In this document: piece by piece, positions 1-45,268 of the stretch | Numbering within the stretch: position 1 is the first letter of the stretch | How the letters are laid out: every line of letters starts with the position of its first letter | Origin: Pseudobutyrivibrio sp. | GTDB taxonomy: Bacteria > Bacillota > Clostridia > Lachnospirales > Lachnospiraceae | Reading direction: 5' to 3' | Length of the DNA: 45,268 bases | NCBI RefSeq assembly: GCF_015057185.1 | Contig: NZ_SVEV01000029.1 | Span: forward strand, 1 to 45,268 | Program-made: the position numbers and the translations under genes | Notes under the pieces: model-generated | Seen by the model: the letters and a program-made list of their open reading frames with translations, nothing else | Told to the model about the DNA's origin: nothing | The model's database searches: none

Positions 1-72
<72 letters not shown>

Positions 73-316
73 AATATATAAGCAACATCAAGTTGCTTGA
101 GTTTAATTCCGAGTCAAAATAAATCTGACTTTACTATAAAGGTTTCGTTTCAAATTCGTACCCCTTTAGGGGTGCGTCAGTAACAAGCTTGCTTGTTACC
201 ATTATGAAACTAAATGAATTTCAAGGATACATGTTTTATACAAAACTGTATTAATTCAAGGTTTGTTTCACTGTTCAGTTATCAATCTTCATTTCGTTGT
301 TGCCCTCAGCAGCAAC
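73..316 (-). other. rRNA operon leader with processing hairpins
   Basis: This stretch lies between the promoter-proximal rRNA start (about 316) and mature 16S. It holds no gene. It contains short dyads: ACCCCT/AGGGGT at about 159-173, TAACAAG/CTTGTTA at about 180-198, and a GTTGC/GCAAC hairpin just after the start site (about 300-317). Such stems are typical of rRNA leaders for antitermination or RNase processing; the specific role here is inferred. Confidence 0.6.
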
Positions 317-322
317 TCGTTT

Positions 323-351
323 ATATTATCACGATGCCGACTTTTTGTCAA
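323..351 (-). promoter_or_regulatory. rRNA promoter P1 (proximal)
   Basis: On the minus strand TTGACA (351-346) is followed by a 17-nt spacer and TAATAT (328-323), a near-consensus sigma-A promoter. Transcription would start near 316, giving a leader of about 240 nt. The first transcribed bases include CTGAGGGCAAC, a motif shared with P2. Confidence 0.85.
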
Positions 352-458
352 CAACTTTTTTCTTATTTTTATTAACATTCACAGGGTTTTCAAATTGTTT
401 ACACAATTTTAATTACCTCTGTTTCAGTTCCGCACTTCGTTTCCCTCAGTGCTCGATT

Positions 459-487
459 ATAATATCACCTAGAATCAGGGCTGTCAA
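459..487 (-). promoter_or_regulatory. rRNA promoter P2 (distal)
   Basis: TTGACA (487-482), a 17-nt spacer and TATTAT (464-459) on the minus strand form a second strong sigma-A promoter 136 bp upstream of P1. Tandem promoters are usual for rRNA operons. Downstream of the -10 box the transcript reads CGAG then CTGAGGGAAAC, nearly as in P1. The 488-597 stretch upstream holds nothing else I can support. Confidence 0.83.
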
Positions 488-597
488 CAGATATTCTGTG
501 TTTTTTTAAAGTAAATCTATTTGGTGTACTTTTCGGAAATTGTTTGAATTGTAGTTATTTTTCTTACAATTTATTCTGAAGCACTATACTATGCGTC

Positions 598-627
598 AAA
601 AGCTATATCTCTTCATCGAGATATAGC
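598..627 (-). terminator. Terminator of radA
   Basis: GCTATATCTC (627-618) pairs with GAGATATAGC (611-602) around a six-base loop, followed on the minus strand by four T. The hairpin overlaps the last codons and stop of radA, so radA transcription ends upstream of the rRNA promoters. Confidence 0.7.
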
Positions 628-1998
628 ATCTACTGCTTCTTTAACGTTTGATACGCCTATCACCTCTATACCTAAAACGCTTCCTACAGATTGGAGATTA
701 GAATTTGGAATGATAACTTTTTCAAATCCTAATTTCTTAGCTTCCCTCACACGTTGTTCAGCCATTGAAACAGAGCGGACCTCACCTGACAAACCTATTT
801 CGCCAAATATAATTGTTTTGGCATCTATAGGAATATCTTTTTCACTACTATATATAGCCATAGCAATAGCCAAGTCAATGGCAGGCTCATTTATTCTAAT
901 TCCGCCTGCAATATTCACATAGATATCAGAACGGCCTAAAAATATTCCGCAGGATCTGTTTGCTTTACTGTCTCTCATCCTCTCAAGTACAGCCACAAGC
1001 AGATTAACTCTATTATAATCACAGCCTGTTGCCATTCTTCTAGGTATTTCAAATGCAGTTTTACTAACTAGTGATTGAATTTCCACTAGGATAGGACGAG
1101 TTCCTTCCATAGAACATGTAACTATTGAACCAGTGGCATTTTCCGGTCTACCATCAAGCATCACAGCTGAAGGATTCTTTACTTCGGATAGGCCAATATC
1201 TCTCATCTCGAATACACCAATCTCGTTGGTTGATCCAAATCGGTTCTTGACGCCTCTGAGGATTCTATAAGACGCATGTCTATCCCCTTCAAAGTATAGA
1301 ACTGTATCAACCATATGCTCTAAGACTCTTGGTCCTGCAACAGTTCCTTCTTTTGTTACATGACCTACAATAAATACAGCAATTCCCTGTACCTTTGCTA
1401 TTTCCATGAGAACACTCGTAGATTCTCTAACCTGTGACACTGAACCTGGGGCCGATGATACTGTCTCATTGTACATAGTCTGAATAGAATCAATTATGAG
1501 TACAGTAGGCTTCTCTCTTTCTACAACAGCTTTAACCGTATCCAAATTAGTTTCGCACAGCAAATCCAATTTATCATTAAACTTACCAATCCTATCAGCC
1601 CTAATTTTTATCTGCTGTAGAGACTCCTCGCCCGACACATACATCACATTAATGTTTGAAGAACATAATTTTTGGCAAGTTTGAAGAAGCAATGTAGATT
1701 TTCCAATTCCTGGATCACCACCAACTAATATCATTGACCCTGGAACTATACCACCGCCAAGCACCCTATCAAATTCTTGAATACTAGTAGAGATTCGTTG
1801 CTCATTGGATGCCTTAACGTCTATAAGCTTTGTTGGTCTCACATCAGCAACCTTAGCTCTAGTTTTTATTGAAGTTTTATCTACGATTTCCTCTACCAAG
1901 GTATTCCAAGCCCCACACGCTGGGCACTGTCCGGACCACTTTGATGTCTCATTTCCACATTCTTGGCAGAAAAACACCGATACATTCTTTTTTGCCAT
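613..1998 (-). CDS. radA: DNA repair protein RadA
   Basis: RadA (Sms) is a cytoplasmic RecA-related helicase that helps RecA process recombination intermediates by branch migration. The 461-residue length is standard. All family parts are visible: an N-terminal C4 zinc finger (CQEC then CPAC, residues 11-29), a RecA-like ATPase with Walker A GGDPGIGKST near residue 93, the diagnostic KNRFG motif near 250, and a C-terminal Lon-protease-like domain that is normally proteolytically inactive. The ATG is preceded by a modest AAAGGG. A terminator of the upstream gene ends just before the start, so radA probably has its own weak promoter or depends on read-through. The clpC-radA proximity seen in many Firmicutes is kept, with one small gene between. 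Confidence 0.97.
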   Translation of the reverse strand: MAKKNVSVFFCQECGNETSKWSGQCPACGAWNTLVEEIVDKTSIKTRAKVADVRPTKLIDVKASNEQRISTSIQEFDRVLGGGIVPGSMILVGGDPGIGKSTLLLQTCQKLCSSNINVMYVSGEESLQQIKIRADRIGKFNDKLDLLCETNLDTVKAVVEREKPTVLIIDSIQTMYNETVSSAPGSVSQVRESTSVLMEIAKVQGIAVFIVGHVTKEGTVAGPRVLEHMVDTVLYFEGDRHASYRILRGVKNRFGSTNEIGVFEMRDIGLSEVKNPSAVMLDGRPENATGSIVTCSMEGTRPILVEIQSLVSKTAFEIPRRMATGCDYNRVNLLVAVLERMRDSKANRSCGIFLGRSDIYVNIAGGIRINEPAIDLAIAMAIYSSEKDIPIDAKTIIFGEIGLSGEVRSVSMAEQRVREAKKLGFEKVIIPNSNLQSVGSVLGIEVIGVSNVKEAVDAISR

Positions 1999-2013
1999 AT
2001 TTTCCCTTTCTTA

Positions 2014-2044
2014 TAAAAAAATCTCCCCAATAATGGGGAGATTT
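2014..2044 (-). terminator. Intrinsic terminator after the 137-residue gene
   Basis: AAATCTCCCC and GGGGAGATTT form a perfect 10-bp stem with a six-base loop (2019-2044), followed on the minus strand by a run of T (to 2014). It sits between the small gene at 2065-2478 and radA. Confidence 0.88.
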
Positions 2045-2064
2045 AAGTAATCATAATAAAATAA

Positions 2065-2478
2065 TTACACTCTATTAATTTTTACTTCTACTGGTACACC
2101 TGGGTCTAGCTCAACAGAGATATTTAATTTACCACCAAGATTAGTCTTCATCTGTCCTGCGTTTGTGCCATTTACTGTAATATCATATGTAGTCTCTGGC
2201 TCCAACTCCAATGTAACCATCGCATCTTCCTTTCCCTCCACAGTGAAAGAAATAGCATCTGAAGTACAATTAAATTTTTCCACCGCTGTTCCTGGTACTG
2301 ACTCATACACAAACATACCATTACGCTCGAGCTTGGTAATATCCGAAAAAGTCTTTACCTTGTATAAGTCCCCCTCGTGCTTGTAATCTTCAAGCTTTTT
2401 CTTATCAGCAAGAGTATAATCACCAAAGCTGATAGTTCCGTCTGCTTCACTGCGAATCAATTCGCTAATTACAGCCAT
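2065..2478 (-). CDS. Conserved small acidic protein of unknown function
   Basis: This is a 137-residue protein with no signal peptide and no membrane segment. I do not recognise an enzymatic motif. The N-terminal third (SFGDYTLADKKKLEDY) looks like a short helical region; the rest alternates hydrophobic and polar residues in a beta-rich pattern (FTVEGKEDAMVTLELEPETTYDITVNG) reminiscent of a small immunoglobulin-like or fibronectin-like fold. My recollection is that related proteins in Lachnospiraceae are sometimes labelled endosialidase, for which I see no support. The start has a perfect GGAGGAATTGAA site. The gene is monocistronic: own promoter at 2527-2555 and own strong terminator at 2014-2044. 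Confidence 0.8.
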   Translation of the reverse strand: MAVISELIRSEADGTISFGDYTLADKKKLEDYKHEGDLYKVKTFSDITKLERNGMFVYESVPGTAVEKFNCTSDAISFTVEGKEDAMVTLELEPETTYDITVNGTNAGQMKTNLGGKLNISVELDPGVPVEVKINRV

Positions 2479-2526
2479 TTCAATTCCTCCTGTATTACTG
2501 CTAAGTTTGCAGATTGTCTTAGTCCG

Positions 2527-2555
2527 ATTATAACAAAGGAATTTAATTTTAACAA
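2527..2555 (-). promoter_or_regulatory. Promoter of the 137-residue gene
   Basis: TTGTTA (2555-2550), a 17-nt spacer and TATAAT (2532-2527) with an extended TG upstream of the -10 box on the minus strand. It lies in the 96-bp gap after clpC and would give a 5' UTR of about 40 nt. Confidence 0.75.
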
Positions 2556-2574
2556 CAAGCTCAAAGCATAAAAA

Positions 2575-5013
2575 TTAGCATTTTTCGAAAACAACTTCGT
2601 CTTTTTTTATCTTTGCTTTTACAGAATCCTGTGACTTAATATTACCTGCAAGAATATCTTCTGCCATAACATCTTCTAAGGAAGTTTGAATCTTTCTACG
2701 TATTGGACGAGCGCCATATTTAGGATCAAATGCTTTCTCTACAATCCAAGTTTTAACTGATGCAGGTATGGTAACCTTAATGTCCATTTGTTCCTTACAT
2801 CTAGCAATAAACTGGTTCACTTGTAATGTGGCAATTTCTTTCATGTCGTCCTTAGTAAGAGCTCTAAATACAATGGTTTCATCAATTCTATTTAAGAACT
2901 CAGGCTTGAAAATACGTTTTACCTCTTCCATGACGCCATTTTTCATGAACTCGTAGTCTTTCTTAGCATCATCAGCTGAAGCAAAACCCAATTTTTTAGG
3001 TGAAATAATGGCTTGCGCGCCTGCATTACTAGTCATGATTATTATAGTATTTTTAAAGTCTACTTTACGTCCCTGAGAATCTGTAACATGTCCATCATCA
3101 AGAATCTGCAGTAAAACATTAAATACATCAGGATGTGCTTTTTCAATTTCATCAAAAAGTATTACAGAGTATGGATTACGTCTAACTTTCTCTGATAATT
3201 GACCACCCTCTTCATAGCCTACATATCCAGGAGGCGAACCTATCATCTTAGAGACAGAGTGTTTCTCCATATACTCACTCATATCAACACGAATCATTGA
3301 GCTTTCATTGCCAAACACAGCCTCAGCAAGAGCTTTTGAGATTTCTGTTTTACCAACACCTGTTGGGCCTAAGAACAAGAATGAACCAATAGGTCTTCCT
3401 TTTTCCTTGAGGCCTACTCGCCCTCTACGAACCGCTCTAGCTACAGCAGAAACAGCCTCTTCTTGGCCAACAACCCTCTTATGAAGAATGCTCTCAATTT
3501 TTCTAAGTCTAACTGATTCTTGCTCAGTAAGTTTAGCAACTGGAATTTTGGTCCAAAGCGCCACAACTGATGCCACATCATTTTCTGTAAGCACTACACG
3601 TTTTGAGCGACTCTTTCTGGCTGCTTTTTTATCGGCAGCATCCTTTTCAGTAATGAGCTCATCTTTTTCTTTTTTTATTGAACTAGCCAACACAATGTCA
3701 CCTGCAATTATGGCATCTTCCATTTTCTGAGCTAATTCTGCTATTTGAATTTCTAAAGAATTATCTTTTACAACATTTTTTACATATGTAAGTTTTAACG
3801 ATGCGGCAGCTTCATCCATTAAATCAATTGCTTTATCAGGTAGAAATCTGTCAGCTATGTATCTCTCGGAAAGATTTACACATGCCTCTACCGCCTCATC
3901 CGGAATTGTAACTCCATGGTGTTCTTCATATAGATGTCTAATACCTTTTAGAATTTCTATTGTCTCTTCAGCAGATGGTTCCTCTACAACTACAGGCTGG
4001 AATCTGCGCTCCAATGCTGCATCCTTTTCTACGTATTTACGATATTCTGTAATAGTAGTAGCACCTAGGATTTGAATTTCTCCTCTAGCCATAGCTGGCT
4101 TTAAGATGTTGGATGCATCTATCGCACCTTCTGCTCCACCAGCACCAATTAAAGTATGAATCTCATCAATAAATAAAAGAATATTGCCTTCTTCAATTAC
4201 TTCCGCAATAACCTTTTTAATTCTTTCCTCGAACTCGCCTCTATACTTTGAGCCAGCAACCATACCAGATAAATCAAGAGATAGCACTCTCAAGTCTCTA
4301 ACAGAATCTGGTACATTCCCCTGTACTATTCGTTGGGCAAGTCCCTCAACTATTGCAGTCTTACCAACACCAGGCTCTCCAATAAGACATGGATTATTTT
4401 TTCCACGTCTAGATAAAATCTGAATCACTCTTTGAATTTCTGAATCACGACCAACAATAGGATCAAGTTCTCCTTCTTCGGCCATTTCAGTCAAATCACG
4501 AGAAAACTGTTCTAGGTAAGAAACTTCGTTGCGCTTTCTACCGCTATTCATAGCCTGCATCTCTTCTTTGTAGACATTGCCCTCTGCGCCCATACCTGCT
4601 ACTAATTCAGAGAATAGTTTGTGTGGATTAACGTCTAGAGAATTAAGCAGTCTAGCACCGGAGCAATCCTGCATGCGAATCATGGCAAGAAGTAAGTGTT
4701 CTGTGCCGATAGTTTTAGAGTTGCATTTATCAGCCTCATCCGCAGCATGATCCAATAACTGCTCCATTTTAGGTGTATAGCCATCTCGTTCCTGTACAAC
4801 AACTTCTCCACCTGGTGAGATTAATTCCTCTACCAATTTAATGAGTCCTTCTTTGTTAACGCCATTTGAATTAAGCACTTTTGCAGCAAGAGAATCCTCT
4901 TGTTCAATAATGGCAATAAGTAAATGTTCTGTGCCTACATAGCTATGGTTTAATGATTTTGATAGCTTTGAAGCACCAGTTATTGCTTTTTTTGCTTGTT
5001 TAGAATATTCCAT
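2575..5013 (-). CDS. clpC: ATP-dependent Clp protease ATP-binding subunit ClpC
   Basis: ClpC is the AAA+ unfoldase that feeds proteins to ClpP. The 812-residue product has the double N-terminal Clp-N repeat (residues about 1-145), D1 with Walker A GEPGVGKT (about 212-219) and [14 protein letters not shown], a middle region shorter and more degenerate than a usual UVR/M domain ([18 protein letters not shown]), D2 with GPTGVGKT and [18 protein letters not shown], and a C-terminal small domain. I place the start at the ATG at 5013, spaced 6 nt after AAGGAG, not at a TTG six codons earlier. The usual partners ctsR, mcsA and mcsB are absent here; instead the gene follows a surface-protein gene after 46 nt. 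A small TTCCAC/GTGGAA hairpin lies in that gap (about 5042-5057). Confidence 0.96.
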
Positions 5014-5059
5014 ATTTAGCTCCTTTGCCAAATAATAGTTCGTTCCACATTAGTGGAAT

Positions 5060-6481
5060 TTATAAATCATTTAAATCCATCATATTAAGACTAGCATTTC
5101 TTCGCTCTTCGTATGACTCACTAGTACTGTAGTCTTCTACAGCATCCTCTTCCTCATAGTCTTCATCATACTCATCATCTTCATCCACGTCGTCTTCATC
5201 ATCTCCGAAAACATCGCCATCATCACGACCTCTGAACACTATTGAACGAGGAAGCTTTCTTGAAGCCTTAACTGGAGACTTAGCAAAAACGTCTCCATCA
5301 AAATCATCGTCATCTTCACCACGATTCTTAATAATTCTGTTGATTGTTATGAATAACAATACAACACAAAGAACTATAAGTCCCATGATTATCTTTCTAT
5401 AGAGTGCAAGCTTCTGAATGAATACGCTATTATCAGAGTCAGTTGTAGCTTCTGCGTCTTCATCAGTTGAAGTGCTAGATGAATCGGCACTAATAGCTGA
5501 TGTATCAACTCTAGAAACTGTTCCATAAGTCTGGTCATATACATACCAGCCTTCAACCTGATTCTGATTTGTTCCATATACATAGAAGAACTCTGCGCCA
5601 TCAACTGTATATGCATTTATTTCAACACCATTTACATTAACTGTAGTTTGAGAAAATGCACTACCTGGTGTATCGGATGTTTCCTGTACAAGAACATATT
5701 TATCAGAATCACCAAGCATAGTAAAGTTTGAAACTGTACCTGCTGCCTCATCATAAAGGTAGAAAACACCTGAACCAGAAGTATTATCTGCTGGTTTTAA
5801 ATAAAGTAATGTAATCGATCCGTTAGTAGGCTCGCTGTATGTACTAGAGCCAATTGTGATAGTAGTTTTTGAAAATCCAGAAGGCATTTCAGAATCTGAA
5901 TAACGTTCTGAAACGACATATGAAACACCATCAATATCAAAGCCACCATCAGAATTGAGAGTGCCTACAGCTGTACCTGATACAGTAGAGGTTGTTTCGG
6001 TAGTCTCTTCTGTCTCAGCAGGCTCTTCTGTAACAGTGACCTCTGTCTCAGTCTGTTCTGTTGTTTCTTCTGTAGTCTCTGTAGTAGTGGAAGTACTAGT
6101 ACTAGCTGAATCTCCTCCGATTGTAAGAGTAGTACTGCTACCAGAGCAGCTAGATGATGAAACTATAATAGAAGCTGTTCCTGCGGATGCTGCTGTAAAT
6201 TTAATGTCTCCACTCTTACCTGAGAAAGAAACTGAATTTCCTTCTGCAGAAGCTCCCGATACGCTACACTCAACATATGAAAGCATGCTAGAAGTATATT
6301 TCACTGTAATGGTGCCACTCTCAGAAGCTGTAACTGATACCGTAATAGAATCACCTACTGCCGCTGAACTCTTGGATACAGAAATCATGGTCGTACCCTG
6401 GGCAAAAACCACCATCTGCATCGCCATAATAAAAATGACCGCAAAAATAGTATTTAAAGTTCTTTTAAACAATTTATTCAT
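5060..6481 (-). CDS. Surface protein: cohesin-like domain, Thr/Glu linker, one TM, acidic tail
   Basis: The 473-residue product has a signal peptide (NKLFKRTLNTIFAVIFIMAM), then a beta-rich domain of about 95 residues (ISVSKSSAAVGDSITVSV to TTLTIGGD) that resembles cohesin or bacterial Ig-like folds, a long Ser/Thr/Glu-rich linker (about 125-165), a second extracellular region with GWYVYDQTYGTVSRV, one transmembrane helix (KIIMGLIVLCVVLLFITINRI, about 365-383) and a cytoplasmic tail of about 88 residues that is strongly acidic (DEDDEYDEDYEEED). The arrangement suggests an outward-facing domain linked to a cytoplasmic acidic segment. No substrate is evident. The start is the ATG at 6481 with GGAAGG upstream; a longer reading frame would need a TTG. 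It has a consensus promoter and may be co-transcribed with clpC. Confidence 0.82.
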   Translation of the reverse strand: MNKLFKRTLNTIFAVIFIMAMQMVVFAQGTTMISVSKSSAAVGDSITVSVTASESGTITVKYTSSMLSYVECSVSGASAEGNSVSFSGKSGDIKFTAASAGTASIIVSSSSCSGSSTTLTIGGDSASTSTSTTTETTEETTEQTETEVTVTEEPAETEETTETTSTVSGTAVGTLNSDGGFDIDGVSYVVSERYSDSEMPSGFSKTTITIGSSTYSEPTNGSITLLYLKPADNTSGSGVFYLYDEAAGTVSNFTMLGDSDKYVLVQETSDTPGSAFSQTTVNVNGVEINAYTVDGAEFFYVYGTNQNQVEGWYVYDQTYGTVSRVDTSAISADSSSTSTDEDAEATTDSDNSVFIQKLALYRKIIMGLIVLCVVLLFITINRIIKNRGEDDDDFDGDVFAKSPVKASRKLPRSIVFRGRDDGDVFGDDEDDVDEDDEYDEDYEEEDAVEDYSTSESYEERRNASLNMMDLNDL

Positions 6482-6569
6482 AATCAATTACCTTCCACTT
6501 TCGCTAGATATTAGTAACACTATAAATAGCACTAATCCGCCTAATATCATACTATATATAGATAATTTA

Positions 6570-6598
6570 ATTATAGATAAACCACTTTTTATAGTCAA
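6570..6598 (-). promoter_or_regulatory. Promoter of the surface-protein gene (possibly also clpC)
   Basis: TTGACT (6598-6593), 17-nt spacer, TATAAT (6575-6570) on the minus strand. It overlaps the last codons of the small ORF at 6595-6789 and gives a 5' UTR of about 80 nt. Confidence 0.85.
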
Positions 6599-6789
6599 CA
6601 GTTATGGCAAAGTAATGCAAGCCAAATACCACCTGATAATCCCGAATAGGAACCAACTACCTTTGCAATATTATTTGAAATATCAATATCAAAAATAAAA
6701 AGAACAAAAAACAATATGCCTACCGCGAAAATCAACGCTAAAGCTCCCAAAGAAATAATAAGCTCCTTATCTAATCCTCTTCTCTTCAT
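6595..6789 (-). CDS. Small membrane protein, 64 residues
   Basis: A short ORF with a good ribosome binding site (GCGGAGG, 9 nt before the ATG). The product starts with a charged MKRRGLDKE, then two hydrophobic stretches (LIISLGALALIFAVGILFFVLFI, about 10-32, and a weaker VVGSYSGLSGGIWLALL). It ends LLCHNC. I do not recognise the family. The positive-inside N-terminus and the strong Shine-Dalgarno argue that it is translated. The 157 nt upstream (6790-6946) contain no convincing promoter pair, only a TAATAT-like -10 region near 6825. Confidence 0.6.
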   Translation of the reverse strand: MKRRGLDKELIISLGALALIFAVGILFFVLFIFDIDISNNIAKVVGSYSGLSGGIWLALLCHNC

Positions 6790-6941
6790 AATAAATAACC
6801 TCCGCTCATCTGATGGTTATATTATGCATTTTCAATGTGTCCCTATTTATGGACTTTGTACATCCTCTTCTCTTGAGTAGACATCCTCATGCCACAAGAG
6901 CGTTTGGTAGTAGTTAGAAAATAGTTAGCGTTTTAAGAAAT

Positions 6942-6973
6942 AAAAAAAGCGTATCGATAATATCGATACGCTT
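6942..6973 (-). terminator. Terminator of the purine permease operon
   Basis: Perfect 12-bp stem AAGCGTATCGAT / ATCGATACGCTT (6947-6973) with a three-base loop, followed by seven T on the minus strand. It closes the glnA to permease operon. Confidence 0.93.
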
Positions 6974-6989
6974 AGTTATTAGTATAATT

Positions 6990-8423
6990 TTATACTGCTA
7001 AGAAAAACTTAATAAGGAATAAAAGTGAAATTACATATGTAAGTCCAGATACATCCTTAGCCTTTCCTGTAAATACCTTGATGATTGTGTATGAAATCAT
7101 AGCAAGACCGATTGCATGTCCAATTGAACCTGAAATCGGCATAGCAATAAGCATGATTGTAACAGGTACACAAACTGAAAGATCATCAAAGTTAACCTTT
7201 TTAAGACCTGTCATCATAAGAACACCTACGTAAATAAGTGCTGCTGATGTTGCTGCTGCTGGAATGATTGCCGCTATAGGAGCAAGGAAGACACAAACAA
7301 GGAACGCAATACCACATGTAAGCGATGTAAGTCCTGTACGTCCACCTGCCTCAACACCAGAAGCAGACTCAATAAATGTAGTAACTGTAGATGTACCTGT
7401 GCATGAACCTACGATTGTACCAACTGAATCTGAAAGAAGTGCCTCCTTCATGTTTGGCATATTTCCTTCGCGGTCTACCATTCCTGCACGTGATGCAGTA
7501 CCAACAAGAGTTCCAATTGTATCAAACATATCGATGATACAGAATGTAATTACAAGAGTAACTACTGTGAACCAACCCATCTGAGCAAGTCCAGCAACAT
7601 TAAACTTGAATAATGTTGTTGCTGCCATATCTCCAAATGCAGGAACAAATGAAGCTGTCTTAAGTGATGCAAATGGATTGTTTCCAAGTACACAATAATC
7701 ACCAATCCAGTAAAGGATTGAAGCTGCAAACATACCAAGAATAACTGCTGATTTAACACCCTTTGAAGCTAGAATAACGATTACAAACAAACCAACAAAC
7801 ATTGTAATAGCGCAAAGAACCATCATAGGATAAGCATCGCCCATAATCTGCTTTGCATAACCTGCTGTAAGTGCTCCGAAGAAATCCTTCATTACAAAGA
7901 ACTGAGAACCTTCTGAGTTTGCGATGTAAACATTTGAGCCAAAACCAATATTGAGAAGCATTAAGCCGATAGCTGGCGAAATACCAAGTCGAATTCCAAG
8001 TGGAATAGCATCTACTATTTTTTCTCTGACATTAAGAAGAGAAAGAATAAAGAAAATAACACCTTCAATAAGAATGACACAGAGCATAGCCTGGAATGAC
8101 TCAACATAACCCATTCCTGTCATTGCAACTAAGTTACCAATAACGATAGCCATAAATGAGTTTAATCCCATACCTGGAGCTAAACAGAATGGTTTGTTTG
8201 CAAGAAATGCCATTACAAACATAGCAACTGCTGATGAAATACATGTTGCAAGGAATACTCCATTCCAAAGACCCTCTTCTGCACCTTGCGAACCATAAAC
8301 AGTAAGGATGTTTGGATTCAATGCAATGATGTAAGCCATTGTCATGAATGTGGTAAGTCCAGCGATAATTTCTGTTTTAACAGAAGTATTATTTTCGCTG
8401 AGTTTAAAACGCTTTTCTAACAT
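6990..8423 (-). CDS. NCS2-family purine permease (AzgA/PbuG type)
   Basis: A 477-residue polytopic membrane protein that begins LEKRFKLSENNTSVKTEIIAGLTTFMTMAYIIALNP (here shown in parts: the TFMTMAYI block is diagnostic), followed by CLAPGMGLNSF, SPAIGLMLLNIG, MFDTIGTLVG and STVTTFIESASGV. These are the hallmark motifs of the AzgA branch of the NCS2 uptake family, which carries adenine, guanine or hypoxanthine by proton symport; substrate among these cannot be read from sequence. About 12-14 membrane segments are visible. The gene is the last of an operon with pyrG 62 nt upstream; that gap holds only a short AGCAAAGC/GCTTTGTT hairpin and no purine riboswitch. Start supported by GGGAGG. Confidence 0.92.
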   Translation of the reverse strand: MLEKRFKLSENNTSVKTEIIAGLTTFMTMAYIIALNPNILTVYGSQGAEEGLWNGVFLATCISSAVAMFVMAFLANKPFCLAPGMGLNSFMAIVIGNLVAMTGMGYVESFQAMLCVILIEGVIFFILSLLNVREKIVDAIPLGIRLGISPAIGLMLLNIGFGSNVYIANSEGSQFFVMKDFFGALTAGYAKQIMGDAYPMMVLCAITMFVGLFVIVILASKGVKSAVILGMFAASILYWIGDYCVLGNNPFASLKTASFVPAFGDMAATTLFKFNVAGLAQMGWFTVVTLVITFCIIDMFDTIGTLVGTASRAGMVDREGNMPNMKEALLSDSVGTIVGSCTGTSTVTTFIESASGVEAGGRTGLTSLTCGIAFLVCVFLAPIAAIIPAAATSAALIYVGVLMMTGLKKVNFDDLSVCVPVTIMLIAMPISGSIGHAIGLAMISYTIIKVFTGKAKDVSGLTYVISLLFLIKFFLAV

Positions 8424-8485
8424 AATTTCCTCCCTTTAATAAAAATATGTTGTTAGATTTATAGCAAAGCATTAGCTTTGTTATC

Positions 8486-10078
8486 CTATTTTAAGCTTGC
8501 TTTAATGAAAGCTGTAAATAATGGATGTGGCTTATTTGGACGGCTCTTGAATTCTGGATGGAACTGAACACCAACATGGAATTTGTTAGAGGAAACCTCA
8601 ATAGCCTCTACAACCTCATCATTAGGTGATGTACCAGAAATAGTAAGTCCCTTTTCTGTCATAAGCGTTCTATATGAATTATTAAACTCAAATCTATGTC
8701 TATGTCTCTCTGAAATATTCTCAGAGCCATATGCTTCAAAAAGCTTTGTATCTGTACGAACTGCACATGGATAAGCACCAAGTCTCATAGTGCCACCCTT
8801 TCTAAGAACTGCCATCTGTTCTTCCATAAGGTCGATTACACAGTTCTTTCCAGTGCTATTGAACTCTCTAGAATTTGCATCTGCGATACCACATACTGAA
8901 CGAGCAAACTCGATAGCTGCGACCTGCATGCCAAGACAAATACCAAGATAAGGTATATCATTTTCTCTAGCATATTTGCAAGCCACAATTTTGCCTTCTA
9001 CACCTCTGTCTCCAAATCCGCCAGGCACTAAAATCCCATCAACTCCGCCTAGAACCGCAGCTACATTGTCTTTTGTAATTTCTTCAGAGTCAACCCACTC
9101 AATTTCTACATGTGCATTGTTTGCATAACCACCATGGTAAAGTGCCTCACGAACAGAAAGATATGCATCATGAAGAGCTACGTATTTACCAACAATAGCA
9201 ATCTTTGTTACCTTCTTGAGCCCCTTGATGTTTTCAACCATTTTCTCCCATTCCTCAATTTCAGGTGGGTTATTCTCAAGGCCAAGCTCACGGCAAACCA
9301 CATCATCAAGACCATATTTGTGCATCATGAGTGGCGCTTCATATAGACACTCTAACGTATCATTCTCAATTACACAATCTTTTTTTACATTACAGAATAA
9401 AGAAATTTTGTCTTTGATTGATTGTTCAAGAGGATGATCTACTCGACAAACAATAATATTTGGCGAAATACCAAGTGATTGAAGCTCCTTAACAGAGTGC
9501 TGTGTAGGCTTAGATTTATGTTCCTCAGAGCCTGAAAGCCAAGGAACTAATGTAACGTGAATGAATAGACAATTTTCACGTCCTTTCTCAAGAGAAACCT
9601 GACGAATCGCCTCGAGGAATGGTTGCGATTCAATATCACCTGTTGTACCACCAATTTCTGTGATTAGCACATCACAATCCGAAGTCTCTGCACCCATGTA
9701 AATAAAGCGTTTGATTTCTTCTGTGATATGTGGAATAACCTGAACAGTCTGTCCAAGATACTCACCCTTACGTTCTCTATTAAGAACATTCCAATAAACT
9801 TTTCCTGATGTAAGATTTGAATATTTGTTAAGACTTTCATCTATAAAACGCTCATAATGACCAAGGTCAAGATCAGTCTCTGCACCATCATCTGTAACAA
9901 AAACTTCGCCATGTTGGTATGGGCTCATTGTTCCTGGGTCCACATTCATATATGGATCAAGCTTTTGTGAAGCTACCTTGTATCCTCTCATTTTAAGTAA
10001 GCGTCCAAGAGACGCTGCTGTAATACCTTTTCCTAAACCAGATACTACACCACCTGTAACAAATACATGCTTAGTCAT
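8486..10078 (-). CDS. pyrG: CTP synthase
   Basis: Converts UTP to CTP using glutamine and ATP in the cytoplasm. The 530-residue protein has the N-terminal synthetase domain ([33 protein letters not shown]) and the C-terminal class I glutamine amidotransferase with nucleophile loop GICLGMQ and the distal VQFHPEF motif. I choose the ATG at 10078, preceded by AAGGAG at a spacing of 6, rather than an in-frame ATG five codons upstream that would overlap the previous gene. The start sits one base after the stop of the ANTAR regulator, so translation is probably coupled. Placement behind glnA links glutamine supply to a major glutamine consumer. Confidence 0.97.
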
Positions 10079-10079
10079 A

Positions 10080-10652
10080 TTATGCTCCTTCATATTTTTT
10101 AATAATCTCTTTTGCTACTTCCGCTCTAGACAATCTAATATCCATAGCTGTCTTTTCAATATATTTATGTGCATCCTCTTCTGACATATTCTGATTAATA
10201 ATCAAAAGAAGCTTTGCTCTTGAAATTATTTTCATGTCCTCAAGCTTTTTCTCTAATTTCGCACTTTCTTTTTGTGCCAAACTAATGCGGCGCTGAGCAA
10301 CATGAGCAAGCTTTAAGGCCTGCCAAAATAATTGTTTATTAATCGGTTTTTCTACTGTGATAACTCCGTAATCTTCCACCTTTGCTGATATTTCATCAGC
10401 ATACTCAGCCTTTATAAATAGAATAACCTGACAGATATTTTTCTCTGCTATGTCAATAGCAAGTTCCTGTCCATTAGTGCCACCAATCGGCGCATTAATT
10501 AGACAAATATCAAAATCATATTCCGAAATTGTTCGTTTTGCAGTAGAACAATTTTCTACAACGAGCATATCTAGAATCCCATTTTCTTTTAAAAAGGATT
10601 TGTAAAAGGCGGTTCCTTTTTCGTTATCACAGACAATTAGCGCCCTTTCCAT
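10080..10652 (-). CDS. ANTAR-domain RNA-binding antiterminator with degenerate receiver
   Basis: The 190-residue product has an N-terminal receiver-like fold (1-110), a coiled-coil linker (about 113-140) and a C-terminal ANTAR domain (about 135-187) with the typical [23 protein letters not shown] and [11 protein letters not shown] pattern. ANTAR proteins (AmiR, NasR, EutV) bind pairs of hexaloop hairpins in nascent RNA and prevent termination. The expected phospho-acceptor Asp is Asn53 (CLINAP), and the acidic pair near the N-terminus reads CDNE, so activation by phosphorylation is unlikely; a ligand or partner protein is more plausible. Lys102 of the EKP motif is kept. It lies 18 nt after glnA, and the glnA leader holds a matching RNA target, which makes autoregulation likely. 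Confidence 0.92.
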
Positions 10653-10670
10653 ATCACTACTCCTTGGAAA

Positions 10671-11918
10671 TTAGTCTGTATTTTTAATAGTCTCAATATA
10701 ACGGGCTGCTATATCTGCGAATTCTGAGTTTTGAATAAAATCACTATTCTCAGCACAATCGATTGCCTCTTCTATTGAAACAGGTAACATATCAAAGTAT
10801 GCTGAACGATCCTCAGTTAAGAATCTTGAATTAACTTCCAATTCTGGTGGTAAAGTTTCTTTATTTTCGACTCCCGCTAAGCCAGCCTGAATAATAATGG
10901 CACTAGCTAAATATGGATTAATACACGAATCCGGAGAACGAAGAATAAAATGATTTCTTTTTCCATTTACCTCAGGTACTCTAAGGAGACGTGAATTATT
11001 TTGAGATGACCAAGTAATATATTTTGGTGCCTCGCTCATTCCAAATCTATCGTATGAATCCTTGCGGCAATTCAAAAAAATTGTAATATCTCTCATTCTG
11101 TTAAGAATTCCAGCCATGAAATTCTCAGAGAATTCTTTGTCATCATTAATTAAATTAACAGCACCTCTATAGTTTGCCATCTTAATATGCAAACCATTTC
11201 CAGGGGCATCAGCGATTGGCTTTGGATCAAAGGAAGCCCAAACGCCGTTTCTAGCAGCGATATTTTCAACAACATTTTTGTATGTCACAAGATTATCTGC
11301 TGTTGTAAGAACGTCTGCAGGTGTGAAGTCAATTTCATTTTGACCTGGACCTCTCTCATGATGTGAGGATTGAGGAGATATTCCCATCTCCTCGAGAGTT
11401 AAACAAATTTCTCTTCGAATGTTTTCTCCTTTGTCATTTGGAGCAACATCTAAATATCCGCCATTATCAAATGTTTCCTTTGTAGGATTTCCATTTTCAT
11501 CTGTTTTGAATAAATAAAACTCTGACTTAAGTCCCATTCTTGTGGTGAATCCCATTTTCTCGCATTGATTAAGGGTATTCTTAAGAAAATTTCTGTAGTC
11601 ATATTTGTAAGGTGAACCATCAGCAAGAACAACATTACAATAAAAACGTATTACTCTTCCTGACTGTGGGCGCCATGGCAAAATGTGCATGGTATCTGGA
11701 TCTGGTTTTAAGAATAAATCTTGTCCATCGGTCTCCTCGTAGCCCAAAATAAGAAAAGAGTCGAAATTAACACCCTCATCGAAGGCGTATTTCAACTCTT
11801 GTGGCATGATTGATATGTTTTTTTGTGTGCCATATAGGTCACAAAAGGCTAGACGTATAAATTTAACGTCATTCTCTTGAACGAAATCAATGATATCTGT
11901 AACTGATAACTGAGACAT
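10671..11918 (-). CDS. glnA: Glutamine synthetase, short divergent type I form
   Basis: Makes glutamine from glutamate, ammonia and ATP. At 415 residues it is shorter than the usual roughly 440 residues. Metal and substrate motifs are recognisable but altered: SEFYLF (Glu133) for the EVEFFLF motif, PGNGLHIK for the G-G-M-H-x-H region (first His kept, second position Lys), SEAPKYITWS for the YEAPCYVAWS flap (Glu kept), NNSRLLRVP where most type I enzymes read NRS-x-x-IRIP, and FILRSPDSCINPYLA for the C-terminal active-site block. It is therefore probably catalytic but of a divergent clade; synthetase activity itself is inferred. The start is fixed by AGGAGG 5 nt upstream. The leader contains an ANTAR-type attenuator, and the next gene encodes the likely antiterminator. 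Confidence 0.93.
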   Translation of the reverse strand: MSQLSVTDIIDFVQENDVKFIRLAFCDLYGTQKNISIMPQELKYAFDEGVNFDSFLILGYEETDGQDLFLKPDPDTMHILPWRPQSGRVIRFYCNVVLADGSPYKYDYRNFLKNTLNQCEKMGFTTRMGLKSEFYLFKTDENGNPTKETFDNGGYLDVAPNDKGENIRREICLTLEEMGISPQSSHHERGPGQNEIDFTPADVLTTADNLVTYKNVVENIAARNGVWASFDPKPIADAPGNGLHIKMANYRGAVNLINDDKEFSENFMAGILNRMRDITIFLNCRKDSYDRFGMSEAPKYITWSSQNNSRLLRVPEVNGKRNHFILRSPDSCINPYLASAIIIQAGLAGVENKETLPPELEVNSRFLTEDRSAYFDMLPVSIEEAIDCAENSDFIQNSEFADIAARYIETIKNTD

Positions 11919-11930
11919 ATTTCCTCCTAA

Positions 11931-11991
11931 AAAATAAAAAAAAGGCGTTTTTTTTTATGAAAGATTCCTCTTCCATAAAAAGCACGCCTTT
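11931..11991 (-). terminator. Leader terminator (attenuator) upstream of glnA
   Basis: On the minus strand AAAGGCGT (11991-11984) pairs with ACGCCTTT (11948-11941), extended by TTTTTATG/CATAAAAA inside, then a T-rich run (11940-11931). It lies directly before the glnA Shine-Dalgarno, so it can only act as a leader terminator. Its 5' arm is also the loop and 3' arm of the upstream P2 hairpin, so the two structures exclude each other. Confidence 0.9.
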
Positions 11992-11998
11992 GTACTTT
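11979..11998 (-). promoter_or_regulatory. ANTAR target hairpin P2 in the glnA leader
   Basis: AAAGTAC pairs with GTGCTTT (7 bp, one G-T wobble) around the six-base loop AAAGGC. The loop has A at position 1 and G at position 4, as required for ANTAR recognition. It overlaps the terminator 5' arm, so stabilising it would prevent termination. Confidence 0.85.
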
Positions 11999-12004
11999 GC
12001 AAGT

Positions 12005-12022
12005 TTACAATACCATTTGTAA
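12005..12022 (-). promoter_or_regulatory. ANTAR target hairpin P1 in the glnA leader
   Basis: TTACAA pairs perfectly with TTGTAA around the six-base loop ATGGTA, again with A1 and G4. P1 ends six nucleotides before P2 begins. Paired hexaloop hairpins with a short linker are the known ANTAR RNA motif. The glnA promoter must lie upstream of 12022; a TATAAA at 12056-12051 is the best -10 candidate but lacks a good -35. Confidence 0.87.
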
Positions 12023-12067
12023 TTTGTAAAGGTGTTTTTTTTGCTTACACTTTATAAAATTTGTTTA

Positions 12068-12096
12068 TTGTATATTTTCCATTCTACATTTATAAT
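12068..12096 (+). promoter_or_regulatory. Promoter of the activase gene
   Basis: TTGTAT (12068-12073), 17-nt spacer, TATAAT (12091-12096) on the plus strand, with a predicted start near 12103 and a 43-nt leader. It overlaps the region that must hold the glnA promoter, so the two divergent units may influence each other. Confidence 0.82.
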
Positions 12097-12145
12097 ACCA
12101 AAGGTTATACAATTTACATTTTAATAGGAAAGAATAATATCATTT

Positions 12146-15100
12146 ATGGAAAACAAACTATTTAAACTCGGCATTGACATAGGTTCAACAACAGTGAAAA
12201 TAGCCGTGTTAGACGACGATAATAATATTTTATTTTCTGATTATCAGAGACATTTTGCTAACATACAGCAGACTTTAACTGATTTATTAACTCAGGCAAA
12301 ATCTAAGCTCGGAACCATCCAGGTTAAACCAATGATTACAGGTTCTGGTGGACTCACATTGGCAAAACATCTTGGAGTAGAGTTCGTACAGGAAGTAATT
12401 GCAGTTTCCAGTGCACTTACGTTCTACGCACCTCAAACAGATGTAGCTATAGAGCTTGGTGGTGAAGATGCTAAAATTATATATTTCGAAAACGGAAATG
12501 TAGAACAGCGAATGAACGGTATCTGTGCAGGTGGTACAGGTTCATTTATCGACCAAATGGCATCACTTTTACAGACAGATGCTACTGGTTTAAATACATA
12601 TGCAAAGGATTATAAAGCAATCTATCCTATCGCTGCCCGTTGTGGTGTATTTGCAAAAACAGATATCCAGCCACTTATCAACGAAGGTGCTTCAAAGGAA
12701 GATCTTTCAGCTTCTATTTTCCAAGCAGTTGTAAATCAAACAATTTCCGGACTTGCATGCGGTAAACCAATTAGAGGTCACGTAGCATTTTTAGGTGGTC
12801 CACTTCACTTCTTGGATCAGCTTAGAGAAGCTTTTATTAGAACATTAAAGCTTGATGATGAGCACTCAATTTTACTTGATAACTCTCATCTTTTTGCTGC
12901 AATTGGTTCTGCCCTTAATTCAAAAGAAGATAACAATGTCCCTATGGATTCGTTGATTGATAGCCTTTCTCAGGGAATTAAGATGGATTTCGAAGTAGCA
13001 AGACTGGAGCCATTATTCGAATCCGAAGAGGCATTTAGAGAATTCAAAGATAGACATGCAAAGGCTCAGGTAGAAAAAGGTGATTTAGCAAATTATCACG
13101 GCAATGTTTACTTAGGTATTGATGCCGGTTCTACTACTACTAAATTAGCTGTAGTTGGTGACGATGGAAAGCTTTTATATTCATTCTACTCAAGCAATAA
13201 CGGTAGCCCACTAGCTACTTCTTTAAAAGCTTTAAAAGAGATTTACTCTATCATGCCTGAGGATACCCACATTGTTCATTCATGTTCTACAGGTTACGGC
13301 GAGGCTTTGTTAAAAGCTGCATTACAGCTTGATGATGGCGAAGTAGAAACTATCGCACACTACTATGCCGCAGCATTCTTTAATCCTGATGTTGACTGTA
13401 TCCTTGATATTGGTGGTCAGGATATGAAATGTATCCGCATCAAAAATGGAGTTGTTGATAGCGTTCAGCTTAACGAGGCATGTTCATCTGGTTGTGGTTC
13501 ATTTATCGAGACATTTGCAAAGTCTCTTGATTTTAGTGTACAGGATTTCGCCGAGGAAGCTTTGTTTGCTCTCAACCCAATAGACCTTGGAACACGTTGT
13601 ACAGTATTTATGAACTCTAAGGTTAAGCAAGCACAAAAGGAAGGAGCTTCTGTAGCAGATATTTCTTCAGGCCTTGCTTATTCAGTTATCAAAAATGCAT
13701 TATTCAAGGTTATCAAGCTTTCTGATGCATCAGAGCTTGGTAAGAACATCGTTGTACAGGGTGGTACATTCTACAATGACGCTGTTCTTCGTTCTTTAGA
13801 GAAGGTTGCAGGCGTTGATGTTGTTCGTCCTGATATTGCCGGTATTATGGGTGCTTTCGGTTGCGCATTAATCGCTAAAGAGCGTTACGAAGAAAATCCT
13901 ACAACTACTACACTTGGTATTGATGAGATTAATTCTCTCACTTTTGATACAAAGCTTACACGTTGCCAGGGTTGTGTAAACCACTGTCTCCTTACAATCA
14001 ATAGATTTTCAGGCGGACGTTCATTCATCACTGGAAACCGCTGTGAAAAGGGTGCAGGTGGAGTTAAAAACAAAGAGAATATACCAAACCTTTACGATTA
14101 TAAATACAATAGATTATTTAGCTATGAACCACTTTCTGAGGAGGAAGCAACAAGAGGCACAGTTGGTATTCCACGAGTACTAAACCTCTATGAGAATTAT
14201 CCATTCTGGGCTACATTCTTTAACAAGTTAGGATTCAGAGTTGTACTCTCTCCTCGTTCAAATCGTAAGGTTTACGAATTAGGCATTGAATCAATTCCAT
14301 CAGAATCAGAATGTTATCCTGCAAAGATGGCTCACGGTCACGTACAGTGGTTAATTAACGAAGGAAATGTGGACTTCATTTTCTATCCTTGTATTCCATA
14401 CGAGCGAAATGAATTCCCTGATTCTAATAACCACTATAACTGCCCTATTGTTACTTCTTATGCTGAAAACATAAAAAATAATGTTGATGAAATCACTAGT
14501 GGAAAGGTACGTTTCCTTAATCCTTTCATGGCATTTTCTAGCGAAGAAATACTTACTAACCAGCTTAAAAAAGTATTTGCTGCTGAGTTTAATATTAGCG
14601 GTTCCGAGGTACAGACTGCGGCTCATGCTGCTTGGTTAGAACAAGAAAACTTCAGAAATGATATGTATAAAAAGGGTCAGGAAGTTCTTAAGTATTTGGA
14701 AGAAACTGGCAAACATGGAATTGTATTAGCTGGTCGTCCTTATCACGTTGATCCTGAGATTAACCACGGTATACCAGAGCTTATTAATAGTTACGGCATT
14801 GCTGTCCTCACTGAAGATTCTATTTCAAATCTCGGAGAGGTTGAGCGCCCACTTATCGTTATGGATCAGTGGATGTTCCATTCAAGAATGTATGCTGCAG
14901 CAAACTATGTTAAGAAGCATGATAACCTTGACTTAATTCAGCTTAACTCATTTGGATGCGGACTTGATGCTGTTACTACAGATCAGGTTTCAGATATACT
15001 TACCCACTCAGGCAAAATTTATACATGCCTTAAAATTGATGAAGTTAACAACCTAGGTGCTGCAAGAATTCGTGTACGTTCACTCCTTGCTGCCCTTCGT

Positions 15101-16402
15101 GTAAAGAAAAAGAAAAACCAGGAACGCACTATCGTGCCTGCAAACTATAACCGTATCGTATTTACGGAAGAAATGAAAAAGAATTACACAATTCTTTGCC
15201 CACAGATGTCACCTATCCACTTCGACCTTATTGAGCCAGCATTTAATGCTGCTGGATACAATTTGGTAGTGCCAGACATCCCAACACGTACTTGTGTTGA
15301 CGTTGGTCTAAAATATGTAAACAACGATGCTTGTTATCCATCACTTATGGTAATCGGACAGCTTATGGCCGCAATCGAAGAAGGTAACTTCGATATGAGC
15401 AAAACTGCTCTTATGATTTCACAGACTGGTGGTGGTTGCCGTGCTTCAAACTATATCGGATTTATTCGTAGAGCACTTGCAAAAGCAGGATACCCAGATG
15501 TTCCAGTTATCTCACTTAACGTTAGTGGATTAGAGAAGAATCCTGGATTTAAGCTTTCTCCTAGTCTTCTACAGCATGGATTATATGCACTTACATTTGG
15601 CGATATTTTACTTCGCTGCGTATATCGAGTTCGTCCTTATGAGGCAGTCCCTGGCTCTACAGATGAATTACATAGACAGTGGAAGGAAAAGCTTATTGAA
15701 TTCGTTTCATCTAAGAAGATTCTTTCACACAGAAAGTTCAAGAGACTTTGCCGTGAAATGATTAGAGATTTTGATAATCTTCCAATCATCGAAGGTCTAG
15801 TAAAGCCACGTGTTGGTATTGTTGGAGAAATCCTTGTTAAATTCCTTCCAGCTGCCAATAATCATTTAGCTGAGCTTCTTGAACAAGAGGGTGCTGAAGC
15901 TGTCGTTCCAGATTTAACAGACTTCTTACTTTACAGTTTCTACAATGCAAACTTTAAAGAAGAAAATCTTGGAACAAGCAAGAAAACAAAGTTCTACTGC
16001 AATATGGGAATTAAGTTCTTTGAATGGTTAAGAAGCGCTGCAAGAGATGAATTTAACAAGTCAAAGCGATTCACTGCACCTGCATACATAACAGACACTG
16101 CAGAAAATGCAAAGGAAATTGTTTCACTTGGTAACCAGACTGGCGAAGGTTGGTTCCTTACTGGAGAAATGCTCGAGCTTATCGAAAATGGCGCAAGCAA
16201 CATTGTATGTATACAGCCATTTGGATGCTTACCAAACCACGTTGTAGGTAAGGGTGTAATTAAACATATTAGACATGAGCATCCTGATGCAAACATAGTT
16301 GCAATTGATTATGATCCAGGCGCATCAGAAGTTAACCAGTTAAATAGAATAAAGCTTATGCTTTCTACAGCAAATAAAAACTTAAACAAAAAAGAGGCCT
16401 AA
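12146..16402 (+). CDS. Giant 2-hydroxyacyl-CoA dehydratase activase-type protein (two ASKHA domains plus DUF2229/HgdB-like)
   Basis: The 1418-residue protein carries two tandem BadF/BcrA/HgdC-type ATPase domains: the first starts [11 protein letters not shown] (residue 8), the second [11 protein letters not shown] (about 323). Each keeps the cysteines that hold the bridging [4Fe-4S] cluster in dehydratase activators: [10 protein letters not shown] near 127 and RCGVF near 165; [10 protein letters not shown] near 446 and TRCTVF near 484. A CxxC-x3-C cluster follows near 607-615, then a DUF2229-like region and a C-terminal part resembling HgdB-type dehydratase subunits (about 1000-1390). HgdC-type proteins energise electrons with ATP for radical dehydration of acyl-CoAs. 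Such fused proteins occur widely in Clostridia without a partner operon; the substrate is unknown. The Shine-Dalgarno (AGGAAAG) is 13 nt from the ATG, farther than usual. It is the only plus-strand gene in the window. Confidence 0.9.
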
Positions 16403-16415
16403 GCCTCTTTTTTGT
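16386..16415. terminator. Bidirectional terminator between the activase and glucosidase genes
   Basis: A perfect 13-bp stem (16386-16398 with 16403-16415) has its stem rich in A on one side and T on the other, so it works in both directions. The loop CTAA contains the activase stop codon, and the minus-strand glucosidase stop begins at the very next base (16416-16418). Confidence 0.93.
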
Positions 16416-18050
16416 TTATATATTTGATGCTACTATTCTAAATTCATAAGGTTTAAGATAAATATCCTTACGTTCATTTTCCTCATAATTTCCAAAAACT
16501 ATTTTGTCACCATAGAATTCAACAGCCTTATTATTACCAGTAAGATTACAATAAATATATAATCTCTCTTCGCTTGATTCACGAGTGTAAATAAACACAT
16601 CATTAGGTGAAGCAATTCGACGATAACTACCGTCTAATAAAGCACTAGATTTCTTTCTGAATTCTATTATTTGCTTGTAGAAATTCAGAATACTGTTATT
16701 ATCTTCCTCTTCTGCTTTAACGTTTATATAAGACTTATTGGAATTAATTTTAATCCATGGCTCGCCCGTGGTAAATCCTGCATTTTCTGTATCATCCCAC
16801 TGAACAGGAGTCCTTGCATTATCACGAGTGGTTCGAAGTATAATGCGTTGTCTAATTGAATGCAGTAGAAGCATTTTTTTCATTGACTGATTAATGTTAT
16901 GAGACTCTATATCTTTTATATCTCTGAGGCCTCTAAAGTCCCCATTAGTCATGCCAATTTCTTCACCCTCATAAATAAATGGTATACCTCGTAAAGTGAG
17001 ATTAAGGCCACATAAAAGCTTCGCACTTTTCTCCCAATATTTCTGCGTATTACCATAATGGTTTACCGAGCGAATATGATCATGGTTCTCTAGATAGTTT
17101 GTAGGAACCTCCAACACATTCTGCCATTTATCCAGAATTCTGATGAGCTTTGATGGTCTATACTTTTTCTTTAACCATTTAATGCCCCTGTTATCTACCT
17201 CCATGTGCTCAAAGAAGAATAATGTATCCAGTTCTTCTCTACTCTCATCACTAAGGAGTTTTGCGGCATCAGGTGTTACAAGAGAAGCCTCACCTACTAT
17301 GAAGGTTTTATATTTTGACCATACATCAGAGTTGAATCTTTTTAGGATTTCATGGCAACCATCAGTATTTAAATAATGTTCCCTTCCTATCAACGATAAA
17401 CGCCTTTTACCGTCTTTTAACGAGTCTTTGTATATAATGTTTATAGCATCACATCTAAATCCGGCAATACCCTTATCTAGCCAAAATTTCATGATATCTA
17501 TTACTTCTTTATAGACATCAGGATTATGCCAATTTAAATCAGGCTGTTTTTTGCTGAACAAATGTAAATAATATTGACCATTTTCAGCCTTTGACCAAGC
17601 TTTTCCACCAAAGAAGGAACTCCAGTTATTAGGTCTTTTTCCATCCTTGCCATCACTAAAATAATAATAAGCTTTGTATTTTTCATCACCTGCAACGGCC
17701 TTTTTAAACCACTCATGCTCATCAGAAGTATGATTGATAACAAGGTCCATTATTATTTTTATTCCAAGACGCTTGGCACGACTGATGAGTCGTTCCATGT
17801 CTTCCATTGTTCCAAATTCAGGATTAATTTTTTTATAATCGGAAATGTCGTATCCATTATCATAGCCTGGAGTCTCATATACAGGACTAAGCCATAAAAT
17901 ATCAACGCCTAGATTCTTAAGATAATGTAGCTTCGATGTAATACCAGGAATATCTCCTATTCCATCACCGTTGCTGTCACAAAAGGACCGTGGATAGATT
18001 TGATATACTATTGAATTTTTCCACCATTTTTTTGTACTAGAATTAGCCAT
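16416..18050 (-). CDS. GH13 alpha-glucosidase (oligo-1,6-glucosidase / maltase / trehalose-6-phosphate hydrolase group)
   Basis: A cytoplasmic enzyme (no signal peptide) of about 544 residues in glycoside hydrolase family 13. Visible motifs: WWKNSIVYQIYPRSF and DSNGDGIGDIPGI at the N-terminus, DLVINHTSDEHEWF (region I), GFRCDAINII with the Asp nucleophile (region II), FIVGEAS with the acid Glu (region III) and ENHDHIRS (region IV, where NHDQPR is more usual). The PVQWDDTENAGFT block is typical of the oligo-1,6-glucosidase subgroup. Which disaccharide or isomalto-oligosaccharide it cleaves cannot be told. The start is taken as the ATG at 18050, five nt after GGGGG; a TTG four codons upstream is possible. 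No sugar transporter lies beside it. Confidence 0.92.
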   Translation of the reverse strand: MANSSTKKWWKNSIVYQIYPRSFCDSNGDGIGDIPGITSKLHYLKNLGVDILWLSPVYETPGYDNGYDISDYKKINPEFGTMEDMERLISRAKRLGIKIIMDLVINHTSDEHEWFKKAVAGDEKYKAYYYFSDGKDGKRPNNWSSFFGGKAWSKAENGQYYLHLFSKKQPDLNWHNPDVYKEVIDIMKFWLDKGIAGFRCDAINIIYKDSLKDGKRRLSLIGREHYLNTDGCHEILKRFNSDVWSKYKTFIVGEASLVTPDAAKLLSDESREELDTLFFFEHMEVDNRGIKWLKKKYRPSKLIRILDKWQNVLEVPTNYLENHDHIRSVNHYGNTQKYWEKSAKLLCGLNLTLRGIPFIYEGEEIGMTNGDFRGLRDIKDIESHNINQSMKKMLLLHSIRQRIILRTTRDNARTPVQWDDTENAGFTTGEPWIKINSNKSYINVKAEEEDNNSILNFYKQIIEFRKKSSALLDGSYRRIASPNDVFIYTRESSEERLYIYCNLTGNNKAVEFYGDKIVFGNYEENERKDIYLKPYEFRIVASNI

Positions 18051-18149
18051 AGCATCCCCCAAGTCTCCCCATTCGACTATATTAATAAAAAACTAAGCTC
18101 TACCCCATCACTGAACTCTAGTCCTCTATATAAATACAAGTCTACTTTG

Positions 18150-18178
18150 ATTTTAAATTAAGCAACATAGTTTTTCAA
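18150..18178 (-). promoter_or_regulatory. Probable promoter of the GH13 gene
   Basis: TTGAAA (18178-18173), 17-nt spacer, TAAAAT (18155-18150) on the minus strand, leaving a 5' UTR of about 95 nt. No clear operator is visible. Confidence 0.6.
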
Positions 18179-18247
18179 TATATTTTTCACACTTTGAACA
18201 CACTTCATACAAAAAATTACGATAATTTAGGCACAATTCAAGAAATA

Positions 18248-18287
18248 TTAAAATAACGGCAAGCGAATCCGTCTGCCGTTATTTTAA
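18248..18287 (-). terminator. Terminator of htpG
   Basis: A perfect stem of about 14 bp built on AAAATAACGGCA / TGCCGTTATTTT with a 12-base loop, followed by a T-rich tail on the minus strand. Confidence 0.85.
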
Positions 18288-18331
18288 ATTGCAAGTTTTG
18301 TGTCAGCTCGATTTGTATAACTTTTTTGGAA

Positions 18332-20428
18332 TTATTTAGCCAAAAGCATCATAATCTTGTTTGAACGAGCAACGAACTCTGTCATAGCCTCTGGTGAAAG
18401 AGGTGCATTTGCAAGTTTTGCTAAATCATAAAGCTGTGCTGCAAATGTAGGAACATTTTCTGAATCCTTATTATTGAGAATGTATTGTACTAAATCGTTA
18501 TTTGCATTGAGAACCAATGTCTCTGATGCTGAACCAAACATTCCCATATCCATGCCGCCCATGGCATACATTTTCATCATATCCTGCATACGACGACTCT
18601 CTTCTGAAACTGTAAGCATAGAAGAAACATCTTTGTTTTTAAACTTCTCAACCTTAACATCAAGACCTTCGTTGTTAAGTGCCTTGCGGAATACATCAGT
18701 AAGAGTCTCTGTCTCAGCTTTGAGCTCGTCCTCAGAAGTCTCTTCAACCATTGTATCAGTAACATCAGCATCTATGCGGCAGAACTTGTAGTTTTCATTA
18801 CGCTGCTCAAGCTGAGTGATAAATGAAGTATCAATAGCATGATCAAGAATTACTGCATTCATTCCCTGCTCTTTGAACATATTAACATACTGAGACTGCT
18901 GCTGAAGATCAGTTACATAGTATACAGTCTTTCTTGTATCCTCAGGTGCCTTATCTGTATCCTCAGGTGCCTTATCTGCATCCTCATTCTTTTTGTCCAC
19001 AACCTCTGCTTCAACTGCTTCACCGTTCTCGTCTGTAGCCTTCTCTTCTTCCTTTACAAGAAGCTCTGGAAGTGTAACATACTTTTCATTAATGTCCTTG
19101 AAGAGAATGTAATCATTCATCTTGTCGCAGAACTTTGTATCCTTTAAGCAGCCATACTTAATGAATGGTGCAATATCATCCCAATATTTTTCATAAGATT
19201 CTTTTTCTGTTTTACACATTCCAGAAAGCTTATCAGCAACCTTCTTTGTAATGTACTCAGAAATTTTAGTAACGAATCCATCATTCTGAAGTGCAGAACG
19301 TGATACGTTAAGTGGTAAATCTGGACAATCAATAACACCCTTAAGAAGCATCAAGAATTCAGGAATAACCTCTTTGATGTTGTCAGCGATGAATACCTGA
19401 TTGTTGTAAAGCTTGATTGTACCTTCGATTGAATCATACTCTGTATTAATCTTAGGGAAATATAAAATACCCTTGAGATTGAATGGATAATCCATGTTAA
19501 GGTGAATCCAGAAAAGTGGCTCCTTGTAATCATGGAATACGTCTCTGTAGAATACCTTGTAATCCTCATCTGTACACTCAGATGGAGACTTTGCCCAAAG
19601 AGGATGTGTTTCATTTAAGGCAACAGGTCTCTTAACAATTTTAAGCTTGTCCTTTGCAGGAGAAACTTCTACCTGTTCCTTTTCTCCATTCTCATTTTCT
19701 TTTTCTTCGAATTTAGCCTCTTCGTGAATCTCTTCGATTACTTTATCAGTATCCTGTTTGTCAGCGGCATCGATTGTTTCATATTCTTCTGGAGCATCCT
19801 TTTTAGAAAGGAAAATCTCTGTAGGCATAAATGAGCAATACTTTGTGATAACTTCACGAGCGCGATACTCATTAGCAAATTCAAGGCAATCCTCATTTAA
19901 GAATAATGTGATTTTAGTACCTACCTGGTCCCAATCACCATCACTCATTTCAAACTCAGTACCACCATCACATTCCCAATGGACAGGTGTAGCCCCTTCC
20001 TTGTAAGAAAGTGTATCAATGTGAACTTCATCGGCTACCATAAATGCTGAGTAAAATCCGAGACCGAAATGACCAATAATCTGATCAGAATCAGCCTTGT
20101 CCTTATACTTCTCAAGGAAGTCTGTAGCACCAGAGAATGCAATCTGATTAATGTATTCATCTACCTCATCAGATGTCATACCAAGACCATTATCGATGAA
20201 TGTAAGTGTTTTGTCCTCAGGGCTAACAATAACCTGAATCTTTGCCTTGTAGTCTATAGGAAGAGAATACTCTCCCATCATATCTAACTTTTTGAGCTTT
20301 GTAATAGCATCGCAGCCATTTGAGATAAGCTCTCTATAAAAAATGTCGTGATCAGAATATAACCACTTCTTAATCACTGGAAAAATGTTTTCACTTGTAA
20401 TAGATAAACTACCTTTTTTGTTTCCCAT
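18332..20428 (-). CDS. htpG: Molecular chaperone HtpG (Hsp90)
   Basis: The 698-residue protein is the bacterial Hsp90, a dimeric ATP-driven chaperone. The N-terminal GHKL ATPase motifs are clear: ELISNGCDAITK, DNGLGMT and IGHFGLGFYSAFMVAD. The middle domain includes YFPKI and LPLNVSRSALQ, and the C-terminal dimerisation domain ends with NKIMMLLAK. It is longer than most bacterial HtpG (about 620-630) because of two charged insertions: a Glu/Lys-rich stretch near 215-250 and an acidic segment near 465-505 that contains the repeated heptapeptide DTDKAPE. The start has AAAGGAG at good spacing. A CIRCE operator and sigma-A promoter lie upstream, so HrcA control is likely. Confidence 0.96.
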   Translation of the reverse strand: MGNKKGSLSITSENIFPVIKKWLYSDHDIFYRELISNGCDAITKLKKLDMMGEYSLPIDYKAKIQVIVSPEDKTLTFIDNGLGMTSDEVDEYINQIAFSGATDFLEKYKDKADSDQIIGHFGLGFYSAFMVADEVHIDTLSYKEGATPVHWECDGGTEFEMSDGDWDQVGTKITLFLNEDCLEFANEYRAREVITKYCSFMPTEIFLSKKDAPEEYETIDAADKQDTDKVIEEIHEEAKFEEKENENGEKEQVEVSPAKDKLKIVKRPVALNETHPLWAKSPSECTDEDYKVFYRDVFHDYKEPLFWIHLNMDYPFNLKGILYFPKINTEYDSIEGTIKLYNNQVFIADNIKEVIPEFLMLLKGVIDCPDLPLNVSRSALQNDGFVTKISEYITKKVADKLSGMCKTEKESYEKYWDDIAPFIKYGCLKDTKFCDKMNDYILFKDINEKYVTLPELLVKEEEKATDENGEAVEAEVVDKKNEDADKAPEDTDKAPEDTRKTVYYVTDLQQQSQYVNMFKEQGMNAVILDHAIDTSFITQLEQRNENYKFCRIDADVTDTMVEETSEDELKAETETLTDVFRKALNNEGLDVKVEKFKNKDVSSMLTVSEESRRMQDMMKMYAMGGMDMGMFGSASETLVLNANNDLVQYILNNKDSENVPTFAAQLYDLAKLANAPLSPEAMTEFVARSNKIMMLLAK
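18935..18985 (-). repeat. 21-bp in-frame tandem repeat inside htpG
   Basis: Two exact copies of a 21-bp unit (18935-18955 and 18956-18976) followed by a partial third encode repeated DTDKAPE heptads in the acidic insertion. Identical copies at the DNA level suggest a recent slippage event, so repeat number may vary between strains. Confidence 0.85.
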
Positions 20429-20469
20429 AATACTTCACTCCTTTAACATTAGCTGTTACGCTAACAAGC

Positions 20470-20515
20470 CTAATAATTCATCCTCATCTAAAATGATTCG
20501 CTTAAGAATTATTAG
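20470..20515 (-). other. Long dyad in the htpG 5' leader
   Basis: CTAATAATTC (20470-20479) is the exact reverse complement of GAATTATTAG (20506-20515), with 26 bases between. A second, shorter stem, TTAGC/GCTAA with a six-base loop, lies at about 20451-20466. Both lie in the about 118-nt untranslated leader of htpG. Function is unknown; an RNA thermosensor or stability element is possible. Confidence 0.6.
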
Positions 20516-20552
20516 AGCTAGTTATCTACAGCTGTTATTCTCACTGAAATAT

Positions 20553-20581
20553 ATGATAATACTGCTAAAATAGGAAGTCAA
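20553..20581 (-). promoter_or_regulatory. Promoter of htpG
   Basis: TTGACT (20581-20576), 17-nt spacer, TATCAT (20558-20553) on the minus strand, directly downstream of the CIRCE element. Predicted start near 20546. Confidence 0.75.
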
Positions 20582-20588
20582 TAAAAAA

Positions 20589-20615
20589 TTAGCACTCTTT
20601 TGCAAAGAGTGCTAA
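20589..20615 (-). promoter_or_regulatory. CIRCE operator (HrcA binding site) upstream of htpG
   Basis: TTAGCACTC, nine bases, GAGTGCTAA: an exact match to the CIRCE consensus with the canonical 9-base spacer. CIRCE is the operator of the heat-shock repressor HrcA. It ends 7 bp before the htpG -35 box. On the minus strand it is followed by six T, so the same dyad also has the form of an intrinsic terminator for the lipoprotein gene that stops at 20625. Confidence 0.95.
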
Positions 20616-20624
20616 CAATTATTA

Positions 20625-21389
20625 TTAATCTATATTTTGCTCCATCCATTCCATTAATGCATTCGTATAATCATCATAGAATTCATCAATTTCTGGATTA
20701 CGCTCGGTTTGAAAATTATATTGTTCATCAACAGCTTCTGCAATTTGTTTATACTCATCCGTCTCCGTAAAACTATTTATAGCCTCAACTACATCATGAT
20801 CTAAATCATACTCTTCAATAGTATAATTATATTGAGTATATGCAGAATCAATCAGCCATCTACCATCAATATTTCTCACATAATAAAAATCCAAACCATA
20901 AAGATAAATATCAATCCCTTTAAATCTTATGCCGACTTTCACTCCAACTAAAAAAGATTTTTTATCTAAGCCTTCGCCAAGGACTAATTCCTTCACGACA
21001 TAATCTTCAAAGTAATTATGCTGTAGCTCAATATAACTTTGCTCTTTAGACGAGCACAAACCTGTACGATTTTCATTTATTTTATCAATATCACAAGCTG
21101 CATAAGCATCATAATAGCTAATCATCAAATCCTTAATTTCATCTTCTGGATAATCATAATTAGACAAAGTTTCTACTTCTATATCGCCAGAATCTATAGC
21201 ATCATCTGTTTCGGCACCATCCTCTTCTATATTTATTTTTTCATTACTTGATTCTTCTATTTTATCGTTTTGATTTAACTCTATTGACTCATTAGAAATA
21301 TCATCAGTTTTTTCATTTGCATTACCGCATGATAATAAAGAGCAGCAAGCAACAATTAATAGAGACATTAAATATTTCTTTTTAAACAT
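20625..21389 (-). CDS. Putative lipoprotein of unknown function
   Basis: The 254-residue product has a lipoprotein signal peptide: MFKKKYLMSLLIVACCSLLSCGN, with lipobox LLSC. A Ser/Asn/Glu-rich acidic linker follows, then a globular domain with YYDAYAACDIDKI, GIDIYLYGLDFYYVRNIDGRWLID, which looks like an NTF2-like or DUF4878-type alpha+beta fold (inference from the pattern). It ends in an acidic helix. The start at 21389 is preceded by GGGAGG at a short spacing; an alternative TTG five codons upstream is unlikely. It lies alone between two terminator-like structures. Confidence 0.78.
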   Translation of the reverse strand: MFKKKYLMSLLIVACCSLLSCGNANEKTDDISNESIELNQNDKIEESSNEKINIEEDGAETDDAIDSGDIEVETLSNYDYPEDEIKDLMISYYDAYAACDIDKINENRTGLCSSKEQSYIELQHNYFEDYVVKELVLGEGLDKKSFLVGVKVGIRFKGIDIYLYGLDFYYVRNIDGRWLIDSAYTQYNYTIEEYDLDHDVVEAINSFTETDEYKQIAEAVDEQYNFQTERNPEIDEFYDDYTNALMEWMEQNID

Positions 21390-21471
21390 AACTCCTCCCA
21401 GCAAAGTAATTATAGTAAATACAGAAATAATATTAATTCATGTAAAACATCAATGCAATATAACTGTCAAT

Positions 21472-21506
21472 AAAAAAGAGCTATATCGTAAATACGATAT
21501 AGCTCT
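21472..21506 (-). terminator. Terminator of the Lys/Ala-rich protein gene
   Basis: A 14-bp stem (21477-21490 with 21493-21506) followed by six T on the minus strand. Its core is the 18-base near-palindrome ATATCGTAAATACGATAT, which recurs in part elsewhere in the window. Confidence 0.9.
21483..21500. repeat. Copy of a recurring near-palindromic oligomer
   Basis: The 14-mer CGTATTTACGATAT (or its complement) occurs exactly at 4032-4045 (clpC), 21483-21496 (this terminator), 23110-23123 (foldase gene) and 27868-27881 (addB). The 10-base core CGTATTTACG also occurs at 15157-15166, and a one-base variant, CGTATATACG, at 26429-26438. Copies in coding DNA are read in different frames, so it is not a shared peptide motif. 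Confidence 0.7.
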
Positions 21507-21550
21507 GCGCTACGACATTATATAACTGATTAAAACCCTAAAAATAAAAA

Positions 21551-21964
21551 TTAAAGATCTACAGAACCTACACAATCCTTATTAGCAACATAGTAAATCT
21601 TGCGTTCTTCTGGCTTGATGTAGATGTTGAGTTCTTCTAAAGTCTTACCCTTGTAATCCTTCTTGAACTGAGCCTGTGCTTTCTTTAAGCACTCAGCCTC
21701 TGTAAACTCACGATCTTGATACTGAACAACCGCTGTTGTAGCAACTTCTTTCTTAGCCTTTGCTGCTGCTTTTTTAACAGTCTTTTTAGCAGCTGTAGCC
21801 TTCTTTGTAGCTGTCTTCTTTGCTGCTGTAGCTTCTTTTTTAACTTCACCAGCTGCTTTCTTTGCTGCTGTTGTAACACTAGGTGCAACAGCCTTTACAG
21901 TTGAAGCAGCAGATGCAGCTGATTTTTTAATTTCATCAACTGTAACTTTTGCATTTGTAACCAT
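21551..21964 (-). CDS. Lys/Ala-rich small protein with conserved C-terminal domain (DUF6465-like)
   Basis: The 137-residue protein has two parts. Residues about 8-75 are almost only Ala, Lys, Thr and Val (KKAAGEVKKEATAAKK and similar repeats), like the tails of histone H1-like or HU-like nucleoid proteins. Residues about 80-137 form a compact domain (YQDREFTEAECLKKAQ, YKGKTLEELNIYIKPEERKIYYVAN) that I associate with DUF6465 of Lachnospiraceae. DNA or RNA binding by the basic arm is inferred, not shown. It has no signal peptide. The gene is monocistronic, with a strong terminator and AGGAGGG before the start. Confidence 0.8.
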   Translation of the reverse strand: MVTNAKVTVDEIKKSAASAASTVKAVAPSVTTAAKKAAGEVKKEATAAKKTATKKATAAKKTVKKAAAKAKKEVATTAVVQYQDREFTEAECLKKAQAQFKKDYKGKTLEELNIYIKPEERKIYYVANKDCVGSVDL

Positions 21965-22014
21965 TTCTTTTACCCTCCTATTTGAGCAACAAATAATAAT
22001 TTTTATTTAAAAAC

Positions 22015-22043
22015 ATTATAGTCATTTACAAATGCAATTTCTA
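22015..22043 (-). promoter_or_regulatory. Possible promoter of the Lys/Ala-rich protein gene
   Basis: TATAAT (22020-22015) with TAGAAA (22043-22038) 17 nt upstream on the minus strand. The -35 is weak. The 200-bp gap to the next gene holds no other feature I can name. Confidence 0.45.
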
Positions 22044-22165
22044 GCCTTTTGCGACAATTTTCTACCAAATTACTAATAATTGTTTAATATATTCTTTATT
22101 TTGTGTAAATATGTATATAGTATCTATAATTCACGCATTTAAAGATTAAAATTTCAAAATCATTA

Positions 22166-23152
22166 TTACATATGATTATTTAATACTTCAAAAAAAGTTC
22201 CACTAGTTAATTGTGTTGAATCTTCTGGAAATGATAACTCAGACCAAAGGTCTTGATTCATATCTGAGAAGTATCTCTCTTCTAAGTCAGACACAATATC
22301 ATCTAAAACCTGCTGTCTTCTTTTCTCGATAATTACTACCTTATTTTCTTCAGATAATTCTTCATTATATTTGTTTAGACACTGGAAAAAATAGTAGCCA
22401 TCATCAGCTGCAATAGCACCAGAAACTTCGTCTGTATCTAAGTTGAAAACTACGTCGTCAACCTCGGTAGGATAAACTCCTCTTGCAAAGGTAACTTGGT
22501 ATGAATCAAGCTCTGTGTATGTAGCAGCAAGTCTCTCAAACGTGTATCCGTAGTCAATCATATCCTGGATTTCATTTGCTTTTTCCTCATCAGAAACAAA
22601 CAACACAAATGCCTCCATGACACGAGCCTCATCCTCTGATACTTCTTCATCAACAGAGCCCATCAAATCCTCATAAATTTTAGATGCCAGGGCGTATCTC
22701 TCATACATTTCTTTTATGTCTTTTTCTTTAGCACCTGTAAAAGATTTTTCCTCGTCATTTAGACTTGCGTAGTACTCTTTTGCTGCATCTGCACAAGCAT
22801 TTTTCTCATCGTCAGATAACTCAACATCATGCTCCTTGGCATAAAGATTTAACACATAAACTCTTGTAATATGTTCCATTGTTAAATCCTTTATTGATGA
22901 TGTCATGGTATCAGTGTCAAAATCATCTGTCCAAAGATTAACACCATCCACGGAACCATAGATATTCTTTTCATTCAAAAGATATACCAATGCCTCCTTT
23001 TTGGAGCATTTCATATCACCTATTTTAAAAACTGTATTCCTGCCACTAGATGTATCAAAGTAAACCACCTTGTCATCATAGGTGCATGCAGAAAATGTAA
23101 GTGCTATGCATATCGTAAATACGAATGCGGTAAGTCGTTTTATTATTCTCAT
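22166..23152 (-). CDS. Peptidyl-prolyl isomerase-type lipoprotein foldase (PrsA/SurA-like)
   Basis: The 328-residue product begins with a lipoprotein signal (RIIKRLTAFVFTICIALTFSACTYD, lipobox FSAC). A SurA-N-like helical part follows (EHDVELSDDEKNACADAAKEYYASL) and then a PpiC-like region (RVMEAFVLFVSDEEKANEIQ, GYTFERLAATYTE, FARGVYPTEVDDVVFNLDTDEVSGAI, DDGYYFFQCL). This is the layout of extracytoplasmic PrsA foldases that help secreted proteins fold. The parvulin active-site pattern is incomplete (no clear His pair), so catalysis is uncertain. It follows the 84-residue gene after two bases and is probably the last gene of the addB-addA operon. Confidence 0.85.
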   Translation of the reverse strand: MRIIKRLTAFVFTICIALTFSACTYDDKVVYFDTSSGRNTVFKIGDMKCSKKEALVYLLNEKNIYGSVDGVNLWTDDFDTDTMTSSIKDLTMEHITRVYVLNLYAKEHDVELSDDEKNACADAAKEYYASLNDEEKSFTGAKEKDIKEMYERYALASKIYEDLMGSVDEEVSEDEARVMEAFVLFVSDEEKANEIQDMIDYGYTFERLAATYTELDSYQVTFARGVYPTEVDDVVFNLDTDEVSGAIAADDGYYFFQCLNKYNEELSEENKVVIIEKRRQQVLDDIVSDLEERYFSDMNQDLWSELSFPEDSTQLTSGTFFEVLNNHM

Positions 23153-23154
23153 TT

Positions 23155-23409
23155 TTAACCCTCTACAATAAGATATCTTCCATCGCCAATATCAAATACT
23201 TCCTCGGCTGACAGAATCTCATCTTCTGTAAGTCCCGAAACATCCATGGCATCTTCAAGATATTCAATAACTTCTTTTTTGTTTTTGCAAACTGTGGCAC
23301 AAACATCCTCCAAAAACTCAGCGGCTTCCTGCTCGTTCTCAGCAACCTTTTCTGGGAATAACTGTAACTGTTTTTCTAAAAATACTTCGATTATTTTCTT
23401 ATCGTACAT
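23155..23409 (-). CDS. Small acidic protein between addA and the foldase gene
   Basis: An 84-residue, helix-rich, acidic protein (MYDKKIIEVFLEKQLQLF, EAAEFLEDVCATVCKNK, EVIEYLEDAMDVSGLTEDE). No membrane segment and no motif I recognise. AGGAG lies 8 nt before the ATG. It starts 11 nt after addA and ends two bases before the foldase gene, so it is clearly embedded in the operon. Function unknown. Confidence 0.78.
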   Translation of the reverse strand: MYDKKIIEVFLEKQLQLFPEKVAENEQEAAEFLEDVCATVCKNKKEVIEYLEDAMDVSGLTEDEILSAEEVFDIGDGRYLIVEG

Positions 23410-23420
23410 TTCAAATGCTC

Positions 23421-26400
23421 CTAATCCAATTTAATAGTTTCATCCAAGGCAAAAGAGTATATCAATACTTCTTTTACCGTGTTATTGTATGCTTTTTCAA
23501 TGGCAGATTTATATAGCTGCAATTGCTTTTCATATCTTAGCACTAATTGGTCGGCTTCGTCCACTCTATCAGTTTTATAATCTAGCAGAACTATTCCGTC
23601 ATCCTCTTCAAAAAATACATCGATAATTCCTTGAACTAAAATCATTTCAGTTGATGATGACTCATCTGAAAAGAGTTGTTTGCCATCAGTTCCAAATACG
23701 AATGGCTTTTCTTTGTATAGCTTATTATTTTTCGCAGCTTTATTCATTCTTAGTGCAATTTCTTCACCCATAAACCTTTTTAATTTGTATGGACTGATTC
23801 TAAGCTGCTCATCATCTGATAGCATATGCAGTTTTTTCATTTGTTGAAGCTGCTCATCAAAGGAAGCAATACAGTCATTGGCTGTAAAATCAAAGCACTC
23901 CATAAACCTATGCATGGCTGTACCATAAAGTGCTCCTGCCGGTGTACTATCCTCTGATTGAGCCTTGTTTTCCATCTGTCTAATAAACTTAGGAATGTAG
24001 GCTTCTTCTTCATAATGAACAAATGCTGGTGCTGCGTCTGAATTGTCCTCAAAGTTTTCTTCCATTGCCTGATGCTTTATTTCTGACACGGAATATTTGC
24101 TCTTATATTTGCTATCCTCAATATTAGAATACTGAAATGACAGCTTATCAAAAATAAGATTGTCAGTAACAGTGTCAGCCTTTGACCTAACCTCATTTAT
24201 TCTGTCTAGTGTATCCTTTTTAACTATTTCTTTTTTAACTTCATCAACAAATAGTTCTCCACAATCTATTATTCTGATAGGAACTGCGGAGCCAGAAGTC
24301 CTCATGGATCTAATAATCAATTCAATTATTGTATTAGCCTTTTCTTTCGTGAAATAATCAAGCACTTCATTGGCAGGACTATAGCCTTCAATTATCTCTG
24401 GCACAGAGCTTTTTGAAGTTGGTTTAATTGAAGCAGTGATAATTAATTTATCTACGGGTCTGGTAAGGGCAACATAATACTTTCTGAACAGCTCCCCCTT
24501 TTCCTTTGCCTGCAGCCTAAGTTTAAGTAGCTTATAAAAAGCTGCATCCCCTTCAACTTTTGTAATTGGATTTCTGTAGTTTAAGGCAAGACCAAATTTG
24601 TCATCATAACAATATGAATCTCTATTCACCTGATTTGGAGCACCGCAACCGCAAACAAAAACTATTGGGAATTCCAAGCCCTTACTTTTGTGGATAGTCA
24701 TAATACGAACTGCGTTATCATTTTCACCTACAGTCTTAGCTATTCCCAAATCTTCATCATAGGTCTTAAGACTTTGGATATAGGCTACAAATCTGGATAA
24801 ACCTTTGAAGCTAGTACTTTCAAAATTAACCGCTTCGTCAATTAGCTTGTCTAAATTTGCTGCCCCCATTTTTCCTGTCGGCAAAGCACTAACGTATATA
24901 CCATATCCTGTGTGCTCTAAAATCTCTTCAAGCAGTTCGTGAATAGGAGTATCCACTGCTTTATCTCTAAATAGATTTAAGGTGTCTATGAAATATCTAA
25001 TATCCTTTGCCTCATGATTCTCCATGTAATCTAACAAGGTCTGATATAGGCAATTAGAATCAGCCCCAGCCTTTATTTGAGCCAATCGATTAGTGGTAAA
25101 GCCAAACATTCCAGAGTGTAAAACTGCAGCAAGAGGAATGTCATTATATGGATTATCAATTACCTCTAGCATGGCCAATACCGTCTCTATTTCTTCTCGC
25201 TCAAAAAAGCCTTTTTCCTCAGCTACATATGCTGGTATTCCACTTTCGGTCAAGGTCTTGATATAGCTACTAGCATGATTAGAAACACCTGCCATGAGAA
25301 TAACAACGTCCGAGTATTTCATATCTCTAAGCTGGCGAATTCCATCTTCTTTATAACTAACCTTAAATCCTTCAGCCATTAATTCTTTGATTCGTTTTGC
25401 TACCACAAGAGCTTCTAATGCATCTTTGTTGTCAATGTCAAGCTCCGCCATATCCTCACCACTTTGCGTGGCTATAATCACCTCAGATTGATAATCTTTT
25501 GTATCGCCCTTGAATGTAGTGTCTCCAGCTTTTAAGGCTGCTTTTTCGTCATATTCAACACCACCCATATCCATCTGCATTAATGGTTTGAATACCTCAT
25601 TACAGAAATCTAGCACTTCTTTTCGGCTTCTAAAATTATTGTCCAAATCAATTCGAAGAAATGGAGTCTCATTCAATACTGAAGGATAGGAATTCAATTT
25701 ATCTATAAATAATTGAGGGCTGGCTTGTCTGAAGGCATAAATTGATTGCTTTACATCTCCTACAGTAAAATAATTGCGTCCCGAACTAATAGCAGTTAAA
25801 ATTTGCTCCTGAAGCTCATTCGAATCCTGATACTCATCAACCATTATCTCTTTAAAATGGTTGGCAAGTTCAGAAGCTACTGCTGTAGGCTCGTGGTCCT
25901 TGGAAGCCTTATTTCTAAGAATCTCCAGCGCCATATGCTCAATGTCATTAAAAGTATATATGCTCTTTTTAGTTTTTTCAGCCAGCAAACGATTTGTAAA
26001 ATCCTTTGCAAAAGAAATCAACGCAACTGCCTGCTTTTTAACAAACAAAAGAGTCGATAATAAATCTTCTGCAGGCTCTCCATAAAAGGCAGCCTTAAGC
26101 TTATTAATTTCACCTTTATACTCGTCTCGAAGCGCCTTTGCTCTAGCTGCATCGTCAGCGGATAATGTTGTTTTATTACGAGGGTAATTCGCAAACTGGC
26201 AATTTGAAAATGCCATATACTTATCTTTGAAAGAATCTGCCTGAAGTATACCAATAATCTGAGCCAATTCAGGTTTAAATACATTAGTACAATATGGGCA
26301 ATTTGGGTCCTCATATAAATCAATTACCTGCTGAATTTTATGAGGATATTCCTTCAAAATTTCATCAGTTCTATTTTTTATTTCTTTTATAAAATCAGAG

Positions 26401-27020
26401 TTTTCTAATTCGTCTAAAGAATCAATATCGTATATACGAATTGCTTCATCATACCATTCGTCTACCCAAGGAAAGCTGGTGGCTTTTTCATGTAGCCCCA
26501 TTACCATATCCTTTAATGGAGCAGTCCTATTTCTATCAATATAAGCATCTGCAAGAAGGTTAAAATTTTCATCATTTGACTCTAGATATTCGGATAATAA
26601 ATCCTTGAAAACCTCATCCTCCAAAAGCTTCATTTCGCCAGTAGTAGCAATTCTGAAGGTTGGATCCATATCTATTGCGTAAAAATAGTTTTTAACCACC
26701 CAGCTACAAAAGCTATCGATTGTACGAATATGAGCACCATGAATCAATGTGGCCTGCATTCGAACCCTAGCGTCTGCCCCTCTATCTAAAACAGCTTTAT
26801 CAATTGCCTGTCTAATTCGGTCTTTCATCTCTGCGGCTGCAGCCTTAGTGAAAGTCACAACTAGAATTTCATCAACATCTATTCCATTTTTCTCATCTAA
26901 AATTTCAGATATAATTCGCTCAACTAATACGAAGGTTTTACCACTTCCAGCAGCAGCGCTAACAAGTATATTTTTGTCTCTAGTATCACGAACTAATTCT
27001 TGTTCTCTAGTTAGCCCCAT
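23421..27020 (-). CDS. addA: ATP-dependent helicase/nuclease subunit A (AddA)
   Basis: AddA is the UvrD-type helicase-nuclease subunit of AddAB, which resects double-strand breaks for RecA. The 1199-residue protein has Walker A SAAAGSGKTFVLVERI (near 17-32), motif Ia VTFTKAAAAEMKDRI, motif II VDEYQDSNELQ, motif III GDVKQSIYAFRQA, motif V IMTIHKSKGLEFPIVFV, motif VI YVALTRPVDKL and the C-terminal nuclease motif VLLDYKTDRV. A CxxC pair (NCPYC, near 240) lies in the 1B region, which I do not know as a conserved feature. The start overlaps the end of addB by 14 bp, so the two are translationally coupled. Confidence 0.97.
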   Translation of the reverse strand: MGLTREQELVRDTRDKNILVSAAAGSGKTFVLVERIISEILDEKNGIDVDEILVVTFTKAAAAEMKDRIRQAIDKAVLDRGADARVRMQATLIHGAHIRTIDSFCSWVVKNYFYAIDMDPTFRIATTGEMKLLEDEVFKDLLSEYLESNDENFNLLADAYIDRNRTAPLKDMVMGLHEKATSFPWVDEWYDEAIRIYDIDSLDELENSDFIKEIKNRTDEILKEYPHKIQQVIDLYEDPNCPYCTNVFKPELAQIIGILQADSFKDKYMAFSNCQFANYPRNKTTLSADDAARAKALRDEYKGEINKLKAAFYGEPAEDLLSTLLFVKKQAVALISFAKDFTNRLLAEKTKKSIYTFNDIEHMALEILRNKASKDHEPTAVASELANHFKEIMVDEYQDSNELQEQILTAISSGRNYFTVGDVKQSIYAFRQASPQLFIDKLNSYPSVLNETPFLRIDLDNNFRSRKEVLDFCNEVFKPLMQMDMGGVEYDEKAALKAGDTTFKGDTKDYQSEVIIATQSGEDMAELDIDNKDALEALVVAKRIKELMAEGFKVSYKEDGIRQLRDMKYSDVVILMAGVSNHASSYIKTLTESGIPAYVAEEKGFFEREEIETVLAMLEVIDNPYNDIPLAAVLHSGMFGFTTNRLAQIKAGADSNCLYQTLLDYMENHEAKDIRYFIDTLNLFRDKAVDTPIHELLEEILEHTGYGIYVSALPTGKMGAANLDKLIDEAVNFESTSFKGLSRFVAYIQSLKTYDEDLGIAKTVGENDNAVRIMTIHKSKGLEFPIVFVCGCGAPNQVNRDSYCYDDKFGLALNYRNPITKVEGDAAFYKLLKLRLQAKEKGELFRKYYVALTRPVDKLIITASIKPTSKSSVPEIIEGYSPANEVLDYFTKEKANTIIELIIRSMRTSGSAVPIRIIDCGELFVDEVKKEIVKKDTLDRINEVRSKADTVTDNLIFDKLSFQYSNIEDSKYKSKYSVSEIKHQAMEENFEDNSDAAPAFVHYEEEAYIPKFIRQMENKAQSEDSTPAGALYGTAMHRFMECFDFTANDCIASFDEQLQQMKKLHMLSDDEQLRISPYKLKRFMGEEIALRMNKAAKNNKLYKEKPFVFGTDGKQLFSDESSSTEMILVQGIIDVFFEEDDGIVLLDYKTDRVDEADQLVLRYEKQLQLYKSAIEKAYNNTVKEVLIYSFALDETIKLD

Positions 27021-30000
27021 TAGTGCTGTCTCCTTTCTGTTCCATAGTCTCTTTCATGAGCCCAATTATCTCATCATTTTTAGTTTTATCTAAGTTCATC
27101 AAATCTTTCTTTTTAAAGCCCTCAGCATTTTCATCGAAGTGGCAAATGCTTTTATAATCACAATATTTGCAGGCATCAATCTGATTTCCAACCTTTGCTG
27201 GCTGGCAATCGAATTCTCCCGCCAATATTTTTTTAGCAGTATTTGCGGCAGCAAACATACTATAATCAATAACTGTTTGCATATCATCTTTACTAACTGC
27301 ATTAGTTCTAGATGACAATACCCCTTTTTGTGTTAGCTCATAAGGAACAATGGATGATTTCAAGGTCTGATCATCATCCATTCCAACCGTGGAATCGTTT
27401 GCTCTCAAATCATTTTCGTCGGAAGAAAGAAGCCCTTCCATTTTATTTGTTTGCAGACGTTTTTCCTCTAATTCCGAGATGGTAAATCCCTCGTTTTTAA
27501 TGAATTCATTAGTCATTTTATAGTAAAGCATTGCCGCTGGATGAAGTGTGGCATTTGGAAATTTATCCTTTAGTTTTTCAAGAACAACTCCCATATATAT
27601 TGGAAGCTGCATTGAAATGCCATAATAACACTCGTCTAGGCTCAATTTATGGCCGCTAGACTTGTAATCAATAATTCGTACAGCCTTATCAATAGAATCC
27701 GTTAAATCGATTCTGTCCACCTTTCCTGTAAAATTAGCTAGCACCTCATCTGAATCAGTATCTTTGATAATGGAATTAATATCTGACTCAAAATAAGTTG
27801 GCTCAAACTCACCTCTACGTACCTGAGTAGTTATAACATCTATTGTATATCGTAAGGTTTTCTTTATCGTATTTACGATATATTTCTGAGTGCTGTCTTC
27901 TAGCGTCTGTACCTTTGGCATAGCGTCAAAGGTCTGTCCAATTGCAGCCTCTATGTATGACTCCTGTTCTTCCTGGGTAACTGTTTTCCAAGACTTGTCA
28001 TCCTCTTTTAAGCTGTCTGAGTATCTCTGCAATGCCTCATGGCAGAAATTGCCAAGGTCAATATTAGATAATTCAAATTCCTCACGTTCTTGGAGCTTTA
28101 GAATGTATTTCAAGAAGTATTTGTAGGCGCACTCATTATACAGTTCAAAGCGAGAAACTGAACCTTTTATTGTCTCATCTGAATTGAAGGCTTCGTTAAC
28201 GGCTAACATTATTTCTTTATTTACTTCTTCTTTTTCATGAACAAAGAATGCAGCCTTTACGATTTCATCTAGTTTAATATCATCATCCTTTTGGGCCCAG
28301 ACAATTAAATCCGTAAGTAATTCTTTTTCTTCAGAATTCAAAACATCAAGTCCAAATACAGCAGCTTTATTAACTAATGAAATCAAATAATCAATGGCGC
28401 TCTTTTTCGATAAAAGCCTATCCTCGTTTTTAAATTCTTCAATCTCTTCCAACCTTACAGATTTAAACATCTGCTTGATTATTCCAGTCAGATATGAAGG
28501 ATTTACACTCTTTCCTTCACCATCAACACGAGGCATAGTAATGAAGAGCTTTTCATTTGGTTTTGTTAGCATTAAATACAGATAGAATTTCTGTCTAAAT
28601 GCTCTTTGCCTATCTGAAGGCGCCAGTTCAAAGCCTGCTGCTATCAGCTGTTCTCTTTCTATTTGAGAAAGGATTCCGCCGTTTTCCACCTTCATTGGAA
28701 TTGCGTCGTCTGACGCTCCTACGCAGAATAATACCTTGATGTTAGAAAGACGTGTTCTTTCTATATCACCTACAATCACGCTATCGTTGGCTGGCGGAAT
28801 AACACCTATTGAAGCCTGAGACAATCCGGCTTTATATATGTCATGAAACTCATCCAAATCCATAAGCTCATCACCGAGAATGCCAACCATTTTATCCATA
28901 ATATTCATAATTACAGGATAAATTTGGCTATATTCTTTGGCTTTTACCGGTTTATCATTTTCCTCGTAAAGCTTCCCTCTTTGTTTTATCTTTTCTTCAA
29001 AATCAAAGCCAACAATAAGTCTATATAATTCTGTAGCAATTTCTCTGACCGTAGCTTTGCCCTTAATAGCTTTATCAAAGGCTTCAAAAGGCGCCACAAA
29101 TCGACTTCGAATACCATTTAAACGAAGTAAGTCCTCATCCTTTGAAAATGAGTTTGTTCTGATTGCAAAGGGATGGAAATATTTGTTTTTGCCACGAATT
29201 CCTGTAGCTATCAAATAGTTTTCCAGAAAATCAATATCTTCACTATCTAAATCTGTTAAGCCAGTTTTGAGAAATCTAATTACATCCTCTCTCCTGAAAT
29301 TTGAATTGAAAATATCAAAAATCGAATCAATAGCCTCCGACATTGGATGGAATAAAATTTCAGTTTTGGAATCTACGAAATAAGGAATATTGTAGTCTGC
29401 CCAAATATTTGAAAGAAGATATCTATACTGCTCCAAATTAGGCGCTACTACAGCAATATCCTTGTACCTCATTCCGCCTCTAACTAGCTTATTAATATTG
29501 ATAGCAATATATCTAAGCTCATCACGAGGACTTCGCAAACTAACTAGTTTTATAGAATCTTCTGCCAAGTCACCTTCGTATTCCTTTTTATCGTCCCTAA
29601 AAAGATTTTCCTCAAAAAATCGCAAAGCCTCATTGGAAGAAAGCCAACCATTTTTGCTGCTGACATACAAAGGCTTGTTAATTGTTGTATTTACTCTTTT
29701 AGCCAATTGAACCATTCGAATAGCAAACTCTGAAGACATTCCAAACAATTCATCCTCAGGCATTTTTTCAAATAAAGGAGTTTTTTCATCAGCAGTGATG
29801 GTAACAGCCACCTCATCACAAATTTTCAGCATCTTTTCTACCAACTGGTACTGAATAGGTGTAAACCCTGTAAATCCATCAAAAACTACAGTGGAACCGG
29901 ACACAATATCCGAATCCTCTAGCATAGAATTAAGTGTCGATAAAATGGATTCTGTGGTGACATATTTTCCTTGGATAAATTCCAAAAATGCTTTGTAAAG

Positions 30001-30483
30001 CACAAGTAAATCAGAAGCTCTAGATTTGAAGCTTTTTGACATAGTAGGAGTATCAATCATAGCCTGGAGTCTCTCTGGAGTGATATTATACTGAGTCATC
30101 TCCGAAATTAGTGATTTTACTTGGGCAATATAATTAATTCGCTTTATATTTCCCCGCAAGACTGTCAATTCACCTAAATGGTTCTCAACAAGCTTTCTAA
30201 TGACAAGGGACTTACCTGTGTCGTCAAGCACATCCTGCACAGCTGTACCAAGCTCGCTGAAAACTCTATATGCCAATCTATCAAAAGAAAGAACATCTAT
30301 GTTCATGATACATTTATTGGGATGCATAGAAACAAGCAGTCTCTGAGTGGACATAGTATACTGCTCTGGAACTATGACAAGGTAGTTCTTGTCCTTGTTC
30401 TTCATAGATTCCTTTATAATTCTGTTGTAAATATTTGTGGATTTACCGCTTCCTGAGCTACCGATTATAAGTGATAAAGACAT
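27007..30483 (-). CDS. addB: ATP-dependent helicase/nuclease subunit B (AddB)
   Basis: AddB is the partner of AddA: an inactivated helicase-like ATP-binding protein that recognises Chi and has the second nuclease domain. The 1158-residue length fits. Visible: Walker A IIGSSGSGKST (residues 6-16), VIVPEQYTM, FDGFTGFTPIQ, the nuclease motif IIDYKSSG near 970, and the four cysteines of the [4Fe-4S] staple: one in NECAYKYFL and three in DACKYCDYKSICHFD near the C-terminus. GGGAG precedes the start. The gene heads the operon addB-addA-84-residue protein-foldase, directly after the terminator of the amidohydrolase gene. Confidence 0.97.
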   Translation of the reverse strand: MSLSLIIGSSGSGKSTNIYNRIIKESMKNKDKNYLVIVPEQYTMSTQRLLVSMHPNKCIMNIDVLSFDRLAYRVFSELGTAVQDVLDDTGKSLVIRKLVENHLGELTVLRGNIKRINYIAQVKSLISEMTQYNITPERLQAMIDTPTMSKSFKSRASDLLVLYKAFLEFIQGKYVTTESILSTLNSMLEDSDIVSGSTVVFDGFTGFTPIQYQLVEKMLKICDEVAVTITADEKTPLFEKMPEDELFGMSSEFAIRMVQLAKRVNTTINKPLYVSSKNGWLSSNEALRFFEENLFRDDKKEYEGDLAEDSIKLVSLRSPRDELRYIAININKLVRGGMRYKDIAVVAPNLEQYRYLLSNIWADYNIPYFVDSKTEILFHPMSEAIDSIFDIFNSNFRREDVIRFLKTGLTDLDSEDIDFLENYLIATGIRGKNKYFHPFAIRTNSFSKDEDLLRLNGIRSRFVAPFEAFDKAIKGKATVREIATELYRLIVGFDFEEKIKQRGKLYEENDKPVKAKEYSQIYPVIMNIMDKMVGILGDELMDLDEFHDIYKAGLSQASIGVIPPANDSVIVGDIERTRLSNIKVLFCVGASDDAIPMKVENGGILSQIEREQLIAAGFELAPSDRQRAFRQKFYLYLMLTKPNEKLFITMPRVDGEGKSVNPSYLTGIIKQMFKSVRLEEIEEFKNEDRLLSKKSAIDYLISLVNKAAVFGLDVLNSEEKELLTDLIVWAQKDDDIKLDEIVKAAFFVHEKEEVNKEIMLAVNEAFNSDETIKGSVSRFELYNECAYKYFLKYILKLQEREEFELSNIDLGNFCHEALQRYSDSLKEDDKSWKTVTQEEQESYIEAAIGQTFDAMPKVQTLEDSTQKYIVNTIKKTLRYTIDVITTQVRRGEFEPTYFESDINSIIKDTDSDEVLANFTGKVDRIDLTDSIDKAVRIIDYKSSGHKLSLDECYYGISMQLPIYMGVVLEKLKDKFPNATLHPAAMLYYKMTNEFIKNEGFTISELEEKRLQTNKMEGLLSSDENDLRANDSTVGMDDDQTLKSSIVPYELTQKGVLSSRTNAVSKDDMQTVIDYSMFAAANTAKKILAGEFDCQPAKVGNQIDACKYCDYKSICHFDENAEGFKKKDLMNLDKTKNDEIIGLMKETMEQKGDSTNGAN

Positions 30484-30496
30484 TTTTTCTCCCTAT

Positions 30497-30532
30497 AAAA
30501 AACGCCCCTTTACGTTGGTAAGCAAAGGGGCG
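30497..30532 (-). terminator. Terminator of the amidohydrolase gene
   Basis: CGCCCCTTT / AAAGGGGCG stem (30503-30532) with a 12-base loop and six T on the minus strand, just before the addB ribosome binding site. Confidence 0.9.
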
Positions 30533-30547
30533 AAAAATATTAAATAT

Positions 30548-32095
30548 TTATTGTGGGAACATTCCTCTAAGCATTGTTGCCATTGAACCCATTCTAGAAC
30601 GTTGATAAGGTTTTCCTTTTAGGTACATCTCTGCCACATTAATATTTTTAAGTTCCTCTTTTGGTACTTCGTATGGATTTGCATCGAGAATCGTCAAATC
30701 GCAACTCTTTCCCATTTCGAGTGATCCACGCTCTTTTTCTTCAAATAATGAAAAAGCGCCATTAAATGTGGCCATTCTAAGGGCATCATAAACTGAAACG
30801 GACTGTTCCGGATTTTTATTATTACATGCATCATGTATCCACATAACTGGATTCGGATCAGATGCTGGGGCATCGGAATTGAAGCATACCTTAATGCCCA
30901 TATCATTAATACTCTTTAGAGGATTGATTCCCTTTGCTCTATCCTCTGAAAGTATTTCCTTAACATACTCATAAACGCCGTCCAAATGGGATAGCATAGA
31001 TGGTTGAGCTGATATCATAATATTGTATTTTGCACAGGTCTTCAATGCTGCTTTTGTAGGTAAGCTACCATGCAAAATAATATGTCTGTGGTCATATCTA
31101 GGATAATCTTCCAAAGCCATTGCAATGGCGTTAATAGCCTGCTCAAAAGCTGCATCTCCAACAGCGTGAAGCGCAATTTGATAACCAGCTCTATTGGCAT
31201 TTATACAGAATTTCTGAACGTCAACATCATTGAAATATGAAACGCCCTTGTTATTAATTGTGCAGTAATTATCTAGCAATGCCGCATCCTGATTTGCAAA
31301 TGTACCATCAAGATTTGCGAATACTACACGGTTCATTTCTTTTCTAGAAATCTTGTCAACGTTAGAGGTCTGATAAGCAGCTCTAATCTGCATACCATTA
31401 TCAAGTCCCTTTGCCACTGAACGTTCCATATCAAAATCATAGTCTCTGATAAATCCAAGTCCACTGGCAGAACAAATAAGTCCTATGCCTCGACTAGCCA
31501 AAAAGTCAGAGGTCTCTACCATGGAATCAATGACCTTTTTGGTAGAAAAACCATGTGTCAAAAACTCACAGGCTGCCAAGAAGGCTTCTTGCTTTAACTC
31601 ACCTGTAGTTTTATTGAAGCCTCTAAGGTTTTCGATTTTTGAGTATACCGCATTAATAAACATGGTATTAGCCACGCCAGAATGAGCATCATGCTTGATA
31701 ATTAAAGCAGGCTTTTCTGGACAAGCATCATCCATCTGCTCTTTTAAAATCAAATGCCCCTCTGAAACGGCAAATTCTGTAGCGCCAAACCCAACAACTA
31801 TATTTTCTTTGGTGGTAGCAGCATATTCCTTTAGTTGCTCGAGAATCTTGGCATTAGAATCTGTATCGTTAATTGGAAATAGCTTGTGTAAAACTGAGAA
31901 TCCCGAATAATGCATATGTGTATCCACAAATGCTGGGATCATAACGTTATTTCCCAATTCGATTGGCGGAACCACCTCATATTGAGTCGGAAGTTTTTCT
32001 CCAATATAGGCAATTCTTCCTTCACGTTCTACCAAATAATTAGCAACTGTGTTGTTATCATCACAAGTGATGATTGTTCCATGAAATACCTGCAT
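30548..32095 (-). CDS. Metal-dependent amidohydrolase, YtcJ-like
   Basis: The 515-residue protein belongs to the amidohydrolase superfamily (Amidohydro_3, YtcJ group). Motifs: PAFVDTHMH (the HxH metal site, near 56-64), KHDAHSG, ALHAVGDAAFEQAI, HGSLPT and the late Asp in CFNSDAPASDPNP. These enzymes hydrolyse amide, formamide or related C-N bonds; the substrate of this subgroup is not predictable. There is no signal peptide, so it is cytoplasmic. GAGGGG precedes the ATG. It follows the phosphofructokinase gene by 30 nt and ends at a strong terminator, so the two may form one transcript. Confidence 0.88.
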   Translation of the reverse strand: MQVFHGTIITCDDNNTVANYLVEREGRIAYIGEKLPTQYEVVPPIELGNNVMIPAFVDTHMHYSGFSVLHKLFPINDTDSNAKILEQLKEYAATTKENIVVGFGATEFAVSEGHLILKEQMDDACPEKPALIIKHDAHSGVANTMFINAVYSKIENLRGFNKTTGELKQEAFLAACEFLTHGFSTKKVIDSMVETSDFLASRGIGLICSASGLGFIRDYDFDMERSVAKGLDNGMQIRAAYQTSNVDKISRKEMNRVVFANLDGTFANQDAALLDNYCTINNKGVSYFNDVDVQKFCINANRAGYQIALHAVGDAAFEQAINAIAMALEDYPRYDHRHIILHGSLPTKAALKTCAKYNIMISAQPSMLSHLDGVYEYVKEILSEDRAKGINPLKSINDMGIKVCFNSDAPASDPNPVMWIHDACNNKNPEQSVSVYDALRMATFNGAFSLFEEKERGSLEMGKSCDLTILDANPYEVPKEELKNINVAEMYLKGKPYQRSRMGSMATMLRGMFPQ

Positions 32096-32125
32096 TTATA
32101 ACCCCTCCCAAAGTTCATTTATTAA

Positions 32126-33364
32126 TTATTTCTTTAGTGGTCTGTAAATATGTCTTGGTATACCATCAACCATAATTGGTGATACATCCCCTTGTATCAA
32201 TGGTCTAACATATGTAATGAAAGCTTCTGTAACATAGGTTCCATCATGTGTAATCCAATTACGAGGCACTAATTTCTCATCGTTAGCAATCTTGTGCACA
32301 TCCTTAACCTCTGTTCCACACTGATATGGATCATCAGAATGACGGATAAGTGTAACCATTTTGCCTGTGTCACCTTCATCAGCTGCAAGCACTGCGGCAC
32401 CACCTACCTGATAAGCCTCAAGGATATCAATACGAGATGCTAAGTGTGAGCCTGCTCTCTGAAGTGTAGAAAGCTCGATTGCTCTAGTTTTGCATCCTAT
32501 ATTAGCACCGATGTAATGGCAAAGATAAGCCGCTGTTCCAGTAAGCTGTTTATGATTGAATGCATCTACAAATGATACATTATCACCTAATTCACAAACG
32601 TATTTACCATCCTTTGTATGAATTCCCTCTGAAATACAAACAACAACAGATGACTGAGTTTTTAGAAGCTTTTCAACTCGTTCTTTGAATTTCTCTAAAT
32701 CAAATGGTACCTCTGGCAAATAAATTAAGTCTGGGCCTTCGCAATCCTCTCCTTTTGCAAGGATGGATGCCCCTGTAAGCCAACCAGCGTTTCTACCCAT
32801 AATTTCGACAATTGTAACTAAACCTTTAGAATATTCAAGGCAATAACTGTCTCTAATTATTTCCTTAACAGATGTACCTATGTATTTTGCTGCACTACCG
32901 TAGCCTGGGGTATGGTCTGTAAGGGCGAGATCATTATCTATTGTCTTTGGACAACCAATAAACCTTATATCTGATCCAGTAAGAATAGCATAATCTGAAA
33001 GCTTTTTGATGGTATCCATTGAATCATTGCCACCAATGTATATCAAAGCTTCGATTTCTAGCTTTTTAAGAATTTCAAAAATTTTAACATAAGTATCCAT
33101 GTCTTCATGGATTTCTGGAAGCTTATATCTGCAAGAGCCCAAATAAGCTGCCGGTGTACGTTTTAAAAGCTCAACATCCAAATCATTCTTGATGTAATCG
33201 GAAAGATCAATGTACTGCTCGTCCATCAATCCTTTGATGCCATGAAGCATACCAAAAACCTTTCCAGCTCCACGGTCCTTTGCTGTCCTGATAACTCCTG
33301 CTAAAGAAGAGTTAATTGCGGCGGTCGGTCCGCCTGACTGTCCCACAATTACGTTACCTGTCAT
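32126..33364 (-). CDS. 6-phosphofructokinase, probably pyrophosphate-dependent
   Basis: Phosphorylates fructose 6-phosphate in glycolysis. The 412-residue protein has VGQSGGPTAAINSS at the N-terminus, IGGNDSMDTIKKL and the catalytic PKTIDNDLALTDHTPGYG. Two positions tell the phosphate donor: the residue after GGN is Asp (ATP enzymes have Gly there), and the residue before TIDND is Lys (ATP enzymes have Gly). Both indicate use of PPi. Its length is also that of the long PPi-type clade rather than the 320-residue bacterial ATP enzyme. Donor specificity is inferred from these signatures. GGGAGG precedes the start; a long dyad lies upstream (33399-33443). Confidence 0.9.
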   Translation of the reverse strand: MTGNVIVGQSGGPTAAINSSLAGVIRTAKDRGAGKVFGMLHGIKGLMDEQYIDLSDYIKNDLDVELLKRTPAAYLGSCRYKLPEIHEDMDTYVKIFEILKKLEIEALIYIGGNDSMDTIKKLSDYAILTGSDIRFIGCPKTIDNDLALTDHTPGYGSAAKYIGTSVKEIIRDSYCLEYSKGLVTIVEIMGRNAGWLTGASILAKGEDCEGPDLIYLPEVPFDLEKFKERVEKLLKTQSSVVVCISEGIHTKDGKYVCELGDNVSFVDAFNHKQLTGTAAYLCHYIGANIGCKTRAIELSTLQRAGSHLASRIDILEAYQVGGAAVLAADEGDTGKMVTLIRHSDDPYQCGTEVKDVHKIANDEKLVPRNWITHDGTYVTEAFITYVRPLIQGDVSPIMVDGIPRHIYRPLKK

Positions 33365-33398
33365 TACATCTTACCTCCCAATAATTATAAGTTTTACT

Positions 33399-33443
33399 TT
33401 TCTTTAGAAAAATTATGTCATCACCCCAATTTTCCTAAAGAAA
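33399..33443. other. Long intergenic hairpin upstream of the phosphofructokinase gene
   Basis: TTTCTTTAG (33399-33407) pairs with CTAAAGAAA (33435-33443), continued by six more pairs after one mismatch, around a 13-base loop. No clean T-run follows on either strand. It could be a weak terminator of the small gene upstream or a leader structure. Confidence 0.5.
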
Positions 33444-33456
33444 TATTGAAATCTAC

Positions 33457-33717
33457 TTAATCATCATCTGGTAATTCCCTAAAATACCCTGCAATAATGT
33501 CGCACAAACACCAAATTGCTCCGCCAATAGTGGATGCGACAAATATTTTGATAATGTTAATAAGTAGAATCCCCGCCGTAAGAGTACCACCAGTAAAAGC
33601 TGTAACTAACGTATAGACTGGAATAACAAATAACCAATAACCACCTATGTATATTCCAAGTGCCGATCCAAGAATACTGATTAACGTAGCCACTGCCTTT
33701 TTCGCATTCTTTTTCAT
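33457..33717 (-). CDS. Small hydrophobic membrane protein
   Basis: An 86-residue protein with two to three membrane segments (TLISILGSALGIYIGGYWLFVIPVY, LTAGILLINIIKIFVASTIGGAIW), a basic N-terminus and an acidic C-terminus (ELPDDD). AAGGAAC lies before the ATG. I do not recognise the family. It lies between the PAP2 gene and the phosphofructokinase gene with short gaps and may belong to the carD transcript. Confidence 0.65.
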   Translation of the reverse strand: MKKNAKKAVATLISILGSALGIYIGGYWLFVIPVYTLVTAFTGGTLTAGILLINIIKIFVASTIGGAIWCLCDIIAGYFRELPDDD

Positions 33718-33774
33718 AAGAAAGTTCCTTTTTACTCTACATAGATTAATCGCTTATATTTAACTTATATTTAC

Positions 33775-34311
33775 TTAAAATGGTAGCATAATGAGACCAA
33801 AAACGCCACCCAAAATCCCATAACAAATAACGGAAATTAAAATTGCAAGAACTGCACCTGCTACAACATCCTTAATAAAATGGACTCCACCTACTACCCT
33901 AATAACAGCAAGCGCTATGCCCATAACGGATATTATAACCGCCATAATGACTGAAGTTTGAAGATAAGTCATTGAAATTAAGAAGATAGAAAAAACATGT
34001 CGGCTAGGAAAGCTACGGCCAACAGTATCTTTTTTAAGTGCTGGAATAAAGCCATAAACCTCATATGGTCTAGGCATACTAAGCCTTTTTCTAAAAATGC
34101 TAACAACAATAAAGGCAACTCCAGGTACTAAAATACTGCGATACAAAAGATTTCCACCATTCTGTGGAATAATGTATATGCCATAACCGAGATATGCCAA
34201 ATATAAAAAAACTGTAATATAAGTAATGGCCTTGTCCAACAAGCCAATTGCTGTAACAAGACCATTATTATTTTTTATTCTATTAGAAATTCCAACATAT
34301 GGAAAATTCAT
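33775..34311 (-). CDS. PAP2-family membrane phosphatase
   Basis: A 178-residue integral membrane protein with about five helices. The three PAP2 phosphatase signatures are present: KRLSMPRP (K-x6-RP), PSRHVFS (PSGH-like, with Arg in place of Gly) and RVVGGVHFIKDVVAG (SR-x5-H-x3-D-like). Family members dephosphorylate lipid phosphates such as phosphatidate or undecaprenyl pyrophosphate on the outer face of the membrane. Its substrate is unknown. The ATG begins one base after the stop of carD, so translation is coupled and no separate ribosome binding site is needed. Confidence 0.87.
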   Translation of the reverse strand: MNFPYVGISNRIKNNNGLVTAIGLLDKAITYITVFLYLAYLGYGIYIIPQNGGNLLYRSILVPGVAFIVVSIFRKRLSMPRPYEVYGFIPALKKDTVGRSFPSRHVFSIFLISMTYLQTSVIMAVIISVMGIALAVIRVVGGVHFIKDVVAGAVLAILISVICYGILGGVFGLIMLPF

Positions 34312-34312
34312 T

Positions 34313-34846
34313 CTAAGCCCCTAACAAAACATTCTGTGATGAATGTTCTTTTACTGTATTTTCGAATAAATCCCGCGCAGCAGAAACGTCCTTTCCCATT
34401 GAGAAAGCCATTTCCTCATATAATTTGCGTCCAGCAAGGCTAAGTACCTTTTCGTCAATTGCCATAACCTTTTTGCCAGCTGCAATACGCTGCCATTTAC
34501 GGATAAGAACTGTTTTTACTACAGAAGCCATAGCCTCAGGTGTGAACTCAGACATAACTTCTTTGAAACGTTCCTGAAGAACTCTCTCGTTTGGTTCTTC
34601 GATACATTTGATGTCGTCGATATTTTCAAGAATTTTAGTAAATGTTTCTGCCTCTGCTACTGGACGTAGTCTAACTGTAGATCCAGTAATTGGAGTGAAT
34701 ACCTTTGCCCCAGCTTTGAATACTGGTGACATACAGTAGTAGGTCTTGCGAGATCCCTTGCCCATAAGCTCCATATCATCAATGTCTTCAATCTGACAAA
34801 CTCCGCTACCCTCATGAACTAAATAATCGCCTACTTGATATTCCAT
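34313..34846 (-). CDS. CarD-family transcription factor
   Basis: The 177-residue protein begins with a CarD/TRCF RNA-polymerase-interacting Tudor-like domain (YQVGDYLVHEGSGVCQIEDI, KTYYCMSPVF, VFTPI, RLRPVA) and continues into a helical C-terminal domain (ETFTKILENIDDI, RKWQRIAAGKKVMAIDEKVLSLAGRKLYEEMAFSM in part). CarD proteins bind the RNA polymerase beta subunit and stabilise open promoters, often at rRNA genes. I use the ATG at 34846 with AAAGGATGG upstream; a longer frame from 34903 would add 19 Cys-rich residues unlike the family. Promoter at 34915-34923. Confidence 0.92.
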   Translation of the reverse strand: MEYQVGDYLVHEGSGVCQIEDIDDMELMGKGSRKTYYCMSPVFKAGAKVFTPITGSTVRLRPVAEAETFTKILENIDDIKCIEEPNERVLQERFKEVMSEFTPEAMASVVKTVLIRKWQRIAAGKKVMAIDEKVLSLAGRKLYEEMAFSMGKDVSAARDLFENTVKEHSSQNVLLGA

Positions 34847-34914
34847 TTTACACCATCCTTTTAATACATAACAACGAGTACCTCCACAACTACAATCTCC
34901 CACAACTATTACAT

Positions 34915-34923
34915 ATTATAACA
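34915..34923 (-). promoter_or_regulatory. Extended -10 promoter of carD
   Basis: TGTTATAAT on the minus strand matches the extended -10 consensus; no good -35 is visible, which is usual for this promoter type. Predicted 5' UTR is about 60 nt. The 34924-35038 stretch upstream holds no other feature I can support. Confidence 0.65.
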
Positions 34924-35038
34924 CGAATTTTGTCCATTAGACACAAAAAATTCACATTTGTTAATAATACCCACGTTAAGCGTTCATTTTCAGGATTATT
35001 GAGTAAAATTTACCATATAATCTGACAAATTATCGTAT

Positions 35039-35197
35039 ACCCGGCTCACAGTCGGGCGAGATATGTAAAAAAAGCTGGTAAGTATCAAGCTCTGAGTGTT
35101 GTCATAGGTGACATGTTAGTCACCGGAGACAATATCTCAGGCTTGAGACTGTAACCAGCTTTGGGTCAAAAATAAAAGGCCCGACTGTGAGCCGGGT
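35039..35197. repeat. 19-bp perfect inverted repeats; one arm is the rnpB 3' end
   Basis: ACCCGGCTCACAGTCGGGC at 35039-35057 is the exact reverse complement of 35179-35197. The right arm is functional rnpB sequence: the universally conserved ACCCGGCU (P4, 3' strand) and the P1 3' strand. The left arm is thus an inverted duplicate. The arms are flanked outside by TAT on both sides and enclose a 121-bp segment that is mostly a long hairpin. Confidence 0.9.
35067..35162 (-). terminator. Long multi-helix hairpin with T-run downstream of rnpB
   Basis: Stacked stems on one axis: AAAGCTGGT/ACCAGCTTT, CAAGC/GCTTG, CTGAG/CTCAG, TTGTC/GACAA and GGTGAC/GTCACC with a six-base loop (TAACAT on the minus strand). 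Seven T follow on the minus strand. At about 92 nt it is far longer than an ordinary terminator, so it may be a small RNA or a 3' module of the RNase P precursor that also terminates transcription. Confidence 0.75.
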
Positions 35198-35637
35198 TAT
35201 GTCATTTAAAGTAGTCATCTATCTAGGACTGCTGTTGCCAACAGCCTCAAGCGTTCAACCTAGCGCTGGCGGGCCGCGTACGCGCTTTTTAGAACTTGCT
35301 TCGGATGGGGTTTACATGGCTACCGCTGTTACCAGCGGCACGGTGGTCTCTTACACCGCCTTTCCACCCTTACTCATATGAGCGGTCCCTCGAAAAGTTA
35401 CACTTTTCTCGGTACGGGCTGTCGCCCAGTACAGCTGCAATAATACACAGATACTCAAGCCAGCTTGAATCTGTGCATTATTACAGCCATACTCCGCTCA
35501 TAGCTGAGCGGTACATTTCTGTTGCACTATCCTTGGAGTTACCTCCACCGGCCGTTAGCCGGCATCCTTGCCCTGTGAAGCCCGGACTTTCCTCTCCTCC
35601 ATCATTACAATGAAGCAGCGACTACTCATCGGACCTT
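35176..35637 (-). ncRNA. rnpB: RNase P RNA (M1-like), catalytic RNA
   Basis: The ribozyme that removes 5' leaders from pre-tRNA. Recognisable conserved regions in order on the minus strand: AGTAGTC (P2 5' strand), GAGGAAAGTCCGGGC (P4 5' strand, CR I), AGTGCAACAGAAA (CR II/III), and near the end GACTACT (P2 3' strand) and ACATAACCCGGCT (CR V, P4 3' strand). P1 can be paired as AAGGTCCGA (35637-35629) with TCGGGCCTT (35184-35176), which sets the ends. Length about 462 nt, long for the type because of an extended helix with complementary arms around 35440-35485. It starts just after the nucleoside kinase gene. Confidence 0.94.
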
Positions 35638-35645
35638 ATATTAAG

Positions 35646-37313
35646 TCATAGTATACAGCTTCCTCCAATAAACTCACGTACCAGTGAATTATTAGGAATA
35701 ACGTCTGGTGCCATTGGTAGGAAATAATCCAAAAGCTTTATTAATCGCTTTGCCTCCGGATACATTGGGTGATCAGGTTCAATAGCGTAAAGCTGTGGAT
35801 CGACATACAATTTTAACACAGCCATCTCATAAATTAAAGCTGTATTGAAAATATAATCTGCACTTTCCTGGAATGGGAAAATATATTTTTCCTCTCCTCT
35901 TCGAACTGAATCCCACATTGCTATGGTCTCAGCTGCAGAAGTAGCTCTAGTTCTAGAGTCTCTAACAATACGACGAATCAATCTGCCATCGGCTGTAGAA
36001 AGCGGATTGTGTTCATCGATAGAAAGCTGTGTAAGAGCTGAAAGATAAATTTTATATTTACATTCAGCAGGAAGCGAAGCACTCATTCTATCATTAAGGC
36101 CATGAATGCCCTCAATTACAAGAATGTCATTCTGACCAAGTTGCATATAATGATCATTGTACTCACGTTTTCCAGTTTTAAAATTAAAGTTTGGAAGAAG
36201 AACTCTCTCACCATTCAAGAGCTTTACCATACATTCATTGAAATATGGTATATCCAAGCCTTCTATAGTCTCAAAATCTTTCTCGCCATACTCATCTATT
36301 GGCATCTGTTCTCTGTTAAGGTAGAAATCATCCAGTGGCAATGGATGAGGCACGCAGCCTAATGCCCTCAAATGAGCCGAAAGCTTATGAGAAAATGTGG
36401 TCTTTCCAGAAGATGAAGGACCAGCCATCATAACAAATTTAATATCTTTGTTTGAAGCAATTTTATGTGCTAAGTCACCTATATTATTTTCCATTATTGC
36501 TTCTTGAGAAAGAACAATATCTTTGATTCTTCCTGTGCAAATTGCTTCATTTAAGGCTCCAACTGTTGGCACATTCATAGTGCGACCAAAAGCTGAGGAT
36601 TGCTGCTGAACGTTAAATAGCTTGATTGGGTTAGGAAACTCAGCAACCTTCCTTGTATCTCCCTTTAATTTGTCACCATTAGGGAATAAAAGCATGAAGC
36701 CATGCTCAAATTTCATCAAGTCAAAATATTTAAGATATTTTGTGGACGGAACCATGTAACCATAAAAGTAATCAATACATCCATCTAAGTTGTAAACATT
36801 AATATTCGAACTGGTTCGATATTTAAGAAGCTGCTCTTTATCCTTCATATTGAAGTTATGGAACATTTCTCTAGCCTGAGATGTTTTGATGGAGTACTTT
36901 TTCAACGGTAAATCCTTTTCCACTAACTCAAGCATAACCTTTTTTAATTCCTGAAGTTTCTCTTCTGTAACATCACTAAATCTGTCCAATGTACAGAAAT
37001 CGCCCTGTGCAAGAGAATGCTCCACTCTAAGGTATGCATTATTGGGAAAAGCTGGATAAACATCCATAAGAGCTCTTTGCAGAAGGAAAGCCACACTTCG
37101 CCTGTATGCACGTCTACCATCCTTGTCTGCTGTAGTCAAGAATTTTAACTCACCATCTCCAGAAACAGCTTTGCTCAGTTCTGCTAAGCCGCCCTTGTAC
37201 AATGCAAGCACAATGTCATCTTTGTGTTCTGGCTGATGAATGGCCGCTATTTCTGTTAATAATGTGCCATCATCATAAAATTCTTCCTTACCGTTAATAA
37301 TTACTTTTGCCAT
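35646..37313 (-). CDS. Uridine/nucleoside kinase with ThrRS-like N-terminal region
   Basis: The 555-residue protein joins an N-terminal TGS-like and threonyl-tRNA-synthetase second-additional-domain-like region (residues 1-about 200; VIINGKEEFYDDGTLL, RVEHSLAQGDFCTLD) to a C-terminal phosphoribulokinase/uridine kinase domain with Walker A MAGPSSSGKTTFSHKL (near 292), PLDDFYL and VIEGIHGLND. This fused architecture is known in Firmicutes and Thermotoga as a nucleoside kinase family. It probably phosphorylates uridine or another nucleoside with ATP; the role of the synthetase-like part is unknown. GGAGGAG precedes the start, 12 nt after trmK. It closes the dgt-dnaG-rpoD-trmK gene row. Confidence 0.87.
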   Translation of the reverse strand: MAKVIINGKEEFYDDGTLLTEIAAIHQPEHKDDIVLALYKGGLAELSKAVSGDGELKFLTTADKDGRRAYRRSVAFLLQRALMDVYPAFPNNAYLRVEHSLAQGDFCTLDRFSDVTEEKLQELKKVMLELVEKDLPLKKYSIKTSQAREMFHNFNMKDKEQLLKYRTSSNINVYNLDGCIDYFYGYMVPSTKYLKYFDLMKFEHGFMLLFPNGDKLKGDTRKVAEFPNPIKLFNVQQQSSAFGRTMNVPTVGALNEAICTGRIKDIVLSQEAIMENNIGDLAHKIASNKDIKFVMMAGPSSSGKTTFSHKLSAHLRALGCVPHPLPLDDFYLNREQMPIDEYGEKDFETIEGLDIPYFNECMVKLLNGERVLLPNFNFKTGKREYNDHYMQLGQNDILVIEGIHGLNDRMSASLPAECKYKIYLSALTQLSIDEHNPLSTADGRLIRRIVRDSRTRATSAAETIAMWDSVRRGEEKYIFPFQESADYIFNTALIYEMAVLKLYVDPQLYAIEPDHPMYPEAKRLIKLLDYFLPMAPDVIPNNSLVREFIGGSCIL

Positions 37314-37325
37314 AGCCCACTCCTC

Positions 37326-38039
37326 CTACAGTAAGTTTTGCACCTGTCTGATTAGTTCAAGCTCAGCCCTAAGTTGTCCACAACGCAATTCAATTGCAGG
37401 GCTCTTTTCCACGTTATTCTTTTCAAGATTAACAAGAATTGAACTGTACTCTTTTTGATTTTTATCAAGAAGCTTCAAAAGAAGCTCTGGTGCCTTCTGT
37501 ATTATTATAGGTCCGTATGTAAGCTCTGCATCAGAATACTGAGGACGCTTATTCGCATCTGCTTCATAATGTATTTTAATTATTGGATAAATCTTGTTTT
37601 CTTCACAAGTCAAATCCTCGTCTGTAATAACAAATCCCATCTCTCCAAGGAGTTTTCTGAGGGAATAATAATCAGACTGAGGTTCAATAATAATGCACTC
37701 TGCCGACTTTGCCACTTCTTCGCCAGCCATAATAATTTTGCCGATTAGAGTGCCACCCATTCCACAAATACTAATTACCTGAGCCTCTCCCACAGCCAGT
37801 TGCTTTAGGCCATCAGAAAGTCTCAGCTCTGATTTATCAGAAAAACCTGCTTCTTCAAGATTTTTCCTAGCTTTATCCAAAGGACCTTGATTAACATCCA
37901 TAGCTATCGCCTTTTGGGCTACCCCATTTTCTAGGATTGCCAATGGAAAATAACCATGATCTGTCCCCACATCAGCCAATGTATGGCAGTGGGGAATCAT
38001 GTCAAATACGATTTGTAATCTATGAGATAATTTTATCAT
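37326..38039 (-). CDS. trmK: tRNA (adenine(22)-N1)-methyltransferase TrmK
   Basis: A 237-residue SAM-dependent methyltransferase. The N-terminal half has the Rossmann motif ADVGTDHGYFPLAIL (near 21-35), AMDVNQGPLDKARKNL and ISICGMGGTLIGKII, then QSDYYSLRKLLGEMGF; the C-terminal third is a coiled coil. These match TrmK (YqfN), which makes m1A22 in bacterial tRNAs. Its position right after rpoD is conserved in Firmicutes. The ATG lies only 4 nt after the rpoD stop and has no clear Shine-Dalgarno, so it probably depends on translational coupling. Confidence 0.93.
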   Translation of the reverse strand: MIKLSHRLQIVFDMIPHCHTLADVGTDHGYFPLAILENGVAQKAIAMDVNQGPLDKARKNLEEAGFSDKSELRLSDGLKQLAVGEAQVISICGMGGTLIGKIIMAGEEVAKSAECIIIEPQSDYYSLRKLLGEMGFVITDEDLTCEENKIYPIIKIHYEADANKRPQYSDAELTYGPIIIQKAPELLLKLLDKNQKEYSSILVNLEKNNVEKSPAIELRCGQLRAELELIRQVQNLL

Positions 38040-38043
38040 TTTT

Positions 38044-39444
38044 TTATTGATCTAAGTAGTCCTTAAGTTTTCTACTGCGGCTAGGATGACGAAGCTTTCT
38101 AAGAGCCTTTGCCTCAATCTGACGAATACGCTCACGAGTAACGTTGAACTCTTTACCTACTTCTTCAAGTGTGCGAGCCTTGCCGTCCTCAAGACCAAAT
38201 CTAAGGATAAGCACACGCTGCTCACGCTCTGTAAGAGTATCAAGAACCTCATGTAACTGCTCCTTTAATAATGTAAATGTAGCAGCCTCTGCTGGAACTG
38301 GTACATTCTCGTCAGGAAGGAAATCTCCAAGGTGGCTATCTTCCTCCTCACCGATAGGTGTCTCAAGAGAAACTGGCTCCTGAGAAATCTTAAGAATTTC
38401 ATGTACTCTATCTACAGTAATTCCCATTGCTGCAGCGATTTCTTCTGGAGTTGGTTCACGGCCATACTCCTGTAGTAACTGTCTAGAAACTCTGATAAGT
38501 TTGTTGATTGTCTCAACCATATGTACAGGAATACGGATTGTACGAGCCTGATCGGCAATAGCACGTGTGATAGCCTGGCGAATCCACCATGTTGCATATG
38601 TAGAGAACTTGTATCCCTTGTGGTAATCAAACTTTTCAACAGCCTTCATAAGACCAAGGTTACCTTCCTGAATAAGATCAAGGAAAAGCATACCACGTCC
38701 TACGTAACGCTTTGCGATAGAAACAACAAGTCGTAAATTTGCCTCAGCAAGCTTGTTCTTTGCAACCTGGTCTCCCTCTTCCATTCTCTGAGCAAGCTCA
38801 ACTTCTTCTTCTGCAGAAAGAAGTGGTACCTTACCAATTTCCTTAAGGTACATACGAACTGGATCCTCGATGCTGACAGAATCAGGAACTGACATGTCAA
38901 TATCTTCTAAATCCTCGTCATCACTTGCAAGTAAAAGTGCATCAGATGGGCCTGAAGAGAAGTTTACATCGATACCCTTTTTATCAAGGTATGTAAGGAT
39001 GCGCTCCATCTGCTTTGCATCAATTTTATAGTCCTTTAAGAACTCTGAAATCTCATAATCCTCAATGATGCTCTTCTGAGATTTAGCGATTTTGATAAGC
39101 TCTGAAACCTTTGAATCAAGCTCATCACTACCAAATGAATCGCCGTCATCATCATCGTCGTCATCATCTACATCATCCATCATAGATGTCTTAGCACCTA
39201 CTGAAGCTAAGAATTCATCAACGTCATCATCATCTTCTGTCTCGTCGATGTTATCAAAATCATGTTCATTGAACTCAAGGTCTTCTGCTGAAATCTCCTC
39301 TAGGTCACCGAAATCAACATCTTTATCCTCTGTTTCTACACCATCAGAATCATCGGCATCTTCCTCAGCCTGAGCTAAAAACTCATCAGCTGCGGCTTTC
39401 AAATCTCCACTTTCAATCAACTCGTCAACTTTCTTTTTTGCCAT
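38044..39444 (-). CDS. rpoD: Primary sigma factor RpoD (SigA)
   Basis: The housekeeping sigma factor. Of 466 residues, the C-terminal part is canonical: region 1.2 ([21 protein letters not shown]), region 2 ([19 protein letters not shown] and [18 protein letters not shown]), region 3 and region 4 with the helix-turn-helix [20 protein letters not shown]. The N-terminus is unusual: between residues about 20 and 112 there is a long Asp/Glu-rich stretch, including an uninterrupted run of eight Asp, before the region 1.1-like helix ([32 protein letters not shown]). AAAGGAAC precedes the start. It lies 12 nt after dnaG in the classical macromolecular synthesis operon. Confidence 0.97.
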
Positions 39445-39456
39445 TTTTGTTCCTTT

Positions 39457-41226
39457 CTATATTGAAATGTTAGCACGTTCAAGTTCTTGTAGCATCTTTG
39501 CGCCAGTAATTGTGCTTTTGAAATCAGCTCCATTCTTTTTGGATAACTCAAGGGAATTCTTTTTTATTCTAAGTAAAGTTTCTTTTAAGGCTTTGCTTAG
39601 ATCAGAATTATTTGTTAATTCGCCAACAGTGGTGTTAAAAAGGGCTGCAACAGTTTTGCGCTCTTCCTCCTCCATAAACAAATCAACTATCCTAGCCGTA
39701 TCCACAGGCTGATTTGATTGGCAATAATTAAATACTTCACTTGCCACTTTTTTATATACACCATCTTCAAAATCATCAGGAGTAACATATTTGCTAATCT
39801 TTGAATAAATAGATGGCTCCTCAACCAGCCAAGTAATTAAAAGACGCTGGGAAATTTTCATTCCGTCATCCTTTGCCTTTGCTGATTTGATTCGTGTTTC
39901 ATGAGTCTGGTCATCCTTTTTGGCTGTAATACCAGATGATCCCAGCTCGATAATATATTTAGCCAGCGCATCCTTTGGTATGTTAAACCTAGATGCAACA
40001 GCCTCTGTATAATTTTCTCTCTCCAGCTGTGTTGGAAACTCGAGAACAATCATACGTGCAGCTTCCTTTTGGAAATCAGATTTTTTCTCTGGATCAGTCA
40101 AATCATAATTATTCTGAAGCATTCTGATTTGATACATGAAGCTGTTTTCTGCATTCTGTATACGCTTTTCGTATTCCTCTGCGCCCAGATTTTTGATAAA
40201 TTCATCTGGATCCTTGTAAGGGTTCATATTGATGATTCGACAAGAAATACCTGCTCTTTTTAGAATAGGTATCGCTCTCAGTGCAGCCTTTTGACCAGCA
40301 CCGTCAGAGTCATAACTGAGATAAACATCCTTTACGTAGCGTTTTAACATTCCGGCATGGCCTTCCGTCAAAGCGGTACCTAATGAAGCAACAGCATTGT
40401 CGAATCCAGCCTGATGTAAGGAAATAACATCCATGTATCCCTCGCAAAGAATGAACTGCTCTCGTCTAGTTTTGCGAGCAAAATACAAACCAAATAAGGT
40501 ACGAGACTTATTAAAAATCTCTGTCTCTGGTGAGTTAAGGTATTTAGGCTCGCCATCTCCCATAACTCGACCACCAAAGGCAACTACTTTGCCATTGGCA
40601 TCAAATATAGGAAACATTGCACGGTTCCAAAATTTGTCATGGCCACCACGTTTCTCGTCGATGGTAATAAGACCGCAGTCCTTTAATATGTCATCATCAT
40701 ACCCCTTTTCCCTAAGGTATTTGTACAGGGAATCTGAGTATTTGCTGGTGCAGCCAAGGCCAAATTTGTGCAACGTCTCTGGCGTCAAGCCTCGCTTTGT
40801 AAAATAAGCCATAGCCTGCTCACCACCTGGCGAACGAAGCAGCTTGTAATAATAACCTGCAGCTTCTTTGTTAATTTCAAACAATCTGCTACGCCTATCA
40901 GCTGTCCTACGCTCCTGGGCTGTCATTTCTCTCTGTGGCAAGCTAACTCCGCATTGGTTAGCCAACTCCTCCACAGCTTCTTTAAATGTCATATTCTCAT
41001 AGTTCATCAGAAAGCTAAAAGCATTTCCTCCGGCACCGCAGCCAAAGCAGTAATACATTTGCTTCTGAGGACTCACAGAAAATGACCCTGTTTTTTCATT
41101 ATGAAAGGGACATAGTCCAAAATATTGGCTGCCCTTTTTTTGTAAATTGACGTACTTTGAAATAACATCGACAATATCCGTTCTAGAACGAACTTCCTCG
41201 ATGACTTCCTCTGGATAATAAGGCAT
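39457..41226 (-). CDS. dnaG: DNA primase
   Basis: DnaG makes the RNA primers for replication. The 589-residue protein has the N-terminal CHC2-type zinc finger (GLCPFHNEKTGSFSVSPQ, then YYCFGCGAGG), the TOPRIM core with ILCEGYMDVI and YLSYDSDGAGQKAALRA, and a C-terminal helicase-binding domain that is more divergent. GAGGGAG precedes the ATG. It follows dgt by 33 nt and precedes rpoD by 12 nt. Confidence 0.97.
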   Translation of the reverse strand: MPYYPEEVIEEVRSRTDIVDVISKYVNLQKKGSQYFGLCPFHNEKTGSFSVSPQKQMYYCFGCGAGGNAFSFLMNYENMTFKEAVEELANQCGVSLPQREMTAQERRTADRRSRLFEINKEAAGYYYKLLRSPGGEQAMAYFTKRGLTPETLHKFGLGCTSKYSDSLYKYLREKGYDDDILKDCGLITIDEKRGGHDKFWNRAMFPIFDANGKVVAFGGRVMGDGEPKYLNSPETEIFNKSRTLFGLYFARKTRREQFILCEGYMDVISLHQAGFDNAVASLGTALTEGHAGMLKRYVKDVYLSYDSDGAGQKAALRAIPILKRAGISCRIINMNPYKDPDEFIKNLGAEEYEKRIQNAENSFMYQIRMLQNNYDLTDPEKKSDFQKEAARMIVLEFPTQLERENYTEAVASRFNIPKDALAKYIIELGSSGITAKKDDQTHETRIKSAKAKDDGMKISQRLLITWLVEEPSIYSKISKYVTPDDFEDGVYKKVASEVFNYCQSNQPVDTARIVDLFMEEEERKTVAALFNTTVGELTNNSDLSKALKETLLRIKKNSLELSKKNGADFKSTITGAKMLQELERANISI

Positions 41227-41259
41227 TTATTCTCCCTCTAAGTATATATGTAGCGATTC

Positions 41260-42276
41260 CTAGAATCCGTCTACCACCCATGCTTTTGGCATGAAGAATT
41301 CATTAAATTTAGTAATACAATATTGGTCGGTCATGCCTGAAATATAATCGCAAATGATTCTCTCTCGGCTCTCGCCATCGATTTCCATAGCTCTATATCT
41401 GGATGGAATCTCCTGGAAATGCTCAGTGTAATATCCGTATAATTCTTTGATCATACGCTTTGCTTTGACCTCTTCCACCTTTGCTACAGAATCCTTGTAA
41501 ACATTAGCAAACATAAATTTGCGAAGCTCCGACATAGCCTGTTCAATTTCAGGTGACATTTTAATGACAGGGCTATCCTGACTAGATATGATGACGTCAT
41601 GAATAAGAGTGTCCAATCTGACAGCTGAAGTCATTCCAAGAGTCTTTCTGATTTCCCATGGAATATCGTCCTCTGTGAGAATCTGTGCTCTGATAGCGTC
41701 ATCAATATCACTATTTACATATGCAATTTTGTCAGAAAGACGCACAATCTGTCCCTCTGGCGTAGCTGGGTGTCCGCTAGTCTGATGATTGCGAATACCG
41801 TCAATAACCTCCCAGGTGAGATTGAGTCCCTGACCACCCTTTTCAAGCTTCTCAACAATACGAACGCTCTGCTCTGAATGAATAAATCCTGTAGGGCACA
41901 GTTCATTAAGCTGAGCCTCTCCTGCATGACCAAATGGAGTGTGGCCCAAATCATGACCTAAAGCAATCGCCTCAACCAAATCCTCATTAAGTCTAAGTGC
42001 CTTGGCAATTGTCCTGGCGTTCTGTGAAACTTCTAAGGTATGAGATAATCTCGTTCTGTAATGATCACCCTGAGGAGTAAGAAATACTTGTGTTTTATTC
42101 TTCAATCGGCGAAATGCCTTGCTATGAAGAATCCTATCTCTATCTCTCTGAAATAGAGGTCTGATATCACACTGTGGCTCGTCCTTGGCACGGCCACGTG
42201 AATTCTCATTGAGCGTTGCGTAAGGGCTAAGATTTTCCCTCTCCATCTGCTCAATCATTTCTCTTATTGTGCCCAT
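41260..42276 (-). CDS. dgt: Deoxyguanosinetriphosphate triphosphohydrolase-like protein
   Basis: An HD-domain enzyme that splits dNTPs into deoxynucleosides and triphosphate. The 338-residue protein shows RDRILHSKAFRRLKNKTQVF, RTRLSHTLEVSQNARTIA, the HD motif ALGHDLGHTPFGHAGE, and EVIDGIRNHQTSG, with a later KIAYVNSDIDDAI. I start at the ATG at 42276, where GGGAGG stands 5 nt upstream; an in-frame ATG at 42351 would add 25 non-conserved residues and run close to the tRNA terminator. It heads the dgt-dnaG-rpoD row. Confidence 0.94.
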   Translation of the reverse strand: MGTIREMIEQMERENLSPYATLNENSRGRAKDEPQCDIRPLFQRDRDRILHSKAFRRLKNKTQVFLTPQGDHYRTRLSHTLEVSQNARTIAKALRLNEDLVEAIALGHDLGHTPFGHAGEAQLNELCPTGFIHSEQSVRIVEKLEKGGQGLNLTWEVIDGIRNHQTSGHPATPEGQIVRLSDKIAYVNSDIDDAIRAQILTEDDIPWEIRKTLGMTSAVRLDTLIHDVIISSQDSPVIKMSPEIEQAMSELRKFMFANVYKDSVAKVEEVKAKRMIKELYGYYTEHFQEIPSRYRAMEIDGESRERIICDYISGMTDQYCITKFNEFFMPKAWVVDGF

Positions 42277-42343
42277 TTTAGCCTCCCAATAATATGAAGC
42301 AATACAAATAATGTTAATGTAACGGGAACCTCTATAAAACAAA

Positions 42344-42380
42344 TTACGCAAGAAAAAAGGATATCCTTTTTCTTGCGTAA
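42344..42380 (-). terminator. Near-perfect palindromic hairpin after tRNA-Leu
   Basis: A 37-bp palindrome centred on GGATATCC, with arms built on TTACGCAAG and CTTGCGTAA and one unpaired A. On the minus strand it is followed by AATTTGTTTT and is the likely tRNA terminator; on the plus strand it is followed by AAAAA. It lies just upstream of the dgt leader. Confidence 0.72.
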
Positions 42381-42397
42381 AAAATTTTAAAATATAA

Positions 42398-42481
42398 TGC
42401 AGAAGAAGGGACTTGAACCCTCACGGTGTTGCCACCACTGGCACCTGAAGCCAGCGCGTCTGCCGATTCCGCCACTTCTGC
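42398..42481 (-). tRNA. tRNA-Leu (anticodon CAG)
   Basis: An 84-nt type II tRNA. Acceptor GCAGAAG pairs with CTTCTGC; D arm GGCGGAATCGGCAGACGC; anticodon stem CTGGC/GCCAG with loop TTCAGGT gives anticodon CAG, which reads CTG leucine codons. A variable arm (TGGCAACACC region) and GGTTCAAGTCC T arm follow. The 3' CCA is not encoded (discriminator A, then TT), so it must be added post-transcriptionally. Confidence 0.96.
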
Positions 42482-42492
42482 GAACATTTAGT

Positions 42493-42521
42493 ATTCTAAA
42501 GAATTGAGGTTCTTTAGTCAA
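42493..42521 (-). promoter_or_regulatory. Promoter of tRNA-Leu with an internal dyad
   Basis: TTGACT (42521-42516), 17-nt spacer, TAGAAT (42498-42493) on the minus strand. CTAAAGA and TCTTTAG form a 7-bp dyad that spans the spacer and touches both boxes. Confidence 0.82.
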
Positions 42522-42558
42522 GGGAATACCAGCATTTATTCTGTAATATTTTTACATC

Positions 42559-42610
42559 AAAAACGGGCGACACCAACTCGAAACCACTTGATTCCTAGCT
42601 GATGCCGCCC
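42559..42610 (-). terminator. Terminator of the candidate ncRNA
   Basis: GGGCGGCATCA (42610-42600) pairs with TGGTGTCGCCC (42575-42565) in an 11-bp, GC-rich stem with a 24-base loop; five T follow on the minus strand. No protein gene lies upstream within about 540 bp, so it must serve a noncoding transcript or the distant acetyltransferase gene. Confidence 0.85.
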
Positions 42611-42740
42611 CTGAAATTCGATCCCAATGGACTATACCTCTCATTCTGCTTTATTTTTTCATGTCACTGTCCATTTGAAAACTTTTATCAGTGATGGACC
42701 TCATCATGAAATTGTCGCGTGTTTTTAATGTTAATTCTCT

Positions 42741-42878
42741 GGTGGACTATACCTCCAATCACTAGATTTTAACATCTTCTTTGGTTAAAAATTAATCCTC
42801 TGGTGGACTATACCTCCATTCACTAGATTTTAATAACCAACTTAAAATAAAATTAATGTTTTGGTGGACTGTACCTCC
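42741..42878 (-). repeat. Three 61-bp spaced direct repeats of GGAGGTAYAGTCCACC
   Basis: On the minus strand GGAGGTACAGTCCACC starts at 42878, and GGAGGTATAGTCCACC at 42817 and at 42756, exactly 61 bp apart. Conserved flanks (ATTAA after, TTAAAATCTAGTGA before) leave only about 15-20 variable bases per unit; the two full units agree at roughly three quarters of positions. A diverged copy, AGAGGTATAGTCCATT, starts at 42641. Confidence 0.93.
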
Positions 42879-42915
42879 CTTTCTTTAAGTTCTTTATATC
42901 TCTGTTGTTAATATT

Positions 42916-42943
42916 ATTATATCGTGGCTTTTATAAATTGCAA
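42916..42943 (-). promoter_or_regulatory. Promoter of the candidate ncRNA (proximal)
   Basis: TTGCAA (42943-42938), 16-nt spacer, TATAAT (42921-42916) on the minus strand; start near 42909, about 31 nt before the first repeat. Confidence 0.7.
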
Positions 42944-42947
42944 GACA

Positions 42948-42975
42948 ATTATACTAAAAACCAAATCTTTGTCAG
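42948..42975 (-). promoter_or_regulatory. Promoter of the candidate ncRNA (distal)
   Basis: CTGACA (42975-42970), 16-nt spacer, TATAAT (42953-42948) on the minus strand. Two closely spaced promoters of this quality in front of a gene-free stretch argue for active transcription. Confidence 0.7.
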
Positions 42976-43024
42976 ATATTTCAATGTTCGATTATTTGTT
43001 TTGTGTAAATTGCAAATTGAAAAT

Positions 43025-43075
43025 CTGGGAAGCCGCATAAAATATAGCTTCTCTTATTTTATGCAGCAACCCCAG
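43025..43075 (-). terminator. Possible terminator of the acetyltransferase gene
   Basis: A two-part structure: an outer CTGGG/CCCAG stem and an inner perfect 10-bp stem GCATAAAATA/TATTTTATGC with a 10-base loop. On the minus strand it is followed by ATTTTCAATTT. The 43076-43150 stretch before it holds nothing I can name. Confidence 0.55.
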
Positions 43076-43150
43076 TACTTTCAAGGATTTTACTGGACTA
43101 TTTCTAGCGAATCGTCCTTATTTACACGCAGTGTTCAATCATTTTCTCAC

Positions 43151-43819
43151 CTAGTTTGGAGCAGTTGGATATCTATCAGCATCATCAGCTTCTGATTCTA
43201 TTCTTTGAATATCCTGTAGGGCTTCATCATCTATCTTTCTGCCTGCATAAAATGTATCTCTATCCGCCTCAGTAATTTTTCTAATAACTCTACATGGATT
43301 ACCGGCAGCAATAGACCACTCAGGAACATCCTTGGTCACAACAGAGCCTGCGCCAATAACAGAATTAGAGCCAATATTTACCCCTGGACAAATGACAACA
43401 TTACCGCCAATCCAAACATTGTCCCCAATAGTAATATCAATACCATATTCATACATAGTATTTCTAGTGGCAGGATGAACTGGATGACCTGCTGTATAAA
43501 TGGCAACGTTAGGTGCCAGCTGCACATTATCGCCTATACGGATTTTACCTACATCAAGCATTGTACAATTGTAATTGGCAAAGAAGTTTTTACCAACCTC
43601 AATATGAGTACCATAATCACAATAAAATGGCGGATTAATAAACGCTTCATTATCAGCACTTTTAATCAGCTCATTTGCTATAGCCTTTATAGCATCAAAA
43701 TCGGCCCTATCAGCAGTATTCAATTTCTGAGTAAGTCTGCGAGCAATTTTCTGTTCCTCAAAAACCTCATCATCAGAAATATATACAAGCCCCCTGTCTC
43801 TACGTTCGATATTATTCAT
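43151..43819 (-). CDS. Hexapeptide-repeat O-acetyltransferase (maltose/galactoside acetyltransferase type)
   Basis: A 222-residue trimeric left-handed beta-helix enzyme that transfers acetyl from acetyl-CoA to sugars. The N-terminal Mac domain (EEQKIARRLTQKLNTADRADF) is followed by FINPPFYCDYGTHIEVGKNFFANYNCTMLDVG (given here in pieces: NPPFYCDYG and NYNCTMLDVG), the active-site AGHPVHPATR, and hexapeptide repeats IGDNVWIGGNVVICPGVNIG and SVIGAGSVVTKDVP. The C-terminus is extended by about 35 residues and is acidic. Exact sugar unknown. GGGGG stands before the ATG. Transcribed alone, as far as can be seen. Confidence 0.92.
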   Translation of the reverse strand: MNNIERRDRGLVYISDDEVFEEQKIARRLTQKLNTADRADFDAIKAIANELIKSADNEAFINPPFYCDYGTHIEVGKNFFANYNCTMLDVGKIRIGDNVQLAPNVAIYTAGHPVHPATRNTMYEYGIDITIGDNVWIGGNVVICPGVNIGSNSVIGAGSVVTKDVPEWSIAAGNPCRVIRKITEADRDTFYAGRKIDDEALQDIQRIESEADDADRYPTAPN

Positions 43820-43894
43820 TGTAAAAATCCCCCATGTTTATACTTTTAATCAGCTTCCACCATTTTACCATATATCCTCTCGACAATAGACGTT

Positions 43895-44254
43895 TTATTC
43901 AGCCGATTCCGATATTTCTTTTGCAAGTTCTAGTATTTCATAAGCATACATTTCTTTTCCTTTTTTAAGTAGCTTCAAGTAAAGTGGATAATTTACTATG
44001 CAAATGGCAATTCCCAATATTCCAAGGATAATTCCAAAAACCATTGCTGCTAATCCTGTTCCAAGCACACCCATTGAAAAGCACATTCCCGTACCTAAAA
44101 TCAAAGCACCAACAATGCCAACAGTTAAGGCTGTAATAAAAGCTGGCTGCTTTGCTTTATCATCTAACTTTTTCAACTGTCTTACCTTACTTGTCTCCTT
44201 TGGCATATAATCCTTTGCTACACTTTCTGCATATACCTTGTCTAAATTGTTCAT
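43895..44254 (-). CDS. Conserved membrane protein of unknown function
   Basis: A 119-residue protein. The soluble N-terminus (NNLDKVYAESVAKDYMPKE, then SKVRQLKKLDDKAKQPA) precedes two or three hydrophobic segments rich in Gly and Met (FITALTVGIVGALILGTGMC, AMVFGIILGILGIAICIVNY), and a charged C-terminal helix follows. I have seen this pattern in Lachnospiraceae but know no function. The start at 44254 has GGAGG upstream; an in-frame extension to 44365 would cover the promoter and is unlikely. The neighbouring TetR gene and the palindrome at 44360-44383 suggest it may be the regulated target. Confidence 0.75.
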   Translation of the reverse strand: MNNLDKVYAESVAKDYMPKETSKVRQLKKLDDKAKQPAFITALTVGIVGALILGTGMCFSMGVLGTGLAAMVFGIILGILGIAICIVNYPLYLKLLKKGKEMYAYEILELAKEISESAE

Positions 44255-44359
44255 CTTAATTTTACCTCCATTTGTAATCTTTTTTTTGCTATTTTTCCAA
44301 CTAGGCACGCCTTGCTTTGAGCTTGAGGTAATTATAGAAATACATGTCCATAAACAGAA

Positions 44360-44383
44360 CAACACTTTCCACGAAAAGTGTTG
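44360..44383. promoter_or_regulatory. 24-bp palindrome, candidate TetR operator
   Basis: CAACACTTT, six bases, AAAGTGTTG is a perfect dyad. A second, imperfect site with CACAC and GTGTT arms lies at 44403-44427. Both lie between the tetR-type gene and the membrane-protein gene; a TATAAT (44336-44331, minus strand) stands just downstream of the first site. An alternative reading is a weak terminator of the tetR gene. Confidence 0.6.
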
Positions 44384-44449
44384 ATTTCAGGAACCAAGGT
44401 CCCCACACAAATCGTAAAAAGTGTTGGATTATCATTTTATTAAGTTTTT

Positions 44450-45034
44450 CTATTGCACTGGCTTATTAATACACTTTTGGATTATTCCTATTATCTCTTC
44501 TTTCGATTCAACGCAATCCCTTGCAATCCATTCATTTACAACTCCAATAATGCCCTTCAAATAAAAAATCATGATGTAAGGTTGTTCTTCCTTATCTACT
44601 CCAAATCTGGTAAGAATTGGTCCAAAAATCTCATTGAACCACCTTTCATAAGTTTTTTCCGCCCCCATCATCTCGTTCTTTTCATACATTACCAAAAAGA
44701 GCTTTCTATTATCTTCCACGAATTCCAAATATGGCATCAGATAATTGGGAGTGATCAAAAATAATTCATCATCCTTTTTGTCGTCGATATTGATTGTCTT
44801 AGGACCATCTGAAGAGAATCTGCTAAAAAAATCCTTGTAGACAGCTTCAATTGCTTCTTTCAAAAGATCACTAGTATTATCATAATGCAAATAAAAAGTA
44901 GACCTGTTTACCTCTGCAGTTTCACAAATCTCCTTAACTGTAATCAATTCAAAATCCTTTTTATCAATTAAAGATATAAGTGCCCTATGCATCTTTTCTG
45001 CAGATTTAAAATATTTGCTTTCATTTTTATTCAT
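44450..45034 (-). CDS. TetR/AcrR-family transcriptional regulator
   Basis: The 194-residue protein has an N-terminal TetR helix-turn-helix (MHRALISLIDKKDFELITVK, EICETAEVNRSTFYLHYDN, residues about 14-60) and an all-helical ligand domain with FLVMYEKNEMM and IMIFYLKGIIGVVNEWI. The LITVKEICETAEVNRSTFY segment resembles the clade with a TetR_C-type domain common in Firmicutes. These proteins usually repress neighbouring genes until a small molecule binds; target and ligand are unknown. A GAAGGAAGG stretch precedes the start. The upstream 45035-45268 stretch is A+T rich, with TATAAT-like sequences near 45108-45116 but no clear -35 and no gene. Confidence 0.92.
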   Translation of the reverse strand: MNKNESKYFKSAEKMHRALISLIDKKDFELITVKEICETAEVNRSTFYLHYDNTSDLLKEAIEAVYKDFFSRFSSDGPKTINIDDKKDDELFLITPNYLMPYLEFVEDNRKLFLVMYEKNEMMGAEKTYERWFNEIFGPILTRFGVDKEEQPYIMIFYLKGIIGVVNEWIARDCVESKEEIIGIIQKCINKPVQ

Positions 45035-45268
45035 AATGCACCTTCCTTCAATATTCTAAAACCTATGACTGCATCTATCCTCTCTAATTCTTCTTAACTC
45101 ATTCTTATTATAATAAAAAGAAAGCATCAAAAACACTATCAACCTAAATGGCGCTTGTAATCTTTTATCGCGGATGGCGGGGTGAGGTGGGAAACAAAAA
45201 CCTGCTAACAAAAATCAAGTATGAATTTCAAATATACTTTTTAAATAATTAATTGCATCACAATAAGG

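Follow-up and report, generated by a model that had tools for sequence, protein, structure and literature searches.

A probable single-hexaloop ANTAR attenuator in front of a glutamine synthetase-like gene in Pseudobutyrivibrio sp.

Overview

In Pseudobutyrivibrio sp., the operon formed by a glutamine synthetase (GS)-like gene, an ANTAR gene and pyrG is best explained as being governed by a transcription attenuator with a single hexaloop, with the GS-like protein acting as sensor, a reading to which we assign a probability of about 0.7. Judged on its own, the promoter-proximal attenuator with one ANTAR hexaloop is highly probable from comparison with related leaders, and for the GS-like protein as the sensor that gates the ANTAR protein we see an even chance. 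The operon lies on the minus strand of the window, i.e., the whole stretch of 45,268 nucleotides that was analyzed, and has the following features:

12025..12030, minus strand: -35 hexamer TTTACA from a consensus scan (alone not significant), kept with 17-bp spacing in relatives
12005..12022, minus strand: hairpin 1, TTACAA[ATGGTA]TTGTAA, loop at 12011-12016; judged to be promoter DNA and not a transcribed hexaloop
12002..12007, minus strand: -10 hexamer TAAACT, conserved in relatives; transcription start predicted from it at about 11994-11996
11979..11998, minus strand: hairpin 2, AAAGTAC[AAAGGC]GTGCTTT, loop at 11986-11991; putative antiterminator with the single ANTAR hexaloop, based on outer-pair covariation and the AANGGN loop
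11941..11991, minus strand: intrinsic terminator stem-loop from folding, arms 11984-11991 and 11941-11948
11936..11943, minus strand: terminator U-tract, read from the sequence
11923..11928, minus strand: Shine-Dalgarno sequence AGGAGG, read from the sequence
10671..11918, minus strand: GS-like protein of 415 aa with start codon from 11918, candidate sensor; metal-2 ligands lost (E129K, E357I) and R339 replaced by N, from profile scores and structure alignment
10080..10652, minus strand: ANTAR antiterminator of 190 aa with a receiver-like domain whose phospho-Asp position is Asn
8486..10093, minus strand: CTP synthase (pyrG), at the end of the likely operon; open reading frame from 10093, probable start codon at about 10078

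In the proposed mechanism, the 5' end of the RNA would coincide with, or slightly precede, a small hairpin whose loop is AANGGN. By default, this loop and the 3' half of the hairpin would pair with downstream sequence to form the terminator, and transcription would end after approximately 60 nt. The co-encoded ANTAR protein, when bound to the hexaloop, would prevent terminator formation and the operon would be read. The GS-like partner would hold the ANTAR protein as long as nitrogen (glutamine) is plentiful and would release it under limitation. More tentatively, and with odds slightly below even, a nitrogen regulon of Clostridia and above all of Lachnospiraceae (GS, GOGAT, ammonium and amino-acid uptake, in places CTP synthase) could be run by such one-hexaloop attenuators at the 5' end, with an ANTAR protein gated by a GS-derived pseudo-enzyme sensor that decayed repeatedly.

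Conservation of the Second Hairpin

An initial annotation of the window had described two hairpins with A1/G4 six-base loops at a distance of six bases, the second of which overlaps the 5' arm of an intrinsic terminator ahead of the Shine-Dalgarno sequence. All of this is borne out by the sequence: a six-base linker separates the hairpins, and the terminator draws its 5' arm from the hexaloop together with the 3' strand of the hairpin 2 stem. The folding of the leader beats 200/200 shuffles (z = -4.5), and hairpin 1 alone is a weak fold (z = -0.9).

Related leaders were taken from the best 80 of 97 loci encoding homologs of the GS-like protein, which range from Pseudobutyrivibrio to Romboutsia. 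The 27 leaders aligned were chosen by a pattern that fixes two inner pairs and A1/G4 of hairpin 2; outside this set remained L054, dropped as odd, and L006, L007 and L076 (other inner pair), which did not match the pattern; L076 was recovered by the strict overlap scan given below, and in the other loci no leader of this kind is seen. The 4-bp stem of hairpin 2 is paired in 108/108 cells. Because its inner two pairs and A1/G4 were fixed by the picking pattern, the free evidence lies in the two outer pairs, which are paired in 54/54 cells and one of which occurs as six pair types (AU, UA, CG, GC, GU, and UG). Among the 69 sites that were picked by fixed sequence (see below), the next, unfixed stem position pairs in 69/69 and the one beyond in 60/69. 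As judged from these alignments, hairpin 2 is kept beyond chance with compensatory changes, and it overlaps the terminator. The terminator helix is paired in 91.2% of 216 cells in the leaders and does not clearly covary more often than in shuffles; its arms hardly vary.

The hexaloop of hairpin 2 and its overlap with the terminator are thus kept in most, not all, leader-bearing relatives, and loop 1 is not. A1/G4 is lost in the L007 leader, and two Pseudobutyrivibrio leaders have the five-base loop GTAC[AAGGC]GTAC (L006, at most 170 nt before the GS start, and L089, positions 1501-1563). No leader was seen before the GS-like gene in L014, L015, L018, L020, L021, and L023-L025, where the end of the upstream gene reads, by eye, like gltD; control in these gltD-adjacent loci may come from a leader further upstream.

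The First Hairpin and the Promoter

The two-hexaloop motif that the initial annotation had seen in the leader does not extend to the relatives. At the place of hairpin 1, their aligned sequences have -35 and -10 elements that are conserved, and the spacer does not keep the hexaloop. An upstream A1/G4 hexaloop with at least 3 bp at a suitable distance was found in 3/27 leaders, window included, where 1.2 were expected, and an upstream hexaloop in 3/54 matches of the extended structural scan (2.4 expected), one of the three again being the window. In the 69 pattern sites there were seven with at least 3 bp (3.3 expected) and three with at least 4 bp (1.2 expected). Expectations for the 27- and 54-leader counts derive from mononucleotide shuffles; dinucleotide shuffles were used for the 69-site counts, the rarity of hairpin 1 given below and the structural scan of GS-ANTAR operons. 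The dual hexaloop was therefore rejected as a family motif, its upstream member being near chance in the 54 scan matches and about twofold above it in the 69 sites.

A promoter with at least 10/12 matches lies within 60 nt upstream in 41/69 pattern sites, against 1.9 expected, and in 31/69 (0.8 expected) the -10 element ends at most 21 nt from the stem, which leaves no room for a first hairpin. In the window, the promoter scan alone performs no better than shuffles (2 sites found, 1.9 expected), and a best-score promoter search chose non-conserved sites in L009, L012, L017, L019, L022, L030, and L039. Since this search is unreliable in some relatives, the promoter claim is built on the aligned sequences and the 69-site count. 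This comparison lends no support to hairpin 1 as an RNA element; it would be promoter DNA, and from that promoter the first hexaloop would go untranscribed.

The initial motif scan required two hairpins and missed most relatives. As a positive control, seven regions were inspected from nine eutB places in seven of 21 genomes, and one dual hexaloop was convincing by eye. This leader with terminator lies at about 6097-6170 (plus strand) of L256, a locus from another Clostridia genome, with an ANTAR gene on one side and eutB on the other, and reads GC[AATGGG]GC followed by GGC[AATGAA]GCT; two stricter scans of the seven eut regions missed it.

Distribution, Target Genes and the Link to ANTAR Proteins

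When a structural scan demanded an A1/G4 hexaloop, a stem of 4 bp or more beneath it and overlap with a terminator, all within 330 nt upstream, the element was detected before 50/169 GS-ANTAR operons (47/162 without near-duplicates), where shuffles predict 0.3; by the same scan, 119/169 GS-ANTAR loci have no such leader. In an extended scan, the loop read AANGG(N) in 54/54 matches (with L037 and L040 counted twice in shifted register), although the rule demanded A1 and G4 only; A2, which it did not demand, was constant in all of them. A strict overlap scan was positive in 20/81 leaders versus 4/1620 shuffles.

In 299 Lachnospiraceae genomes, a covariance model of the leaders (R1) matched in 32 and a refined model in 58. 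Within the window's own genome, R1 found the window leader only (150/890 candidates scored; window in the training set), and a second match on the opposite strand (20.8 bits, E 5.9) was dismissed as an inverted terminator. A sequence pattern gave 76 matches in 69/299 of these genomes, compared to five for the reversed pattern. The leader of the window itself escapes this pattern; the covariance models detect it because it was in their training set.

A script classified 69/76 sites by the gene that follows: GSI (19), GSIII (11), PII (6), Amt (3), SBP family 3 (5), GlnQ-like (2), GltB (1), branched-chain SBP (1), PPDK_N-like (6), CP_ATPgrasp (4), and other (11). Thus, 48/69 precede GSI, GSIII, PII/Amt, GltB or amino-acid transporter genes. 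By eye, the remaining seven comprise two GltB, one each of GSI, GSIII, PII-Amt and the ATP-grasp type, and one unknown. Leaders accordingly occur before glnA, glnN, glnK-amtB, gltB and amino-acid transporter genes. Among the 30 loci read from the model matches, L090, L093, L096, and L112 precede other or unclear genes. In two genomes besides that of the window, pyrG itself is preceded by a related leader (L099, and L089 from the window's genus, with the five-base loop). No leader was seen by eye at the two GSIII-sized genes in the window's genome. The leader is also found recurrently before a protein with a C-terminal PPDK_N match (L198, L209, L210, L211, L213, and L218) and before a circularly permuted ATP-grasp protein (L101, L154, L200, and L204); these two families, which have no obvious nitrogen role, are candidates for unrecognized nitrogen functions.

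Of 236 genomes sampled across the class, 19 contain the pattern, and ANTAR proteins are encoded in 19/19 of them compared to 118/236 overall (hypergeometric 9e-7, with kinship ignored); three reversed-pattern matches also fall in ANTAR genomes. The association is weaker within Lachnospiraceae, with ANTAR in 67/69 pattern-positive genomes versus 265/299 overall (p = 0.006). Of the two pattern-positive genomes that lack ANTAR, one (G137, 81% complete) carries its leader upstream of a GSI gene. Class-wide, 17/22 sites precede the same gene families, two of the 22 being sites of G261 already contained in the family set. Taken together, the hexaloop, its overlap with the terminator, the nitrogen targets and the ANTAR co-occurrence make an ANTAR-controlled attenuator very probable. 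This part of the initial annotation of an ANTAR-type leader before the GS-ANTAR operon can be retained, and its dual hexaloop is not supported.

The GS-like Protein and the ANTAR Protein

The gene initially annotated as glnA is GS-like, but its product scores 298 bits against type I glutamine synthetase (TIGR00653), below the cut-off of 429, and lacks two metal ligands. Alignment to solved GS structures places K at E129, I at E357 and N at R339, whereas the metal-site residues E131, E212, E220, and H269 are kept; numbering and site roles follow the E. coli enzyme. From its sequence, the protein is probably not an ordinary glutamine synthetase. The enzyme activity could come from two other GS matches in the window's genome, open frames of 717 and 708 aa that look GSIII-like by eye.

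E129 or E357 is changed in 65/170 GS copies (in one of them only as E129D; 58/163 without near-duplicates), which is not a family-wide rate, given that loci entered the sample through their similarity to the window GS; in the genome-search subset a metal ligand is lost in 13/89. A quick FastTree tree, computed without careful support, requires at least five changes for these losses. GS copies of the Agathobaculum/Butyricicoccus type (L057, L058, L060-L062, L064-L068, L070, L072, L073, and L079) show another set of changes, D50N, E129A and E357K, which, by sequence, looks like independent decay beside the same ANTAR gene. An ANTAR gene follows the GS gene in 167/170 loci (160/163 without near-duplicates); of the three misses, two come from contigs that break off within the GS gene, and on separate inspection the third, L079, does have the ANTAR gene.

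As initially annotated, the operon encodes an ANTAR protein: the C-terminal ANTAR domain (PF03861) scores 53.9 bits against a cut-off of 27.3, the receiver domain, with 29.5 bits, stays just under the Pfam cut-off of 30.2, and the sequence matches structures of Rv1626, EutV, and NasR. The phospho-Asp is replaced by Asn in 73/79 GS-linked ANTAR proteins, window included, and without it input from a kinase is unlikely. In a comparison with the residues named in PMC8934654, 78/79 GS-linked ANTAR proteins retain K149, E160 and the essential Met, the other being gapped. Y164 of EutV, the aromatic residue stacking on G4, is His in the window and in 78/79 (the other again gapped), and R142 is Met in the window and Met, Leu or Ile in 69/79. 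As two of four G4-contact residues of EutV differ, hexaloop binding by the GS-linked proteins is not assured.

The sensor step would fit the GS-ANTAR linkage, the loss of catalytic residues and the loss of the phospho-site. By analogy with AmiC-AmiR (PMC3369936) and GS-TnrA (PMC6316151), the GS-like protein may bind the ANTAR protein in a glutamine-dependent manner.

Alternative Explanations

In a classical dual-hexaloop leader, the RNA would start upstream of 12022 and the ANTAR protein would use both hairpins. The A1/G4 positions of both loops and the six-base linker, which lies within the 5-12 nt given for E. faecalis eut genes in PMC3369931, agree with such a design, and a hexaloop with at least 6 bp at the distance of hairpin 1 arises in only 0.2% of shuffles of the window leader. 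This rarity is the reason why we leave the design a small probability. However, hairpin 1 is not conserved in any of the three sets of leaders, coincides with the conserved promoter elements, folds weakly, and has a loop, ATGGTA, that departs from AANGGN. Even less probable is an ordinary terminator or promoter-proximal pause without any ANTAR protein, in which the loop would be kept merely as part of a terminator arm. G4 and G5 of the loop do pair in that arm, which is a second cause of conservation, but the 5' side of the hairpin lies outside the terminator and covaries with its 3' partner, A2 is constant without having been asked for (A1 was imposed by the scan), and the leader is associated with both ANTAR genes and nitrogen genes.

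If the attenuator is real, the GS-like protein might still be merely a co-regulated enzyme, and the ANTAR protein might sense on its own or via another partner, e.g., PII. Both E129 and E357 are kept in 105/170 GS copies, and glnK-amtB is a frequent target in relatives (9/69 sites). The pairing of GS and ANTAR genes nevertheless persists where the catalytic residues are gone, and the receiver of the ANTAR protein has no phospho-Asp in 73/79; we regard this explanation as unlikely, though a serious competitor, and prefer the single-hexaloop attenuator with a GS-like sensor.

Relation to Known Systems

GS-ANTAR operons are known, as exemplified by NitR with the gene order glnA-nitR. NitR of Clostridium saccharobutylicum was reportedly described by Stutz 2007, and the control of TnrA by the GS of Bacillus subtilis is said to go back to Wray 2001. 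According to PMC6316151, NitR is an ANTAR antiterminator that induces GS/GOGAT cycle genes on nitrogen limitation, and the B. subtilis GS controls TnrA by binding this regulator. The window resembles the NitR operon type in that the ANTAR gene directly follows the GS gene, and differs from it by a GS-like protein that lacks metal ligands and by the pyrG gene that follows. The pseudo-receiver ANTAR protein recalls AmiR of Pseudomonas aeruginosa, which is gated by a partner protein (PMC3369936); there the partner is the amide-binding AmiC, whereas here it would be the GS-like protein. With GS-TnrA (PMC6316151) the window would share the involvement of a glutamine synthetase in nitrogen control through binding of a regulator, but an active enzyme and a DNA-binding regulator act there, whereas an often decayed GS and an RNA-binding regulator would act here.

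ANTAR leaders before nitrogen genes, GS included, are on record in PMC3369931 and PMC3369936, and Ramesh 2012 (PMC3369931) names P-II, ammonium transporters, and glutamate and glutamine synthesis downstream of them. Like the target RNAs of EutV, NasR and AmiR, the leaders described here combine a short, terminator-overlapping stem bearing an A1/G4 hexaloop with nitrogen genes downstream and an ANTAR protein in the genome; unlike them, the window type has one hexaloop, located at the predicted transcript start, with the tighter loop AANGGN. Work on EutV (PMC3369931, PMC8934654) found both hexaloops to be necessary, which counts against a single-hexaloop model. In the latter source, Walshe 2022 defines one hexaloop as the minimal binding motif, states that antitermination needs both to be contacted, and asks for single hexaloops to be studied bioinformatically. 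Searches of the open-access literature turned up neither the architecture with a single hexaloop at the 5' end nor its regulon nor the decayed GS.

How far ANTAR control makes use of single hexaloops is left open by Walshe 2022 (PMC8934654), and the natural set of single-hexaloop leaders, constant in architecture, offers a direct test for which a single protein and an RNA of about 80 nt would be enough. Searches for two hexaloops, as in Ramesh 2012, would be expected to miss such leaders. If the proposed reading is true, a family common in gut and rumen would gain an assigned mode of nitrogen control, and the persistence of a GS gene with broken metal sites beside an RNA-binding regulator would be explained.

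Further Observations Around the Leader

No Rfam family reached its gathering score in the window leader or in the seven leader loci tested; elsewhere in the window, Rfam matches were RNase P, rRNA, and tRNA. A sub-threshold overlap with RF02353 in L113 (E 0.007, 25.5 bits versus a gathering score of 39) was judged to be chance. A dyad, TTTAC...GTAAA, surrounds the -35 and -10 elements at 12002-12030 of the window and is also present in L026-L028, L032, L033, L037, and L040, all of which are leaders of decayed GS genes. It may be an operator for some DNA-binding protein or a chance overlap with promoter elements. The divergent neighbor of the operon (12146-16402, plus strand) encodes a protein of 1418 aa with BadF/BadG ATPase and DUF2229 domains, which is of the CoA-enzyme activase type.
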